Assembly: GCF_002234535.1 (NCBI RefSeq) | Contig: NZ_CP022521.1 | Location: 4,340,001-4,404,000 of the forward strand | Reading direction: 5' to 3' | Source: Actinoalloteichus hoggarensis | Lineage (GTDB): Bacteria > Actinomycetota > Actinomycetes > Mycobacteriales > Pseudonocardiaceae | Length of the DNA: 64,000 bases | Part shown: piece after piece, positions 1-64,000 of the stretch | How positions within the stretch are numbered: the stretch's first letter is position 1 | Layout of the letters: each line of letters opens with the position of its first letter | Translations under genes and position numbers: made by a program | The notes under the pieces: generated by a model | What the model was told of the DNA's origin: nothing | The model's database searches: none | Seen by the model: only the letters and a program-made list of their open reading frames with translations

Positions 1-40
1 GGAATCGCGACAGGCGGACAACCTCCGCGCCGCGAACGGC

Positions 41-727
41 GTGATACCTGGTGTGAAGAAGACAACGCATCGCGCCACCCTGTTCACCGCCGCCCTCGGC
101 ATGGCGTTCGCCGCCGCGCTGCCCGCGTCGGCGGCCGAGACGACCGAGGCAGCCGAGCCGGCAGGCGTGCCCGTCGGAATCGGCATCGGCCCGGTCACCG
201 AGGAACGGCTGGGCGCGAGCTATCGGGAGGGCTGCCCGGTCGGCCCCGAGGACCTCCGACTGGTCTCGTTCCCCCACGTCGGCTTCGACGACCGCACGCA
301 CCGAGGCGAGCTGATCGTGCACGCCGACGTCGCCGAGGAGGTGGCGGACGTCTTCGTCGACCTGTATCGGGGCGGCTTCCCGATCGAAAGGGCCGAGACC
401 GTCGAGAAGTACGGCGCCGACGACGACGCCTCCATGGCGGCGAACAACAGCTCCGCGTTCAACTGTCGACCGATCACGGGCGGCGGCGGCTGGTCGAACC
501 ACTCCTACGGCAAGGCGATCGACATCAACCCGATCCAGAACCCCTACGTCAACTCCAGCGGGCTCGTGCTGCCGCCCTCGGGAGCGCCGTACGTGGACCG
601 GGACCAGGACGCACCGGGCATGATCCACGCGGGCGACCTCGTCGAGCGGAGCTTCACCGAGAAGGGCTGGACGTGGGGCGGCTTCTGGACGACCCCGTTG
701 GACTACCAGCACTTCGAGAAGCCCTGA
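41..727 (+). CDS. Secreted M15-family D-Ala-D-Ala carboxypeptidase
   Basis: Probable zinc peptidase trimming peptidoglycan stem peptides outside the cell. The 228-aa product starts with a basic segment and an Ala-rich signal peptide ending near ASA-AET (residues 28-33). The M15 zinc-binding pattern is visible: H154-x6-D161 in NHSYGKAID and the C-terminal DYQHFE with H224 and E226. There is no obvious extra wall-binding domain. The GTG at 41 is the longest start; GTG at 53 would give the same signal peptide with a shorter leader and is equally plausible. The gene stands alone: a repeat-rich non-coding stretch follows, then a gene on the other strand. The family call is firm; the bond cleaved is inferred from the family. 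Confidence 0.85.
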   Translation: MIPGVKKTTHRATLFTAALGMAFAAALPASAAETTEAAEPAGVPVGIGIGPVTEERLGASYREGCPVGPEDLRLVSFPHVGFDDRTHRGELIVHADVAEEVADVFVDLYRGGFPIERAETVEKYGADDDASMAANNSSAFNCRPITGGGGWSNHSYGKAIDINPIQNPYVNSSGLVLPPSGAPYVDRDQDAPGMIHAGDLVERSFTEKGWTWGGFWTTPLDYQHFEKP

Positions 728-971
728 TCCACCACGACGGCCGGCTCGCGTCGCTCCCGTGATCGACACGGCAGGCACGTTCCCCGCTCCGACCCGCCCG
801 GCTCAGGCACTCGGCGGAGGCGGAGGCGGAGGCGGAGGCGCACGAGGATCGGGCACCGTCGTCCGAGGCCGGCGCCGTCGGCCCACGGCGACAGGGATGA
901 CGTGCCGTCGGCGGTTCGTCGCGGTGCCGCGGGGATCGACCCGTTCGGGGGTCCGCGGCACCGCGACGGCC

Positions 972-1091
972 GGGCCGGTGCCGGGCGGCCGGGCCGGTGC
1001 CGGGCGGCCGGGCCGGTGCCGGGCGGCCGGGCCGGTGCCGGGCGGCCGGGCCGGTGCCGGGCGGCCGGGCCGGTGCCGGGCGGCCGGGCCG
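972..1091. repeat. 19-bp GC-rich tandem repeat, six full copies plus a decayed one
   Basis: Unit gggccggtgccgggcggcc begins at 972, 991, 1010, 1029, 1048 and 1067 without a mismatch; a diverged copy starts at 1086. Because 19 is not a multiple of three, the array is read in all frames in turn and produces spurious GRAGAGRP-like peptides. Confidence 0.95.
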
Positions 1092-1128
1092 GTGCGGAAC
1101 CGGGCCGGTGCCGGGCGACCCGTACAGG

Positions 1129-1213
1129 CCTGGTCCGCCCGGTGGGCCTGGTCCGCCCGGTGGGCCTGGTCCGCCCGGTGGGCCTGGTCCGCCCGGTGGG
1201 CCTGGTCCGCCCG
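1129..1213. repeat. 18-bp tandem repeat, four copies plus a partial one
   Basis: Unit cctggtccgcccggtggg begins at 1129, 1147, 1165 and 1183, with a partial copy at 1201. The 18-bp period is in phase with codons, so one plus frame reads collagen-like GPPGGP repeats and the minus strand reads GRTRPT repeats. No start or ribosome-binding site supports translation of either. Confidence 0.95.
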
Positions 1214-1400
1214 CCCGTCCGACCGACCCCGCCGGCCGGGCCGGGCCGTCGAGCCGGGAGATCAGGCCGCGCAGGGCACGGCGAGTCGAGCGAGCCGGAG
1301 CGGGCAGGCCGAACAGACCCGGTCTCCACCTCGTGTCAGAGGTCGATCAAGGCGGACTCCCCACGGGCGGCGCGCGGCGAGCCGCCGCGCGCCGCGTCGG

Positions 1401-2519
1401 TCAACGGGAGACCACGGCGGACAACAGCGTCGAGGAGCGCCAGTCGCTGGTGACGATGCTCGCGTTCGCCGCCGCGAGCAGCGCCACCCGATCCAGGGCG
1501 GCCTGCTCGTCCGGCGCCACGGCGTCGATGGCCGGCGCCACCTCGTGTGCGGCGGTCATGATCAGCAGGTAGTTCCGCTCCCGGTACCACTCCGTGTCGA
1601 TGCCGCCGGTGACATAGGCGGCGGCACTGCCGTCGTAGACCACGAACCACGGCCGCAGGCTCTCGTCCTCGTAACGCTCGCGGGGGTCGCCCGCCTGGGC
1701 GCCGAGCACCGAGGGGAAGGCCTGCGCCCGCGAGATCTCCCCGGCCGCGGCCAGGTCGCGGAGGTGCCGCGAGTACTCCTCGTCCGTCCACAGGGTGTCG
1801 AACGGATTCCCCTGTTCGAAGGTGCCGGGGATGAGCTCGATCAGCACCCGACCGGCCAGCGCGTCCCGGCTCGGCCACCCCGCCGCGGTGACGGCCTCGT
1901 CCAGTGTGGCGGCCCCGCCCGCGTGGGCGAGGAGGTCCGCGGGCGTGAACACGGCGTCGCCCAGGCGATCCGCCACGAGCGCGTCGAACGCGGCGGGCCC
2001 CATGCCGCCCCGGTCGTAGAAGCCGTCCTTCATCTCGACCTTGAGGACGATCGGCCGGTGGTCCGGGTTGACCTCCCGCCAGGTCCGCAGATCCGTCAGG
2101 CAGCCTAAGAGATCCTGGTCGCGGCTCCCGGTGCGCAGCTCCGCCGGGTCGGTCGCCCCCACGCAGTTGTTGCTCATCCCGAACAGACCGTGGTTGACCC
2201 GCCATCTGCCGCTGAGCTCGTCGGTCCACACGTCGAGCTCGACCAGGGCCGCGCCGGAGTCCAGGACGTCGGCGAGGTAGGGGAAGCCGCTCTTCTCGTA
2301 GGCGTTGTGCAGGCCCACGCTCGTGGAACTCGTGAACGCGAGTGGTGCGTCGGGAGCGGTCTCGGCGGCCGCCGAGGCCGCCGTGGACACCGTCGTCGTC
2401 GCGGCCGCCGTCAGCGCCGCCAGGGTGAGGGCGGCCGCACGCCGCCGAGTCGTTCGCCGAGCCGTCGTCGAATCGGCGGCCGAGGACCGGCCTACCGTCG
2501 TTACCGGATGAGAAGACAC
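1401..2519 (-). CDS. Secreted Ca2+-dependent phosphoinositide phospholipase C-like protein
   Basis: A 372-aa exported protein of the PI-PLC (PLC-C1-like) TIM-barrel family, expected to cleave phosphoinositides or related glycerophosphodiesters outside the cell. A twin-Arg-like TTRRTTRRRAAALTL segment and Ala-rich signal peptide occupy about residues 15-52. The barrel starts at the first catalytic His region (GLHNAYEKS), followed by LVELDVW (acidic metal ligands) and the second His motif VNHGLFG; downstream VLKVEMKDGF and VLIELIPG resemble later barrel strands. The GTG start at 2519 has a GGAGG about 6 nt upstream. The gene is monocistronic and convergent with the M15 peptidase gene. Substrate is not determined by the sequence. 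Confidence 0.8.
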   Translation of the reverse strand: MSSHPVTTVGRSSAADSTTARRTTRRRAAALTLAALTAAATTTVSTAASAAAETAPDAPLAFTSSTSVGLHNAYEKSGFPYLADVLDSGAALVELDVWTDELSGRWRVNHGLFGMSNNCVGATDPAELRTGSRDQDLLGCLTDLRTWREVNPDHRPIVLKVEMKDGFYDRGGMGPAAFDALVADRLGDAVFTPADLLAHAGGAATLDEAVTAAGWPSRDALAGRVLIELIPGTFEQGNPFDTLWTDEEYSRHLRDLAAAGEISRAQAFPSVLGAQAGDPRERYEDESLRPWFVVYDGSAAAYVTGGIDTEWYRERNYLLIMTAAHEVAPAIDAVAPDEQAALDRVALLAAANASIVTSDWRSSTLLSAVVSR

Positions 2520-3319
2520 GTCGCCTCCGTGATCTCCGTGGCCCGGCGACCTCCGTCGTCCGGCCGTCGCCGAACCGGCGAAACCTCAACGGCCGGAAGT
2601 GTAGAAGCGGACGGTGAATTTCCGAGATCGACCGAGGGAACCGCGGGCGGGCGGCCGATGGACGTTGCGGCACCGGCGCGAGCGGGCATCGACCCGCCCG
2701 CTCGGGGCGGGCGATGACCACGGACTCCGGGCCGGCCGTCGGCCGTCTCGATCAGTCCGGGCGGGTGGGTGCCGGGCAGCGTCCACGTCACCGTCGCGAT
2801 TCGCGCCGACGCCGGGGATCGCGCGACACGGCGGCCTGCGCTCACCGCGCTGGTGGACGGTGGCCGTCGCGCCGCGCCTGCGTCGGCATCGGCCGGTGGG
2901 GCCGGCGGCGCTCGGCCCAGCCGACCGGCGATGATCGGGTCATCGCACGCACGAGGCGGTCCGCACCGGGGCTCACGGCGACGGGCGGCGTCACGGCGGG
3001 ACTCATCCCGCCGTCTGGCACGTCGTCGTTCACTCGCACGCCGCGGCGGGCGGGCGGTCGAGACCGACGCGGTGCGGCTGCCCCCCGCCGTACCGGCCCC
3101 CGCCACCCAATTCGGCCGGCCGAGCCGAGCCGGCCGTGGTCGGACGCGGCCCCACGGCGCGGGCGAGCGCCGGGGCGACCTCCCGACGGTTCACCCGAGA
3201 GACAGGCGGGGGTCCCTTCCGAGGCACGTCGGGGTCCCCCCGGTCGCGCGGTCCCCGCCGCCGGACCCGGCAGGCGGCCGATCCGGCTCGTCACCGCCCC
3301 CGTCCGGCAGGATGGCCCG
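2520..3319. other. 800-bp intergenic region, no gene seen
   Basis: Several Arg/Pro/Gly-rich ORFs cross this stretch, but none has a ribosome-binding site or a recognisable fold. It separates the divergent PI-PLC and DUF7711-like genes and probably carries their promoters, which I could not pick out. Confidence 0.6.
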
Positions 3320-3925
3320 GTGAAGTGGACCCGTGCCGTCTGGCATCTTGAGAACCTCGCCGAGAGCTGTGCCGACATGGCCGCCCGGCCGAAGTCGATC
3401 TTCCCGCTGCGCGTCGAGCAGCTGTGGGTCTTCGGGGACGTCCTCGGCGCCGAACGGGACCTGGACGAGGTCTCCGTCGCGCTCGCGGTCGACCTGCCCG
3501 CCGACGCGATCCCGTGGCTCGACGAGCCGTCCGGCGCACAGCACTGGGGCAGCGCGGTCCGCCTGCCGCAGAGCCCGATCGTCGCGCGCTGGCGTTCGGT
3601 GCACGCCCCCGTGTGGAATCACCGCATCGACCGGCCCGCGCTGCTCTGGGACTCCGCCGACGGAATCGCCGAGGAGACGCTGGCCGCCCTGCGGGACGGC
3701 CGGGGCGAATCGGTGCGCACCGCGGCGGTGCCCGCCGAGGCGATGCGCGCGCGGCTCGACGCCGAACTGGCGCTGAGTCTGCACGCGCTGCGTGACCGCG
3801 GCGACGCCTACGCGGACCGGCGCTGGAAGCCGGGGAAGCTCGAACCGGTCGCCGACGCGCTGTGGCGGGTCGGGGCGGGCTATCTCGACGTGCTGGAGGC
3901 GGTACAGGCCGCCGCGAGCCGCTGA
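3320..3925 (+). CDS. Conserved actinobacterial hypothetical protein (DUF7711-like)
   Basis: A 201-aa soluble protein beginning MKWTRAVWHLENLAESC, an N-terminus I associate with an actinobacterial family of unknown function (DUF7711). It has no signal peptide or membrane segment. The middle contains regularly spaced Trp residues (LWVFGDVL, PWLDEP, HWGSAVRL, ARWRSVHAPVWNHR) and the C-terminal half is helical and charged. The GTG at 3320 is chosen because the family pattern begins there; a longer in-frame ORF upstream reads as low-complexity Arg/Pro sequence. No neighbour suggests a role. Confidence 0.7.
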   Translation: MKWTRAVWHLENLAESCADMAARPKSIFPLRVEQLWVFGDVLGAERDLDEVSVALAVDLPADAIPWLDEPSGAQHWGSAVRLPQSPIVARWRSVHAPVWNHRIDRPALLWDSADGIAEETLAALRDGRGESVRTAAVPAEAMRARLDAELALSLHALRDRGDAYADRRWKPGKLEPVADALWRVGAGYLDVLEAVQAAASR

Positions 3926-4685
3926 TCCGCCCGAGGACGCCCCCGGTCCGCGGATCCGAGCGCGCCACCGGCGCGGCCGCACCGAACGGCCTCGCCCCGG
4001 GGTCGGGGCGGGCCGGCAACGAATCGGCCGATCGATCCGGGGCCCGGACCGAGCCGCCGCGGCCGTGGGCGCGTCGATCGGATTGATTTAGAGTGCGAAC
4101 CGTCGATCGCTCGAACCGGTGAGGCGGTGATTCTCGTGACCCGCGACGAGATCCGCCTCGGCATCGACCCGCCGTCGCTCGCGCGACGACCCCGACGAGC
4201 AGACCGCATCGCGACCGCGCCGGACCGGCACGGCATCCGGACCGCGGAGACGAGACGACGGCCGTCGAGTCGGCATCCTGACCGTCGAGGCCGCGGTGCG
4301 CCTCGGGCCGGCCTCCGCGATCGCGCGGAGCGGGCGGGCGTTCGGCCGGCGCGCGGGACGGTCGTCGTCCTTCCCGGCGACGGGCCGCCCGAGGGCACGG
4401 AATCAGTCCCGGGCTCCGGGCCTCGGCGCAGGCGGCAGCCCGCCCGCCGACGCGGGCGACGTCCCGCATGCCGGCCCAGGCGGTGCGCCGTGTCCCGGTG
4501 TGAGCGGCGCGCCGCACCACGCGGACGCCGCTCCGCGCTGCGACCCGAACGTCTGCCCCTGTTCCGACGACGCGGCCGCTCCTCCGCCCGGCCGCCGGGA
4601 CGGTGCTCCGCACCGCGGCGCGGACGACGTCCCGCCCGACACCGCATCACGGCGGCGCCGCCCGCCGACGGCCTCCGGCGGAGCC
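3926..4685. other. 760-bp intergenic region, no gene seen
   Basis: Only low-complexity Arg/Ala-rich open frames are present. An AT-richer patch near 4080-4095 (gattgatttagag) may belong to a promoter for the following gene, but no matching -35 box stands out. Confidence 0.5.
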
Positions 4686-6068
4686 GTGCGACGCGCTGAT
4701 CCCGATCCCCGACACGGCCCCGCCGCGGCGGACGCGGCGCGCTGGCAGACGTATCGACCGTGCCGCACCGTTCTCGCGGTCGCCCGCACGCTGACCTCGG
4801 CCATCCGCCTGCTGGAGGCCACGGTCGTGTTCCTGGGCGATCCGCGCGTCCAGGTGGTCTTCACCGTGCACGCGGGCTCTCGATTCTCCGAGGGCGTCGC
4901 CGAGATGCTCGGTGGTCTCCCGGTTCGGCTGGTGCCGTGGGAGGCCGTCCCCGACCTGCGCTGCGATCTGGTGATCACCGCCAGCGAGAAGGTCGACCTC
5001 GAACAGGTGGGCGACGCCCCGATCCTGGTGCTGCCGCACGGCATCGGATTCCACAAGTACGTTCCCGAGGTCGACTCCCCGACCACGAGGCTCTCCGGTC
5101 TGGTCGCCGCCGACCTGCTGGCCCGCGGACGAGTGACCCTGGCGATCACGCACCCGGACCAGGCGCGACAGCTTGCCGCCGTCTCGCCCGCCACGGTGGG
5201 GCGCACCGCGTTGATCGGCGACACCAGTCACGACGCGGTCCTCGGCAGCATCACCCGCCGAGACCGCTACCGGGCGCTGCTCGGCGCCTCGGCGGAGCGA
5301 CGGCTCGTCGTGGTGTCCTCGACGTGGGGGGAGCAGTCGTTGCTGGGCAGCCGTCCCGAGGTGCTCGATCGGCTGCTGGCCGAGCTGCCCGTGGACGAGT
5401 ACCGGGTCGCCGCCGTCGTGCATCCCAACGCCTGGACCTGGCACGGAGGCTGGCAGCTCGATCAATGGCTGGACTCCGCGATGCGTGCGGGCCTGCTGCT
5501 GGTGCCGCCCGCGCGAGGCTGGCATGCCGCGGTGGTGGCCGCCGACGTGCTCATCGGCGATCACGGCTCGGTCAGTCTCTACGCCGCCGCCCTCGGTACG
5601 CCGACGCTGCTCGGGGCGTTCGGCGGTGAGGTCGTGCCGGGGACCCCGCTCGCGGAGTTCGGGCGGATCGCCGACCGGCTCGATCCGACCTCGGGTCTGC
5701 GGGAGCAGGTGGACAAGACGATGGCCGTGCACGACCCTCGGCGTTTCCGCCCGCTCGCCGAGGCCGCCTTCGCCGCGCCGGGGCGCGCCGTCGACCTGCT
5801 GCGGACCCTGTGTCACCGGCTGCTGGCCCTCCCGGAGCCCGCGACCGAACCCGTCCAGGACGGGGCGCCGGACCGGCGCCGGTCCGGCGCCCCGTCCACT
5901 CCCTCGAGGTGGCCGCCACCCTCGTCGCACCGTCCACCGTGGTCCTGCATCGGGTGCCCGCCGCCGTGCGCGCTCGCCGGATCGTCCTCCCGCACAGCGG
6001 CTCGCGGCATCTGCTGGTGGACGCCGAGGAGCCCAATCTGCGGCTCTTCGGCGACGCCGCCGTCCTGA
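4686..6068 (+). CDS. CDP-glycerol glycerophosphotransferase-like protein, N-terminal part, frame broken
   Basis: The credible reading frame begins about RWQTYRPCRTVLAVARTLTS and runs to LPEPATEPVQDG, a fold I recognise from large actinobacterial proteins related to CDP-glycerol/teichoic-acid glycosyltransferases: nucleotide-binding-like HGIGFHKY, VVVSSTWGEQSLLG, VHPNAWTWHGGW and VLIGDHGSVSLYAAALG. GTG 4686 is the likely start, with ggcgga just upstream; the open frame extends further upstream but is low complexity. After about residue 395 the frame turns into Pro/Ser/Arg nonsense, while the sequence that should follow continues in another frame from about 5900. The switch coincides with the palindrome at 5858-5897. 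Either a single-base indel or a sequencing error splits the gene. Confidence 0.6.
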   Translation: MRRADPDPRHGPAAADAARWQTYRPCRTVLAVARTLTSAIRLLEATVVFLGDPRVQVVFTVHAGSRFSEGVAEMLGGLPVRLVPWEAVPDLRCDLVITASEKVDLEQVGDAPILVLPHGIGFHKYVPEVDSPTTRLSGLVAADLLARGRVTLAITHPDQARQLAAVSPATVGRTALIGDTSHDAVLGSITRRDRYRALLGASAERRLVVVSSTWGEQSLLGSRPEVLDRLLAELPVDEYRVAAVVHPNAWTWHGGWQLDQWLDSAMRAGLLLVPPARGWHAAVVAADVLIGDHGSVSLYAAALGTPTLLGAFGGEVVPGTPLAEFGRIADRLDPTSGLREQVDKTMAVHDPRRFRPLAEAAFAAPGRAVDLLRTLCHRLLALPEPATEPVQDGAPDRRRSGAPSTPSRWPPPSSHRPPWSCIGCPPPCALAGSSSRTAARGICWWTPRSPICGSSATPPS

Positions 6069-6397
6069 CCCGATCCCGGTCGCCGGAGGCCGCCGGGCGC
6101 CGCGGCGACGACAGCGCGGCGGAGGCGGCGGAGGCGGAGGCCTGGCTCGCCGAGGCGCTGCGGCGTAATCCCGGGGCGCGCCTCGCCGCGACGGCCGTCG
6201 CGGACGGCACCCGACTACGACTGCGCGACGGGCGACGACTGTGGATCACCGACGACGAGGACGAGCCGGACCCGAGGCTCGCGGCCTCCGCCGCGTACGC
6301 CGCCCTCGTCGAGAGGATCCTCGGCGACGGCGGGCTGATCGTGCGTGTCGGCGCCGTGGAGCGGCTGCTGACGGTGCGGATCGTGGAGGCCGGCTGA
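5810..6397 (+). CDS. C-terminal continuation of the CDP-glycerol-transferase-like gene in a shifted frame
   Basis: From about position 5897 this frame reads sensible protein (SLEVAATLVAPSTVVLHRVPA, HLLVDAEEPNLRLFGDAAVL, AWLAEALRRNPGARLAA, RLRDGRRLWITDDEDE, GLIVRVGAVERLL) ending in a stop at 6397. The first ~28 codons from GTG 5810 are the wrong-frame reading of the preceding gene and the palindrome. No ribosome-binding site precedes a usable start, and I remember related proteins carrying this kind of tail on the transferase domain, so I read it as the detached C-terminus of one gene spanning 4686-6397. It could be an independent small gene if the palindrome is a true terminator. Confidence 0.45.
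   Translation: MSPAAGPPGARDRTRPGRGAGPAPVRRPVHSLEVAATLVAPSTVVLHRVPAAVRARRIVLPHSGSRHLLVDAEEPNLRLFGDAAVLTRSRSPEAAGRRGDDSAAEAAEAEAWLAEALRRNPGARLAATAVADGTRLRLRDGRRLWITDDEDEPDPRLAASAAYAALVERILGDGGLIVRVGAVERLLTVRIVEAG
5858..5897. repeat. Perfect 40-bp palindrome inside a reading-frame break
   Basis: The arms (ggacggggcgccggacc and its exact complement, 17 nt each) meet at a self-complementary ggcgcc, with no unpaired loop. It lies exactly where the upstream coding frame ends and the downstream one begins. No T-tract follows. Confidence 0.95.
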
Positions 6398-6411
6398 CCC
6401 GCCGGCGTGCG

Positions 6412-6445
6412 GGCCGCCCGTCGCGGCAAGCGACGGGTGCGGCCA
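6412..6445. terminator. Hairpin between convergent genes
   Basis: cccgtcgc (6417-6424) pairs with gcgacggg (6430-6437) across a ggcaa loop, and the outer ggccg/cggcc extends the stem. It sits 15 nt after the stop at 6397 and 48 nt beyond the stop of the convergent NB-ARC gene, so it can serve both. Confidence 0.55.
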
Positions 6446-6492
6446 GGGCACCGTGGCAGCGGGTCGCGCCGAGACCCGATCGGCGACGGCAC

Positions 6493-8637
6493 TCAGTCCG
6501 CGAGCGCCGCCAGTCGATCGCGCAGCGCGGCCGCGTCGGGGCCGCCGGTCTCGATCTCGATGGCCAGCACTCGACCGAGCTGGTCTCGTGCGCCCGCTCG
6601 ATCGCCCCGTTCCTCGGCGAGGTCGGCGAGCACCCGACGTGCCTGCGCCTCGTAATGGATCGCGCCCCGTTCCTCGAACAGCTCGACCGCCTCGCGCAGC
6701 TCCGCACTCGCCTTGTCCGGCTCGCCGAGTCGAAGGTGCAGGGATCCGAGCGCGATCAGCACCCGCCCGACCATCCGTCGGTCGCCCAGTGCCGCCAGCT
6801 GTTCGGCGGCCCGACGCAGTTCGACGAGTGCGTCGTCCTGCCGACCGGCCTCTCCCAGCGCGCGACCGAGGAAGTAGGCGCCCAGCGCGGCGCCTCGACG
6901 CTCCCCCGCGTGCTCGTTCAGCTCGATGGAACGCCGGTAGGCCGCCAGCGCGCCGGGCGGGTCCACGACATCGCGATGACGACCGACGAACTCCCAGACG
7001 GAGGCGAGCAGCACCGGATTCCCCGCGGTCTCGGCCAGTGCGAGTGCCCGCTCCAGCTCCGCACCTGCCCGGTCGGAGTCGCCGAGGTCGGTGTACGCCC
7101 GAGACACCAGGCTGCGCAGCCGGGCCTCCGCCGCCGGCCTGCCTGCCCGCCGCGCCGAGGCGGCTCCGAGATCACTCGACTCGATCCAGTCCATGAGGTA
7201 GCGCCGGTGCAGGTAGAGCGGCACCATCGCCTCGGCGAGCTGCCAGGCCTGCTCGTGCAGGCCCTGGTCCGCGACGGCTCGCAGCAGGGCCAGCAGACCG
7301 GCCCGTTCCGCCGTCAGCCAGTCCAGGGCCAGGGCGGCGCCACGCGGACCGTCGAAGGGGTCGTCGACGTCGGCGAGCAGCGCCTCGTGGTCGGCGATGC
7401 GCGTCCTGGCGCCCATCACGGCACGGTCGGCCGCCGCGACGAGTCCGAGGCGCTGACCGATCAGCCGCGCGAGGACCTCGGCGGGCACCGACGCCGCGTC
7501 CTCCGCCTCGGCGCGTTCCCCGGCATGAAGCCGGACGAGGTCGTGCAGTCGGTAGCGTTCGCCGGGCTCCTCGGTCGACAGGTTCGCGTCGACGAGCACC
7601 GCCAACGCCGTTCGCGCGCTCGCCTCGTCGACGTCGGCGGCCAGCGCGACGGCGTCGACCGCGGCGTCGGGACCCGGTATCAGCGCGAGGCGCCGGTAGA
7701 CCAGGGCGGCCTCGGCGGGCAGGCTCCGATAGGCGTGTTCGAACATGCTGGACACCGTGCGCTCTCCTCTCGACGACAGGGCGCGCAGTCGGCGGCGGTC
7801 GTCGGCCAGCTCCGCGACCAGCGAGGCGACGGCGAGGTGCGGCCGAGCGGTCAGGCGGGCGGCGGCGACCCGCAGCGCGATCGGCAGGCCGCCGCAGAGC
7901 CGCACGAGATCGGCCGCCGCCGCAGGCTCCCGGTCGATGCGCCGGGAGCCGCAGAAACGCCGCAGCAGTTCCGTGCCGCCCGTCTCATCGAGCGGGTCGA
8001 GGACCACGATGCGAGCGTCGGCCTCGAAATCGGCCTCATTGAGGAGCCCGTTGCTGGTGACGACCACGGCACTGCCCGGACCGTTGGGCACGAGGGCGTC
8101 GACCTGGGCGGGCTCGGTGACGTCGTCGAGCAGCACCAGCACCGGCTGCGCGGCCGTCCGCGTCCGAAACAGCGCGGAACGCTCGGCGAGTTCCGCCGGG
8201 ATGTGCTCGTGGTGGACGCCGAGACCCCGCAGGCATTCGGCCAGTGCGTCGCCGACGGCGGTGCCCGCCTCGGTCCGTCGCGTCGAGTAGTCGATGTAGA
8301 GCTGGCCGCCGGGATACCGGTCCGCCGCGTCACGCGCCCACCGACGGGCCAGCGCACTCTTGCCGACGCCCGCCAGTCCGGTCAGGACGATGATCCACGT
8401 CGAGTCGCGGCCCGCGCCGCGCAGGAGCTCGTCCACGGCGGACAGTTCGGCGACGCGGTTGACGAAGCGATTCGGCGCGGCGGGGATCTGGTGCGGTATC
8501 GGACTGGACTCGGCGGGCAACGTCAGCGTCACGCCGCCGTGCACGGTGCCCACCTGCACCACCGAGCCCGCCACGTCAGCCGCGTGATTGCCGACCGGCT
8601 GGTCTCGTCCCGACCGGTCCGACCCGGCTCCGCCCAT
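6493..8637 (-). CDS. NB-ARC (STAND) ATPase with TPR repeats
   Basis: A 714-aa signal-transduction ATPase. The N-terminus lacks the usual XRE or SARP DNA-binding domain; it is a short Gly/Asn-rich stretch with VVQVGTVHGGVTL (about residues 26-38), a linker peptide seen in actinobacterial STAND proteins. Walker A is GLAGVGKS (87-94), Walker B PVLVLLDDV, and the conserved GGLPIALRVAAARL motif follows; a winged-helix segment leads to YRLHDLVRLHAGERA. From about residue 430 the protein is TPR-like (EARLRSLVSRAYTDLGDSDRAGAELERAL and later repeats). With no effector domain it may act as a regulator or scaffold working with an unlinked partner. ATG 8637 is the only good start. It is transcribed alone. 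Confidence 0.85.
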   Translation of the reverse strand: MGGAGSDRSGRDQPVGNHAADVAGSVVQVGTVHGGVTLTLPAESSPIPHQIPAAPNRFVNRVAELSAVDELLRGAGRDSTWIIVLTGLAGVGKSALARRWARDAADRYPGGQLYIDYSTRRTEAGTAVGDALAECLRGLGVHHEHIPAELAERSALFRTRTAAQPVLVLLDDVTEPAQVDALVPNGPGSAVVVTSNGLLNEADFEADARIVVLDPLDETGGTELLRRFCGSRRIDREPAAAADLVRLCGGLPIALRVAAARLTARPHLAVASLVAELADDRRRLRALSSRGERTVSSMFEHAYRSLPAEAALVYRRLALIPGPDAAVDAVALAADVDEASARTALAVLVDANLSTEEPGERYRLHDLVRLHAGERAEAEDAASVPAEVLARLIGQRLGLVAAADRAVMGARTRIADHEALLADVDDPFDGPRGAALALDWLTAERAGLLALLRAVADQGLHEQAWQLAEAMVPLYLHRRYLMDWIESSDLGAASARRAGRPAAEARLRSLVSRAYTDLGDSDRAGAELERALALAETAGNPVLLASVWEFVGRHRDVVDPPGALAAYRRSIELNEHAGERRGAALGAYFLGRALGEAGRQDDALVELRRAAEQLAALGDRRMVGRVLIALGSLHLRLGEPDKASAELREAVELFEERGAIHYEAQARRVLADLAEERGDRAGARDQLGRVLAIEIETGGPDAAALRDRLAALAD

Positions 8638-8912
8638 CGCCGACTCCGCCTCCGCTCGCCCCCGCAGACTGTGATCGAAACTACTCTACGGCGCGGGTCC
8701 GACGCCGTGGGCCACCTCGGCGGCACCGGTAGTCCCGTGCGGGACGGCACGGCCGATCGGCGGGGGCGGGCCGCTTGGGTGATCGCGCTGGGCGAGCGCG
8801 CCGCCGCGTCTCGGCCCCGGTGTCTGAGTCCCGAATCCGGCCGTCCCGCCCCCGCGTGCCCTGCACCCGGCTGTCCCACACCACAGCCCTCGGTCCCATC
8901 CCCCTGCGAGGT

Positions 8913-9773
8913 TCAGCGGAAGTCGGCGGCGTGGTCCTCGGCCCACTCGCGGTAGGTACGAGCCGGGCGGCCGAGGATGTCGGCGACGGTGGACGTGGTC
9001 TGCTCGACCGTGCCGATCGTGTCGGCATGGGCGTCGAGGATCCCGTCGACGACGTCGGCGGGCCAGCCCGCCGCGATCATCTCCTGCCGCGCCTGGGCGG
9101 CGGGCTGCTCGTCGAACCGGACGGGCCTGCCGATCGCGGCGCCGATCAGGGCGACCCGCTCGGCGTTGGTGAGGACCTCCGGCCCGGTCAGGCTCGGCTT
9201 CGTGCCCGCGTATCCGTCGTCCAGGAGTGCTCGAACGCCCACCGCCGCGATGTCGGCCTCATGAATCATGGCCCCGGCCGCCTCGGCGAAGGGGGCTCGG
9301 ACGACGTCGCCCTCCCGGATCTCCTCGGCCCAGGCGAGGTCGTTCGCCGCGAAGCCGCCCGCCCGGACGAAGGTCCACGCCAGGTCGGTGCGCTGAATCT
9401 CCCGCTCGACGTCGGCGTGGAACTGATTGATGGGATCGGACTGCTTCTCGACGTCGTCCCGGACGCCGTTGGAGGAGAGATAGACCAGTCGCTCGGCCTC
9501 CTCCGCGATCGCCGACACCACGGCGGGCGCCAGCTCGGCGGTGAACAGCGGCCAGACCAGGAACACCGATCTCACCCCGGCCAGCGCGGCGCGGAGGCTC
9601 GGCTCGTCGGCGAGGTCGCCCCGCACGACCTCCACGCCGTCGGGCAACGACGCAGTGGCGGGGTCGCGGGTCATGGCCCGGACCGCGACGCCCTCGCCGC
9701 GAAGCTGGGCGACGACGTTCCTGCCGACGTTGCCGGTCGCGCCGATCACCAGGATCGCAGGCTGCGCTGTCAT
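8913..9773 (-). CDS. NmrA-like NAD(P)-binding reductase/epimerase
   Basis: An atypical short-chain dehydrogenase of the NmrA type, probably an NAD(P)H-dependent oxidoreductase or redox sensor. GATGNVGRNVVAQL near the N-terminus is the dinucleotide-binding loop; RAMTRDP and VRGDLAD follow the usual pattern, and LVYLSSNGV and WTFVRAGGF mark the later core. The frame stays open to 9848, but the start is placed at ATG 9773 (MTAQPAILVIGATG) because GAGGGA lies 7 nt upstream and the promoter elements at 9834-9864 fall inside the longer reading. Expression is probably controlled by a MerR/SoxR-type activator. An internal piece of this gene is duplicated at 16378-16478. Confidence 0.88.
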   Translation of the reverse strand: MTAQPAILVIGATGNVGRNVVAQLRGEGVAVRAMTRDPATASLPDGVEVVRGDLADEPSLRAALAGVRSVFLVWPLFTAELAPAVVSAIAEEAERLVYLSSNGVRDDVEKQSDPINQFHADVEREIQRTDLAWTFVRAGGFAANDLAWAEEIREGDVVRAPFAEAAGAMIHEADIAAVGVRALLDDGYAGTKPSLTGPEVLTNAERVALIGAAIGRPVRFDEQPAAQARQEMIAAGWPADVVDGILDAHADTIGTVEQTTSTVADILGRPARTYREWAEDHAADFR

Positions 9774-9833
9774 CGTGAACTCCCTCGTCGTACCGCGGTC
9801 ATCGTTGTGGCGGCGAGATCGCCGATGATCACG

Positions 9834-9864
9834 ACGGTAGAAGCTCAACGAGAGTTGAGGTCAA
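9834..9864 (-). promoter_or_regulatory. SoxR/MerR-type promoter of the NmrA-like gene
   Basis: Read on the minus strand: -35 TTGACC (9864-9859), a 19-bp spacer, and -10-like TACCGT (9839-9834). Inside the spacer is the inverted repeat CTCAAC-tctc-GTTGAG (9859-9844). A long 19-bp spacer filled by a CCTCAA-type palindrome is the signature of SoxR and related MerR promoters. No MerR gene is in the window. Confidence 0.75.
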
Positions 9865-9964
9865 GGGCGTCGATGCGGTGTGGTCGCGGCCACCGACCCG
9901 AGCGCCGTCCGGGGTGCGGTGCATCGACGCACCACACGGGAGCCCAGGCGAGGCGAGGCGAGAA

Positions 9965-10117
9965 TCAGCCGCGGTCGACCGCGTCCGATTCCGCCACTCG
10001 GCGAGGCCTGCCCGCCACGGTGACCTTCACCGGCGCGGTGATCGCCGGCGTGCTCGACGACTCGGCCGGCCCGGCCGCTCGCCGCCGCCCCTCCCCCGAG
10101 GGCGCGGGCAGCTCCAC
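9965..10117 (-). pseudogene. Severed 3' end of the GH43 gene with its native stop
   Basis: Read on the minus strand this is the last 50 codons of the arabinanase gene (VELPAPSGEG... to GRPRRVAESDAVDRG-stop), cut off from the rest by the island. It shows what the native C-terminus of the GH43 protein was before the duplication; the intact-looking gene at 16371-17609 ends differently. Confidence 0.85.
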
Positions 10118-10336
10118 TAGGACGACCATGCGCCATCACAGTTCATCTTCCATCGGATGACCCCAGCATCCCATATGAGGCACTCGCCACCCGAGGACGA
10201 GATGTTATCGCACTCGGGAAGACAGCTCCTTCCTTCACGGGTTTTGGCGCCAGATTGCTTCTCAGCAATACTGCTCATTGGCCTACTTATTGCACGCAAC
10301 TTGATCACGAAATAGGTAGAGCGATGCTCAATGTTC

Positions 10337-10366
10337 AACGGGCCCGTGACGTATCACGGGCCCGTT
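10337..10366. terminator. Strong hairpin closing the leftward island operon
   Basis: aacgggcccgtg (10337-10348) pairs perfectly with cacgggcccgtt (10355-10366) over a 6-nt loop. It begins 15 nt beyond the NUDIX stop codon and is flanked by AT-rich sequence. Confidence 0.85.
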
Positions 10367-10380
10367 GTAATGTGTGCGGT

Positions 10381-10827
10381 TCAGCTCCGCAACTTCCGGT
10401 ACTTGCTCAGCACGTTCTTCACTGCGTCCGTCACGGGCGGTTCCTCGACAAGCGCCGTCCAGGTGTAGGCGTCGTGTTCTTGGAGTTCGATGGGCCCGGA
10501 TGCGGCGACATCCACGGCGAAGTTGAACTGACGGCTCTTCTTGCCGCTGCCGGAGGTGTAGTCGAAACTTCCCAGATAGTCGCGGATCGCAGCCACGTCC
10601 AGGCCGCTTTCCTCTTTGACCTCACGGATCAACGCGGCGTCCAGCGCCTCGCCCGCTTCGACCTTGCCGCTCGGCAGCTCGAAAATGCCACCCATGAAGT
10701 CCTCCTCGGGACGCTGGAGCAACAGCACCTTGTCGTCATGCTGAACAACCGCGCCTACGACGAGCTGTTGGACGCTATCGCGGGCAGCCTCGGCGTTCAG
10801 AACTTCGAGGATAGAAACGAGTTCCAT
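10381..10827 (-). CDS. NUDIX hydrolase
   Basis: A 148-aa hydrolase of nucleoside-diphosphate-linked compounds. The full Nudix box is present at about residues 54-76: GKVEAGEALDAALIREVKEESG, matching G-x5-E-x7-RE-U-x-EE-x-G-U, and the preceding LLLQRPEED and GGIFELPSG strands are typical. ATG 10827 starts just downstream of the aminotransferase stop (10833), so it is probably co-transcribed as the last gene of the leftward operon. Possible roles are sanitising modified nucleotides or removing a nucleotide handle from an intermediate made by its neighbours; the sequence does not decide. Confidence 0.9.
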   Translation of the reverse strand: MELVSILEVLNAEAARDSVQQLVVGAVVQHDDKVLLLQRPEEDFMGGIFELPSGKVEAGEALDAALIREVKEESGLDVAAIRDYLGSFDYTSGSGKKSRQFNFAVDVAASGPIELQEHDAYTWTALVEEPPVTDAVKNVLSKYRKLRS

Positions 10828-10832
10828 ATCCC

Positions 10833-12086
10833 TTATCCTATCAGTGCGTGATAATTGGCAGTCACCTTGCGAAATGCGTGGATATAGCTATCAACCAGTG
10901 ACCTATCCTCCTGGCGGTGCCAGACTGGGAGCTTGAGGGTGTTGCGGTGAATAGCTTCCGCATTTGGGAAGTCGCGAGGCGAATAGCTCAGCTTGCTCGC
11001 GTACCCGGGGAATAGTGTTTCTGGTCGCTGGAACAGGGGCAGCAGGTTGAGCGGGCAGGTCGAGCCCGGCCGGTCCACCTCGCGGCACCCCTCGGCCTGC
11101 AATGCCTCGTAGAAGCGCTCGACCGGCAGGCCGTCCAGCTCGTTCGTGGCGTACTGGAGTGGCAGGCCGTACCACGAGGCGCGCACGCCAACCGGCAGCT
11201 CGGGCGCGACGATGCCCGGTAGCTCAGACAGCCGCTCACGGAGGTAATCCGCAGTTTCGGCCCGCCCGATCAGGTAGTGGTCGAGGCGGCCGAGCTGATC
11301 CAGCGCGATGGCGGCGGCCAGTGGGTGTATGCGGAACTTGAGGCCCATGCCGGTCACGGCGTAGTCGTACAGCGGATGATCGCTCGGCAGCTCGTTCCGG
11401 CAGCGCTTGTTGTACTGGCTGTGCACTAGCACGCGGTAGTAGACCTCATCATCGTCGGTCAGGACGAAGCCGCCCTCCCCGGCGGACAGCGGCTTGGGGC
11501 CGTTCATGCTGAAAGCCGCTGCTCGCCCGAACGTGCCAGCTCGTTGACCGTCGATGCTCGCGCCGTGAGCGTGCGAAGCGTCTTCCAGCAGCATCAGGCT
11601 GTGCTCGTCAATAACGGCTTTGAGAGCCTGCATCGCGGCCGGCACACCCCATATGTGGGTCACGACGACGGCCTTGGTCCGCTCGGTGATGCGTCGAGCG
11701 ACGTCCCTAGAGTCGAGGTTGCCGGACTCGTCGCAGTCCGCCAGCACTGGTGTAGCTCCAAGGTGCAGCAGCGGCGTCACGGTGGCGAAGAACGTGTAGG
11801 CAGGCACGATGACCTCGTCGCCCGGACCGAGGCCGGACGCGGAGTACATCGAGTGCAGCGCCGCCGTGCCCGAGCTGGTGAGCACGGCGTGCGTGACGCC
11901 GTGGTAGTCGCACAGCGCCTCCTCCAAGCGCTCAACCACCCCCGCCCGGTCGTAGATCGAGATGCTGTGGCGAAGCTGTCCGATGATGGCCGCCTCGCTC
12001 TGCTCGTCCAGCGGCGGCCAACTGAAGTGCGGTCCGGCTTGTGTAATGACCGGGTTGCCGCCGAGCAGCGCCAGGGGTGAAGTCAC
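10833..12086 (-). CDS. DegT/DnrJ/EryC1/StrS-family PLP aminotransferase
   Basis: A 417-aa fold-type I aminotransferase of the sugar-aminotransferase family, which converts keto-sugars or keto-cyclitols to amines. Seen: TSSGTAALHSMYSASGLGPGDEVIVPAYTFFAT (cofactor phosphate region), LEDASHAHGA (the Asp contacting pyridine N) and the PLP-Lys motif GPKPLSAGEGG with K198. The GTG start at 12086 overlaps the stop of the upstream oxidoreductase as GTGA, so translation is coupled. The longer open frame to 12251 is only the wrong-frame reading of that gene. Next to an NAD-dependent oxidoreductase, oxidation of a hydroxyl followed by transamination is the obvious two-step reaction, as in kanosamine or aminocyclitol pathways. 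The substrate is unknown. Confidence 0.9.
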   Translation of the reverse strand: MTSPLALLGGNPVITQAGPHFSWPPLDEQSEAAIIGQLRHSISIYDRAGVVERLEEALCDYHGVTHAVLTSSGTAALHSMYSASGLGPGDEVIVPAYTFFATVTPLLHLGATPVLADCDESGNLDSRDVARRITERTKAVVVTHIWGVPAAMQALKAVIDEHSLMLLEDASHAHGASIDGQRAGTFGRAAAFSMNGPKPLSAGEGGFVLTDDDEVYYRVLVHSQYNKRCRNELPSDHPLYDYAVTGMGLKFRIHPLAAAIALDQLGRLDHYLIGRAETADYLRERLSELPGIVAPELPVGVRASWYGLPLQYATNELDGLPVERFYEALQAEGCREVDRPGSTCPLNLLPLFQRPETLFPGYASKLSYSPRDFPNAEAIHRNTLKLPVWHRQEDRSLVDSYIHAFRKVTANYHALIG

Positions 12087-13147
12087 ACCATCTCCTTGGG
12101 GTTGATGTAAGCGTGCGTTTTCGCGGACTCGTAGCAGGCGGCGATGAAGCTCATGTGCGCCAAGTTCTCTTTCGGGCCACTGGCGTTGGGCCGCAAGCCT
12201 TCGATCACTCGGCAGAAATAGTCGATTTGCGCCGTAGCAGCGGACGGCCACGACTGCTCGCGTGAGAGCGATTCAATCGACTCGCCGCCATTGGTCAGGC
12301 GTCGGATACGGCCGCGCTCCAGCTGGACAATGCCACGGCTGCCGACCAGCCGAATTTGCTCAGCCTTCGGGCCGATGAAGCGTGACAACAGCAACGAGCC
12401 GTACAAGCCGCTGTCGTAGCCGAAGTGGATGAGCGCGGTGTCTTCGGCGTCGTAGGTGCGATCCGGGCGAGCCGCAACCGAGATGTCAGCCAGAACGCGA
12501 TCCGGTAGGCCGAAGTACCAGAGGATCATGTCAATCAGGTGGTAGCCCATGTCGATGATGCAGCCGCCGCCCGCCTTGGCAGCCATGCCCCGCCAGCCTC
12601 CGGAGGGGTCATCGATGAACAGAGTGTATTGGGCGTCCACGACGAAGGGTGTGCCGATCTGATCGGCAAGCTGCGTGAAGCTGGTATAGATCGGGTTGAA
12701 GCGTCGTTGCAGCGTCACCATGAGTTGAATACCCGAATCACCGCACAGCTTGGCGAGTTCCTGTGCTTCGCTCAGCGTGGTTGCGAATGGCTTTTCCTTG
12801 AGCACATGCACGCGGTGCTCTGCTGCCGCCTCGATGACCGCCCGACCGATGTGGTGGGGCACAGTGACGATCACCAAGTCGAGCTGTTCGCTCTTGAACA
12901 TCTCGCGAAAGTCCGTGTAGCCGCCTACTCGCAACTGGTACTGATGTTCGCGCACGATCTCGGGGTTCTCATCGCAGATGGCGACCAGCTCAGCGCCGTC
13001 GGACGACTGTAGTCCTGGAATGTGGTCATCGAGCGCCTGCTTGCCAAGCCCGACGACGCCAGCCCGCAGTTTCACTTGCCAACGCCCTTTCGTAAGGCTG
13101 TTCAGTGCGACGATGGCCGCTGGCTCAAGCGCGGCGAGTGTCGTCAT
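12083..13147 (-). CDS. Gfo/Idh/MocA-family NAD(P)-dependent oxidoreductase
   Basis: A 354-aa dehydrogenase acting on sugar- or cyclitol-type hydroxyls. LRAGVVGLGKQALDDHIP is the Rossmann loop, VIVTVPHHIGRAVIEAAA and HVLKEKPFATTLSEAQEL give the conserved EKP motif, and GGGCIIDMGYHLIDMILWYFG holds the catalytic D-x3-H pattern. ATG 13147 is chosen because the kinase frame upstream ends at TGA 13151-13149, one base before it. The in-frame extension to 13375 is the kinase C-terminus read through a frameshift. The protein would then have a 26-residue leader before the Rossmann fold; a start at the downstream GTG (VKLRAGVVGLG) is possible. It overlaps the aminotransferase start by 4 nt. Confidence 0.9.
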   Translation of the reverse strand: MTTLAALEPAAIVALNSLTKGRWQVKLRAGVVGLGKQALDDHIPGLQSSDGAELVAICDENPEIVREHQYQLRVGGYTDFREMFKSEQLDLVIVTVPHHIGRAVIEAAAEHRVHVLKEKPFATTLSEAQELAKLCGDSGIQLMVTLQRRFNPIYTSFTQLADQIGTPFVVDAQYTLFIDDPSGGWRGMAAKAGGGCIIDMGYHLIDMILWYFGLPDRVLADISVAARPDRTYDAEDTALIHFGYDSGLYGSLLLSRFIGPKAEQIRLVGSRGIVQLERGRIRRLTNGGESIESLSREQSWPSAATAQIDYFCRVIEGLRPNASGPKENLAHMSFIAACYESAKTHAYINPKEMV

Positions 13148-13148
13148 G

Positions 13149-13834
13149 TCACAGGTGGCCCTTCGCCAGCTGGGCCAACCGACTACGGATCGCTTCAAGG
13201 ATTGTCGCCCCTCTAGAAGTGACTGATTGGAGTTGTCGAGCAGGAGAATTCGGCCCGACTCCTCAGCGATGAGCTGCCAGGCAATACGTTCACGCGCTGC
13301 GAATACCGCCATGTCTTCACGGCTGGCTTCGACCGCCCGGCGCTCGCGCAAATGCCACTGACGGGATCGATCCATTCCAGCCGCACCGGAAGCGCTGCGT
13401 CTACATAGATCGTCAAGGCCGGTCGGTGCCGCAGTCGCTACACAAGACGCTGAGCCAGCTCAGGGCTCGGCTCCCGTCTCTGACCGCGCCAGACGCGACG
13501 AGGGTGGATGCCAGGGTGTAGAGGATGGTGTCAGGTCGCGGTCTTCGAGCATGATGTTGCCGTGCTCCAGGGCTGGCGCCATCTCGCACTCGTCCTGGTG
13601 GTAGAGGTCGGCCACGACCTCCAGGGCTCGGGCACGGAACGTCGCGAGTTCACCCAACGTGGGCCGCAGGAGCTTGTCACGCGCAACCGCATCGACAAGC
13701 CTCTGTCCATAGGGGCTGGCCGAGAACTCTTCGACAACGACGAAAGCCACGCCGTTAGCCGCGAGTTCATCGCGCACGGTCATGAGAGGCGCGGTCTTAC
13801 CGGCTCCGTCCTGACCCTCCAGGGAAACAAGCAT
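13149..13834 (-). pseudogene. Thymidylate-kinase-like P-loop kinase, four frameshifts
   Basis: ATG 13834 follows GGGAGG and encodes LVSLEGQDGAGKTAPLMTVRDEL, a dTMP-kinase-type P-loop, then FVVVEEFSASPYGQRLV. After LEDRDL (about 13530) the expected DTILYTLASTLVASGAV continues only in another frame. Three more shifts follow: near 13418 (into LTIYVDAALPVRLE), near 13380 (into MDRSRQWHLRERRAVE) and near 13205 (into ILEAIRSRLAQLAKGHL and a stop at 13151-13149). Each is repaired by adding one base, at least two of them at a run of identical bases (GG, GGGG). Corrected, the product would be about 230 aa. This is either a decaying gene or a cluster of homopolymer sequencing errors. Confidence 0.8.
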
Positions 13835-13998
13835 CAATCCTCCCGCCTTTCGTCGGCGTCAAGTACGTGCAAGACTTCGAGTATTCGGCGCAGCACAACA
13901 GGGCCCCTCATTACCCGTACTGGCCGGGTAAGCCTTGTGTGGCGTTTACGGCGCGGCAAGACAAGCGGAAGCTCTATCGTGTCATCGATCGCGGGCAA
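13834..13998 (-). CDS. Possible small protein coupled to the kinase gene
   Basis: A 54-codon frame from TTG 13998 reads LPAIDDTIELPLVLPRRKRH, then a basic, hydrophobic tail RVMRGPVVLRRILEVLHVLD. It ends with TGA sharing a base with the kinase ATG (TGATG), the arrangement expected of a translationally coupled neighbour. An internal ATG at 13911 gives a 25-aa version. There is no clear ribosome-binding site at TTG 13998, and in this frameshift-rich stretch it may be the displaced end of the 109-aa ORF upstream. Function unknown. Confidence 0.35.
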   Translation of the reverse strand: MPAIDDTIELPLVLPRRKRHTRLTRPVRVMRGPVVLRRILEVLHVLDADERRED

Positions 13999-14303
13999 CT
14001 TCGGGGGCTGATCTCACACCACACCACCTTGCCGCCAGACCGGGGAAGACAGTAGTTCCAGTTCTGCATTACGGACGGCGTGGGGTCGCCGTCCCACACC
14101 TCGGTGACGACGCTTGTTTCTGCCGGCAGGAGTCGCACAGTCGCCTCCTGGCAATGGGCGGGCCAGACCGGTAACGGCGTCGGGGGCAGCGTTACCGGCC
14201 TGGCCCAGTTCGTGAGCGGCTGACCGTGCCGCAGGGGTGCGCCCATTGCGGAGCTGGCGAGCGAATCAGATTTGGTGAAAGCGGTTGGCCTGTTCGGTTC
14301 CAT
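13974..14303 (-). CDS. Hypothetical protein at the head of the leftward island operon
   Basis: A 109-aa soluble protein (MEPNRPTAFTKSDSLAS..., VWPAHCQEATVRLLPAETSVVTEVWDGD, CLPRSGGKVVWCE) with no motif I recognise. ATG 14303 is preceded by GGAGG at 7 nt spacing, which supports real translation. It lies divergent from the XRE-TPR regulator gene, with about 165 bp between starts, and is the first gene of the leftward group. Given the frameshifts just downstream, its last dozen residues may not be the native C-terminus. Confidence 0.55.
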   Translation of the reverse strand: MEPNRPTAFTKSDSLASSAMGAPLRHGQPLTNWARPVTLPPTPLPVWPAHCQEATVRLLPAETSVVTEVWDGDPTPSVMQNWNYCLPRSGGKVVWCEISPRSCPRSMTR

Positions 14304-14469
14304 GCCGCTTCCTCCGTTGCTGTTCCGTGTCCGGGCGTCGTACCCTCCATGTAACCGGGAGTAGCGGCATCCGCACCAGAGCAGAGCACGCGCACCGTTG
14401 TCTCAGGGTTGTGGCACGCCACACTCTGACCAGCGGAAACGCAACGCTGCGCGCACGGGAAGGCGGGAC

Positions 14470-15636
14470 ATGGCGTTACGGCGGCAGCGCTTCGCTCAGC
14501 GCCGCAAGGCTGTCGGCTTCAGCCAGGAAGGACTTGCCGAACGGCTCGGCATCGACCGCTCCACTGTGGCGCGGTGGGAGTCCGGCGAGACTGAGCCTCT
14601 GCCGTGGCTGCGCCCCAAGCTGACGCGTGCCCTCCAGGTGTCCATCGAGCGGCTTGACGAGCTGCTGGCCGAGGCCGGTGAGTCCGAAGCCCTGACGGAT
14701 GAGCGCCTGAGCTATGCCTTGGAGCACCCGCGCAGCGTGGACCTGGTGAACGTCGCGCGACTGCGGGACCGTGTGCATGACCTGGACGAGCGATACGATC
14801 GAGCGCCGTCGACGTCCCTGCTGGCCGACGCCGGGCAGTGCCTCGGCCGGGTGTCCTTCTTGCGGACACACGCCGCTACCAGCCGCGTCCGCCGTGAGTT
14901 GTTCGCCGTTGAAGCCGAGGCGGCAACGCTGATGGGGCAGCTCGTCTGGGACGCTTCGCAGCGCCGCGACCACACCACGGCCCGTGCCTACCTCGATCAG
15001 GCGGTGACTGCCGCGCGCCAGCTTCGTGATCCCACAGCTGAGGGGCTTGCCCTGCTGCGAACCAGCTTCGTCGCGCTCTACGGCGAGAAGAACCCCGACA
15101 ACGGGCTGACGCTCGCCATGCAGACGGCGGAGACCACCAAGACCAGTAGCGATGCGCTGACGGGCCTTGCTGTACTTCATGCCGCCGAAGCGTGGGCAAT
15201 GCTGGGGCAGCGGCAGGACTGCGAACGAGCGCTCGGCGAGGCTGAAGGCTGCTTCGAGCGCATCGGAGCCGCAGACGGGGCGGCTGATCTGTTCTCGCCC
15301 ACCCAGCACGGCCGGCTGGCGGGGTCTTGTTATCTGTTCCTCAACGATGCCAAGCGCGCCGAGCCGATCCTTGAGATCACGGCGCAAGCCTTGCGGGATC
15401 GCTCGAAGTCGCAGGCGATCGTGCTCGGCAACCTGGCCCTCGCCCGCATCCGTCAGCAGAAGCTCGACGAAGCAGTGGCCGCGCTCCACAGTGCCATCGA
15501 CGTGGTAGAGATGACCTGGGGCGGCGGGGGACTCAACATCGTCTTCGGGGCTGGTCGAGAGCTTCGCCCCTGGCGACAGGTGCCCATCGTCCAAGACGTG
15601 TACGACCGTCTGCTGACCCTGATGACAACGGCGTAG
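14470..15636 (+). CDS. XRE-family regulator with TPR-like C-terminal domain
   Basis: A 388-aa protein with an N-terminal helix-turn-helix of the lambda-repressor type (RRKAVGFSQEGLAERLGIDRSTVARWESG, about residues 11-40) and a long helical C-terminal region with TPR-like repeats (ARAYLDQAVTAARQL, GLAVLHAAEAWAMLGQRQDCERALGEAE, ALARIRQQKLDEAVAALHSAI). This layout fits actinobacterial regulators that sense a peptide or metabolite with the TPR part. ATG 14470 is chosen because it begins the HTH directly; the open frame extends to 14398 without support. It is divergent from the leftward operon and is its most likely local regulator. Confidence 0.88.
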   Translation: MALRRQRFAQRRKAVGFSQEGLAERLGIDRSTVARWESGETEPLPWLRPKLTRALQVSIERLDELLAEAGESEALTDERLSYALEHPRSVDLVNVARLRDRVHDLDERYDRAPSTSLLADAGQCLGRVSFLRTHAATSRVRRELFAVEAEAATLMGQLVWDASQRRDHTTARAYLDQAVTAARQLRDPTAEGLALLRTSFVALYGEKNPDNGLTLAMQTAETTKTSSDALTGLAVLHAAEAWAMLGQRQDCERALGEAEGCFERIGAADGAADLFSPTQHGRLAGSCYLFLNDAKRAEPILEITAQALRDRSKSQAIVLGNLALARIRQQKLDEAVAALHSAIDVVEMTWGGGGLNIVFGAGRELRPWRQVPIVQDVYDRLLTLMTTA

Positions 15637-15652
15637 GGAGTGGAAGGCCAGC

Positions 15653-16360
15653 ATGAACACCGACCAGGCGAAGCAAGCGATCCGCCAGCGGGTGTGGGAT
15701 GTGCTGGAACGGGAGCAAGCCGCACCGCCGGGAGTCCACGGCCGCATCCCGGCCTTCGTCGGCGCTGAGGCCGCAGCCGATCGCCTGGCCGGACTGCCCG
15801 CGTGGCACGCGGCGCGAACGCTCAAGGCCGTCCCGGACAAGGCGCAGCTGCCGGTACGTGCCCAAGCGCTCGCCGAAGGCAAGCTCGTCTACATGGCCGT
15901 ACCCAAACTGGCCGAAGCCCTGCCGTTCTACCTGCTCGACCCGGAGACGCTGAGCGTGCCGCCGAGCGAGGCCGCCTCCAGCAGAGTGGCCGCGACGATC
16001 GCCCGCAAGATCGGCGTGGACGAGATGCGGCCTGTTGACCTCATCATCTGCGGAAGTGTCGCCGTCAACCGGCAAGGCGTGCGGCTCGGTAAGGGTGCGG
16101 GCTACTCGGACATCGAGGTAGCACTATTGCAAGAGGCCGGGCTGATCGGGCCGAACACAACCATTATGACGACCGTTCATTCGCTGCAAGTGGTCGATGA
16201 AGAGTTGCCCGAGGCTAAGCACGATTTCAGTGTCGATCTGATCGTGACGCCTGATGAAGTCATCGAATGCGGCCCGCCGCGTCGCCCCGCTGGGCTGTAC
16301 TGGGACAGCTTGAGCCGAGAAAAGATCGAGGCGATTCCGCTGCTGGCCGCACGATCATGA
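15653..16360 (+). CDS. 5-formyltetrahydrofolate cyclo-ligase family protein
   Basis: A 235-aa member of the 5-FTHF cyclo-ligase family, which converts 5-formyl-THF to methenyl-THF using ATP; relatives act on other small acids. Seen: KLVYMAVPKLAEALPFYLLDPETL, VDLIICGSVAVNRQGVRLGKGAGYSDIE (the G-x-G-x-GYxD signature) and VHSLQVVDEELPEAKHDFSVDLIVTPDEVIEC. ATG 15653 has GGAGTG upstream and lies 16 nt after the regulator stop, so the two are probably one transcript. Family members are normally housekeeping; one linked to a regulator on an island suggests a specialised paralogue. Its true substrate is uncertain. Confidence 0.85.
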   Translation: MNTDQAKQAIRQRVWDVLEREQAAPPGVHGRIPAFVGAEAAADRLAGLPAWHAARTLKAVPDKAQLPVRAQALAEGKLVYMAVPKLAEALPFYLLDPETLSVPPSEAASSRVAATIARKIGVDEMRPVDLIICGSVAVNRQGVRLGKGAGYSDIEVALLQEAGLIGPNTTIMTTVHSLQVVDEELPEAKHDFSVDLIVTPDEVIECGPPRRPAGLYWDSLSREKIEAIPLLAARS

Positions 16361-16374
16361 GCAATCGGGCTCAT
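16357..16374. repeat. Small inverted repeat at the right island edge
   Basis: atgagc (16357-16362) and gctcat (16369-16374) flank a 6-nt spacer, ending 4 nt before the island/duplication junction. It overlaps the stop codons of both the cyclo-ligase gene and the convergent GH43 gene. It may be a weak terminator or a trace of the integration junction. Confidence 0.4.
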
Positions 16375-17609
16375 GCAACACCACGGCGGGCGCCAGCTCG
16401 GCGGTGAACAGCGGCCAGACCAGGAACACCGATCTCATCCCGGCCAGCGCGGCGCGGAGGCTCGGCTCGTCGGCGAGGCCTGCCCGCCACGGTGACCTTC
16501 ACCGGCGCGGTGATCGCCGGCGTGCTCGACGACTCGGCCGGCCCGGCCGCTCGCCACCGCCCCTCCCCCGAGGGCGCGGGCAGCTCCACGTCCACCGCGA
16601 CGGGGCTGCCGAAGTCGGGCGTGCCGTCCCGGTTCCATTCGAAGGGCTGAGCCCGGATCGTGCGGCCCTGCCCGCAGCCGCCCGCCGCCGAATCCTGGGC
16701 GTGATAGACGATCCAGTCCTCCCGGCCGTCGGGCGAAGTGAAGAAGCCGTTGTGGCCGGGCCCGAACACGCCCGCCGAGTCGGCACGCTCGAACACCGGC
16801 TCACGATGCTTGAGCCAGGCTCCCGGCCGCATCGGATCGCCGCCGACCAAGGTCAGCAGGCCCAGCTTGTAATCGGGCGTGCCGCAGTAGCTCGCCGAGT
16901 AGACGACGTGCGTCCGGCCGTTGCGCTGGAGGGCCACCGGCGCCTCGTTCACCCGCAGCCCGCTCATCTCCCAGGAGTGCTCCGGCGTGGACAGCAGCCG
17001 CTTGGCGCCGCTGATCGTCCACGGGTCTCGCATCGGGGCGATCCAGTTCTCCTGCGCGACGTCGCTCCACTCCGACCAGAGGAAGTACAGGCCTCGTCCG
17101 GGCAGCTCCAGGTAGCTTCCGTCGATCGACCAGTCGTCCTCGCCGGGCGGGTTGAGCTGCCCCTTGTAGGAGTAGGGCCCCATCGGGTCGGTGCCCGCGC
17201 TCTCCAGGACGTGCATCCGCTGGTGATCGGCCGAGCCGCTGACCCCGGCGCTGTAGTGCAGGTACCAGCGGGGGCCGTTCGGCCCGTCGAGCAGCCGGAA
17301 CTCCGGCGCCCAGAAGTTGCAGCATCGAGAGGGGTCGTCACCCCGCCACACGACCACGGGCTCGGCCTCCCGCAGGCCCGCCAGCGTCGGGGAACGGCGC
17401 ATGACGATCTCGGAGGAGTGGTAGGTGCCGGTCAGGTAGTAGGCGCCGTCATGGAAGGTCAGCCACGGATCGGCACCGTCCTGCGCGTACAGCGGATTGC
17501 GGAAGGTCCCGTCCGCTCCGTAGGCGGGCAGACCCCCGAGCAGCAACGCGGCCACGGCACACACCGCGAGGCCCGCTCGACGAATCCAGCGTGATCGGCC
17601 ACCACTCAT
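16371..17609 (-). CDS. Secreted GH43 arabinofuranosidase/arabinanase with a chimeric C-terminus
   Basis: A 412-aa exported glycoside hydrolase of family 43 (five-bladed propeller) acting on arabinan or arabinoxylan. A signal peptide ends near AYG-ADG (about residue 31). Catalytic positions are visible: Asp in QDGADPWL, the pKa-tuning Asp in DDWSIDGSY, and the general-acid Glu in RVNEAPV. FRNPLYAQDGADPW and FGPGHNGFF are typical of the family. ATG 17609 follows a signal-peptide pattern. The last ~35 residues after TVAGRPRR are not native: the frame runs out of the deletion scar and reads a fragment of the NmrA gene out of frame. The native tail survives at 9965-10117. The propeller itself looks complete. 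Confidence 0.88.
   Translation of the reverse strand: MSGGRSRWIRRAGLAVCAVAALLLGGLPAYGADGTFRNPLYAQDGADPWLTFHDGAYYLTGTYHSSEIVMRRSPTLAGLREAEPVVVWRGDDPSRCCNFWAPEFRLLDGPNGPRWYLHYSAGVSGSADHQRMHVLESAGTDPMGPYSYKGQLNPPGEDDWSIDGSYLELPGRGLYFLWSEWSDVAQENWIAPMRDPWTISGAKRLLSTPEHSWEMSGLRVNEAPVALQRNGRTHVVYSASYCGTPDYKLGLLTLVGGDPMRPGAWLKHREPVFERADSAGVFGPGHNGFFTSPDGREDWIVYHAQDSAAGGCGQGRTIRAQPFEWNRDGTPDFGSPVAVDVELPAPSGEGRWRAAGPAESSSTPAITAPVKVTVAGRPRRRAEPPRRAGRDEIGVPGLAAVHRRAGARRGVA
16378..16589. repeat. Right copy of the flanking duplication, with a 391-bp internal deletion
   Basis: 16378-16478 match 9515-9615 and 16470-16589 match 9998-10117. The two blocks join at tcggcgagg, a 9-mer present at both ends of the missing segment (9607-9615 and 9998-10006), so the equivalent of 9616-10006 was lost by recombination between short direct repeats. 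Confidence 0.92.
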
Positions 17610-18314
17610 CCCCGACTCCCTCGGTCCCCACCACCGCGGCCGCGATCGACACGACGGTGCTGCACTCCGCCGCCGACCAGCGGCTTTCCAGCACCGTAAG
17701 CGAGGGTGGAGTGACTCGCCGAGACTCAGTCACCCGATCAGACGGCCCCTGATCGCGGTTGACCGATCACGAGATCATCGGTGCGGCGCCGATCCCCGAC
17801 CGGTGTCGCGGGCGAGGGTCAGGCGGTGGTCGCCATCGCCGGCGCCGCGCCGGATCACGGAGCCTCCGGGCCTCCGGACGGTCGCGATCACCTCGGCACC
17901 ACGCGCCCGTGCCGACAGACGGCGCCTCCGAGCGGTCCCGCGCACTAGGCGAATCGTCGCCCGTTCCACGGCCTCGACGGCCGCCGCTCGATGATCGTCT
18001 ACAACGGATCGGCCTCGATTGACGTCCGCCATTTCGAACAGGATTCACCATTACGCTCAGCTGCTGGCGAACGACTGTCAACATCTGCTCGACTACCAGC
18101 ATCAAGGACGGCGGCCGACCGGCCGACACCCAACTATTTCGTCCGGTATATCGGACAAAGGGAGGCCGGAATCGGTCAGCTCGACACCGAGGACCCTTGA
18201 CTGTGATCCGGGTCTCTCAATAATGAGCCAACGCTGTCGGCGCCCGCCCGGTCTTTCCATGGGAAACGGGGCCGGCGCGCGAACGAGCAGCATCCACGAT
18301 GGGGAGGAGCGACA
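17610..18314. other. 705-bp divergent intergenic region with one promoter
   Basis: No gene is seen. It holds the promoter of the binding-protein gene (18197-18224) and, near the GH43 side, an inverted repeat gtgact (17711-17716) / agtcac (17728-17733) that could be an operator. Confidence 0.6.
18197..18224 (+). promoter_or_regulatory. Sigma-70-type promoter for the sugar-binding lipoprotein gene
   Basis: TTGACT (18197-18202) and AATAAT (18219-18224) with a 16-bp spacer, about 90 nt upstream of the GTG start. Confidence 0.6.
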
Positions 18315-19604
18315 GTGACGTCGACTTCGCAGGGGCCGAGACGCCGCAGATCCACGGTTCTGGCCGGTGGTCTGATGAGCATGGCGCTGGTGGCGGCGGG
18401 TTGCGGAGGCGCGGCGAGCGAGGACGGCCCCGTGAGTCTCACCTACACGTTCTGGGGTAACACCGATCGAGGGGACCTGACCACGGAGGCGATCGCGGTC
18501 TTCGAGGAGAAGAACCCCGACATCACCGTGAACATCACGTTCGCCGACTTCGAGAGCTACTGGCAGAAGCTCGCGACCGAGGCGGCGGGCGGCAACCCGC
18601 CGGACGTCGTCCAGATGGACTACACCTACCTGCGCGAGTACGCCGACCGCGGCGTCCTGCTCGACCTGGAGCCCTTAGTGGGCGAACACATCGACGTCGA
18701 CGACCTCGTCGGTGGTCTGTCCGAGGCGGGACGGGTGGGCGACGGCTACTACGCGATCCCCATCGGCAGCAACATGATGTCGTTCCAGTACGACGCGGCG
18801 GTCTGGGACGCCGCAGGCGTGGCCCCGCCCGAGATCGGCTGGACCTGGGATGACTACGCCGCGGCGGTGGCGACCGTCACCGACGCCAACGCGGGCTCCC
18901 CCTGGGGCGGCATGGACATCGGCGAACACCTGCACATGTTCGACGTGTGGCTGCGGCAGAACGGCGGGCAGGTGTACACCGACTCGGGCGAACTCGGCTT
19001 CACCGAGGACGACCTGATCGCGTTCTGGAACCTCAACGAGCAGTGGCGGGACGCGGAGAGCGTCATCCCGCTCTCGGCAGTGGATCAGGCGATCGCCGAC
19101 ACGTCGCTGGCCGTCGGCTCCACGGCGTCGGAGTTCGCCTGGGACAACTTCATGCCCAGCACCGAGAACAACTACGGCAGCGAGCTGACCCTGGCGCCCT
19201 TCCCCTCCGACACCGACGAGCTCGGGCTCTACGCCAAGCCCTCCATGCTGATGAGCGTGACCACCCGCAGCGACCATCCGGAAGAGGCGGCTCGCCTGAT
19301 CGACTTCATGATCAACGATCCGGACGCCGGACGGATCTTCGGGGCCAATCGCGGCATGCCCGCCACCACCACCCAGCGGGAGAACGCCGAGTTCGAGGGC
19401 GTGAACGCTCGGATCGAGGAGTACGAGACCAGTCTGGAGGGGGAGCTGGGCCCGACACCCGCCCCGCCGCCGCCCGGAGGCGCGGGCGTCGAGCGGCTGA
19501 TGCAGCGGCTCAACGAGGAGATCGCCTACGACCGCGCCACCGTGGCCGACACGGCCGCGCGCTTCATGACCGAGGCGGAACAGATCCTCGCCGACGCCTC
19601 CTGA
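18315..19604 (+). CDS. Extracellular sugar-binding lipoprotein (ABC family 1)
   Basis: A 429-aa solute-binding protein for carbohydrate import, tethered to the membrane by a lipid on C30 in the lipobox LVAAGCGG. The mature part has the family 1 pattern: TYTFWGNTDRGDLTTEAIAVFEEKNPDITV, PPDVVQMDYTYLREYADRG, YYAIPIGSNMMSFQYDAAVW, WTWDDYAAA and a Pro-rich hinge (TPAPPPPGG) before the last helices. The GTG start at 18315 has GGGGAGGAG upstream. No permease or ATPase gene follows, so it must borrow a transporter encoded elsewhere. The alpha-galactosidase gene downstream suggests a galactoside as ligand. Confidence 0.9.
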   Translation: MTSTSQGPRRRRSTVLAGGLMSMALVAAGCGGAASEDGPVSLTYTFWGNTDRGDLTTEAIAVFEEKNPDITVNITFADFESYWQKLATEAAGGNPPDVVQMDYTYLREYADRGVLLDLEPLVGEHIDVDDLVGGLSEAGRVGDGYYAIPIGSNMMSFQYDAAVWDAAGVAPPEIGWTWDDYAAAVATVTDANAGSPWGGMDIGEHLHMFDVWLRQNGGQVYTDSGELGFTEDDLIAFWNLNEQWRDAESVIPLSAVDQAIADTSLAVGSTASEFAWDNFMPSTENNYGSELTLAPFPSDTDELGLYAKPSMLMSVTTRSDHPEEAARLIDFMINDPDAGRIFGANRGMPATTTQRENAEFEGVNARIEEYETSLEGELGPTPAPPPPGGAGVERLMQRLNEEIAYDRATVADTAARFMTEAEQILADAS

Positions 19605-20009
19605 GGCCTGCGGACTCGGACCCGCACCGGGCGCGGGGTGGTCGGCCGATCGACGAGGATCGCCCGACCACCCCGCCGCCGCATGCAGGCCCGGCGCCGC
19701 CGACCGGGTACGGAAGCGGCCCGGCAGGCCCCAAGGTGAGGAGTCCCCGCAGCACTCCCGTACCGCCGGACGCCGCCGCACATCCCGCCGCGACGCACCG
19801 TGCCCGAGACGCGGACCCCGCCGGGCCGCCGACGACGCGGGCGAGCGTCCGTCCTCGCGCGGCGACCCCATCGCACCGGCCGTACTGCTCTTTCCTCCCC
19901 TGAACCGACCATGCCACTCGCCCGGCGGTTGCCCGCCCCCGGCCCGATCCGATCAACTCGAAGAGGACCCGACGATCTTCGTCTCGACGACTGCGGGCAG
20001 GAGCATGGC
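19605..20009. other. 405-bp intergenic region containing a terminator
   Basis: Apart from the hairpin at 19634-19675, nothing is recognised; the long in-frame extension of the next gene through this stretch is low-complexity Arg/Pro sequence. Confidence 0.6.
19634..19675 (+). terminator. GC-rich hairpin after the binding-protein gene
   Basis: cggggtggtcgg (19634-19645) pairs perfectly with ccgaccaccccg (19664-19675). There is no T-tract, as is common in high-GC actinomycetes. It lies 30 nt after the stop. Confidence 0.65.
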
Positions 20010-21326
20010 ATGGTCGACCCGGTGGCAGCGGACACGACGACCGACCAGCGGGCGCCCGACGTCCTCGCCGCCACGCCGCCGATGGGGTGGAACAGCTGGG
20101 ACTGCTACGGCGGCTCGGTCCGGGAGCACGAGGTCATCGCCAACGCCGAGTACCTGCGCGATCACCTGCTGCCGTACGGCTGGGACCACGTCGTGGTCGA
20201 CATCCAGTGGTACGAGCCGACCGCCGACGCGGGCGGATACCACGCGGGCGCGGTGTTGGACCTCGATGAGCACGGCAGGCCGCGGCCGTCGCCCAACCGC
20301 TTTCCCTCCGCCGCGGGAGGCGCGGGATTCGCCCCGCTGGGGGCGCGGATTCACGCGATGGGGCTGCGCTTCGGCCTGCACGTCCTGCGCGGTATTCCCC
20401 GACAGGCGGTCGCGCTGCGGCTGCCGATCCTGGGCACCCAGTGGACGGCCGCCGACGTCGCCGATCACGAGCGGGTCTGTCCGTGGAATCCCGACAACCT
20501 CGGGCTGAACCACGATCACCCCGGCGCGCAGGCCTACTACGACTCCCTGTTGGCCCGTTTCGCCGAATGGGGCGTCGACTACGTCAAGGCGGACGACATG
20601 CTCGTCCCGTATCACGCGGCCGAGATCGAGGCCTTCGCCAGGGCGATCGAGTCCTGCGGCAGGCCGATGACGCTCAGCCTCTCCCCCGGCACCGACCTGT
20701 CCGTGGAACACGTCGACCACCTCGCCGCGCACAGTCGGCTCTGGCGGATCTCCGATGACCTGTGGGACCGGTGGCCCGACGTCCGTGCCCAGTTCGATCG
20801 CGCGGCCCGCTGGGCGCCGCACGCGGGTCCCGGCCGCTGGCCCGACGCCGACATGCTGCCGCTGGGCCGGATCGGCATCCGGGCTCACGGCGGCGACGAC
20901 CGTGCCTCTCGGCTCACCCGTGACGAGCAGCGCACGCTGCTGACGCTGTGGGCGATGGCCCGGTCTCCGTTGATGTTCGGCGGCGATCTGCCCTCCGCCG
21001 ACGAATGGACGCTCGGCCTGCTCACCAACGACGCGGTGCTGCGGATCACGCGGGACAGCGTCGGGAATCGTCGACTTCGGCGCGACGGCGATCTCGACGT
21101 CTGGACGGCGTCGAGCGCTGACGGCCGCCGCCGCTACGTCGCACAGTTCAACCTCGGCGACGAGGCCGTCGCGTCGGAGGTGACGGCGGCGGAGTTCGGC
21201 GTCGATGCCGACGACCCGGCGACCGATCTGTGGTCGGGGGCCGAGCCCACCCGATTCGGCGCGAGCCGGACGACTCCGCTGCCCGCGCACGGCTGCGTGC
21301 TTCTCGCGATCGAGACCGCCCGATGA
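20010..21326 (+). CDS. GH27 alpha-galactosidase-like enzyme
   Basis: A 438-aa (beta/alpha)8 glycoside hydrolase of family 27, expected to release terminal alpha-galactose (or beta-L-arabinopyranose). The hallmark PPMGWNSWDCYGG is at residues 23-35; the nucleophile is D195 in YVKADD and the acid/base lies in RISDDLWD (about D250). LMFGGDLP and the C-terminal beta-sandwich (TLGLLTNDAVLRITRDSVG, YVAQFNLGDE) are typical. No signal peptide is visible, so it probably works on imported oligosaccharides in the cytoplasm, consistent with the binding protein upstream. ATG 20010 is chosen for the nearby GGAG; the longer open frame lacks family sequence. Confidence 0.88.
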   Translation: MVDPVAADTTTDQRAPDVLAATPPMGWNSWDCYGGSVREHEVIANAEYLRDHLLPYGWDHVVVDIQWYEPTADAGGYHAGAVLDLDEHGRPRPSPNRFPSAAGGAGFAPLGARIHAMGLRFGLHVLRGIPRQAVALRLPILGTQWTAADVADHERVCPWNPDNLGLNHDHPGAQAYYDSLLARFAEWGVDYVKADDMLVPYHAAEIEAFARAIESCGRPMTLSLSPGTDLSVEHVDHLAAHSRLWRISDDLWDRWPDVRAQFDRAARWAPHAGPGRWPDADMLPLGRIGIRAHGGDDRASRLTRDEQRTLLTLWAMARSPLMFGGDLPSADEWTLGLLTNDAVLRITRDSVGNRRLRRDGDLDVWTASSADGRRRYVAQFNLGDEAVASEVTAAEFGVDADDPATDLWSGAEPTRFGASRTTPLPAHGCVLLAIETAR

Positions 21327-21623
21327 GCAGGCGAGGACACCGCGCGCGCAGCGGCGACCACTCGCGCCGCCGTTCGGGGCGGCGGCCCGCCGGAGGGGCC
21401 TGCCTCACGGCCCGGCCGCGGCACGCGGGTCGGCCGTTCGATCCCGTACGACGGGCGTTCCCACACTCCTCGCCGACCGCCGTCGGGATCCGCGCCGGCC
21501 GGCTGCGCACGAGGCACGACGGCTCCTTCGATCGGGTTGGTGGCCGCGGCCGACGGAGTGAAATCCCTGGCATCGACTCGGGAATGACGAGAAACCGGGG
21601 GTGGCGACGAGAAAGTCGGGGGG

Positions 21624-21680
21624 ATGACCGATAATGGCGAAGCGTCCACGGACGCAGTGTTGCGTTGGCTGCTCCGTTGA
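21624..21680 (+). CDS. Possible 18-aa leader peptide
   Basis: ATG 21624 to TGA 21678-21680 encodes MTDNGEASTDAVLRWLLR, ending 7 nt before a hairpin-plus-T-run. Its position and size fit an attenuation leader, with Leu/Arg/Trp codons clustered at the end. The Shine-Dalgarno is poor (a G-run touching the ATG), so translation is uncertain. Confidence 0.3.
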   Translation: MTDNGEASTDAVLRWLLR

Positions 21681-21687
21681 GTGGCCG

Positions 21688-21718
21688 GGGGTCGCCTTCT
21701 GTTCCGGCGGCCCCTTTT
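21688..21718 (+). terminator. Attenuator-like hairpin 20 nt before the NYN gene
   Basis: ggggtcgcc (21688-21696) pairs with ggcggcccc (21706-21714) with one G-U pair, followed by tttt. T-runs after stems are rare in this window, and its place directly before a start codon argues for conditional termination rather than the end of an upstream gene. Confidence 0.6.
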
Positions 21719-21737
21719 CCGTTAGAGGGGGCTGCTG

Positions 21738-22613
21738 ATGGATCGATGTGCGATCTTCGTCGACGCAGGCTATCTCTACGCCGAGGGCGGCAGGCTCTGC
21801 AGACAGACCACGTCCCGTTCCGCACTGCTGCTCAAACCGGAGCCGTTCCTCAGTCTGATGACCTCGGTCGCCGAGGAGCTGACCGGAATGCCCGTGCTGC
21901 GCACCTACTGGTACGACGCGGCACGGGGCGGACACCGGACGAGCGAACAGCGGGCCATCGCCGTGCTGCCGGACGTGAAGCTGCGGTTGGGCAGGCTCAA
22001 CGGCAGCGGGCAGCAGAAGGGCGTCGACGCCCTCATCTACCGCGACATGATCATGCTGGCCCAGCTGGGCGCCGTGAGTGACGTGCTGCTGGTCAGCGGG
22101 GACGAGGACCTGCGCGAGGGCGTGCGCACGGCACAGGATCACGGCGTGCGCGTCGTCCTGGTGGGCATCGAGGCCGAGAGCGGCAAGTACAACCAGTCCG
22201 AGGAGCTGGTGTTCGAGTCGGACCGGCTGCACAGTCTGACCAAGGACGAGCTGACCCCCGTCTTCGATCTTCGGCCGCCGCTGCCGCCGCCCACGGTGCT
22301 GCCGGTTCCGGTCCAGATCGAGTCGGAGGACGGCGAGCAGGCGACGACGCCGAGCCCGATCCAGGCGATGCTGACGCCGAGGGCCGCCTCCGCCGAGTTC
22401 ACCGCACGCTGGCTCGCCAACAGCTCCAACACCGAGCTGGCCGACCTGCTCGCCCGCAGACCCAGCATTCCGCACGCGCTGGACCAGGGACTACGCGCCC
22501 ACGTCGAGCAGGCGCTGGGCATCGACCTTCAGGAACAGGAACAGATCCGTCGCGATGTGCGCTCCGCGTTCTGGGGCGTCGTGACCGCGAACGTCGACTC
22601 GCGAGGACTCTGA
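21738..22613 (+). CDS. NYN-domain (PIN-like) ribonuclease
   Basis: A 291-aa protein with an N-terminal NYN domain, a PIN-fold nuclease that cuts RNA with metal-bound acidic residues. The acidic set is visible: D8 in IFVDAGYLY, the Asp in KGVDALIYRDM, and SGDEDLREGV; VRVVLVGIE forms the last strand. A Pro-rich linker (PPLPPPTVLPVPV) leads to a helical C-terminal part (ARWLANSSNTELADLLARR) of unknown role, perhaps RNA or partner binding. ATG 21738 has GAGGGGG upstream. It is a single gene behind a possible attenuator; the RNA target is unknown. Confidence 0.85.
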   Translation: MDRCAIFVDAGYLYAEGGRLCRQTTSRSALLLKPEPFLSLMTSVAEELTGMPVLRTYWYDAARGGHRTSEQRAIAVLPDVKLRLGRLNGSGQQKGVDALIYRDMIMLAQLGAVSDVLLVSGDEDLREGVRTAQDHGVRVVLVGIEAESGKYNQSEELVFESDRLHSLTKDELTPVFDLRPPLPPPTVLPVPVQIESEDGEQATTPSPIQAMLTPRAASAEFTARWLANSSNTELADLLARRPSIPHALDQGLRAHVEQALGIDLQEQEQIRRDVRSAFWGVVTANVDSRGL

Positions 22614-22633
22614 ACCCGGCCCCGCTCCACGTC

Positions 22634-22655
22634 GGCCGCGTCGAGCGACGCGGCC
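22634..22655 (+). terminator. Hairpin after the NYN gene
   Basis: ggccgcgtcg and cgacgcggcc form a perfect 10-bp stem with a 2-nt gap, 20 nt after the NYN stop. Confidence 0.5.
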
Positions 22656-22674
22656 CCCCGCCGCACCGGAGGGC

Positions 22675-22712
22675 GCCCGCCGCCTGCCCGGGTCACGGCA
22701 CGGGCGGCGGGC
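22675..22712 (-). terminator. Hairpin after the MDR dehydrogenase gene
   Basis: gcccgccgcc (22675-22684) pairs with ggcggcgggc (22703-22712), 30 nt beyond the stop of the convergent dehydrogenase gene. Confidence 0.5.
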
Positions 22713-22741
22713 CTGCACGGCCGCGGACGGCCCGCTGGAGC

Positions 22742-23803
22742 TCAGCCCGCGGCGGCGGTCAGGTCGATGATCACCTTCACGTCGTCCTGATGGTGCTCGA
22801 AGGCCTCGTGGAACCTGGTCAGCGGTACGCGCCTGCTGACCAGCCGGTCGAGCCAGCCCAGATCCGCGGCGGCCAGCGCGTCGGCGGCTGCCGTGTAGTG
22901 CGTCAGGTTGGCGTTGACCGAGCCGAAGACGGCGTCGTTCTCCAGGACGATGCTGCGGTTGAGGCTGCCGAGATCGGTGGGCAGCACCCGTCCCGGTGAG
23001 GAGACGCCGGTGAGGCAGACGATCCCGTAGGCGGCGGTCACGGCCATCGACTCGCACACGAGCTGATCGACGCCGGTCGCCTCGATGACGATGTCCGGCC
23101 GCAGTCGCCTGCCGAAGTCCGTCACGCTGTCGTGGTGGTAGGTGGCGCCCAGGTCACGGACCAGGTCGACCTTGGGGCCGCCGACGACGCGATCGAGCAC
23201 GTGCACGTCCAGGCCGCGCTGGACACCGATGAGCGCCGCGAGCAGGCCGATCGGCCCGGCCCCGGTGACCAGGACCGTCTCGGGCTCGAACCACGAGCGT
23301 GCGCCGATCCGCTCGATCTGATCCCAGGCCTTGGCGACCACGCTGGTCGGTTCCAGGAGCATGCCGACTCCGGAGAGACGCGGGTCCAGCCGAACCGCGT
23401 AGTCGGCCTCCAGCGTCCACGACTCGCTCGCGTAGCCGTCCAGTCCCTTGATGCCCCGTTCGGTGTAGCGACCGTTGCGGCACATGTCGAAATAACCTCG
23501 GGCGCACGCGCCGCACGGCTCCGGGTCCGGTCTTCTGACGACCCCCACGACGAGGTCGCCCTCGGCGAAGTCGGTGCCCTCGGGTGCCCGCCGGACCCGG
23601 CCGAGGGACTCGTGGCCGATGATCAGTCTGCTGCGCCCCGGCACCGGCTCGCCGAACTGGGCGTCCACGATCTCGCGGTCCGTCCCGCACACTCCCACCG
23701 CGAGACCGTCCACGAGCAGCTCGCCCGGTCCGGGTGTGGGGTCGTCCACCTCGTCGACTCGCAGCGAGTCCCGCTCGCCCGGCATCACCGTCAACGCACG
23801 CAT
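22742..23803 (-). CDS. Zinc-dependent MDR dehydrogenase, glucose 1-dehydrogenase type
   Basis: A 353-aa medium-chain alcohol dehydrogenase similar to archaeal/actinobacterial glucose dehydrogenases. Zinc and substrate residues: GVCGTDREI (first Cys), IIGHESLGRV (His-Glu), and the structural zinc loop CGACARGYFDMCRNGRYTERGI with three Cys visible. The GIKGLDGYASE motif and the long EPTSVVAKAW segment are typical of glucose dehydrogenases. The cofactor loop is VLVTGAGPIGLLAAL. ATG 23803 has GGGAGAGG upstream. It stands alone, divergent from lutABC, convergent with the NYN gene. Substrate specificity is inferred; related aldose dehydrogenases cannot be excluded. Confidence 0.82.
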   Translation of the reverse strand: MRALTVMPGERDSLRVDEVDDPTPGPGELLVDGLAVGVCGTDREIVDAQFGEPVPGRSRLIIGHESLGRVRRAPEGTDFAEGDLVVGVVRRPDPEPCGACARGYFDMCRNGRYTERGIKGLDGYASESWTLEADYAVRLDPRLSGVGMLLEPTSVVAKAWDQIERIGARSWFEPETVLVTGAGPIGLLAALIGVQRGLDVHVLDRVVGGPKVDLVRDLGATYHHDSVTDFGRRLRPDIVIEATGVDQLVCESMAVTAAYGIVCLTGVSSPGRVLPTDLGSLNRSIVLENDAVFGSVNANLTHYTAAADALAAADLGWLDRLVSRRVPLTRFHEAFEHHQDDVKVIIDLTAAAG

Positions 23804-24227
23804 GTCCGGTCCTCTCCCGCCGCCAAGGCCCGTTCGAACCCCGATCAGACAAGACCATGACATGAACGGCCCACGCCTCGCTGCGATGCCACCCACACTC
23901 GTCTCCTGCGCCCCACGGGTCTCGACGGCGCTCGCGTGCCCCGCGAGACCCGGCGACACCGGCCAGGCGGCCTCGCGGCGGCGACCGAGGTGGGCCGACG
24001 TGCGGCGACGGCCGCCGTCGAGATCCGGGGCACGGACAGGCGCGGGCCCGGCGAACCCGTGCCGGCGGACCACCAACGGGGTTCGGCGGGTCTCGGCGAC
24101 GGCGCGGCGGGTCTGCCGGCCGGTTTCAGCCGTCGATTTCCGAGCCCGGTTGCCCGCACCCGCGCCCCTGGTCTGACAAGCTCGGTGCACCGAGGCGGCG
24201 ACGCAGGGAACGAGGAGGCTGGTAGGC
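23804..24227. other. 424-bp divergent intergenic region
   Basis: No gene seen. It holds the LldR-like site before lutA and, near the dehydrogenase side, AT-richer sequence (agacaagaccatgacatgaac) likely to include its promoter. Confidence 0.55.
24169..24179. promoter_or_regulatory. LldR/LutR-type operator before lutA
   Basis: tggtctgacaa fits the TNGTNNNACNA operator pattern of FCD-type GntR lactate regulators, about 50 nt upstream of the lutA start. No GntR gene is in the window. Confidence 0.6.
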
Positions 24228-24950
24228 GTGCGGGTGGCGTTGTTCGCGACGTGCGTGACCGACACGTTGTACCCGCGCACCGGGCAGGCCGTGGTGAAGC
24301 TGTTGGAACGGCTCGGCTGCGAGGTCGACTTCCCGGCAGCCCAGACCTGCTGCGGGCAGATGCACTACAACACCGGGTATCCGAGACACGCGGCCTCGCT
24401 GGCCGCCGACTACGAGCGGATCTTCACCGAGTACGACGCGGTGGTGGCCCCGTCGGGCTCCTGCGTCGGCATGGTCCGCGAGATCTACCCGAAGCTGCTC
24501 GACTCGACGCGGGCCGCGCAGCGCAGTCACGAGCTGTCGGAGTTCCTCGTGGACGTCCTCGGCGTCACCGACGTCGGCGCCTACTTCCCGCACCGCGTCA
24601 CCTATCACCCCACCTGTCATTCGCTGCGGATGCTCGAGGTCGGCGATCGACCGCTGCGGCTGTTGCGCGCGGTGCGCGGACTGGAGCTGGTCGAGCTGCC
24701 CGAGGCCGACTCCTGCTGCGGCTTCGGCGGCACCTTCGCCATCAAGAACGCCGACACCTCCGGCGCGATGCTGGCGGACAAGATCAAGGGCGTCACGGAG
24801 ACAGTCGCCGAGGTCCTCACCGCCGGGGACAACTCCTGTCTGATGCACATCGGCGGCGGGCTGTCCCGACTCCGGGCAGGCGTCAACCCGGTACACCTCG
24901 CCGAGATCCTGAGCAGCACGGAGGAGGAGCCATGGCAGGCCGTGGCGTGA
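24228..24950 (+). CDS. lutA: L-lactate utilisation Fe-S protein LutA
   Basis: A 240-aa subunit of the LutABC complex that oxidises L-lactate to pyruvate. It has the two Cys-rich CCG domains of the family: QTCCGQMHYNTG with the later APSGSCVGM, and YHPTCHSLRML with ADSCCGFGG. The GTG start at 24228 has GAGGAGG upstream. The last codons overlap the lutB start by 19 nt, so the three genes are translationally coupled. The assignment rests on the CCG pairs and the lutBC neighbours. Confidence 0.92.
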   Translation: MRVALFATCVTDTLYPRTGQAVVKLLERLGCEVDFPAAQTCCGQMHYNTGYPRHAASLAADYERIFTEYDAVVAPSGSCVGMVREIYPKLLDSTRAAQRSHELSEFLVDVLGVTDVGAYFPHRVTYHPTCHSLRMLEVGDRPLRLLRAVRGLELVELPEADSCCGFGGTFAIKNADTSGAMLADKIKGVTETVAEVLTAGDNSCLMHIGGGLSRLRAGVNPVHLAEILSSTEEEPWQAVA

Positions 24951-26362
24951 CCTGGCTGGGCACACCGACCTTCCCCAAGGCGGCGCGCACGGCCTTGGCG
25001 GACCCGCAGCTGCGCGCCAATCTGCGCAACGCCACCACCACGATCCGAGGCAAGCGGGCGGACGCGGTCGCGGAGCTGCCCGACTGGGAGCCGCTGCGCC
25101 GAGCCGGCGAGGCGATCAAGGACCAGGTGCTGGGCGACCTCGACACCTACCTGGAGCGGCTGGAGGCGGCGGTCACCGCGCGCGGCGGGATCGTGCACTG
25201 GGCACGAGACGCCGACGAGGCCAACGAGATCGTCCTGCGGCTGACCCGTGAGGCGGGCGCCGAGGAGGTCGTCAAGGTCAAGTCGATGGCCACCGCCGAG
25301 ATCGGGCTGAACGAGGCGCTGGCCGAAGGCGGGGTGCGCGCCGTGGAGACCGATCTCGCGGAGCTGATCGTGCAGCTCGGCGAGGACCGCCCCTCCCACA
25401 TCCTGGTGCCCGCCATCCATCGCAATCGTGCGGAGATCCGGGAGATCTTCCGGCGCGAGATGCCCGACGTGCCCGAGGACATCACCGACGAGCCGAAGGA
25501 GCTGGCCGAGGCGGCCCGCAGGCATCTTCGGCAGAAGTTCCTCACCGCGAAGGTGGCCGTGTCCGGGGCGAACTTCGCGGTGGCCGACAGCGGGTCGATC
25601 GTGGTGGTCGAGTCCGAGGGCAACGGTCGGATGTGCCTGACCCTGCCGGAGACGCTGATCACCGTGATGGGCATCGAGAAGGTGGTGCCCACCTGGTCCG
25701 ACCTGGAGGTCTTCCTTCAGCTGCTGCCGAGGTCGTCCACCGCGGAGCGGATGAACCCCTACACCTCGATCTGGACCGGGGTCACCCCCGGCGACGGGCC
25801 GAAGAACTTCCATCTCGTGCTGCTCGACAACGGACGCACCGACACGCTGGCCGACGAGGTGGGCAGGCAGGCGCTGCGCTGCATCCGCTGCTCGGCCTGC
25901 CTGAACGTGTGCCCGGTCTACGAGCGCACCGGGGGTGCGGCCTACGGCTCGGTGTATCCCGGTCCGATCGGCGCCATCCTGACCCCGCAGCTGCTCGGCG
26001 AGGACGTCGACAAGCAGGCGCGGTCACTGCCGTACGCCTCCTCGCTGTGCGGCGCGTGCTTCGAGGTGTGTCCCGTCCGCATCGACATCCCGGAGGTGCT
26101 GGTGCATCTGCGGGCCCAGGCGGTCGAGGCCAAGAACAAGACGTCCCCGGAGGCGGTGGCGATGTCCGCGCTGGCCTGGGCGATGGGCGACGCGCGACGG
26201 TGGGCCGCGACCCAGCGGATCGCCGGGATCGGCAGGTTGTTGAGCCGGGGCGGGCGGATCAGCAGCCTGCCCTGGCCTGGCTCGAAGTGGACCTCCTCGC
26301 GGGATCTGCCCGCCCCGCCCAAGGAGACGTTCCGCGCCTGGTGGAGGAGGACCCGTGGCTGA
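24932..26362 (+). CDS. lutB: L-lactate utilisation ferredoxin-type protein LutB
   Basis: A 476-aa subunit with an N-terminal LUD-type domain (about 60-300: VVKVKSMATAEIGLNEAL, LVPAIHRNRAEIREIF, SGANFAVADSGSIVVVESEGN) and two 4Fe-4S binding motifs, CIRCSACLNVCPVY and CGACFEVCPVRI, before a C-terminal tail of the LutB type. ATG 24932 has GGAGGAG upstream and lies inside the lutA 3' end. The stop overlaps the lutC start by 8 nt. Length and domain order are normal for LutB. Confidence 0.93.
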   Translation: MAGRGVTWLGTPTFPKAARTALADPQLRANLRNATTTIRGKRADAVAELPDWEPLRRAGEAIKDQVLGDLDTYLERLEAAVTARGGIVHWARDADEANEIVLRLTREAGAEEVVKVKSMATAEIGLNEALAEGGVRAVETDLAELIVQLGEDRPSHILVPAIHRNRAEIREIFRREMPDVPEDITDEPKELAEAARRHLRQKFLTAKVAVSGANFAVADSGSIVVVESEGNGRMCLTLPETLITVMGIEKVVPTWSDLEVFLQLLPRSSTAERMNPYTSIWTGVTPGDGPKNFHLVLLDNGRTDTLADEVGRQALRCIRCSACLNVCPVYERTGGAAYGSVYPGPIGAILTPQLLGEDVDKQARSLPYASSLCGACFEVCPVRIDIPEVLVHLRAQAVEAKNKTSPEAVAMSALAWAMGDARRWAATQRIAGIGRLLSRGGRISSLPWPGSKWTSSRDLPAPPKETFRAWWRRTRG

Positions 26363-27074
26363 GACCGAGCGAGCGGGCACGGACCCGGCGGCCGACAGGG
26401 CAGTGGACCAGGCGGCAGACCAGGCCGGGGCCGTTCCTGCGGCGGGCGAGCGGTCCGGCTCGGCGCGGGAGGCGGTGCTGCGCCGCGTCCGCGCCGCGCT
26501 GGCCGACCGTCCCGGCCCCGTCGCGGTACCCAGGGACTACGACCGCACCCGCGAGGCGGCCGATCCGCTCGCGCTGCTGGCCGAGCGGATCGAGGACTAC
26601 CGCGCGATGGTGCACCGCGTCCAGGCGGCCGAGCTGCCCGCGCGGATCACCGCGTCGTTGGCGGCCCGCGGCGCGCGACGAATGGCCGCGCCCGTCGACC
26701 TGCCCGCCGACTGGCTCGTCCCGGAGGTCGCCTGGCGGCTCGACACGGACCACTCGTCGACGATCGAGGAGCTGGACGGCATCGACGGCGTGCTCACCGG
26801 CTGCGCCGTGGCCGTGGCCGAGACCGGCACACTGGTGCTGGACGCGGGAGAGGCGCAGGGCCGACGAATGCTCACGCTGCTGCCCGACTACCACCTCTGT
26901 GTCGTCCGCGCCGACCAGGTGGCGGTCTCACTGCCCGAGGCGCTGGCCCGGCTCGACGGCACCAGGCCCCTGACGTTCGTGAGCGGTCCGTCGGCGACCA
27001 GCGACATCGAACTGAACCGCGTCGAAGGCGTGCACGGCCCCCGCACTCTGGAAGTGGTCATCGTCGACGCCTAG
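26355..27074 (+). CDS. lutC: L-lactate utilisation protein LutC
   Basis: A 239-aa LUD-domain subunit. The family core is seen in TGCAVAVAETGTLVLDAG, RRMLTLLPDYHLCVVRADQV and FVSGPSATSDIELNRVEGVHGPRTLEVVIVD. The first ~35 residues (DPAADRAVDQAADQAGA) are a low-complexity extension not usual for LutC, probably an unstructured leader. GTG 26355 starts inside the lutB 3' end. It is the last gene of the operon. Confidence 0.93.
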   Translation: MAETERAGTDPAADRAVDQAADQAGAVPAAGERSGSAREAVLRRVRAALADRPGPVAVPRDYDRTREAADPLALLAERIEDYRAMVHRVQAAELPARITASLAARGARRMAAPVDLPADWLVPEVAWRLDTDHSSTIEELDGIDGVLTGCAVAVAETGTLVLDAGEAQGRRMLTLLPDYHLCVVRADQVAVSLPEALARLDGTRPLTFVSGPSATSDIELNRVEGVHGPRTLEVVIVDA

Positions 27075-27783
27075 TACGCCGTCGACGTTCCGGCGCACTG
27101 TACGTTCACCCAGTATTGACAAGAAGCACCGGCTGTACTTAACTGATTACGTTATCCGCCATCTTCCCGGGCAGGCGGCGCCTGGGTGTTAGCGGTCGTT
27201 TGATTAATGACCGACGACGCACCACGTCGCAGTAGCGCGATGAGGACCGACGACGTCGAATCCATCGATTCGACTCGGTTCGATCATCGGGAGAGGTTGG
27301 CCGATTTTGTCAGTTCATCGATCCGGCGGCCAGAGGCGACACTCCGGCAGGCCCGCCGCGGGCTGATCCGGTCGCGGCCCGTCGTCCCCCGACTCCTCCG
27401 GACGGGACGTCCCGCGAGCCCTGAAGCCTCGTCCATCACCGTCACCTACCGGCGGGCGCGCTCACGCCGCCCCCGGCAGGCCGCTGTGGCCTGCCCGGAC
27501 ACCGGTCGGTGATCGACCACGGATGACCACGGAAGACCACTGACGACCGCCCACGAGCCCGGCGACGCATCGAGCATCGACCCTCCCGACGCCCGCCCAC
27601 CGCGGTCGTCCGCCGACCTGACACCGGCCGAGTGACCACGCGGCCGGCCCTCGACCCTGCCGCAAAGACGTTCGCCCGCCCTCGCCGATCGCGTTCCGTC
27701 AGCGAACGCGGGAAGGAGTCTGCCCGTAGACCTCGTCGCCGCCGACCGACGAATCTCGCCACCCGCCGAACAAGGAGCAACAA
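27075..27783. other. 709-bp intergenic region, AT-rich first third
   Basis: No convincing gene; a 101-codon Arg-rich ORF at 27207-27512 lacks a ribosome-binding site. A promoter-like TTGACA (27116-27121) with TTAACT (27139-27144) sits in an AT-richer patch unusual for this chromosome. Confidence 0.5.
27116..27144 (+). promoter_or_regulatory. Consensus-like promoter upstream of the ThuA/GSDH gene
   Basis: TTGACA and TTAACT with a 17-bp spacer. If it drives the large secreted protein, the 5' leader would be about 630 nt, so it could instead serve an unrecognised small transcript. Confidence 0.5.
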
Positions 27784-30700
27784 TTGCATCGCATCAGACG
27801 AGCGATGGGATTACTGATCGCATCCGCTCTCGCCATTCTGTTGACCGGGCCGGTCCCACAGGCCGCCGCGCAGGAGTCCGAGCAGCCCGAATTCCGTGCC
27901 CTGTTGTTCACGAAGGCCGTGGGTTACGTGCACAACTCGATCCCGAACGGGATCGCGATGTTCGAACGGCAGGCCGCCGAAGAGGGCTTCGAGCTGGTCG
28001 AGACCGATGACTCCGCCATCTTCAATGACGAGGACCTCGCCACGTTCGACGCGGTGATCATGCTCCAGAACTCGGGCATGGTCTGGGAGACCGACGAACA
28101 GCGGGAGGCGATCCAGACCTATCTGCGCAACGGCGGCGGCATCACGGCCGTGCACAACTCCCTGGACATGGGCATCGAGAACGACTTCCCCTGGTGGGAC
28201 GACACCATCAACGGCGGGGCGCACATGCCCACCCACTCGCCGGGCACCCTGGACGGCACCGCGTGGACCCTGGACCGGGTGCACCCCTCCACCGAGCATC
28301 TGCCGCAGGTGTGGGACCGGGCCGAGGAGTGGTACAACTTCGACCCCAACCCGAGGGGCAACGTCCACGTCCTGGTCGCCGCCGACGAGCGGACCTACAA
28401 CCCGGGCAATGACGCGATGGGGCCGGACCACCCGATCTCGTGGTGTCACCGTCCCGAGGGCGGCCGGGTGTGGGCCACCGCCATGGGACACGAGGCCGAC
28501 TCCTATGACAACGAGCCGCTGTTCCAGCAGCACGTGCTCGGCGGCCTCAAGTGGGCGGCGGGCGCCGTGGAGGGCGACTGCGGCGGGACCGTGTGGAACA
28601 ACTTCGAGAAGATCACGCTGGACGGCGACACCGACGACCCGATGCAGCTCGACGTCGCCGACGACGGCCGGGTCTTCGTGGCCGAGCGGGGCGGCGACCT
28701 GACCGTCTTCAAGCCGGACACCAACACCACCGTCACCGCGGGATCGCTGGACGTCTACACCGGCGGCGAGGACGGTCTGGTCGGCATGACGCTGGACCCC
28801 GACTTCACCGAGAACGGCTGGGTGTACCTGTACTACTCGCCCGCCGACGCCGAGGAGGACGTCAACAGGCTGTCCCGCTTCACCGTGGAGGGCGACACGC
28901 TCGACCTCGCCTCGGAGTCGGTGCTGCTGGACGTGCCCGCGTACCGCAGCCGGACCTACCCGGAGCCGGGACACACCGGCGGCGCGCTGGACTTCGGCAT
29001 CGACGGCACCCTGTTCCTCGGGGTGGGCGACGACGTGGCGCCGAACCTCTCGCCGCACTGGCAGGGTTACGCGCCGATCGACTGGCGGCCGGGCCAGGAG
29101 ATGCTGGACGCGGCACGCACCTCCGGCAACACCAACGACCTGCGCGGCAAGATCCTACGGATCACCCCGCTGGACGAGGGCGGCTACGCCATCCCCGAGG
29201 GCAACCTCTTCGAGGAGGGCACCGAGCTGACCCGCCCGGAGATCTACGCGATGGGCTTCCGCAACCCGTTCCGCTTCCGCGTCGACCCGGAGACCGGCCA
29301 TCTGCACGTCTCCGACTACGGCCCGGACCGCGGCGGTCAGCCGGACGAGCGCGGCCCGCAGGGCTTCGTGGAGTACGACGTGCTGACCGAGCCGGTGAAC
29401 TCGGGCTGGCCGTTCTGTCACGGGAACAACGAGCCGTACGCGCCGTACGACCCGGACACCGGCGAGGTGGGCGAGAAGTTCGACTGCGACAACCTCGTCA
29501 ACGAGTCGCCCAACAACACCGGCCTGACCGAGCTGCCGCCCGCGGAGATGCCGCAGGTCTGGTACGACTACGACGTCTCCCCGGAGTTCCCGGAGCTGGG
29601 GTCCGGCGGCAGCGCGCCGATGAGCGGCCCCGTGTACCGCTTCGACGCCGACAGCGAGTCGGAGACGAAGTTCCCCGAATACTTCGACGGGGTGCACTTC
29701 TTCTACGAGTGGTCGCGGAACTACATCAAGGAGTTCCACCTCGACGAGAACAACCAGTTCCTCAAGAGCAACGACTTCCTCGGCACCGAGACGTTCAACA
29801 AGCCGATGGACATGGAGTTCGGCGCGGACGGCTCGCTCTACCTGCTGGAGTGGGGCAGCGAGTTCGGCGGGGGCAACAGCAACTCGGGCCTCTACCGGAT
29901 CGACTACAACCAGGGCCAGAGCAGACCGGTCGCCGTGGCCTCCGCCAGCGCGACCAACGGGCCGACCCCGCTGGAGGTGGAGTTCTCCAGCGAGGGCAGC
30001 GCCGACCCGGCGGGCGGCGAGATCACGATCGGCTGGGACTTCGACGGCGACGGCACGGTCGACTCGACCGAGGCGAACCCCACGCACGTCTACACCGAGC
30101 CGGGCGTCTTCACCGCCCAACTCCAGGTGACCAACGTCGCGGACCAGACGGGGTACGCCAACATCGAGATCACCGTGGGCAACACCGCGCCCACCGTGAC
30201 GTTCGACGCCCCGCCGAACGGCGGAATGATCGAGTTCGGGGAGGACGTCTCCTACGAGCTGACCGTGACCGACCCGGAGGACGGCGAGGTCGACTGCGCC
30301 GAGGTGCTGGTGCGTCCGGCGCTCGGCCACGACGACCATGAACACGACACGAGCGACATCGCAGGCTGCTCGGGGACGGTCAACACCGCCGACCTCGGCG
30401 GGCATCCGGAGGGCGCGAACCTCTACTACGTCCTCAACGCCCGCTACACCGACGGCGGCGGCGAAGGCGTCGGCTCCCTCACCGGCTACGATCGGCGGGT
30501 GCTTCAGCCGAAGAACAAGCAGGCGGAGTACTTCACCGACTCGTCCGGGGTGCGCGTGGTCAGCGACTCCGGCGCGGAGAGCGGCGCCCGGATCGGCGAC
30601 GTCAGCGACGGCGACTGGATCTCCTTCGACCCGGTCAGCCTGGAGAACATCGACTCGGTGAGCTACCGGGTGTCCTCCATCGCCGAAGGCACGATCGAAC

Positions 30701-31974
30701 TGCGGGCCGGGTCGCCGGAGGGCGAACTGGTCGCGACCACGACGGTGCAGAACACCGGCGACTGGTCGAACTACGAACGGACCGAGTCCGTCGACGTCGA
30801 GCTCGCGGGCAGCCACACCGTCTACGTGGTGTTCCGCACGAACTCGAACAACTCGATGGACCTGGACTCGGTGCGCTTCGAGGGCGCGGGCTTCAGCACG
30901 CCGCCCGGTGGTGAGGATTCGACGCCTCCGGTCACCACGGCGAGCACCGCGCCGAGCGAGCCCGACGGCCGGGAAGGCTGGTACACCACCAGCCCCGTCG
31001 AGATCACCCTCGAGGCCACCGACGACGCCTCCGGCGTCGACACCACCGAATACCGCCTCGACGACGGCGACTGGACCACCTACGACCAACCCCTCACCCT
31101 CACCGACGACGGCACCCACACCCTCGACTACCGCTCCACCGACACCGCGGGCAACATCGAGGACACCCAGACCCTCGACCTCGCCATCGACACCACCGCC
31201 CCCACCACCGAGGTCGTGCTGCCCGAGAACGGCGAGCACGGCTGGCATGACGGGGAGGTGGTCGTGGAGCTGACCGCGTCCGACGAGGGCTCCGGCGTCG
31301 CCCGAACGGAGTGGAGCCTGGACGGCGGCGACTGGACCGCCTACACCGAACCGGTAATCGTGACCGGCGAGGGCCCGCATTCGGTGCTCTACCGGAGCGT
31401 CGACGTGGCGGGCAACGTCGAGGACGAGAAGGCCGCCACCATCCTCATCGACCACACCGCACCCACGCTGCTGGTCGCGGGCGTGGCCGACGGACGGGTC
31501 TACGGCGACGCCACCGACCTCGTCCTGAGCTGGCACGCCGAGGACGGGACCTCCGGGATCGACTCCGTGGTGGGCACCCTGAACTCGACGGAGCTGGCCT
31601 CCGGGGAGTACGTGCCGCTGCACCGGCTGGCACTGGGCATCCAGCGGCTGTCGGTGACCGCCACCGACCGCGCGGGCAACACCACCGAACAGTCGATCTC
31701 CTTCGCCACCACCACCTCCACCCGCGACATCAGCCAACTCATCGACCGATTCCGCGCCACCAACCGCCTCTCCCTCACCGCCACCACCCAACTCCGCGAC
31801 CAGCTCACCACCGCACGACTGGCCGAGGCACGAGGCGACGACTTCGCGACCATCGAAGAACTCCAGACGCTCCAGACCCTCGTCAACGACACCACCCTCG
31901 TCACCGCAGGCGACATCCGCACCACCCTCGACCGCGACATCCAAGCCGTCATCGACGCCATCGAGGGGGTGTGA
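27784..31974 (+). CDS. Large secreted ThuA - sugar dehydrogenase - PKD - CBM6 - FIMAH protein
   Basis: A 1396-aa multidomain exported protein for carbohydrate processing. After a signal peptide (about 1-30) come: a ThuA-like domain (about 37-260, LLFTKAVGYVHNSIP, GGGITAVHNSLD); a glucose/sorbosone-dehydrogenase-type beta-propeller (about 275-715, PMQLDVADDGRVFVAERGG, GHTGGALDFGIDG, YAMGFRNPFRFRVDP); a PKD domain (about 720-800, IGWDFDGDGTVDSTEANPTH); a CBM6-like domain (about 905-1040); OmpL47/Ig-like repeats (about 1050-1310, two copies of a DGGDWT/DGDWTTY module); and a C-terminal FIMAH-type helical domain (about 1315-1390). The start is an unusual TTG at 27784 with AAGGAG 6 nt upstream. 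Leu codons switch from CTG to CTC in two modules. Confidence 0.85.
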   Translation: MHRIRRAMGLLIASALAILLTGPVPQAAAQESEQPEFRALLFTKAVGYVHNSIPNGIAMFERQAAEEGFELVETDDSAIFNDEDLATFDAVIMLQNSGMVWETDEQREAIQTYLRNGGGITAVHNSLDMGIENDFPWWDDTINGGAHMPTHSPGTLDGTAWTLDRVHPSTEHLPQVWDRAEEWYNFDPNPRGNVHVLVAADERTYNPGNDAMGPDHPISWCHRPEGGRVWATAMGHEADSYDNEPLFQQHVLGGLKWAAGAVEGDCGGTVWNNFEKITLDGDTDDPMQLDVADDGRVFVAERGGDLTVFKPDTNTTVTAGSLDVYTGGEDGLVGMTLDPDFTENGWVYLYYSPADAEEDVNRLSRFTVEGDTLDLASESVLLDVPAYRSRTYPEPGHTGGALDFGIDGTLFLGVGDDVAPNLSPHWQGYAPIDWRPGQEMLDAARTSGNTNDLRGKILRITPLDEGGYAIPEGNLFEEGTELTRPEIYAMGFRNPFRFRVDPETGHLHVSDYGPDRGGQPDERGPQGFVEYDVLTEPVNSGWPFCHGNNEPYAPYDPDTGEVGEKFDCDNLVNESPNNTGLTELPPAEMPQVWYDYDVSPEFPELGSGGSAPMSGPVYRFDADSESETKFPEYFDGVHFFYEWSRNYIKEFHLDENNQFLKSNDFLGTETFNKPMDMEFGADGSLYLLEWGSEFGGGNSNSGLYRIDYNQGQSRPVAVASASATNGPTPLEVEFSSEGSADPAGGEITIGWDFDGDGTVDSTEANPTHVYTEPGVFTAQLQVTNVADQTGYANIEITVGNTAPTVTFDAPPNGGMIEFGEDVSYELTVTDPEDGEVDCAEVLVRPALGHDDHEHDTSDIAGCSGTVNTADLGGHPEGANLYYVLNARYTDGGGEGVGSLTGYDRRVLQPKNKQAEYFTDSSGVRVVSDSGAESGARIGDVSDGDWISFDPVSLENIDSVSYRVSSIAEGTIELRAGSPEGELVATTTVQNTGDWSNYERTESVDVELAGSHTVYVVFRTNSNNSMDLDSVRFEGAGFSTPPGGEDSTPPVTTASTAPSEPDGREGWYTTSPVEITLEATDDASGVDTTEYRLDDGDWTTYDQPLTLTDDGTHTLDYRSTDTAGNIEDTQTLDLAIDTTAPTTEVVLPENGEHGWHDGEVVVELTASDEGSGVARTEWSLDGGDWTAYTEPVIVTGEGPHSVLYRSVDVAGNVEDEKAATILIDHTAPTLLVAGVADGRVYGDATDLVLSWHAEDGTSGIDSVVGTLNSTELASGEYVPLHRLALGIQRLSVTATDRAGNTTEQSISFATTTSTRDISQLIDRFRATNRLSLTATTQLRDQLTTARLAEARGDDFATIEELQTLQTLVNDTTLVTAGDIRTTLDRDIQAVIDAIEGV

Positions 31975-32481
31975 CGGCCCGGCGGCACGACGGCACACAC
32001 CCGGCGCGCTGACCTGAGCATCGCCGCACACACCAGGCCTCGGGGTCTGTGGTCCATGCCGGACCGCAGGCCCCGAGGCCGTGTCCGGGCACCGTGTGTT
32101 GACGTGATCGGCGGCCTGCTCCGCTCGGTCGTCGGCGCGTGAGCGGCGCGGCCGGTGTGTCGGTCGGAGGTGGCGTGTCGAGACAGCGTGTCGAGACGAA
32201 GGCGCGATCCGCGTCGCGTCCTCCGTCGCCGTTCCGATCCGCCGTCGCCGCCCGGCGCCCGACTCCCCGCACTGGACTCCCGGCGGCGGCTCCGCCCACG
32301 AGACCGGTGATTTCGCCGATGCGCTCGGGACGGATTCGCCGTGAGGATGACTGCGGAACGTGATCGATGGCATCCCCGGAACACGAGCTGACCTCCCTCG
32401 ACCTCGGCGTTCATCACGACGTCGACATCGGCCCCCGCGTGTTTCGGCGATTCCGCTTTCGATGGACAGGAGTACAACGAC
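31975..32481. other. 507-bp intergenic region with a strong terminator
   Basis: Beyond the hairpin at 32036-32080 no feature is recognised. Confidence 0.6.
32036..32080 (+). terminator. Long hairpin after the ThuA/GSDH gene
   Basis: A 20-nt arm (32036-32055) pairs with 32061-32080 at 18 of 20 positions plus G-U pairs, closed by a 5-nt loop, 62 nt after the stop. No T-tract. Confidence 0.75.
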
Positions 32482-33393
32482 GTGCAGTCATCGAGCATCA
32501 CCTCCCGCGGCGGCAGACGTACCCGGCACAGCACCCTGTCTCGGCTGGCCGGCCTGGCCACGGCCCTGACTCTGATCGCGACCGGGGTGGCGATCGCACC
32601 CGCCGCCTCCGCACAGCAGAATCCGCACGAGCGGGGTCCCGCTCCCACCGAGAGCAGCATCGAGGCGCTGCGCGGCCCGTTCTCGGTCGCCGACACCCGC
32701 GTCTCCTCGCTGGTGTCCGGCTTCGGCGGCGGCACCATCTACTACCCCACCGACACCAGCCAGGGCACCTTCGGCGCCATCGCGGTGTCACCCGGTTACA
32801 CCGGCACCCAGTCCACGATCTCCTGGCTCGGCCCGAGGATCGCCTCGCAGGGCTTCGTCGTCTTCACCATCGACACGAACACGACGATCGACCAGCCCGA
32901 CAGCCGGGGCAGGCAGCTGCTGGCCGCGCTCGACTACCTCGTCGAGGACAGCAGGGTGCGCGACCGGATCGACTCGAACCGGCTCGGAGTGATGGGCCAC
33001 TCGATGGGCGGCGGCGGCAGTCTCGCGGCCGCTCAGGACCGACCCGCCCTCCAGGCCGCGATCCCGATGACCGGCTGGCATCTGTCCAAGAACTGGTCGC
33101 GAGTCCAGGTGCCGACGATGGTCATCGGCGCCGAGAACGACCTCATCGCCTCGGTGCGGACACACTCGATCCCGTTCTACGAGAGCCTGCCGTCCTCATT
33201 GGACAAGGCCTACCTGGAACTGGACGGCGCCTCGCACTTCGCCCCGAACATCTCCAACACCACGATCGCGAAGTACAGCATCTCGTGGCTCAAGCGGTTC
33301 ATCGACGACGACACCCGCTATGAGCAGTTCCTCTGCCCCGCGCCCACCGACCGGGAGATCTCGGAGTACCGGGACACCTGCCCGCACTCCTAG
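32482..33393 (+). CDS. Secreted cutinase/PETase-like polyester hydrolase
   Basis: A 303-aa alpha/beta hydrolase close in pattern to actinobacterial cutinases that hydrolyse polyesters such as PET (Thermobifida cutinases, LCC). A signal peptide ends near ASA-QQN (residue 44-45). The triad is S174 (GHSMGGGG), D220 (GAENDLIA) and H252 (ASHFAPN). The aromatic clamp and oxyanion positions of PETases are present: Y106 in SPGYTG, M175 after the Ser, W199 in [16 protein letters not shown] and [21 protein letters not shown] match the family closely. C285 and C300 can form the C-terminal disulfide. GTG 32482 has AGGAG upstream. It is a single gene; activity on PET itself needs testing. Confidence 0.93.
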
Positions 33394-33442
33394 GGTCGCC
33401 GCCGCGCGTGCGCCGAAGCACGCGCGAGCACATGAGACCGGC

Positions 33443-33481
33443 CGTCGACGGCGGTCGCCATCGGGGCGACCGCCGTCGACG
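33443..33481. terminator. Bidirectional hairpin between the hydrolase and isomerase genes
   Basis: A 17-nt arm cgtcgacggcggtcgcc (33443-33459) pairs perfectly with 33465-33481 over a 5-nt loop. It lies 50 nt after the hydrolase stop and about 220 nt beyond the convergent isomerase stop. The rest of this 309-bp gap shows nothing. Confidence 0.75.
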
Positions 33482-33702
33482 CGACCGGGTAAGCAGGACC
33501 GACCGAGGGGCCGGCCGGCCGACGTGATCGACCGACGGGGCGCGCCGCGCCGGTCCTGCGCCGCACCGACCGCCCGCGCCCGCGACGGCCCCTTCCCCGG
33601 GCCCGGGCCGACTCCGACGAAGACCGCTCGGCGCGGCCTTCGTCGAGGGGCCGCCGACGCCTCAGGCCGACGACCGGCCGGTCGTCTGGCCGTCCTCGAC
33701 GC

Positions 33703-34560
33703 TCAGGCCGCCAGCGCCGCCCGCAGGAAGGCGAGGCCGTCCACGGCGATGTCGTCCTGGGCCGCGGCCAGCGGACGCCACACCGACGCGGCCACCGCGA
33801 TGGCGTCGTTGTGGGCGGTGAAGGACTCGATGCACAGGGCGCCCCGGTATCCGACCGTCCGCAGCGCGCCGAGGAAGCCCGGCCAGTCGAGGTGATCGGC
33901 CCCCGGCGTTCCCCGATCGTTGGCACACACCTGGACGTGCGCGACGCGGTCCCCGGCGGCCAGGATCGGCGCGACGAGGTCGCGCTCCTCGATGTTCAGA
34001 TGGTAGGTGTCCAGCATCAGGCCGACCGACGCCGACGGCAGCTCGGCCACGGCGGTCAGGGCCTGCTCGACGGTGTTGAGGACGCTGGTCTCGTAACGGT
34101 TGAGCGGTTCGACGGCCAGCCGGACGCCCCGCTCCCCCGCGTAGTCCGCGATCGGGGCGAGGCTCTCCCGGAACCGGCGGTACACCGCGTCGCGTTCGGC
34201 GGCGTCCATCCGCCAGGTGCGGCCGACCTCGGAGTACAGCGGGCCGCCCACCACGGTGCTGCCCAGGCGGACCGCCACGTCGACGCAGTGCCGCAGGTAG
34301 TCCTGGGTGGCGACGATCTGCTCGTCGGGTGCGGCGACGAGGTTGCGACCCGTCGACGTCACGGCGCACACGGCCGCCGTGGTCAGTCCGTGCTCGTCGA
34401 GCAGTTCCGCGGCACGCCCGACGTCGATGTCGTCGCGCTGTTCGACCGGCAGCTCCACCGCGTCGAATCCCCAGCCCGCGATGCGGGGCACGAGCCTCGA
34501 CAGCGCCGCGTCGCTCAGCGGCGACTCCCAGACCCAGGTGTTCACTCCGATCGGGAACAT
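33703..34560 (-). CDS. Sugar phosphate isomerase/epimerase (TIM barrel)
   Basis: A 285-aa xylose-isomerase-like TIM barrel related to D-psicose/tagatose 3-epimerases. The start MFPIGVNTWVWESP and GFDAVELPVE are typical first strands; metal-binding acids are in LAVEPLNRYETSV (Glu), GLMLDTYHLNIE (Asp, His) and YRGALCIESF (Glu), and VAHVQVCANDRGTPG carries the usual His. ATG 34560 has AAGGAG 5 nt upstream. It lies downstream of the sugar ABC operon on the same strand but behind a terminator (35072-35113), so it may have its own promoter. The link suggests epimerisation of the imported sugar. Confidence 0.88.
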   Translation of the reverse strand: MFPIGVNTWVWESPLSDAALSRLVPRIAGWGFDAVELPVEQRDDIDVGRAAELLDEHGLTTAAVCAVTSTGRNLVAAPDEQIVATQDYLRHCVDVAVRLGSTVVGGPLYSEVGRTWRMDAAERDAVYRRFRESLAPIADYAGERGVRLAVEPLNRYETSVLNTVEQALTAVAELPSASVGLMLDTYHLNIEERDLVAPILAAGDRVAHVQVCANDRGTPGADHLDWPGFLGALRTVGYRGALCIESFTAHNDAIAVAASVWRPLAAAQDDIAVDGLAFLRAALAA

Positions 34561-35129
34561 CGATCTCCTTCACTCACGACGTCGGTCGGCCGCGGGCGGC
34601 GGGCCGGGGACGGACGGGACTTGGTCGGGATGAGCGGGCCGGACCCGCGGGCGGTGGTCGCGGCCGGCCCCTCATCGGCGAACTCGTTCGGAGCGGGTGA
34701 GCGGGCCGGCGGGCGCACCCGGTCGAGCACACGCAGGACACGCCTGGGCGAGCCGGACCGCGCGACGGACCGGACGAGGAACGGTCGGCGGCGAAGGGAG
34801 CGGACGGTCGAACCGGACCACGAGCGTCGGGCGGCGGCCCCGCACCCGGGCTCGGGGCGGCGGCTCGACCCCGAACAGCGGTGTATCGCGGGCCGCGGAG
34901 CCTCGAGCGGCAGTCACCTCCGGCACGGCGGTCCGGGGTACGACGATCACCGACGCGACGCGGCGGCCGACCCGGTGCGGGCCGACCCGGACGGTACGTC
35001 GAGGGCGACGGTCGCAGGCGGCGCGACCAGGCGATCGGCGGTCCTGCGACGCGGTCGGGAGTCGGCGCGAGGCGGGAGTGCTCGCCACGGCGGCGGTGGG
35101 CGAGCACTCCCGCTTCGACGCCCCTACCG
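34561..35129. other. 569-bp intergenic region with a terminator
   Basis: Only the hairpin at 35072-35113 is recognised; open frames here are Arg/Pro-rich and unsupported. Confidence 0.55.
35072..35113 (-). terminator. Hairpin after the sugar ABC operon
   Basis: gcgggagtgctcgcc (35072-35086) pairs perfectly with ggcgagcactcccgc (35099-35113), just past the binding-protein stop at 35130. Confidence 0.7.
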
Positions 35130-36317
35130 TCAGCCTCCCCACTCCTCGGGGAAGCCGGGCAGGTCCTCGCACCCGCAGAGGGCGTAATGCTGTGGCGGCA
35201 TGCCCTCCTGCAGGTAGGAGTCCAGGTTGTCCTCGGTCACGACGGGCTGCGGCAGCCGCCACTCGCGAGGAACCTCCTCGCCGTTGAGGATGCGCAGGGC
35301 GGCGATCACGGGCGTCCGCCACTGGAAGGTGGGATAACCGGGCGCGATCGCGGTCAGGTCCTTGTCCCGCCAGGCCTGCAGGAAGTCCTGCTGGTCCTCG
35401 CCCACGATCGGCGGGATCTCCATCCCGGCGTCCTCGAAAGCCTCGGTCACGGCCACCGACGTCGCGCCCGCGTCCATCCACACCCCGTCCAGGCCGCCCG
35501 TGCGCTGGATGTAGTCGGAGACGATGTTCTTCGCCGTGGCCGGGTCGTCCTCGGTGAACTGGACGCCGACGATCTCCAGGTCGCTGTCCTCGAAGACCTG
35601 TTCGGCGGCGGCCCACCGATGTTCCAGCACGTCGACGCCGGGGGCGATCCGCAGCGCCAGCACCGAACCACCGGGCTCGACCTCGTCCCGCAGGAACTCG
35701 GCGCCCGCCGCACCGTAGGCGTAGCCGCCGATGGGGCTGATGAACGTGACCGGACAGTCCGTCTCCACGCCTCGGTCGAAGACGATCACCGGAACCTCGC
35801 CGCAGGCCGCCTCCACGGCGGGCGTGAGCGTGGCGGTCGTGTTGGGCGAGACGATGAGGGCGTCGCAGTCCTGCCCCGCCAGCGAGCCGATGTCGGAGAT
35901 CTGCTTGTCGTCCTGGCCCTGTCCGTCGAGGGCGGTGAAGTTCTCGATCTCCGGATGCAGGTCGACCTCGGCCTGCATGGTGCGCCAGCCGACCGCGCGC
36001 CAGGAGTTGAACAGTCCGGCGTTGGAGAAGCACAGATTGTACGGCCCCTCCTGCTGGTACTCGCTGGTGTCGACCATCTCGGGATCGATCATCTGCTCCC
36101 AGGGCCGGTCCTCCGGGCCTTCCGGAGCGGCCTCCCGCAGCGCCATCTGCGCCTCGTAGTCCGACTGCACGAAGAACTCCGAGTCGGCAGCCGCGTCGGC
36201 CCCCGTGGTCTCCGTGCCCGCGTCGGTGTCGGCGGGCACCTCACTGGTGCACGCGCCGAGCACCAGCAGGGCCGCCGCCGACATGATCGTCAGGGTCGAC
36301 CGGGTTCTTACCCTCAT
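35130..36317 (-). CDS. Ribose-type sugar-binding lipoprotein of an ABC importer
   Basis: A 395-aa periplasmic-binding-protein family 4 lipoprotein, lipidated at C23 (VLGACTS). NLCFSNAGLFNSWRAVGWRTMQAE begins lobe 1, LAGQDCDALIVSPNTTATLTPAVEAA and VPVIVFDRGVETDCPVTFISPIGG are the family's ligand-contact segments, and ATAKNIVSDYIQRTGGLDGVWMDAGATSVAVTEAF is lobe 2. Extra Cys residues (CFSNAG, GQDC, EAACG, TDCP, ALCGCED) suggest disulfides. ATG 36317 has AAGGAGAGG upstream and overlaps the permease stop (ATGA). It is the last gene of the four-gene operon. The sugar is unknown. Confidence 0.92.
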   Translation of the reverse strand: MRVRTRSTLTIMSAAALLVLGACTSEVPADTDAGTETTGADAAADSEFFVQSDYEAQMALREAAPEGPEDRPWEQMIDPEMVDTSEYQQEGPYNLCFSNAGLFNSWRAVGWRTMQAEVDLHPEIENFTALDGQGQDDKQISDIGSLAGQDCDALIVSPNTTATLTPAVEAACGEVPVIVFDRGVETDCPVTFISPIGGYAYGAAGAEFLRDEVEPGGSVLALRIAPGVDVLEHRWAAAEQVFEDSDLEIVGVQFTEDDPATAKNIVSDYIQRTGGLDGVWMDAGATSVAVTEAFEDAGMEIPPIVGEDQQDFLQAWRDKDLTAIAPGYPTFQWRTPVIAALRILNGEEVPREWRLPQPVVTEDNLDSYLQEGMPPQHYALCGCEDLPGFPEEWGG

Positions 36318-37330
36318 CGCCTCTCCTTCGTCGGGTGGGGAACGCGTCGGCGCCGCGACCACGAGACCGCCCCGAGGGCGACGGCGGCGATGACGATGAC
36401 GCCTTGCACGGCGGACTCCAGGGCACCGGAGACGCCGAGCATGGTGAGCAGGGTGAACAGGGTCTGCAGTGACAGCGCCCCGGCCATCGCGGCCACGACG
36501 GAGCCTCGGCCGCCGCCGAGGGCGACGCCGCCGAGCACCACGGCCGTGATCGCCTCGAACTCCATGCCGTTGCCCGCCTGCGCCGAGATGCCGGTGAAGC
36601 CGCCGACGAGCACCGCGGCCATCGCCGCCGCGAGGCCGGACAGGACGAACGCCAGCACGCGCAGCCGATGCACCCGGACGCCGGACAGCGCGGCGGCGGC
36701 GTCGTTGTCTCCGGTGGCGACGAGGGTCCGCCCGGTGTCGGAGCGCATGAACAGCACCGCGGCGAGGGCGACGACCGCCAGGACGACCACCGCCCACGGC
36801 AGCCACGGCAGGCCGGGCACCATTCCCCGGCCCAGGGTGCGGTAGCCGTCGGACAGGTACCCGCGCGGGGCGCCCTGCGTCCAGAAGAACACCGCGCCCT
36901 GCAGGATGAGCATCATTCCGAGCGTGGTGATGAACGAGGGCACCGCGAGCACCGTGGACACCAGGCCGTTGACCAGTCCGACGACCATGCCCGCGGCGAG
37001 CAGGATCACCACGGCCAGCGGCCAGGGCATGTCGGGGGCGATGTTGAACAGCTCGGCGGCGACGACCACGCCCACCGTGACGACGGAGCCCACGGACAGG
37101 TCGAAGCCGCCGGAGACCATGACGAAGTACTGGCCGGCCGCCAGGATGATCAGCGGCGCGGCCCGTCGGATGAAGGCGAGCAGCCGATCGGGCTCGTAGA
37201 ACCCGATGTCGACGAAGGCGAGCACGATCAGGAGCACGCCGAGCAGGACGAACACCGGGGTGCTCGCCGACAGGGCGGCGGGCAGGCGGAGGCCGCGAGG
37301 GCGTGCCTCGGGGGCGGCGGTGTCACTCAT
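36314..37330 (-). CDS. Sugar ABC transporter permease (second)
   Basis: A 338-aa RbsC-type membrane permease with about eight to ten hydrophobic segments; IRRAAPLIILAAGQYFVMVSGGFDLSVGSVV and ITAVVLGGVALGGGRGSVVAAMAG are the conserved family regions, the latter the loop contacting the ATPase. ATG 37330 is chosen because it overlaps the upstream permease stop as ATGA; the open frame upstream of it is a shadow. It pairs with the other permease to form the channel. Confidence 0.92.
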   Translation of the reverse strand: MSDTAAPEARPRGLRLPAALSASTPVFVLLGVLLIVLAFVDIGFYEPDRLLAFIRRAAPLIILAAGQYFVMVSGGFDLSVGSVVTVGVVVAAELFNIAPDMPWPLAVVILLAAGMVVGLVNGLVSTVLAVPSFITTLGMMLILQGAVFFWTQGAPRGYLSDGYRTLGRGMVPGLPWLPWAVVVLAVVALAAVLFMRSDTGRTLVATGDNDAAAALSGVRVHRLRVLAFVLSGLAAAMAAVLVGGFTGISAQAGNGMEFEAITAVVLGGVALGGGRGSVVAAMAGALSLQTLFTLLTMLGVSGALESAVQGVIVIAAVALGAVSWSRRRRVPHPTKERR

Positions 37331-38361
37331 CCCGACCTCCGTTGGTCCTGCTGCCCGCGGCGGGCGACGCTCTGCCTGGCGTAGAGGGCGACCGCCGCGA
37401 TGATCACCACGCCGCGCACGACGTTCTTGAAGAACGGATCGACGCCGACCTGGTCGAAGACGTTGTCGAGGACCGAGAGGATCAGGACGCCGCCGATGGT
37501 GCCCACGACGCCGCCCCGACCGCCTGCGAGCAGGCTGCCGCCGAGGACGACGGCCGCGATCGACACGAGGTCGTACTGGCCGTCGGTGCCCGCCAGCGGC
37601 GCCCCGGCGCCGAGCCTGCTCGCCAGGAAGACCCCGGCCAGGCCGGCGCACAGCGAGCACAGCACGTGGGCGGCGATCACCGTGCGGTCGGTGCGGACGC
37701 CGGAGAGCCTGGCGACCTCGCGATCGCCGCCGACCGCGTAGATGTGGTGGCCGAGGCTGGTGCGCCGCAGCACGAACCAGGTGAGCGTGGCGACGGCGGC
37801 GACGAGGAAGACCGACACCGGCAGCGGGCCGATCCGGTCGTAGCCGAGGCGCTGGAACTCGGTCGGCACGTCGCCCGCCGGGCCGGTGTAGGTGTTCTCC
37901 AGGTAGCCCCGCAGGATCAGCGCCACGCCGAGGGTGGCGATGAAGGCGTTGACCTTCAGCTTCGTCACGATCAGGCCGTTGCCGAGGCCGACGAGACCTG
38001 CCAGCAGCAGGGCGGCGGCGACGCCCGCGACGATGCCCGCCGCCTCCATCACCTGCGCGGTGATGAGCGTGACGAGACTGATCAGGTAGGCGACGGAGAG
38101 GTCCAGGGAGCCCGCGAGGATGGCGTAGGTCTGGCCGATCGCGACCAGCCCGAGGGCGGCGGAGTTCTGCAGGATGGTCACCGTGTTGGCGACGGTGACG
38201 AAGTCCCCGCCGCGCATGCCGACGATGACCCAGCCGATCAGGTAGACGGCGACGAGCGCGAGGTAGACCAGCACGACCGGATCGGCGAGTCCCGCCCGCG
38301 ATCGGGCCGGGGCGACCCGCGACAACGGAGGCGGAGCGGTCGTGCCGCCCTGGGGCGTCAT
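37327..38361 (-). CDS. Sugar ABC transporter permease (first)
   Basis: A 344-aa RbsC-type permease. Conserved segments include NSAALGLVAIGQTYAILAGSLDLSVAYLISL, VTKLKVNAFIATLGVALILRGYL and IAAVVLGGSLLAGGRGGVVGTIGG. ATG 38361 overlaps the ATPase stop as ATGA and its own stop overlaps the next permease start in the same way. The N-terminal ~25 residues are a Pro-rich cytoplasmic leader. Confidence 0.92.
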   Translation of the reverse strand: MTPQGGTTAPPPLSRVAPARSRAGLADPVVLVYLALVAVYLIGWVIVGMRGGDFVTVANTVTILQNSAALGLVAIGQTYAILAGSLDLSVAYLISLVTLITAQVMEAAGIVAGVAAALLLAGLVGLGNGLIVTKLKVNAFIATLGVALILRGYLENTYTGPAGDVPTEFQRLGYDRIGPLPVSVFLVAAVATLTWFVLRRTSLGHHIYAVGGDREVARLSGVRTDRTVIAAHVLCSLCAGLAGVFLASRLGAGAPLAGTDGQYDLVSIAAVVLGGSLLAGGRGGVVGTIGGVLILSVLDNVFDQVGVDPFFKNVVRGVVIIAAVALYARQSVARRGQQDQRRSG

Positions 38362-39875
38362 GCGGCGCTCTCCGCGCCGGTGCTCAGTCTCATGATCTCC
38401 TCCTCGCCGACGCCCGGAGGCAGCTCGCCCGCGACGGCGCCGTCTCTGAGCACCACGATCCGATCGCTCATCCCGATGAGTTCCGGCAGTTCCGAGGACA
38501 CCATCAGCACCGCCATGCCCTGTCGGGCCAGGTCGCGGACGAGTTCGTGGATGGCGGCCTTGGCACCGACGTCCACGCCCCGCGTCGGCTCGTCCAGCAC
38601 GAGGACCCCCGGCCGGACCGCGAGCCACTTGGCGAGCACCACCTTCTGCTGGTTTCCGCCGGAGAGCAGCCGCACCTCCTGGCCGCTGCCCTGCGCACCG
38701 ATTCGCAGGCTCGCCAGCAGCTCGGTGACGTCGGCGGTCCCGGCGCGGCGGCGGCCGGTGAACACGCCGCGCACCACCAGCAGCGCGTTGTCTCGGATGG
38801 ACTGTCGCAGGGCCAGCCCCTCGGCCTTGCGATCCTCGGTGACCAGGCCGATGCCCGCCCGGATCGCGGCCCTCGGCGAGGTCGGGCGCAGCGGCGAGCC
38901 GTCCAGGGTCATCTCACCGGTGGTGAACGGGGCCGCGCCGAAGACGGCGTGGGCGAGCGAGCTCCGACCGGAGCCCTGGAGCCCTGCGACGCCCACGATC
39001 TCCCCCGCGCGGACCGCCAGGTCGATGCCGCGCAGTCGGGCATTGCCCGCCCCGCGCAGGCGCAGCCGCACGGCCCCGAGGTCGGTCTGGTCGGCACGGT
39101 CCGGGTAGTAGTCGCCGAGTTCGCGACCGACCATCAATCGGATCAGGTCGTCGGCGGTGACGTCGCGGGTGGGCCGACAGGCGGTGCGACGGCCGTCCTT
39201 CAGGACGGTCACCCGGTCGGACAGATCGAAGATCTCCCGCATTCGATGCGAGATGTAGAGGATTCCGATGCCGCGTTCGACCAGGCGCCGAACTAACGAG
39301 TACAGCAGTTCGACCTCGTGATCGGCCAGTGCGGCGGTGGGCTCGTCCATCACGACGATGCGTGCGTCGCCCGCCAGCGCCTTGACGATCTCGACGACCT
39401 GCTGCTGGGCGACGGAGAGTCGACGCACCGGGGCGGCCGGGTCGATGGAGGTCTCGCCGATGTCGGCGAGCAGCGCGGCGGTCCGCTCCGCCATCGCCCG
39501 ACGATCGACGACGCCCGCGAACCTGCCCAGCGGATCGGCGCGCCTCGGCTCCCGTCCGAGGAAGACGTTCTCGGCGACGGTGCGGTCGGCCAGCAGCGTC
39601 AGTTCCTGGTAGATGATGGCGACGCCCGAGGCCTGTGCCTCGACCGGGTGGGTGAAGGCGACCGGCTCGCCGTCGATGCGGACGGTGCCCGCGTCGGGGG
39701 CATGCACACCGGCGAGGACCTTCATCAAGGTGGACTTGCCCGCGCCGTTCTCGCCGACGACGGCATGCACCTCGCCCGCGTGGAGATCCAGGTCCACTTC
39801 GGTCAGCACCGGGACGCCGACGAAGCTCTTCGAGATCCCGCTCATCGCCAGCAGGCACGGCGACTGGTCCCCCAC
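38358..39875 (-). CDS. Sugar ABC transporter ATP-binding protein (RbsA type, two ATPase domains)
   Basis: A 505-aa tandem ATPase. Domain 1: Walker A GENGAGKST, signature LSVAQQQVVEIVKAL, Walker B RIVVMDEPTAAL. Domain 2 has the degenerate Walker A GLQGSGRSS usual for the second half of RbsA-like proteins, then the signature LLSGGNQQKVVLAKWL and VLVLDEPTRGVDVGAK. GTG 39875 has GGGGGAGG 6 nt upstream; the frame extends to 39980 but runs through the operator region. It is the first gene of the operon, and its translation is coupled to the permeases by ATGA overlaps. Confidence 0.93.
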   Translation of the reverse strand: MGDQSPCLLAMSGISKSFVGVPVLTEVDLDLHAGEVHAVVGENGAGKSTLMKVLAGVHAPDAGTVRIDGEPVAFTHPVEAQASGVAIIYQELTLLADRTVAENVFLGREPRRADPLGRFAGVVDRRAMAERTAALLADIGETSIDPAAPVRRLSVAQQQVVEIVKALAGDARIVVMDEPTAALADHEVELLYSLVRRLVERGIGILYISHRMREIFDLSDRVTVLKDGRRTACRPTRDVTADDLIRLMVGRELGDYYPDRADQTDLGAVRLRLRGAGNARLRGIDLAVRAGEIVGVAGLQGSGRSSLAHAVFGAAPFTTGEMTLDGSPLRPTSPRAAIRAGIGLVTEDRKAEGLALRQSIRDNALLVVRGVFTGRRRAGTADVTELLASLRIGAQGSGQEVRLLSGGNQQKVVLAKWLAVRPGVLVLDEPTRGVDVGAKAAIHELVRDLARQGMAVLMVSSELPELIGMSDRIVVLRDGAVAGELPPGVGEEEIMRLSTGAESAA

Positions 39876-40434
39876 GCTGCCTCCCCCTTCGCCGGTGTAA
39901 CTCAGGTCACTGTATGGACTTTCGCCCACTTTGACCAGAAGGCTGATCGACCAGGAGGAAAGTTGTCCGACTTGAGACAAGTCCGGTACGTACCGTAACG
40001 ATCACGAAAGTCGCTCGGAACCACCGGTCGTCGCCCCGATCGATCCGCCGTTCGCGCACCGGGACGAATCGGCGGACGCCGGGGTCCACGGCGACTCGCG
40101 CGCCACCGGCGAAAGCCGCCCGTGGGGCCGGCCGGGCCGGCCGTGCGCCCACCCGATCGACGGAGTCGTCTCGCCTCGGGACCGCCCGCCCGCGCAGGCG
40201 CCCCGGCGGATCGTCGTTCGCGGCCCGCCGGGCCGGGCCACACGGCCCGCGCCCCGCGTACACCGAGAGAAGACGATCGCCGCCGACGCCGCTCACCGGC
40301 CCGGGACGGACCCGCGCCGCGCGTACGATGTGTGCTCGCCTGGGCAGCCGCCTGCCGCACGGCCACACGCCGCGCCGGTCGCGTCGTGCCCGTCGTCGCA
40401 GACAGAGTCATCGAACGATCGAGGTGCAACCCGC
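39876..40434. other. 559-bp divergent intergenic region with paired palindromes
   Basis: The half next to the ABC operon is AT-richer and contains two adjacent palindromes (39969-39995). The half next to valS is GC-rich with no recognised element. Confidence 0.55.
39969..39995. promoter_or_regulatory. Two abutting palindromes, likely operators of the sugar ABC operon
   Basis: gacttg-aga-caagtc (39969-39983) is directly followed by the 12-bp palindrome cggtacgtaccg (39984-39995), about 95-120 nt upstream of the ATPase start. Such sites fit a repressor of sugar uptake, but no regulator gene is adjacent and neither matches a consensus I know well. Confidence 0.45.
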
Positions 40435-43071
40435 GTGCCTGTGCACACGCCGAACATGCCGGAACGGCCGTCGCTGGACGGTCTGGAGGCCAAGTGGACG
40501 CAACGCTGGGAGGAGACCGGGGTCTACCGGTTCGACGCGCCCGGCGATCGCGCCTCGGTGTTCTCCATCGACACCCCGCCGCCTACGGTCAGCGGCTCCC
40601 TACACGTAGGGCACGTCTTCTCCTACACCCACACCGACATCGTGGCCCGGTTCCAGCGGATGCGCGGCAGGCACGTCTTCTATCCGATGGGCTGGGACGA
40701 CAACGGCCTCCCCACCGAGCGCCGGGTGCAGAACCACTACGGGGTGCGGTGTGATCCCGCGCTGCCGTACGACCCGGAGCTGCCGGTGCCGGAGCCGATG
40801 GTCAAGAAGGGCGCCCGCCCGGTCTTCGACGTCTCACGACGCAACTTCGTCGAACTGTGCGAGCGGCTGACCGCCGAGGACGAGCAGGTCTTCGAACAGC
40901 TGTGGCGGCGGCTCGGCCTGTCGGTGGACTGGTCGATGACCTACACCACCATCGGTCGCCGGGCGCAGCGGATCTCGCAGCTCGCCTTCCTCCGGCTCCT
41001 GGCCGACGGCCAGGCATACCAGAAGGAGGCGCCGACGCTGTGGGACGTCGGGTTCCGCACCGCGGTGGCCCAGGCCGAACTGGAGGACCGAGAGCACGCG
41101 GGCGCCTGGCATCGCATCGCGTTCGCCGGCCCGGACGACGAGCCGGTGTTCATCGAGACCACCAGGCCCGAGCTGCTGCCCGCCTGTGTCGCGCTGATCG
41201 CCCATCCCGACGACGAGCGGTACCGGCCGTTGTTCGGTCGTCGCGTGCGGACGCCCGTGTTCGGCGTGGAGGTTCCGGTGCTCGCCCATCCGGCGGCCGA
41301 GCCGGATCGGGGCGCGGGCATCGCGATGTGCTGCACCTTCGGCGACCTCACCGACGTGCAGTGGTGGCGGGAGCTGGACCTGCCCGCGCGCACGATCGTC
41401 GGCCGCGACGGCCGCATCCTGGCCGAGCCTCCCTCGGGACTGGACGACGCCGAGGGCCGCGCGCGCTACGCCGAGCTGGTCGGGGCCACCGTGCACACCG
41501 CGCGCGAGCGTGTCGTCGCGATGCTGCGCGACAGCGGTGATCTCGACGGCGACCCACGACCCACGGTGCGGCCGGTGAAGTTCTACGAGAAGGGCGACAA
41601 GCCGCTGGAGATCGTCTCCAGCAGGCAGTGGTTCATCCGGTCCGTCGACCATCGGGAGCGGCTGCTGGAACGCGGCGCCGAACTGGACTGGCATCCGGCC
41701 TACATGAAGGCCAGGTACGACGACTGGGTGCGCGGGCTCACCAGCGACTGGCTGATCAGCAGGCAGCGGTTCTTCGGCGTGCCCTTCCCGGTCTGGTACC
41801 GGCTGGACGAGCACGGGGAGCCGGACCTGTCGGCGCCGATCCTGCCCGCCGAGGACGCCCTGCCCGTCGACCCCTCCTCGGACACGCCCGCCGGTTACAC
41901 CGCCGAGCAGCGGGGCGTGCCCGGCGGCTTCGTCGGGGAGAACGACGTGATGGACACCTGGGCGACGTCCTCGCTCAGCCCCCAGCTGGTCTGCGGATGG
42001 GAGACCGACCCCGCGTTGTACGCCCAGACCTTCCCGATGGACCTGCGCCCACAGGGGCACGACATCATTCGCACCTGGCTGTTCGCCACCGTGCTGCGCG
42101 CCGAGCTGGACGCGCACACGCTGCCGTGGCGGCACGCCGCGCTGTCCGGCTGGATCCTCGATCCCGATCGCAAGAAGATGAGCAAGTCCAAGGGCAACGT
42201 CGTCACACCGATGGGACTGTTGGAGCGGTTCGGCTCCGACGCGGTGCGGTACTGGGCAGCGGGCGGCAGGCCCGGGACCGACACGGCGTTCGACGAGGGG
42301 CAGATGAAGGTCGGGCGCAGGCTCGCCACGAAGCTGCTCAACGCGGGCAGGCTCATCCTCGGCTTCCCGGCCCCGGCGCCGGACGCGGTGGTCGACCGTC
42401 CCCTGGACCAGGCGATGCTCACCTCGCTCGACGAGGTGGTGCGGTCGGCGACCGAGGCGCTGGAGGGCTTCGAGTACACCACCGCGTTGGAGCGGACCGA
42501 GCGCTTCTTCTGGTTCTTCTGCGACGACTACCTGGAGCTGGTGAAGCAGCGGGCCTACGGCGACCTGGAGGACGAGGGGACGCCCGGCGGGGCGGAGTCG
42601 GCCCGGCTGGCGCTGCGCACGGCCCTGTCGACGCTGCTTCGCCTGCTCGCGCCGTTCCTGCCGTACGCGGCGGAGGAGGTCTGGTCGTGGTGGCACGACG
42701 AGACCGTCCACACCGCCCCGTGGCCCACCGCGACGGCCGTCGACACCGCGGCGGCCGGCGCGGCGATCCGGTTCGGCGTGCCGCGGGACGGCACCGAGGG
42801 AGAAGACCGGGGACAGGTGGTCTCCGCCGACGAGCTGCTCACCTCGGCGGGCGCGGTGATCACCGCGATCCGTCGGGCGAAGTCCACCGCGCGGCGATCC
42901 ATGCGCACCCCGGTCCGGCTGGTCCGGGTGCAGGGCCCCTCGGTGTCGCTCTCGGCGCTGAACGCCGCGCGGGACGACATCCGGGCGGCGGGGACGGTGC
43001 GGGTACTGGAGATCGGCCCGGCCGAGGACGTCGAACTGCGGGTCGCGGTGACGCTCGAGGACGAGGAGTGA
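40435..43071 (+). CDS. valS: Valyl-tRNA synthetase, archaeal-like form
   Basis: An 878-aa class I synthetase charging tRNA-Val. The HIGH motif is HVGH in PPPTVSGSLHVGHVFSY, and KMSKSKGNVVTPMG is the KMSKS loop. YPMGWDDNGLPTERRVQNHYGVRCDP replaces the GMDHAGIATQ block of the usual bacterial ValRS, and the editing domain has ETTRPELLPACVALIAHPDDERY. The protein ends with a short tail and lacks an obvious long coiled coil. This resembles the archaeal-type ValRS found in some actinomycetes and may be a second copy. GTG 40435 has gaggtg 8 nt upstream; GTG 40441 and ATG 40456 are alternatives. Confidence 0.92.
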   Translation: MPVHTPNMPERPSLDGLEAKWTQRWEETGVYRFDAPGDRASVFSIDTPPPTVSGSLHVGHVFSYTHTDIVARFQRMRGRHVFYPMGWDDNGLPTERRVQNHYGVRCDPALPYDPELPVPEPMVKKGARPVFDVSRRNFVELCERLTAEDEQVFEQLWRRLGLSVDWSMTYTTIGRRAQRISQLAFLRLLADGQAYQKEAPTLWDVGFRTAVAQAELEDREHAGAWHRIAFAGPDDEPVFIETTRPELLPACVALIAHPDDERYRPLFGRRVRTPVFGVEVPVLAHPAAEPDRGAGIAMCCTFGDLTDVQWWRELDLPARTIVGRDGRILAEPPSGLDDAEGRARYAELVGATVHTARERVVAMLRDSGDLDGDPRPTVRPVKFYEKGDKPLEIVSSRQWFIRSVDHRERLLERGAELDWHPAYMKARYDDWVRGLTSDWLISRQRFFGVPFPVWYRLDEHGEPDLSAPILPAEDALPVDPSSDTPAGYTAEQRGVPGGFVGENDVMDTWATSSLSPQLVCGWETDPALYAQTFPMDLRPQGHDIIRTWLFATVLRAELDAHTLPWRHAALSGWILDPDRKKMSKSKGNVVTPMGLLERFGSDAVRYWAAGGRPGTDTAFDEGQMKVGRRLATKLLNAGRLILGFPAPAPDAVVDRPLDQAMLTSLDEVVRSATEALEGFEYTTALERTERFFWFFCDDYLELVKQRAYGDLEDEGTPGGAESARLALRTALSTLLRLLAPFLPYAAEEVWSWWHDETVHTAPWPTATAVDTAAAGAAIRFGVPRDGTEGEDRGQVVSADELLTSAGAVITAIRRAKSTARRSMRTPVRLVRVQGPSVSLSALNAARDDIRAAGTVRVLEIGPAEDVELRVAVTLEDEE

Positions 43072-43683
43072 GCTAGGGCGGGCGGGGTCGGCGCGACGTC
43101 GAAGCCTGCCGAGGCGCCGTTCCGGCGGGGCGTGGTCTGCCCTGCGGCGCGTCGGGACCCGTCGCGGGCGTGCAGGGCGTGCGGGGCGGCGGGCGCCGCA
43201 AGACGGTGACGGCGGGCGGGGCTCGACACGGCGGCCGACATCCGACCCGACACGCGGGCAGGCACGGAGCCCGCCGGGCACGTCCGACCGCGGACGGTCT
43301 CCGGCGAGCACCGCTCGGCGTCGAGCACGGTCGCACCGCCTTCACATCGCGGTCCGGCGGGCTCGGCTTGATCGGCCCCGTTCCCGCCTGCTCGCATCCG
43401 CGGTCCACGTCGGAGCGAGTCGCGTCCGCGGCTCCGCCGCAGGCTCGCGTCGAACTCCGGTCCTCCGCCGGGGCCTCGCCTCGCCTCGGCGGCGCGGCGG
43501 CGGGGCGATCCGCCGTCGGCCCCGACCCACACACACCGCCTGCGACCGTCTGCGACGCGTCGGGCCGCCTGAGACGACTGCGAACCGACGCCGCCGACCG
43601 CGGCGCCGACCGTCGGCGGCGCCCTGCCCCCCGGAACGAATTCAGGCCGGAAGGCCGGGCCGTCGCCGCACGGACGACGAGGA
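43072..43683. other. 612-bp intergenic region, no gene seen
   Basis: Only Arg/Pro-rich shadow frames. A hairpin at 43589-43621 may end the FtsX operon. Confidence 0.55.
43589..43621 (-). terminator. Hairpin after the FtsX-permease gene
   Basis: cgccgccgac (43589-43598) pairs perfectly with gtcggcggcg (43612-43621), about 60 nt beyond the stop. Confidence 0.5.
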
Positions 43684-44997
43684 TCAGGCGCGCATCACCG
43701 TCGCGATCGGGATGCGGGCGGCGCGGATCGCCGGGATGAGCCCGCCGAGGATGCCCGCGACGAGCCCCGCGACGACGCCGGAGACGCCCGCCTGCCACGG
43801 GAAGGCGAGATCGGCCAGTTCGGGGTTGCTGCCGCCCATCACCATCGAGATCATCTGGATGCCGAGGGCGCCCGCCCCGATGGCCGCGGCCGCGGTGATG
43901 AGGCCGGTCAGCAGGGTCTCCGCCAGGACGATCCCGGCGAGCAGCATGCGTGAGGTGCCCACCGCCCGGCGCAGGGCGAACTCCTCGATCCGCTCGCCGA
44001 CGGTCGCCAGACCGACGTTGAGGATGCCCGCGATGCCGATGAGCAGGACCAGCGCCGCCAGTCCGAGGAAGACCATCCGCATCATCGCCAGCTGATCCTC
44101 GGCGTCGGCGCGTGAGGTGATCACCCAGGAGCCCATGTCGTCGGTGTTCACGCCCGCCGCCGAGAGCCTGCTGCGCAACAGCTGTTCGACGTCGACGGCC
44201 GTCGGCGACAGGTACACCTCGGCGCCGTAGGAGTCGGCGCTGGAGGAGGCGTCGTCACCGGTCGGCTGCCAGTTCCGCATCTCGTCGGCCCGGACGTAGG
44301 CGGCCGGACCCCAGCCGCCGTCGTCCACGACGCCGACGATCTGCGGGCTCAGGTTCACCGTCGCGCTCGGCACCTGCATCTCACCGGGAATGTCGTAGAG
44401 CTCCAGGCCCTCGGCGGCGTGCTCGTTGAGGACGATCCGCGGGGCCAGGGACGGCGCGTCGGTGAAGTCCAGCCACTCGCCCGAGACCGGCCGGAAGGGC
44501 CGGAACTCGGTGATGTCGCCGGAGAGGGAGGTCAGGATCAGCTCGATGGCCTGGCCGGCGGGCAGCGAGGCGTTGGGATCGGGCTCCTCGTAGCAGCCGG
44601 TGGCGTCACAGTAGGTCGTCGTCCCGCCGTAGGCCCCCGGCATGTCGAACGGGGCGGCCTGCGGGTTGATCGGCGCGACGCCCGGCTCCCCGAGGATGAC
44701 GCTCTCCGAGCTGACCGCGACGGCGTCGTTCCGGCCGGCCAGGACGTCCTGGGCGATCCCGGCACTGGTGGCGTGCATCGGCAGGTACATCCGCGTCGTG
44801 CCGTCGACGCCTTGGGTCAACTCGATGTCGGCGAGCATCGCTCGTTGTGCGATCTCCGCGCCCGCCTGGACGGCGACGACGGCGAGCACTCCGAGGAAGA
44901 GGCTGACCATGGACAGGAAGGTGCGCAGCTTGCGCGCCCGGATGCCCTGACCGCCGATGATGAGCGAGGATCGGAGCCGCCCCGACATGCCGATCAC
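43684..44997 (-). CDS. MacB/FtsX-type ABC permease
   Basis: A 437-aa membrane protein: one N-terminal membrane segment (FLSMVSLFLGVLAVVAVQAG), a large extracellular domain, then three C-terminal segments of the FtsX domain (MVFLGLAALVLLIGIAGILNVGLATVGERIEEFALRRAVGTS...). It is the transmembrane half of a MacB-like exporter or mechanotransmission complex. The extracellular domain carries a Cys pair (YCDATGCYEEP). GTG 44997 overlaps the ATPase stop as GTGA; ATG 44988 is the alternative start. It is the last gene of a three-gene operon. Confidence 0.88.
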   Translation of the reverse strand: MIGMSGRLRSSLIIGGQGIRARKLRTFLSMVSLFLGVLAVVAVQAGAEIAQRAMLADIELTQGVDGTTRMYLPMHATSAGIAQDVLAGRNDAVAVSSESVILGEPGVAPINPQAAPFDMPGAYGGTTTYCDATGCYEEPDPNASLPAGQAIELILTSLSGDITEFRPFRPVSGEWLDFTDAPSLAPRIVLNEHAAEGLELYDIPGEMQVPSATVNLSPQIVGVVDDGGWGPAAYVRADEMRNWQPTGDDASSSADSYGAEVYLSPTAVDVEQLLRSRLSAAGVNTDDMGSWVITSRADAEDQLAMMRMVFLGLAALVLLIGIAGILNVGLATVGERIEEFALRRAVGTSRMLLAGIVLAETLLTGLITAAAAIGAGALGIQMISMVMGGSNPELADLAFPWQAGVSGVVAGLVAGILGGLIPAIRAARIPIATVMRA

Positions 44998-45752
44998 GCG
45001 ACGCCCTCCCCACGCGCGTCGACGAGCCTGCCCCGGTCGAGCTGGACGATGCGGCCCATCCGCTCGGCGTGGGCGTGGTCGTGCGTCACGAGGACCAGCG
45101 CGCACCCCCGGCCCGTCGTCTCCAGCAGGGCGTCGATGACGATCCGGCCGGTCTCGGTGTCCAGCGCGCCGGTCGGCTCGTCGGCCAGCACGATCCTCGG
45201 CTCCCGCACCAGCGCCCGCGCGATGGCGACCCGCTGCTGTTCACCGCCGGACATCCTGGGCGGCTTGTTCTTGGCCAGGTGCGCGATGCCGACCCGTTCG
45301 AGCGCGGACATCACCTTCTCCCGCCGTCTGCGCCGCGGCAGCCAGCCCTGCCCGTTGACCAGGGCCATCGCCACGTTCTGGGCCGCGGTCAGGTGCTTGA
45401 GCAGGAAGAAGCGCTGGAAGACGAAGCCGAACTCGGCGCTGCGCATCGCCGCGGCCTTGCGCTCGGGAAGCCGGGTGATGTCCTCGTCACCCAGGTGATA
45501 GGTGCCGCCGTCGGCCCGATCGAACAGGCCGATGAGGCTCAGCAGCGTGCTCTTGCCGGAGCCGGAGCGACCGAGGATCGCCACGCTCTCCCCACCGTGG
45601 ACGGTGAGGTCCACGTCGGCGAGGATCGTGCGCGGCTCGCCCTGCCCCTTGAGGGTCTTCGTGATGCCGCTGAGGTGGATCAGTCTCGGATGCAGCTGCC
45701 CGGCCAACGATTCCACGCGCGGCAGCTGTCGTGTCGCGTCGTCCGTGATCAC
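44994..45752 (-). CDS. MacB/LolD-type ABC ATPase
   Basis: A 252-aa ATPase: Walker A LGRSGSGKST, Q-loop FVFQRFFLLKHLTAAQNV, signature RMSGGEQQRVAIARAL, Walker B RIVLADEPTGALD and H-loop LVLVTHDHAHAERM. The spacing is that of MacB-like exporters. GTG 45752 overlaps the stop of the adaptor gene as GTGA. It drives the FtsX permease encoded next. Confidence 0.92.
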   Translation of the reverse strand: MITDDATRQLPRVESLAGQLHPRLIHLSGITKTLKGQGEPRTILADVDLTVHGGESVAILGRSGSGKSTLLSLIGLFDRADGGTYHLGDEDITRLPERKAAAMRSAEFGFVFQRFFLLKHLTAAQNVAMALVNGQGWLPRRRRREKVMSALERVGIAHLAKNKPPRMSGGEQQRVAIARALVREPRIVLADEPTGALDTETGRIVIDALLETTGRGCALVLVTHDHAHAERMGRIVQLDRGRLVDARGEGVA

Positions 45753-46813
45753 GGCTGGGAGACCCCGCTCTCGGACTCCGGTCCGGCGCCGTCGCCGCCG
45801 GGCAGGTCCTCGCCGGGCGGGATGCTCGGGCCGGGCACGGCCAGCGTCTCGTCCCCGGTGAGCCCCGAGACGACCTCGATCACCTCGCCGTCGCTGAGTC
45901 CCAGCTCCACGTCGATCGTTCGCCGTTCACCGTTCGCGTCGAGCACGTCGACGCGGCCCCGACCCTGCGAGCCCGCGACCGCCTCCACGGGGACGACCAG
46001 GGCGTCGGTGACGCTCTCGCTGGTCAGCTCCAGTGTCGCCGCGGCCCCGTTGATCAGGCGCACGTCGTCGGGTGCCGAGCAGACGACCTGCATCGGCGTG
46101 GGCTCGGACGGCTGCTGACCGGGGTGCAGGCCGCCCACGCCCGCACCGGCGCCCGCACCGGCGTCGGCATCCGCGTCGGCGCCCGGTGTCTCCGTGTCAC
46201 CGGTGCCGGCGTCGTCCTCGGCGTCGTCCTGCTCCGGCTCCGGGATCGTCCCGGCGGGCAGCGCGGCGATGGTGCCCAGCACCGTGCACGGGAAGGGCCC
46301 GGGGCCGTTCTTGATCTGCGCCTCCACCGAGGCGAGCGCGTCGTTGATCTGATAGGCCTGCTCACCGCTGATCTCGGCGACGATGCCGTGGCCGCCCAGG
46401 CGCGCCGAGGCGACGGGCATGTCCGCCGTGACGTCGGCGCTCTCCGCCACGAGCCTGCCCGCGAAGACGGCCCCGGCGGGGATGTCGACCGGCGTCGCGC
46501 CGTTGTCGTTCCAGATGTTGGCCACGCGCGTCGCGATGGTCGGGGTGCCCGTGATCGGCTGGAGGTCGAAGAAGCGGACCTCGCCGTCCACGGGTGCCGC
46601 CACGCCGAAGACGGGGTTGAGCGTGACCTGCGCGTTCAGGCTGATCTGGCTGGAGAGACCCTGTCGGCTCGGCGTGACGCTGGTGACCGTCGTCCCGCGT
46701 TCTAACAGGTCGGGATTCTGTGCGTCCGGTGTGGACGACGAACACGCCGTCGTCGCCGTCACCGTCACGACTCCCAGCGCGAAAGCGCCGAGGAACCTGT
46801 GCTTGCGCACCAT
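45749..46813 (-). CDS. Lipoprotein adaptor (HlyD/MFP-like) of the ABC export system
   Basis: A 354-aa lipoprotein, lipidated at C24 (TATTACSSS). The layout resembles adaptor subunits of gram-positive MacAB-like systems: a beta-barrel start (GLSSQISLNAQVTLNPVFGVAAPVDGEV), a central helical part, and a C-terminal adaptor end (LVVPVEAVAGSQGRGRVDVLDANGERRTIDVELGLSDGEVIEVVSGLTGDETLAVPG). An acidic/Ala-Gly low-complexity insert (GADADADAGAGAGAGVGG) splits the middle. ATG 46813 is the first gene of the operon. Substrate unknown; antibiotic or peptide export and envelope-stress sensing are both possible. Confidence 0.83.
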   Translation of the reverse strand: MVRKHRFLGAFALGVVTVTATTACSSSTPDAQNPDLLERGTTVTSVTPSRQGLSSQISLNAQVTLNPVFGVAAPVDGEVRFFDLQPITGTPTIATRVANIWNDNGATPVDIPAGAVFAGRLVAESADVTADMPVASARLGGHGIVAEISGEQAYQINDALASVEAQIKNGPGPFPCTVLGTIAALPAGTIPEPEQDDAEDDAGTGDTETPGADADADAGAGAGAGVGGLHPGQQPSEPTPMQVVCSAPDDVRLINGAAATLELTSESVTDALVVPVEAVAGSQGRGRVDVLDANGERRTIDVELGLSDGEVIEVVSGLTGDETLAVPGPSIPPGEDLPGGDGAGPESESGVSQP

Positions 46814-47179
46814 CTGCCCCCAAGTTCATGGATGGGTATCGCTTCCTAGACGCCTGTGGCACATCACGAGTTGCATGACCTCGCGACGGCGTCGGAACGA
46901 TCTGATCGAGGTGCTGCCGTGCTCGAGCCGTGGACGGCCGCCGGTCTTTCGACCGATGCGGCCGCGGGGCGGCTCCGATCTGGCGCGATCAAACTATACA
47001 CCCGAGCTATACACTCGATGGACAGTGATGTGACCAGCCACGTCTCCGTGTTTCGACCACGGGGAGGAGGAACGCCCGGCGGAGCCGCCCGGGCCGTCAA
47101 GGTTCGTGACGGCGGGGAACGGGCCGATGCCATCGCGTGCAAGGAGGCCGCGACCGTCGCGGGGCCGCCCTGGGGTCGC
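46814..47179. other. 366-bp intergenic region with an AT-rich promoter patch
   Basis: Holds the repeated ctatacac element (46994-47014), otherwise featureless. Confidence 0.55.
46994..47014. promoter_or_regulatory. Direct repeat with extended -10 boxes upstream of the adaptor operon
   Basis: ctatacac occurs at 46994-47001 and 47007-47014, 13 bp apart. Read on the minus strand each is gtgtatag, giving an extended -10 (TGTATAGT) for the leftward operon about 170 nt before its first start. Same-face repeats could bind a regulator such as a two-component response protein. Confidence 0.45.
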
Positions 47180-47794
47180 TCAGCCGCCCCGGATGATCAG
47201 CGACCCGGCCAGTGTCAGCATCGTCGCCGCCACCAGCGAGTCCAGCAGCCGCCAGGAGCCGGGCCTGCCGAAGAAGCCGCGCAGCAGGCCCGCGCCGAAG
47301 CCGAGGGCCGTGAACCACAGCGCGCTTCCCGCCATCGCCCCGGCACCGAACCACCAGCGTTGCTCCTGCCAGCTGTCGCCGACGGCACCCAGCAGCAGCA
47401 CCGTGTCCAGATAGGTGTGCGGATTCAGCCAGGTCACGGCGAGGCAGGTCAGGACGGCGAGCCGCCAGGACTCGACGGGCGCGGCGCTCGCCGGGTCCAG
47501 CGACGCGGGCCGCAGAGCACGACGGGCGGCCAGCAGGCCGTAACCGAGGAGGAACGCGGCGCCGAGCCAGCGGACCACGATCACCGCGACCGGAATCCGC
47601 TCCAGCATCGCCGTCACCCCCGCGACGCCGAGGGCGATGAGCACCACGTCGGAGACGACGCAGATCAGCACGATCGACAGGACGTGCCTGCGCAGGATGC
47701 CCTGGCGCAGCACGAAGGCGTTCTGCGCCCCGATCGCGACGATGAGGGACAGGCCTGCGCCGAGGCCGGCGGCGACGGGGGGCAAGACGGGCAT
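47180..47794 (-). CDS. LysE/ArgO-family amino-acid exporter
   Basis: A 204-aa inner-membrane exporter with about six hydrophobic segments. [22 protein letters not shown] and [21 protein letters not shown] are the signature regions of LysE/ArgO, which pump out basic amino acids. ATG 47794 faces a divergent LysR gene 65 nt away, the usual lysE-lysG arrangement. Confidence 0.92.
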
Positions 47795-47831
47795 GGGACG
47801 ACGCTAGGGCGGCCCCGGACATCAGTACAGT

Positions 47832-47844
47832 TGAAGATTCTTCA
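47832..47844. promoter_or_regulatory. Palindromic operator between lysE-like and lysR-like genes
   Basis: tgaaga-t-tcttca is a perfect 13-bp palindrome in the 65-bp divergent spacer, in AT-rich sequence, and is the obvious binding site for the LysR-type activator. Confidence 0.65.
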
Positions 47845-47859
47845 GTATCATCAGCGTTC

Positions 47860-48798
47860 GTGATGCCCGATCTGCCCGCCGAACTGGTGCACACGCTGGT
47901 GACAGCCGTCGACGAGGGCACCTTCGACGCGGCGGCACGCGCGCTGCATCTGACGCCCTCGGCCGTCAGCCAGCGGATCAAGCTCTTGGAGCAGAAGACC
48001 GGCCGCGTCCTGCTCATCCGGTCCAAGCCGGTCCGGCTGACCGAGTCGGGCGGGATCGTCGCCCGCTACGCCCGGCAGCTCACCCTGCTCACCGGCGACG
48101 CACTCGCCGACCTCGGCGCGACCGGCAGCGGGGAGCCGACCACGATCTCCGTCGCGGTCAACGCCGACTCGCTGGCCACCTGGTTCCTGGACGCGCTCGA
48201 CCCCGAGCCCGCCGGACTGCGCATCCGCTTCGACCTGCGCCGCGAAGATCAGGACCACACGGCCGAACTGCTGCGGCAGGGGGTGGTGATGGCGGCGGTC
48301 ACCTCCTCGGCGCGGCCGGTGCAGGGCTGCACCGTCCGGCCGCTCGGACACATGCGCTACCACGCCATGGCGTCTCGCGAGTTCGCCGAGCGCAGGCTGA
48401 GCCGAGGTCCGCTGGATCGGACGCTGCCCGAGGCACCGGTCATCGTGTTCGACGCGAAGGACGATCTTCAGGACGCCTTCCTCCGCCGAATCACCGGCCG
48501 CCGGGCGGGCGGCGCGGTGCGCCACGTGATCCCGGAGTCGGCGGTGTTCTGCCAGGCCGTGGTGAACGGGATGGGCTGGGGGATGCTGCCCACGAGCCAG
48601 GTCGCGGCTCTGCCCGATCCCGAGGCGCTCGTGGAGCTGGCCCCGGAGCATCCGGTCGACGTCGCCCTGTACTGGCAGCACTGGCGGCTCGACTCGCCGC
48701 CGCTGACCGCCGTGACGGAGGCGGTGCTGCGGGCCGCCGCCCGCACGCTCCTGCCCGCTCGCGCCGGCCGTCCGGAGCCGGGATCGCGACGACACTGA
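47860..48798 (+). CDS. LysR-type regulator of the ArgP/LysG group
   Basis: A 312-aa LysR-family activator. The N-terminal winged helix is clear (HTLVTAVDEGTFDAAARALHLTPSAVSQRIKLLEQKTGRVLLIRS, about residues 9-54), followed by an effector-binding domain (TISVAVNADSLATWFLDAL, GCTVRPLGHMRYHAMAS, GWGMLPTSQVA). ArgP/LysG proteins induce the adjacent exporter when lysine or arginine accumulates. GTG 47860 gives MPDLPAELVHTLV after two codons; a start at the next ATG (47863) is equally possible. Confidence 0.92.
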   Translation: MMPDLPAELVHTLVTAVDEGTFDAAARALHLTPSAVSQRIKLLEQKTGRVLLIRSKPVRLTESGGIVARYARQLTLLTGDALADLGATGSGEPTTISVAVNADSLATWFLDALDPEPAGLRIRFDLRREDQDHTAELLRQGVVMAAVTSSARPVQGCTVRPLGHMRYHAMASREFAERRLSRGPLDRTLPEAPVIVFDAKDDLQDAFLRRITGRRAGGAVRHVIPESAVFCQAVVNGMGWGMLPTSQVAALPDPEALVELAPEHPVDVALYWQHWRLDSPPLTAVTEAVLRAAARTLLPARAGRPEPGSRRH

Positions 48799-49149
48799 TC
48801 GGGGGCCGGGCGCCCGCCGGGGACGTGACACTGCGGGACGGGACGAGACGGGCCGCGACCAGGCTGCCGGGCCCGCGTGGCACGGCACACCCGGCGGCCT
48901 GCCGCGTGGGCCGAGAGCGGGGCCGTCCCGACTGGCCCTCGCCCCGCACCCGCTGTGACAGGCCCAAGTGCCGTGGCCGAGCCGGATCGAGTCGGGTCGG
49001 GAGTCGCCGTCACCCAATCCGGGACGATCAGGAGCGAATCCGGCCTGCCGTGATCGCGGACGGGCGGACTCGTCGACCAGGCTCGACGGCGCACCGACGG
49101 CCGAGCCGTGGACGGGCTCGGCGCGCCGCCTCGCTCGTCGCTCCGCGAC
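48799..49149. other. 351-bp intergenic region, nothing recognised
   Basis: Lies between convergent genes; GC-rich open frames only. Confidence 0.5.
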
Positions 49150-49902
49150 TCACCGGGTACGGCCTCCGCGCCGCCGGGTGCGGGAGCCCTCCGGTCGGGG
49201 AACGGTCGTCGCCCCGAGACCTTCGACCGGCTCGACGGGCGTGACGGGCGTGACGGGCGTGACGGGCGTGACGACGTCGGGTTCCGCCATGTCCTGGTGC
49301 CGGACCCGGCGGATGCGCGCGGAGTCGGCGTCGCCGTGCACGTCCGGAGGACGCACGATCAGTCTGTCGGTCGTCGGAGGTGCCGTCGCGATCCGTCCCG
49401 GCGTCATCGGAGCCAGGACACGAAGGTCGACGGCGGCCTTGAGCGCCCCGCCGAGGGCCGACCACAGCTCGACGGCCGACCGGGGCCCTGTCGCGGCTTC
49501 CGCCACACCGAGCGACACCGCGAGCCCGGACTCGGCCAGCGTTCCGACGAGGTGCGCTCCGGGAATCGAGTCGTGCCGGATCAGGCAGTCGAGCACCGCC
49601 GACAGGAGCCGGTGCTCGTCCTGCGGCCGTGTGCTCCACGCACTGACCAGATAGGACAGCCGGAACCAACGGGGCGGGGCGCCGGGTACGGGCGATGCGG
49701 TCTCGGGCGACCGCCGTGCCTCGGGCGCCGCTCCCGGCGCGGCGTCCGCTCGGACGTCGTAGAGGAAGAGGTTGACCGCGGTCGCCGGTCGGCGGGCCGC
49801 CCAGTCCCGGGTCGGCGCGTCGAAGGTCATCTCGACGTCTCCGCCGGGGTCGAGCTCCTCGATCAGCAGTCTCCGCAGTCCCTCGTCGACCTCGTGGATC
49901 AT
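49150..49902 (-). CDS. DUF4255 (Pvc16_N-like) protein
   Basis: A 250-aa protein whose first ~180 residues fit DUF4255, the N-terminal domain of the tail-terminator/cap proteins (Pvc16/Cis16 type) of phage-like contractile injection systems: MIHEVDEGLRRLLIEELD, VNLFLYDVRAD, RWFRLSYLVSAWSTRPQDEHRLLSAVLDCLIRH. The tail is unstructured, with four VTP repeats (49234-49269) and an Arg-rich end. No sheath, tube, baseplate or AAA ATPase gene is in the window, so it is an orphan here. The LuxR regulator next door is of a type I associate with such clusters. ATG 49902 is the only good start. Confidence 0.78.
   Translation of the reverse strand: MIHEVDEGLRRLLIEELDPGGDVEMTFDAPTRDWAARRPATAVNLFLYDVRADAAPGAAPEARRSPETASPVPGAPPRWFRLSYLVSAWSTRPQDEHRLLSAVLDCLIRHDSIPGAHLVGTLAESGLAVSLGVAEAATGPRSAVELWSALGGALKAAVDLRVLAPMTPGRIATAPPTTDRLIVRPPDVHGDADSARIRRVRHQDMAEPDVVTPVTPVTPVTPVEPVEGLGATTVPRPEGSRTRRRGGRTR
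49234..49269. repeat. 9-bp tandem repeat in the DUF4255 gene, four copies
   Basis: gacgggcgt repeats at 49234, 49243, 49252 and 49261 and encodes the VTP triplets of the C-terminal tail. Confidence 0.95.
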
Positions 49903-50089
49903 TCGCCGCGTCCTCCTCGTCGACGACGCGGACGCCCGCCACGACGCACGCCGTCTCGTCCAGCCTGCCGGACGCGGACGTTCCGTGGGCGAGCGCGCAC
50001 CGTCGAACGAGAACTCGCGGCGACGACACTCGGCGATCCGGGCACGACCGGGCGTGCCTGCGACCTCGAGGGGCTGCCCGGCGGCGCGG

Positions 50090-50722
50090 TCAGATCAGGC
50101 CGTGCCGCATGACATAGGCGACGGCGTGGGCCCGGTTGCGCAGCTGGAGTCGGTTGGTGACCTCGTAGAGGACGTTCTTGACGGTCCGTTCCGAGTAACA
50201 GAGCTTGGCCGCGATCTCCCCGGTGTCGAAGCCCTCCGAGATGAGCTGCAGAACGTCGATCTCCCTGGCGGTGAGCGCCGACATGGTGAGCCCGCGCGGA
50301 TCGAGGACCTTGCGTTGCAGCTGTCCCATCTGCTCCAACAGCTTCCCGAGGAGATCGCCGGGCAGGACCCCTTCCCCTCGAGACGCCGCCGTGATCATGT
50401 CCACCAACCGGTCCTGAGTGGCGTCGATTCGCCGCAGCACGCCCGCCACGCCGCACTCGATGGCCAGCGACAGGGCGTTCTGCTCCACTTGGCCGACCAC
50501 CAGTCCGGTTCTCGTCGTTCCGGACTGACGCAGCCGCCGCAGCAGGCGGGTGGCGCCGTCGTCGAGCCGGTCGACGACCACGAGCGACACCGCGGCCCGC
50601 GAGGCGTCCTCCGGATTGCGGAGCACCTCCACCTCGGAGCGGGAGCTCAGCTGAAAGGCCACGCCCGCCTGCGAGATCGGATCCTCCGCGTACACGGCCA
50701 CCGGGACGCGCTCGGTACTCAT
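50090..50722 (-). CDS. LuxR-family response-regulator-like protein
   Basis: A 210-aa regulator with a C-terminal LuxR helix-turn-helix (LTAREIDVLQLISEGFDTGEIAAKLCYSERTVKNVLYEVTNRL) and an N-terminal receiver-like domain (VPVAVYAEDPISQAGVAFQL) that keeps D14 of the acidic pair and VVVDRLDD at the usual phosphorylation strand. No partner kinase is linked, so it may be an atypical receiver. ATG 50722. It reads toward the DUF4255 gene 187 nt downstream. Confidence 0.88.
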   Translation of the reverse strand: MSTERVPVAVYAEDPISQAGVAFQLSSRSEVEVLRNPEDASRAAVSLVVVDRLDDGATRLLRRLRQSGTTRTGLVVGQVEQNALSLAIECGVAGVLRRIDATQDRLVDMITAASRGEGVLPGDLLGKLLEQMGQLQRKVLDPRGLTMSALTAREIDVLQLISEGFDTGEIAAKLCYSERTVKNVLYEVTNRLQLRNRAHAVAYVMRHGLI

Positions 50723-52461
50723 CGGTCTTCCTCCTCATGAGGTGCCTTCGGCGCCGCGACGGGTCGCCCGTGCTGATCGATGTCGACAGGCGGCTCGGCG
50801 AGCCGCGATCGGGCCTGGCCGGCGCGCGGTCCGCGGTCCGGTGCCGGCCTGGTGACCGCCTCAGCGGGACTCGAACCGCTCATCGTGGTCGGCATGGTCG
50901 TCACCTCCGGCGCGACGGGAGGCGGGCCGCGTGCTCGGTGCGAGGGCGGCGGCGACGAGACGGACGAGTTCACGCCGTGTCGCGTCCGTGTGCCCGACGT
51001 GCCGCCCGGCATGCGAGGGAGCAGGACCGGTCGGTCCGGGCTCGCGGCCTGGGCGGGCGGACAGGAGATGATCGGACAGGACACGGCCGGACAGGGCACG
51101 GTCCACGGACGCCGGACGATCGGGATCGCCGTGGGCGGGGGCGCGACCGGCCGGCTCCGGGCGAACGGCGTGCCGCCCCGCGGCGTTCCGGCGGCCCGTG
51201 CCCGCGGAACCCGAGTCGTCTCGCGGCTCCGGCCGGACCCGAGGACTCGCCGGGCGGTCCGCACGCCCGAGACCGCGCAGGACGGCGGGCTCGCCCCAGC
51301 GGACTCGACCGGTGTCGCGCGACTCGCGAGGCATCGCCGCCCGGTCGTCGGGGACGGGGAAGGCGGCCGGTCGACGGCCTCGCGAGTCGTCGTCCGGCCC
51401 GCCGTCCCGAAGGCCGGGGCGGTCTCCGGCTCGCCGAGACCCGCCCCGGACGCCGAGTCGGGGATCAGCCGTCCGTCCCTCGGCTCGTCCGATCGCGGTC
51501 GTCGGCTCGACACGCCCGTCCGAACCGACGAGGCGGCTCCACCGATCCCGTCGCCGCCCACCGCGTCGCACGGCGAGGTCGCGCACCTCGCCGTGCTGCC
51601 GGCTCGGCGGCCGTTCCGATCCGGCGCCCTCGGCGTCGTGCGGTCGGTGCGCTCCGACTCGATCCCCATCGCCGGGGCGGCGGCCGTCCGAGAGGCCGCC
51701 CGCGAGGGCGCCCAGCAGCAGATGCAGGCGGGCGAGGTCACGTAACCGGCGCCCTCGACGGATGTTCGCGGCCGACCGCGCCCTGACACGGGCGACGATC
51801 CGGACTCGCAGATCGACGACGACTCCGCGATCACCGGGCAGACTGCCAGGCACGGAGGCGGCGGGGAACACGCGAGCGGCGGACGCGGGCGGCGGTTCAC
51901 GCCGCGAGTCGACGTCGAGACCGAGGAGAGCGGTCGGTCGAGTCTCGGCACCGACACGGCAGGCCCTACCGCCGAGGTCGGTGACCCCCGACGGGCTCGC
52001 CGCCGACGAGGCGTCGGACCGGTGCCGACCGGCGGAGCGGCGGCCCACCCGGTGGCGATCGAGCTCGGGACGATCGGCGACGTCGTCGGGCCGGTCGCGA
52101 CGACCACGCTCGAGGACCTCCGCGATCAACGCCGTCACCGCGTGACGGCCGTCGACGGTCTCGCAGGCGTCGCTCTCGCCGTCCACAGGCGCGCGATCCT
52201 CGACGGAGCCGACGTGATCGTCGACGACTGCCCGGAGTCGGCGCCACGACGCCGAGCCGGGTGCCGGGTGTATCGCTCGCATCCTCGCTCCCGTCCGAGG
52301 GCCGTCTTCGGCCCCGCCGTCGCGGGGCGCCCCTGCCCTCCACCACCCAATCGCCTCGCTCCCGCGCTGACCATGAAGATCAACCTGCGGAAGTGTGCAC
52401 TTCCGCCGGTTCTGCCGGGCAGTCCGACAACCGCTCACCAGAGGTGCGGCCGCGCCGCGGC
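50723..52461. other. 1.7-kb stretch without a well-supported gene
   Basis: Two long frames compete: plus 50780-51745 (321 aa, ends SIPIAGAAAVREAAREGAQQQMQAG) and minus 50719-52107 (462 aa, Pro/Ser/Arg-rich, stop overlapping the LuxR ATG as ATGA). They share third codon positions, so wobble GC cannot choose between them. First-position GC looks slightly higher in the plus frame, but neither has a good ribosome-binding site at its start or a recognisable fold. Either could encode a disordered protein of the DUF4255/LuxR group. A hairpin closes the stretch at 52388-52405. Confidence 0.4.
52388..52405 (-). terminator. Hairpin after the methyltransferase gene
   Basis: cggaagtg (52388-52395) pairs with cacttccg (52398-52405), 57 nt beyond the methyltransferase stop. 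Confidence 0.45.
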
Positions 52462-53253
52462 TCAACGGCGATCGACCGAGCAGGCGGGACGCTCGTCCCA
52501 CCCGCCCGATCGAGGCTCGACGAGCCCGGCCGCCGAGTCGTCCACGACGAGTTCGAGCAGCAGGTGGTCCACGTCCGTCTCCACCGCCATCCCCGCCAGC
52601 ACGGCCCGACGCGGCGCCGTCTCGCACGCCGCGACCCGCAGTCGCCACCCGTGTTCCGCGGCGACGTCGCACAGGGCGGCCCGACCACCGATGTCGTCCA
52701 GGCCGAGGAAGGCCCGGCCGCCCGACGTCAGACGCGAGCGGACCCCGCTGACGAAGGCACGCATGCCCCGCAGACCCGGGTCGAAATAGGACGTGCTGAG
52801 CACGCCGTCGTGCACGTGGTCGTCGGCGACCTCGATGAACGGGGCGTTCCAGAAGACGACGTCGAAGCGATCGTCGGCGTCGAGCGGCTCGAAGACCGAG
52901 CCGCACACCACCGTCAGCCGTTCGGCGACCCCGTGCACCTCGGCGTTCAACCTCGTGTTGGCGACGGCCGCCGGACTGACGTCGACGGCGACGGCGGCGG
53001 CCAGCCCGTGCAGCAGTCCGTGCACCGCGGTGATGCCGCAACCGCTGCCGATCTCCAGCAGTCTGCCGCCCGCCGGATACGGCAGCGCCGCCGTGCTGAT
53101 CTCGGTGGACGGCGAACAGGCGGGCGAGTACACGTCGGCCTGCACCACCCAGGTCCGGCCGAGCAGCACCACCATCCGCTCACCCGCCGTACGCGAGGCC
53201 GCCAGCGACTGCCTGCCGATCGCCTCGCCGAGTACCCCCAGGGCGAGTTCCAT
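52462..53253 (-). CDS. Class I SAM-dependent methyltransferase, PrmC/HemK-like
   Basis: A 263-aa Rossmann-fold methyltransferase. Motif I is GGRLLEIGSGCGITAVHGL, followed by AVDVSPAAVANTRLNAEVHG and the substrate motif FDVVFWNAPFIE. That N-A-P-F takes the place of the NPPY of glutamine/N-methyltransferases such as PrmC, so an amide or ring nitrogen may be the target. ATG 53253 has AAGGAGAG upstream and begins MELALGVLGEAIGRQ; the frame extends further upstream without support. It is a single gene, divergent from the XRE-NB-ARC regulator. Substrate unknown. Confidence 0.82.
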   Translation of the reverse strand: MELALGVLGEAIGRQSLAASRTAGERMVVLLGRTWVVQADVYSPACSPSTEISTAALPYPAGGRLLEIGSGCGITAVHGLLHGLAAAVAVDVSPAAVANTRLNAEVHGVAERLTVVCGSVFEPLDADDRFDVVFWNAPFIEVADDHVHDGVLSTSYFDPGLRGMRAFVSGVRSRLTSGGRAFLGLDDIGGRAALCDVAAEHGWRLRVAACETAPRRAVLAGMAVETDVDHLLLELVVDDSAAGLVEPRSGGWDERPACSVDRR

Positions 53254-53665
53254 CCGCTCTCCTTCGCATCGTCGCCGCGCTCCGGGATCGTCCGTCGGCA
53301 CCCCGAGGACGTCCGGATGCGGGAACCTGCTTGCGCTCGCAATCAAATGAGCACCTCGCATTGCCCCGACCGCCGCAGCGGAATGAGACCGATGGCGGCG
53401 CTAAAATGGATTCCATGCAACTCGGTGGTTCCCTGAATGACCAGGAAGGAAGACCGGCAGAACTCCGACCACACTTCTTCCGGTGATCCGCGTCGCAGCC
53501 GGTGCGAGGGGTCGACCACCGATCACGAGGCCGACGATCCGGCCGGCAGGATCATGGACAGACGTCTCCGCCTCGAGAACCGCCGGGGATTCTCCCGGTC
53601 ACGACGTCGGTGAAAGCAGATCCGACACGAGCAGCCCGTACGTGGCGTCCGGATGGTGAGCGAAA
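53254..53665. other. 412-bp divergent intergenic region
   Basis: Contains an AT-richer patch around 53330-53420 (taaaat at 53402-53407) likely to include a promoter; no full promoter pair is clear. Confidence 0.45.
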
Positions 53666-56308
53666 ATGCCGAACGCGGGCGTGTCCGCCGCAGGTAGTCC
53701 CGCCACGTTCGGCGATCTGCTGGTCGGCCGTCGCCGCGCGGCGCGGCTCACGCAGGAGGAGCTGGCGGCCCGCTCGGGACTGAGCGTCCGCGCGATCAGC
53801 GACATGGAACGCGGGCGGGCACTGGGCCCGCAGCGGCGCACCGTCGCCGCGCTGACCGAGGCCCTGGAACTGGATCCCGCGGCCGCCCGTGAGCTGGAGT
53901 CGGCGGCGAAGGCCGGGCGGCACCGCACCACCGCTCTGCCCGACGCGGCCCTCGGCGGTGCCGCGAATCTCCGCGGAACGTCGGCCCGCCGGAGTGCCTC
54001 GACGCCGCGGAACCCGTCTGCACAGCAGCCGGACGCCCCGGCGAACGGGCTCCCGACGAACAGGACTCGCACGAACGAGACACCGGCACCGGAGAAACCC
54101 GGGCACCAGCAGGCAGCCACGCAGCAGCCGCTGGAAGGCAGGTTCCGCTGCGATCTGCCGCCCGAGGTCGGCGATCTGACCGAGCGCGACGCCGAGCTGG
54201 ATCGGCTGCGGCGGTTGGCGGCGGCGACGGCGGCCGAGACCCATCGGGGGGCCACGGTCGTCGTGTTGTTCGGCGCTCCCGGCGTCGGCAAGACGACCCT
54301 TGCCGTGCGGGCGGGCCACGAACTCGCCGAGGAGTTCCCGGACGCCCGCTTCTTCGTCAACATGCGGGGCATGGACGCCGAGCGGCTGACCCCCGGACAG
54401 GCATTGGGCAGGCTGCTGCTCGCGCTCGGGGTGGAGCAGGCGCGGATTCCCGACGACACCGACGATCGGGCCGGTCTCTACCGGTCGCTGCTCCAGGAAC
54501 GGCGCGTGCTGCTGGTACTCGACAACGTCGGCGACGAGGCGCAGATCCGCCCGCTGCTGCCCAGCGGCCCCGGCTGCATGGTGCTGCTCACCAGCCGTCG
54601 GGTGCTCTCCGGACTCGAGTCGGTGCACCGGCTGCTCCTCGACGTCCTCTCGCCGTCGGGCGCCGTGGAGCTGCTCGAGTCGATCATCGGCTCGGAACGC
54701 GTCGCCGCGGAGCCCGCCGCCACGGCCAGGGTCGCCCAGCTGAGCGGGTGCCTGCCGTTGGCGCTGCGCATCGCGGGGAACCGCCTCGCGGGCAGGCCGC
54801 GCTGGAGCGTCGGCTACCTGGTGTCCGCCCTGTCGGATCAGCGGCGACGGCTGACGGCGCTGACCGCCGGGGACCTCCAGGTGCGGGCGGCGTTCGAGGT
54901 GTCCTACCAACAGTGTCACGCATCGGTGCGTCAGGTCTTCCGCAGGCTGTCGCTGTTGTCCGGCCCCGAGTTCGACGTCGACCAGGCCTCGGTGGTGGCC
55001 GAGACCGACCCGGACGTCGTCGAGGCGGTGCTGGAGGAACTGGTCGACGCGAGCCTGCTCGGCACCGCGCCGATCGGGGACCGCTACGTCCTGCACGACC
55101 TCCTCCGGCTGTTCGCAGGCGAGCGGCTCGCCGAGGAGGAGGCGCCCGGCACCGTGGAGCGGTTGTCGGGGCTGGTCACCGGTTGGTTCCTGCACAGCGG
55201 AATCCTGGCGGGCGGATTCTTCGTCCCGGCGGGTTTCGACGGTCATCCCGCGCCTCCGCCGCCACAGCCGGTGGCCGCGATCCACAGCCTGGACCAGGCA
55301 CGACACTGGCTGGACGCCGAGCAGGCGAACTGGCTGGCGGCGCTTCGTCAGGCCACCGAGGCGGGCAGGCACGCCGAGGTGCTGGCGCTGTGTCGGGCCC
55401 TGCACTGGTACTCCGACGTCCGCGCGGAGAGCGGCCTGTGGCAGGAGGTGTTCGCCCGCGGCGTCGCGGCGGCGCGGGCACTGCGCAGCCGGGCGGACGA
55501 GGCGGTGCAGCTCAACTATCTGGGTTGGGCGCTGAATCGGGCCGCGGGCAGGCAGGGACAGGCCTACGCCGTCCATCAGGAGGCGTTACGGGCCTCGCGG
55601 GACGTGGGCGACGAACGGGAGGAGGCCTGGTCGCTGCAGTACTGCGGGCGGACCAGGCTCGGCAGCGGTGAGCCGACGGCGGCCGTCGAGTACTTCGAGA
55701 GCGCCATGGAGCTGTTCCGGCGAGTGGACTACCGACTCGGCGAGCACATCACGGCGTCCTTCCTCGGTCTGGCGCTGCGCAGACTGGATCGGCTGCCGGA
55801 GGCCGTCCGGCTCCTGCACGAGGTCACCGAGTACTTCCGGGAGACGAGTGACGGAACACGGGACAACGCGCTGGCCGTCTCGCTGATGCGGCTCGGCGAG
55901 ACCCTGGAGTTCGCCCGGCTGTTCAGCGAGGCCCACGAGGCCTTCCGTGAGGCGGAGGCGCTGTCCGTCCGGCTGGACGTTCCGCTCCAGGCGGCGGAGG
56001 CGGCCTTCGGCTGCGGCCGGACCGCCGAGGAGCTGGGCGAGCCCGCCGCCGCCCATCGTCATCTCGTCACCGCCGCGGCGGGCTTCGCGGCGGTGAACGA
56101 CGATCCGGGTCGTAACCGGGTCCTGCGTCGCATCGTCATGCTCATCGAGACGGCAGGACCCGCGGCGGGCCGGACGGCGCGGCAGGAGACGCTGGCGTTG
56201 CTCGACGGGGTGGACGGCCAGACCGCGGCCGAACTGGCCGCGTTGATCTCCGGGCACCGCCGACGAGCCGCGGCGCACCGACCGGTCGACGAGGAGACGG
56301 CGAGCTGA
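53666..56308 (+). CDS. XRE - NB-ARC - TPR regulator (AfsR-like STAND protein)
   Basis: An 880-aa signalling ATPase. An XRE helix-turn-helix is at about 14-70 (RRRAARLTQEELAARSGLSVRAISDMERGRAL), then a ~90-residue disordered linker, then the NB-ARC ATPase (Walker A GAPGVGKTT 203-211, Walker B RVLLVLDNV, GCLPLALRIAGNRL), a winged-helix segment (YVLHDLLRLFAGERLAEEE) and a long TPR superhelix to the end. Such proteins switch antibiotic or development genes in response to a ligand bound by the TPRs. ATG 53666 starts just before the HTH. No biosynthetic cluster is adjacent, so the target is unclear. Confidence 0.9.
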   Translation: MPNAGVSAAGSPATFGDLLVGRRRAARLTQEELAARSGLSVRAISDMERGRALGPQRRTVAALTEALELDPAAARELESAAKAGRHRTTALPDAALGGAANLRGTSARRSASTPRNPSAQQPDAPANGLPTNRTRTNETPAPEKPGHQQAATQQPLEGRFRCDLPPEVGDLTERDAELDRLRRLAAATAAETHRGATVVVLFGAPGVGKTTLAVRAGHELAEEFPDARFFVNMRGMDAERLTPGQALGRLLLALGVEQARIPDDTDDRAGLYRSLLQERRVLLVLDNVGDEAQIRPLLPSGPGCMVLLTSRRVLSGLESVHRLLLDVLSPSGAVELLESIIGSERVAAEPAATARVAQLSGCLPLALRIAGNRLAGRPRWSVGYLVSALSDQRRRLTALTAGDLQVRAAFEVSYQQCHASVRQVFRRLSLLSGPEFDVDQASVVAETDPDVVEAVLEELVDASLLGTAPIGDRYVLHDLLRLFAGERLAEEEAPGTVERLSGLVTGWFLHSGILAGGFFVPAGFDGHPAPPPPQPVAAIHSLDQARHWLDAEQANWLAALRQATEAGRHAEVLALCRALHWYSDVRAESGLWQEVFARGVAAARALRSRADEAVQLNYLGWALNRAAGRQGQAYAVHQEALRASRDVGDEREEAWSLQYCGRTRLGSGEPTAAVEYFESAMELFRRVDYRLGEHITASFLGLALRRLDRLPEAVRLLHEVTEYFRETSDGTRDNALAVSLMRLGETLEFARLFSEAHEAFREAEALSVRLDVPLQAAEAAFGCGRTAEELGEPAAAHRHLVTAAAGFAAVNDDPGRNRVLRRIVMLIETAGPAAGRTARQETLALLDGVDGQTAAELAALISGHRRRAAAHRPVDEETAS

Positions 56309-57369
56309 CCGAGGTCGGCGCCGCGGGACTCCGAACGAGGCGCCGGTCCGCCCTGAGGAGCTCGCGCCGACCGGCCGAGCGGGCGGCGCACCGGCGCACG
56401 AGTCACCGTCGCGTGCGACGGCGATCGACCGCCCGTGTTCCCCCGCCCGTCACCGCAGAGGACCGGGCAGGGCAGGGCCGAGGCCGCACGGGGACGGCCG
56501 CGCCGGGACGGGACGCGCGGGACGACGTGCCCCCGCCGCGCGTCGATTGCGAGTACCCTCCTCGCACATCCGCCTGATCCGGACGGGTTCGCGGCCCCGC
56601 GCGCGAAGTCGACGACGAGCCGCGGCGTCGCCGGTGCACCAGCCCGGCCCGGACTGCCGGCTCCCCACGTCGGTGGGGGTGTTCCAGGGTGGGTCGGGGT
56701 CCTCCTCGACGTTCCTGACAGGCCCCTCCCCACACTCGTGGGGGTGCTCCGGTCTCGCCGAGCGCACCGTGGCATTCGTCCACATCGCCCTCCTCACGGT
56801 CGTGGGGGTGTTCGGCGGGCGACACGGGCAGCCTGCCCGACTTCGCCGGACCCGATTCCGCGGACGGTGATCGCCACACCTCGGTGCGGTGCGACGGGTA
56901 CGCGCCACGAGGTACGACGCGACGGGACACGACGTGCCAGAGCACCCCACGAACCGGGCGGTCCGACGCCGACCGACCCCTCCGGGTCGCCGCGTCCGGC
57001 ACCCGCCCGGTCAGTCGTGCGACCCACACGGACACCACCCGGACCGGCCGGACCGCCGACCACGTCACTCCCTCTTCGGGTGACCTTCATCGGTCGTCCC
57101 GTGGAGGGTCCCCCGCGAGCGCGGCCGGCCCTGTGACCCCCGGGCATCGTGGCGGCGCCGGCGACGAAACGGGCGCTTCGGACAGGGTCGACCTCGAGAT
57201 TTCACCGCCGCCGTCCGAACGGCGCCCCGGACGGTCGTACCGGGGGCTGCCTCGGGCGACGTCCACGCTGAGTCACGGCACGTCGGATAGGCCGTTCCCC
57301 CGAACGAGCACTGGCCCAGAAGGACCACAATGAGTACCCTCCGTGACATAAGATCACCGGGAGGTCACT
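56309..57369. other. 1.06-kb gene-free region containing CRISPR-like repeats
   Basis: No gene recognised; frames here are Arg/Pro-rich, one of them reading the EHPH pattern that the CRISPR repeats encode on the minus strand. The degenerate array at 56658-56814 is the main feature. Just before the DUF397 gene, a taagat box (57349-57354) could be a -10. Confidence 0.6.
56658..56814. CRISPR. Degenerate type I-E-like CRISPR array fragment, three repeats
   Basis: 28-nt repeats at 56658-56685, 56723-56750 and 56787-56814 share CTCCcCAC, two or three variable bases, CGTGGGGGTG and tTCC; the half-palindromic CCCAC/GTGGG core is that of actinobacterial type I-E repeats. Spacers are 37 and 36 nt, longer than the usual 32-33. 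Repeats have diverged from each other, and no cas genes, leader or integration machinery are in the window. Confidence 0.75.
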
Positions 57370-57558
57370 GTGGGCAAGGTTTCACCGAGCTGGCGCACGT
57401 CCACACGAAGCGGTCAACACAACTGCGTCGAGGTGCGACACGGATGCGACGCCATCGTGATCCGTGACACGAAGAACCGCCGAGGCGGTTCCTTAGTCCT
57501 CGGCACGGCGGCCTTTCACGCCTTCCTCACCACCGTCAAGAACGAGCAGATGCACTGA
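57370..57558 (+). CDS. DUF397 protein
   Basis: A 62-aa protein of the DUF397 family: WRTSTRSGQHNCVEVRHG, IVIRDTKNRRGGSLVLGTAAFHAFLTTVK. Members are usually encoded beside XRE-type regulators in actinomycetes and act as their small partners, sometimes in development or toxin-antitoxin-like pairs. GTG 57370 has GGGAGG 6 nt upstream. The nearest XRE gene (53666-56308) lies 1 kb upstream on the same strand, separated by CRISPR remnants. Confidence 0.88.
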   Translation: MGKVSPSWRTSTRSGQHNCVEVRHGCDAIVIRDTKNRRGGSLVLGTAAFHAFLTTVKNEQMH

Positions 57559-57690
57559 ATCCGACTTCGGTCCTCGCGGTGCAGGCGGCCGGATCGCCGC
57601 CCCGAGAGGCCGACGCACCTCGATCGGCGGGTCACCGAACGACGGACACGAGTTCGGGTTCCGGCACACCGCCGAGGAACGGACATCACG

Positions 57691-57984
57691 ATGACTTCGC
57701 GCTCCACCATCCGGCAGCCCCGCAGGCCTCGGACCGGCCCCGCCGTCTGGGCCGCGCTGGAGGTCGACGATCGAAGCCTGTTCGAGCACGAGTTCCGCGC
57801 CGCGTTGGAAGAGGTCGCCGAGACCTTCGACGTCGGCAGGCTGACCGAAGTGGTCCACCGCTGGCGCCCGCACACCGTGGTCACGGGCAGCCCTCTGCCG
57901 CGAGCCGAGAACCGCCGAGCACCGGTGACCGAGCACGACGAGGCCGCCATCGACTGGCCGCCGGAGTCACCGGATCGCGGCTGA
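57691..57984 (+). CDS. Small hypothetical protein (DUF6247-like)
   Basis: A 97-aa soluble protein with a compact core, VWAALEVDDRSLFEHEFRAALEEVAETFDVGRLTEVVHRWRPHTVV, that resembles the DUF6247 family of actinomycete small proteins often found near toxin-antitoxin-type genes. The C-terminal third is polar and probably disordered. ATG 57691 is preceded by a weak ribosome-binding site. Function unknown; the family call is from memory of the pattern and is tentative. Confidence 0.6.
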   Translation: MTSRSTIRQPRRPRTGPAVWAALEVDDRSLFEHEFRAALEEVAETFDVGRLTEVVHRWRPHTVVTGSPLPRAENRRAPVTEHDEAAIDWPPESPDRG

Positions 57985-59042
57985 GCGACGTCGCCCCGCC
58001 GGCCCCGCCCGAACCGCTCAGGCCGCCCTGCACCACCCGAGTCGCTCCGAACGCCTCGGCCCGTCGCACCGGTTCGGTCGTGTTCATCGCCGGTCGCCGT
58101 TCGTAGTGGACACCTCGGGACCTCTCCGCCGTCCGCGAGTGCGTCGCCCGGGGCCTGCCGCGCCGCCGCAGACCGGTCGGCCGGTCCGCCCGCCGTACTC
58201 CGGGACCTGCCGCGCCGCCGCCGCGATCCCGGCTCGGTCCTGACGGCCTCGCCGACGGCGGAGGAGCGTCGTCCGCGATGCGACACCGATCGGCCGGACG
58301 CCATGCCGCGCGGCGACCCCACAGCGTGGTCGTGACGGTCGACGGAACGCGCCCCGAGCAGGCGGGCAGGCCGGCGGCGCCGTACCGGGCGGCCGCGTGC
58401 CGCCGCGCCGACCACGGGCTCCGATCACGGGGTCCGATCCTGAGGTCCGGCCGGCCCCCGCCGAGGCGTCTCCGGGGCGGCGGCCCGTCGTGCACGGGGG
58501 GCCGAACATCGCGCTCGCCTCCTCTGCCAGACTCGACGCCGACGATCGCGGTGGTCGAGTCCGCCGCCGTCGTCGACTCTCCTCACATCGGTGGGGCGGC
58601 CTCACCTCGGTGGGGCACCGGGACGCGAAGGCCGCACCGTCTCCCCACGACAGTGGAGGTGCTCCGGGCTGACGCGCTCGTCGCAGGACCGACCGCGTCC
58701 TCCTCACACCATCCGTGGGGGTGCACCGCCGTCGGGCTCCGAGGAACTCGGTCACCCCTGGGCTTCCCCACATCCGTGGGGGTTCACCCCGCGGCGGGCA
58801 GCAGGCAGGCAGCCCTTCCCCACCTGCGGTCGTGGGGGTGTTCCGCACTGCTCGCCTGCGGAAAACGAGCACCGCGGTCGACCGCCGGGTCGCCGATCGA
58901 GGAGTACGGCGTCGGCACCCGAGCGGTCATGCTCGGGTTCGCGGGGCCGGGCCGTCGATCGGCGTCCCCGTTCCCGCCGCCGTCGTCGCCGGGTGCCTCG
59001 GGACGGCCTCGCGGTGAGACGGGCAGGGCCGCCCGGGCCGGA
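57985..59042. other. 1.06-kb gene-free region containing the second CRISPR-like array
   Basis: No gene recognised. The degenerate array at 58577-58843 lies in the middle; the flanks are GC-rich without visible signals. Confidence 0.6.
58577..58843. CRISPR. Degenerate type I-E-like CRISPR array, five repeats
   Basis: Repeats end at about 58604, 58665, 58727, 58787 and 58843, close to the 61-nt period of type I-E arrays. They start near 58577, 58638, 58696, 58760 and 58811 and share CTCCcCAC...GTGGGGGTG in the same orientation as the array at 56658. Repeat 1 has lost its 3' half, repeat 2 reads cagtggaggtg, repeats 3 and 5 carry small insertions. Spacers are about 23-33 nt. The steady period with eroded repeats points to a dead array. 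No cas genes nearby. Confidence 0.78.
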
Positions 59043-60008
59043 TCAGTCCCCGGCCACCACGTCGAGCACGCCGCCCGCGAAGGGCATCGAGCGCCAACGC
59101 TCGACGTCGGCCCGCAGCGGCTCCAGCAACAGGGGCAGCTGGGCGCACAGCGGAAGGCAGGCGATCGTCCTGATCCTGCCGACGGCGTTGACGAATCGCA
59201 GCACCCGGTCGTCCAGGGATCGAAGCCCGCGCCCACGCGCGGCGGCGTCGTACGCGGACTCGCACTCCGGACCGAAGGCCGCCAGATCCCATTCGACCGG
59301 GCCGAACGTGACGAGTTCGAAATCGGAGTACAGCACGCCGCCGTCGGTGGGGACGATGTTGTACGCGGGGGCGTCACCATGCACCGGTTGCAGGTCGATG
59401 CCGGGGAAGGCCCCCTCGAACGCGGCGCGGGAGCTGACCAGCGGCTCCAGCACCGCCCACTCGCGCCGTGCGCGATCGAGATCGTCGGGGGCGAGGAGGT
59501 CGGGTCGCGACTCCAGGTCCGCCAGCCCGTCGCGCACCATCCTCGGCTCGGCCGCCGACAGGAACGGCAGTTCGCCCGGATAGTCGCGCAACGCCGCGTG
59601 CAGATCCGGCACGAGGCCCGCGTTGTGGACGTAGTCCGGCACGACGCCGGAGTCCGTCGCGACCAGCTGCCAGAACGTCATCGAGAACCCGTCCCAGCGC
59701 ACCGGCTCTCTCGGCACGAGCGGGCTCGGCGGGATCACCGGCACGGCCTGCTCGGCGAGCCAGGCCACGACGTCGAGTTCGTCCTGCTGTCTGCGGGACT
59801 GGAACTCGGCGTCGACATAGCGCGGCAGGACGACGGGAACCCGGACCACCACCGGGGCCGGAGCCAGGTGTACCACCACGGAGAACATGTCGTGCAGCAC
59901 GACGGGATCGGTCACCGTGAGCCCGAGATCCCGGCCTGCGGCGATCGCGGCGGCCATCGCCTTCGCGGTGCGGTCGGCGATCTCGTCGGGCGTCATGACT
60001 GCGGGCAT
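59043..60008 (-). CDS. APH-family phosphotransferase
   Basis: A 321-aa aminoglycoside-phosphotransferase/choline-kinase fold protein. The catalytic loop is PVHGDAPAYNIVPT (Asp and Asn conserved) and the metal-binding DFG-equivalent is LYSDFELVTFGPVEWDLAAF. The N-lobe has VVVRVPVVLPRY with no clear catalytic Lys, where Arg may substitute. ATG 60008 (MPAVMTPDEIADR) is used; GTG 60041 and ATG 59996 are alternatives, none with a good ribosome-binding site. Substrate unknown; resistance cannot be inferred from the fold alone. It is divergent from the TetR gene. Confidence 0.82.
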   Translation of the reverse strand: MPAVMTPDEIADRTAKAMAAAIAAGRDLGLTVTDPVVLHDMFSVVVHLAPAPVVVRVPVVLPRYVDAEFQSRRQQDELDVVAWLAEQAVPVIPPSPLVPREPVRWDGFSMTFWQLVATDSGVVPDYVHNAGLVPDLHAALRDYPGELPFLSAAEPRMVRDGLADLESRPDLLAPDDLDRARREWAVLEPLVSSRAAFEGAFPGIDLQPVHGDAPAYNIVPTDGGVLYSDFELVTFGPVEWDLAAFGPECESAYDAAARGRGLRSLDDRVLRFVNAVGRIRTIACLPLCAQLPLLLEPLRADVERWRSMPFAGGVLDVVAGD

Positions 60009-60392
60009 GGCGGCGATCGTGGCATGCCGCGGCGGCTGCACGCGACGGGTTTACCGCACACCACGTCCAGCGCCGCGCACCGGCCCGGTCGGCTGACGTC
60101 CGAGTGGCGCACCGCCGCCTGCCGCGTCGCCGTCTGGACGAGGCGTCTGCTGCGAGCCAGACGTCGCGGCCGCGTGCGGCACGGGATGGCACGGCGGCGG
60201 TCCGAGCGGCCGTGCCACACCGTGCCTCGCCGAGGCGCCTCCCCGGGCGGCTCCGACGACTCGTCTCGGATGTCGACGAACACGACGTCGGCGCTCGCCC
60301 ATGGAGGAAGCGCGGCGACCGCCCCGCCCGCGCGTACCCCGCCCGCATCGTCGAGCCCCGGTCCGCCGAGCGGGCCGGCGTAGGGTAAGCGC
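60009..60392. other. 384-bp divergent intergenic region
   Basis: Only the -10-like box before the TetR gene (60381-60386) is recognised. Confidence 0.5.
60381..60386 (+). promoter_or_regulatory. -10 box implying a leaderless TetR transcript
   Basis: TAGGGT (TANNNT) lies 6 nt before ATG 60393, so transcription would start at or next to the start codon. There is no Shine-Dalgarno, consistent with leaderless translation. Confidence 0.5.
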
Positions 60393-61079
60393 ATGTCCCG
60401 GCCGACACCGACCTCTGGGCACGGCATGGACGGCCTCGACGAGCCTGATGCCATGCCCGCGAACCCCGCTGCGAAGACGAGGCATGGCGGAGCGGGTCAC
60501 CCCGCGCCACGACACCGGACACGTGAGCGAGCCGACGCGGCACGTAACCGCGCTCGGGTGCTCGCCGCCGCGGAACGGCTCTTCTCCACCTCTCGCAGCG
60601 ACCCCGTCACCATGGGCGAGATCGCCATGGAAGCGGGCGTCGGCCGCGCCACGCTGTATCGGCGGTTCCCCGACCCGGCGTCCATCGCGGTCGCGCTGCT
60701 CGACGAGCACGAGCGGGCGCTGCGTGATCGACTGGTCGACGGCGAACCGCCGTTGGGGCCCGGCGCGCCGCCCGCCGAACGGTTGGCCGCCTTCTACGCG
60801 GCCATGGTCGACATCCTGGAACGGCATCTGTATCTGGTGCTGGGCGCGGAGGCGGGCACGGCCAGGTTCGAGGCGTGGTCCTACGGGTCGTGGCGAGCCC
60901 ATGTGCGCGGGCTGCTCGTCGACGCCGACGCGGCCGACCCGGATGCCACGGCGGACTCCCTGCTCGCGCCGCTGGCCCCCGAGGTCTATCAACATCAACG
61001 GCATCGGCAGGGAATCAGTCAGCAGCGCATCACGCAGGCCTTGGAACGCCTCGCGCGGCAGGCACTGGCGACGCGCTGA
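60393..61079 (+). CDS. TetR-family regulator
   Basis: A 228-aa repressor. The HTH is at about 50-95: RARVLAAAERLFSTSRSDPVTMGEIAMEAGVGRATLYRRFPDPASIAVALL. The ligand-binding helices follow (FYAAMVDILERHLYLVLGAEAG, PEVYQHQRHRQGISQQRI). The N-terminal ~40 residues are a disordered extension; ATG 60393 fits the leaderless promoter, with ATG 60426 as alternative. The divergent APH-like gene is a candidate target. Confidence 0.88.
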   Translation: MSRPTPTSGHGMDGLDEPDAMPANPAAKTRHGGAGHPAPRHRTRERADAARNRARVLAAAERLFSTSRSDPVTMGEIAMEAGVGRATLYRRFPDPASIAVALLDEHERALRDRLVDGEPPLGPGAPPAERLAAFYAAMVDILERHLYLVLGAEAGTARFEAWSYGSWRAHVRGLLVDADAADPDATADSLLAPLAPEVYQHQRHRQGISQQRITQALERLARQALATR

Positions 61080-61153
61080 TCGGCCGGGTCGACCTGACCG
61101 CCGAGACGGAGGGCGGAGCGCCGCCGCCGACCGGTGATCGGCTCGCTTGGCAG

Positions 61154-61177
61154 GCCCCCTCGGGTCGAGCAGGGGGC
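61154..61177. terminator. Hairpin between convergent TetR and MarR-PPTase genes
   Basis: gccccct (61154-61160) pairs with agggggc (61171-61177) across a 10-nt loop, in the 105-bp space between the two stops. Confidence 0.55.
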
Positions 61178-61184
61178 GCGTCGG

Positions 61185-62513
61185 TCAACGACCGCCCGGC
61201 GAGGTCAGCAGCCCGGCCGCCGAGTGGACGGTGAGCGTCACGGGGCGTCCGGACAGCACGGCGACGGCCGTCCGCACGCCCGAAGGCCCGTCGGCGGCGA
61301 GCATGGTGACCGCGCTCGGCGGCGGTACGACCGAGCGCGGGACGCCCGTGCCCCAGTCGAGCACGGCGGGCGGGAGGCCGGGCGCGGTCACGACGATCTC
61401 GCCCATCGGCACCGCCTGCCCCACTCCGAGCGCCTTGAGCGCGGCCTCCTTCCGGGTCCAGTAGCCGATGATCAGCGCCGCCCGGTCGGCCGGGTCCGCC
61501 TCGTCGACTCGGGCCCGCTCCGACGGGGCCAATGCCGAGTCCAGCAGCGGGCCCCAGTGCCTGCCGCTCGTCGCGGACTCCGCGTCGACGCCGATCGGCG
61601 CCGAGCCGCACACGGCGAGCACCGCCCAGTCGCCCGCGTAGGCCAGTGAGAACTCCGGACCGTCGCCGTCCCCGGCGAGACGCGGCTTGCCGTGCGGTCC
61701 CCCGCAGTGTCCGCAGTCTCGACGGAGGCGCAGCCGCCCCGACGGTGTGCCGGTGTGCGCGGCGAGCAGCGTCCTGATCATCGCCCGCCCGAGGAGGTAG
61801 CGTCGCCGGTCCTCGTCCCGGCGCAGGCCGTGGTATCGGGCCGTCTCCTCGGCGTCGAGGAGGCCGGCCGCCGCCCGGCCGACGTCGTCCGTCCTCGCCC
61901 ACCACAGCTGCACCTCGTCCGCGCCGAGGGCGGGCACGACGGTCCCGGCCGCGCCGTGCCGGGGCGGGTCCGTCGCCGCGCAGCCTCGGCTCAGCGGGCG
62001 GTCCGGCACGACGCGGAAGAGTCCGGCGTCCGCGGGGAGTCGACCCGCGCCTGCCAGCAGGGCGGCGGCGCCGCGCTCGACGTCGCCGAGCTCCTCGACG
62101 GAGAGCTGGGTCAGCAGCATCTGGCGATGCTCCCGGCCCGCGGTGGCGATGTCGTCCAGCAACGCCCCGCCTTCCGGGGTGAGGGACAGCCGCCGCACCC
62201 GTCGATCTCGAGAGTCGGGCACACGGCTGACCAGTCCCCGGTCGAGCAGCCGGTCGATGAGTCCGGTCGCCGTGGCCAGGCTGACGCCGAGCTGGTCCGC
62301 GAGGGCATGCCCCGCGATCCCGTCGTCGAACGCCAGGCAGAGCAGCACCCGGAACTGCTGCATGGTGATTCCGCTGTCCAGCAGCGGATGCGATCTGACT
62401 CGGACGGCGCGGCGCATGAGCTCGTCATGATGCCGTTCGACGGCGTCGATCAGTCGGTGCCGTTCCTCGTCGATCCGTTCCTGGTCGATCCGCACCGCGC
62501 GATCCTGCCCCAT
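61185..62513 (-). CDS. MarR regulator fused to a Sfp-type 4'-phosphopantetheinyl transferase
   Basis: A single 442-aa ORF with two unrelated domains. Residues 20-145 are a MarR winged helix (TMQQFRVLLCLAFDDGIAGHALADQLGVSLATATGLIDRLLDRGLVSRVPDSRDRRVRRLSLTPEG). Residues 195-430 are a PPTase that attaches the phosphopantetheine arm of CoA to carrier proteins of fatty-acid, polyketide or peptide synthases: DEVQLWWART, CGHCGGPHGKP, GVDAE (308-312) and WTRKEAALK (352-360) are the family motifs. The linker (146-195) is Ala/Pro/Arg-rich. ATG 62513 has only a weak ribosome-binding site. It faces a divergent RND pump gene, the usual place for a MarR repressor. I know of no described protein with this layout. 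Confidence 0.88.
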   Translation of the reverse strand: MGQDRAVRIDQERIDEERHRLIDAVERHHDELMRRAVRVRSHPLLDSGITMQQFRVLLCLAFDDGIAGHALADQLGVSLATATGLIDRLLDRGLVSRVPDSRDRRVRRLSLTPEGGALLDDIATAGREHRQMLLTQLSVEELGDVERGAAALLAGAGRLPADAGLFRVVPDRPLSRGCAATDPPRHGAAGTVVPALGADEVQLWWARTDDVGRAAAGLLDAEETARYHGLRRDEDRRRYLLGRAMIRTLLAAHTGTPSGRLRLRRDCGHCGGPHGKPRLAGDGDGPEFSLAYAGDWAVLAVCGSAPIGVDAESATSGRHWGPLLDSALAPSERARVDEADPADRAALIIGYWTRKEAALKALGVGQAVPMGEIVVTAPGLPPAVLDWGTGVPRSVVPPPSAVTMLAADGPSGVRTAVAVLSGRPVTLTVHSAAGLLTSPGGR

Positions 62514-62544
62514 CGCGGACGTCCCCGCCGCGGCTCCCCCGATT

Positions 62545-62580
62545 CGGACAAATACTATGTGCGAGGCTAACTATTCACCC
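62545..62580. promoter_or_regulatory. AT-rich divergent promoter region, candidate MarR operator
   Basis: The 106-bp space between the MarR-PPTase and RND genes has an AT-rich core with tactat and taactatt, and an imperfect inverted repeat of aata.../...tatt halves centred near 62563. It is a good position for MarR binding that represses both directions. Confidence 0.45.
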
Positions 62581-62619
62581 TTTTACCTCCTGATCCGCAC
62601 CTGACCGGAGGAATCACCC

Positions 62620-64000
62620 GTGACCTGGCTTGCTCGACTCAGCCTGGCCAATCGAGCACTGGTCGCGCTGGCGTCGGTGCTCATCCTCGGCTTCGGCGTC
62701 TTCGCGACCACCTCACTCAGACAAGAGCTCGTCCCCTCGATGGAGATCCCGGTCGCCGCCGTGGTCGCCCCGTACCCCGGCGCCACGCCGCAGGTGGTGG
62801 AGGACCAGGTCACCGAGCCGCTGGAGACCGCCGCCACCGGCGTCCGAGGTGTGGTGGGCACCTCGGCGACCAGCAGCGGCGGCATGTCCGTCATCACCGT
62901 CGAACTCGAGTTCGGCACCGACCTCGGCGGCGCCCAGCAGGATCTCGCGCAGGCGGTGAACCGGGTCGCGAACGGACTCCCCGACGAGGTCCAGCCGACC
63001 GTCATCACCGGCAGCGTCGACGACCTGCCCGTGCTTCAGCTCTCCGCCGCGGCCGAGGCCGACGAACAGGACACCGCCGCGGTGCTGCGCGACGACGTCG
63101 TGCCGCTGCTGGAGGGCGTGTCCGGGGTCCGCGAGGTGAGCCTGACCGGCGTGGCCGACCACGTGGTCACCGTCGATCTGGACCCCGCCGCCCTGGCGGC
63201 GCACGGCATCGCACTGCCCTCGGTGCTCCAGGCGTTACAGGGCGCCGGGGCCGGCGTGCCCGCGGGCGCCCTCACCCAGAACGGCGAGACCCTCTCGGTG
63301 TCCGTCGGCGCGCCCGTCGACACCGTCGAGGACCTTCGCGAGGTCCGGCTCCCAGCACAGGAGGGCGGCGCCGTCCGGCTGGGCGACGTCGCCGAGGTGA
63401 CCAGCGCCCCCGCCGAGGCCACCGGCTACTCGCGCACCGACGGGCTGCCCAGCATCGGCATCGGGGTCACCAAGACACCCGAGGGCAACACCGTGGAGAT
63501 CTCCGAGGAGGTCCGCGCGCTGCTTCCCGAGATCGAGCGGCTGCTCGGCGAGTCCGGCCAGGTCAGCGTCGTCTTCGATCAGGCGCCGTTCATCGAGCAG
63601 TCGATCCACGACCTCACGGTGGAGGGCATGCTCGGCCTGGTCTTCGCCATCGTGATCATCCTGCTGTTCCTGCTGTCGCTGCGCTCGACGCTGGTCACCG
63701 CCGTCTCCATCCCCCTGTCGGTGCTCATGGCTTTGATCAGCCTCTACGTCACCGACTACTCGCTGAACATCCTGACCCTCGGCGCACTCACGGCCGCCGT
63801 CGGGCGGGTCGTGGACGACTCGATCGTCGTCATCGAGAACATCAAACGACATCTGGGCTACGGCGAGCCCAAACGCCAGGCGATCATCACCGCCGTCCGC
63901 GAGGTGGCGGGCGCGATCACCTCGTCGACCATCACCACGGTCGCGGTGTTCCTGCCGATCGCGCTGGTCGGCGGCCAGGTCGGCGAGCTGTTCCGTCCCT
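62620..64000 (+). CDS. RND-family efflux pump, AcrB/HAE1-like (cut by the window end)
   Basis: The first 460 codons of a hydrophobe/amphiphile efflux RND transporter. The N-terminal membrane helix (ANRALVALASVLILGFGVFATTSL), the porter domain (EIPVAAVVAPYPGATPQVVEDQVTEPLE, DLGGAQQDLAQAVNRV) and membrane helices from LTVEGMLGLVFAIVIILLFLLSL onward are in order, with the family motif GRVVDDSIVVIENIKRHL (the proton-relay Asp pair) visible. GTG 62620 has CGGAGGAA upstream. The protein would run to about 1000 residues. In a gram-positive host such pumps act without an outer-membrane channel. Its divergent MarR-PPTase neighbour is the likely regulator. Confidence 0.9.
   Translation, partial: MTWLARLSLANRALVALASVLILGFGVFATTSLRQELVPSMEIPVAAVVAPYPGATPQVVEDQVTEPLETAATGVRGVVGTSATSSGGMSVITVELEFGTDLGGAQQDLAQAVNRVANGLPDEVQPTVITGSVDDLPVLQLSAAAEADEQDTAAVLRDDVVPLLEGVSGVREVSLTGVADHVVTVDLDPAALAAHGIALPSVLQALQGAGAGVPAGALTQNGETLSVSVGAPVDTVEDLREVRLPAQEGGAVRLGDVAEVTSAPAEATGYSRTDGLPSIGIGVTKTPEGNTVEISEEVRALLPEIERLLGESGQVSVVFDQAPFIEQSIHDLTVEGMLGLVFAIVIILLFLLSLRSTLVTAVSIPLSVLMALISLYVTDYSLNILTLGALTAAVGRVVDDSIVVIENIKRHLGYGEPKRQAIITAVREVAGAITSSTITTVAVFLPIALVGGQVGELFRP

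Follow-up and report, generated by a model that had tools for sequence, protein, structure and literature searches.

The gene examined here raises the question of whether a MarR-type DNA-binding domain and a phosphopantetheinyl transferase (PPTase), joined in one polypeptide, form a protein that both represses transcription and activates carrier proteins, as the first-pass annotation of the locus had proposed. The gene lies in a stretch of 64,000 nucleotides from Actinoalloteichus hoggarensis (the window), and its features are listed in Table 1. It is one uninterrupted frame of 442 codons in which a MarR domain is joined through a disordered linker to a domain with the PPTase fold, and it is transcribed divergently from the gene of an AcrB-type RND permease. 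Translation probably starts at the GTG at 62495 and not at the ATG at 62513; the AGGAT upstream of the GTG is kept in all three species that carry the fusion.

Table 1. Features of the fusion locus and its shared promoter, in window coordinates.
Feature	Position	Strand	Basis
MarR-PPTase fusion gene	61185..62513	-	ORF, Pfam, orthologues
MarR domain, residues 1-158, winged helix-turn-helix 49-106	62040..62513	-	Pfam, fold, dN/dS
Linker, residues 159-196	61926..62039	-	model, dN/dS
PPTase-fold domain, AASDHPPT/Sfp type, residues 197-442, degenerate	61188..61925	-	Pfam, motifs, fold
A291-Y292-A293, replacing Ser/Thr-His-Ser of relatives (Sfp S89-H90-S91)	61635..61643	-	alignment
D310-A-E312, Mg-binding pair (Sfp D107, E109), retained	61578..61586	-	alignment
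W352-T-R-K-E356-A-A-L-K360 (Sfp E151, K155), retained in window species	61434..61460	-	alignment
Divergent intergenic promoter region, common to fusion gene and pump	62514..62619	.	promoter comparison
Operator-like site GCTAACTATTCAC, imperfect GCTAA-N3-TTAGC palindrome	62566..62578	+	promoter comparison, genome scan
AcrB/HAE-1-type RND permease, GTG start, continues past window end	62620..64000	+	PF00873, 4.1e-114

According to the Pfam profiles, residues 49-106 match the MarR family (PF01047; 1.6e-13, 50.7 bits against a cut-off of 24.6), residues 205-301 match the AASDHPPT N-terminal domain (PF22624; 1.1e-6, above the cut-off), and residues 306-376 match the ACPS domain (PF01648; 1.6e-11, 44.7 bits against a cut-off of 25). 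A three-row alignment gave a poor AlphaFold2 model (pLDDT 57.8), and a deeper one of 46 rows, in which the fusions were combined with MarRs and PPTases that stand alone, was used instead. In the resulting model both domains fold (mean pLDDT 86.4), and residues 165-189 of the linker are predicted to be disordered. Residues 12-160 of the model resemble the MarR-family structures Rv0880 (Z 14.8), MepR (14.7), MarR (14.5) and MexR (13.9), and the N-terminal half has the winged helix-turn-helix, the PF01047 match and the fold of a MarR protein. Residues 201-438 align with Sfp (4mrt; Z 23.9, 217 residues aligned at rmsd 2.3) and residues 194-442 with human AASDHPPT (2cg5; Z 22.8); the C-terminal half has the two-lobed fold of the Sfp-type (group II) PPTases. 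The single frame with its MarR and PPTase halves and the full MarR domain described in the first-pass annotation were borne out, as was the divergence from an RND pump, whose PF00873 permease keeps this arrangement in three species.

An open frame proves little at the local GC content, at which the linker by itself would lack stops with a probability of 89%, and the argument for a genuine fusion is therefore carried by the orthologues. A search for the fusion in other genomes, which the annotation had suggested as a check, found the same in-frame fusion in both of the other species of the genus that were compared (73% and 53% identity), and in all three species an orthologous RND permease is divergent from it (84-91% identity between permeases). 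The notion that assembly or sequencing errors joined two genes can be set aside with near certainty: nothing was found in its favor, and the same fusion occurs in three separate genomes, within one contig in each. The annotation had also stated that a stop or frameshift between the domains, or orthologues encoded as two genes, would speak against the fusion. Within the genus there is neither a frameshift nor a split, but outside the genus the MarR is separate in every case read. Translation of the PPTase half from an internal start of its own was considered and rejected; the linkers of the three species share no start codon preceded by a Shine-Dalgarno sequence.

Some features of the surroundings are recorded for their own sake. 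In each of the three species of the genus, a DUF4097 protein is encoded 3′ of the RND permease gene (L038 11038-11751, past the window end). A STAND-type regulator of 880 aa, with an N-terminal helix-turn-helix, an NB-ARC ATPase and TPR repeats, is encoded at 53666-56308 (+), and a gene judged by eye to be similar lies close to the G001 fusion (L037 15544-17562). Imperfect palindromic repeats, CCCCAC...GTGGGGGTGTTC, form two groups (56649-56813 and 58629-58843) at a spacing of 56-65 bases; judged from the repeats, they look like a degenerate type I-E-like CRISPR array.

Outside the genus, we read 27 divergent pairs of a MarR gene and a related RND permease gene, and every MarR is a single-domain protein. 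These stand-alone MarRs share with the fusion the divergent arrangement and a related promoter site but, unlike the fusion, none has a PPTase domain; those from Actinomycetes have about 110-250 residues and are about 38-53% identical to the MarR half, and the permeases of the pairs are 48-60% identical. A PPTase, where present, sits away from the pair, and in the genus g24 a separate 168-aa MarR gene is divergent from the pump with the PPTase far away. A conserved PPTase gene downstream of the stand-alone MarRs was sought as the source of the fusion and was not found; the neighbours checked encode a short-chain dehydrogenase or an FhuF-like protein. Overlapping samples at four taxonomic ranks (family, 346; order, 299; class, 395; phylum, 396), with genome handles up to at least G1300, showed no other MarR-PPTase fusion; for each genome the survey scored only a few top candidates, with an E-value limit of 1e-15 in the family and 1e-20 otherwise, and unrelated MarR-PPTase fusions could escape it. 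A scan of genome contigs, from which the own and near genomes were possibly excluded, found no relatives. Two traits of the pairs are noted separately. In the family f31 (L131-L139), the stand-alone MarR gene is followed, in the same orientation, by a gene of 257-263 aa that encodes a short-chain dehydrogenase where scanned. In several species of the genus g5 (L058-L064), the RND permease reaches 1283-1413 aa, compared with 1020-1040 aa in the genus of the window, and these longer permeases may bear a C-terminal extension.

The shared promoter contains a candidate operator. A site resembling GCTAA-N3-TTAGC with at most two mismatches occurs in 25 of the 28 shared promoters compared with 2.9% of shuffled promoters, a count made with a consensus derived from these promoters themselves. 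In its GCTAACWATTCAC form (at most one mismatch), the site occurs a single time in each of the three genomes with the fusion, within the fusion-pump promoter. Conserved divergence combined with a single predicted palindromic operator per genome is the pattern of local regulation by a MarR protein, and the occurrence once per genome supports a local and narrow regulon consisting of the pump and the regulator gene itself. MexR, MepR and E. coli MarR similarly combine the winged helix-turn-helix fold (Z 13.9-14.7) with divergent or adjacent efflux genes and a palindromic promoter site; however, they are single-domain proteins of about 140-150 aa, whereas the fusion adds a 245-residue extension with the PPTase fold. 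The repressor role proposed in the annotation gains support from the conserved arrangement with the pump and from the operator-like site, and we suggest that the MarR-type protein would repress both its own gene and the divergent permease gene from their shared promoter.

The annotated PPTase with all motifs did not survive comparison with its relatives. The S/T-H-S motif that precedes the GxDxE strand is absent, being AYA, AYA and ASA in the three fusions, and the column of Sfp H90, which is His in 54/54 stand-alone relatives, holds Tyr, Tyr and Ser. Searches of the open-access literature yielded no account of what Sfp His90 does, and the role of this column is therefore taken solely from its conservation. 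Other motif residues are intact in the window species (D310, E312, K355, E356, K360 and HGKP), and the Mg-binding Asp and the third-position Glu are both present in G000 and G002, with Ala in place of this Glu in G001. With these residues intact, activity of the window protein is conceivable even with Tyr in place of His. The Sfp E151 column is Glu in all 54 stand-alone relatives and is unchanged in the window species and G002; G001 has Ala there and has lost HGKP as well. In SchPPT, E151A and D105A each abolish activity in vitro and in vivo (PMC4103896). Because G001 carries at the E151 position the substitution that kills SchPPT, its PPTase domain is very probably catalytically dead. Among 41 conserved PPTase columns, the fusions keep 33, 34 and 25 (the last in G001), compared with a median of 39 and a minimum of 33 in stand-alone PPTases; the block SGRxxGPLxDSxLAP and the fold core are kept in all three. 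Compared with the PPTases of Sfp and AASDHPPT type, the fusion has the same whole-domain fold and, in the window species, the Mg-binding Asp and Glu and the Lys, but it differs in that the SHS His is replaced, the essential Glu is replaced in one species and a repressor is attached. Given the loss of motif residues, the PPTase half most likely no longer activates carrier proteins, and catalysis has probably been lost in the window species as well.

Selective constraint differs between the parts of the gene. In three species pairs, dN/dS is 0.17, 0.21 and 0.15 for the MarR half, 0.39 (95% bootstrap 0.28-0.54), 0.67 (0.50-0.92) and 0.40 (0.27-0.54) for the PPTase half, and 0.64-0.95 for the linker. 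For comparison, the RND pump has 0.18-0.20, and an EntD-type PPTase encoded separately in the fusion genomes has 0.20-0.26. The MarR half is therefore constrained on par with the pump; constraint on the PPTase half is relaxed, but its dN/dS stays below 1, and its GC3 is 0.93. In the tree, the three fusions form one clade (SH-aLRT 99) with long branches, and their nearest neighbours are stand-alone PPTases of g24, another genus of the family (88), a placement that indicates one fusion event. The window's genome also encodes AcpS, an EntD-type PPTase and a 590-aa protein with a PPTase domain, in addition to one weak match, and with these further PPTases a loss of activity in the fusion would be tolerated.

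We consider it somewhat probable that the protein is a self-regulating repressor of the RND permease whose PPTase tail was gained once and is now a non-catalytic accessory domain that tunes repression. In the genus ancestor, a single event would have attached a PPTase domain of the AASDHPPT/Sfp type to the C-terminus of a stand-alone repressor, and this domain would have kept its fold and lost residues that are needed for, or invariant in, working PPTases. The folded domain would have been retained, most plausibly to bind CoA, an acyl-CoA or phosphopantetheine compound, or a carrier protein, and binding of such a ligand would tune the repression of the pump. A working PPTase attached to the repressor, by which the activation of carrier proteins would be coupled to the control of efflux, would fit the intact D310, E312, E356 and K360 of G000 and G002, the conserved fold and a domain dN/dS below 1. 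Nevertheless, such a bifunctional protein is quite improbable, and the annotated carrier-protein activation is difficult to uphold: none of the three fusions keeps the invariant His, E356 and HGKP are gone in G001, the PPTase half is under relaxed constraint, the genome has other PPTases, the lone operator-like site of each genome is at the pump, and no adjacent PKS or NRPS genes were recognised.

The relaxed constraint may also be read as slow decay of a PPTase that was captured by chance read-through, with only the MarR half being of importance. The raised dN/dS and the loss of catalytic residues, strongest in G001, and the long branches in the tree agree with this explanation, which we regard as unlikely because the upper limits of dN/dS all remain below 1, about 245 codons stay open in three species, a high GC3 is maintained in the domain, the fold core and blocks such as that named above are common to all three fusions, and the fused state has been shared since the genus ancestor. 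With regard to the accessory domain that we favor, we propose only tentatively, as a possibility that we would not call probable, that it is a pseudoenzyme sensor that binds CoA, acyl-CoA or a carrier protein without transfer, and signals to the MarR half, so that the pump would follow the CoA or carrier-protein state of the cell. These compounds are natural ligand candidates because the PPTase fold binds CoA, acyl-CoA and carrier proteins; CoA had also been put forward in the first-pass annotation, and a ligand of the CoA type is conceivable.

Both halves of the protein belong to known families; what is new is that they are combined and that the PPTase half has apparently been converted. A search of the open-access literature found no characterised example of a MarR-PPTase fusion. 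The Rhodococcus regulator CouR, a plain MarR dimer, is not known to have a PPTase domain and differs in this from the fusion. CouR responds to p-coumaroyl-CoA and is thus a precedent for a CoA-thioester ligand of a MarR regulator, the kind of sensing proposed here (PMC4737184). Among the genomes sampled, the fusion is carried by three species only. Nature has provided a test series in the form of stand-alone repressors in many genera, two fusions that keep most catalytic residues and one fusion without the essential Glu. If our reading is true, a PPTase has been turned into the regulatory domain of a transcription factor, and the fusion could tie efflux in actinomycetes that produce antibiotics to their CoA or secondary-metabolite status.
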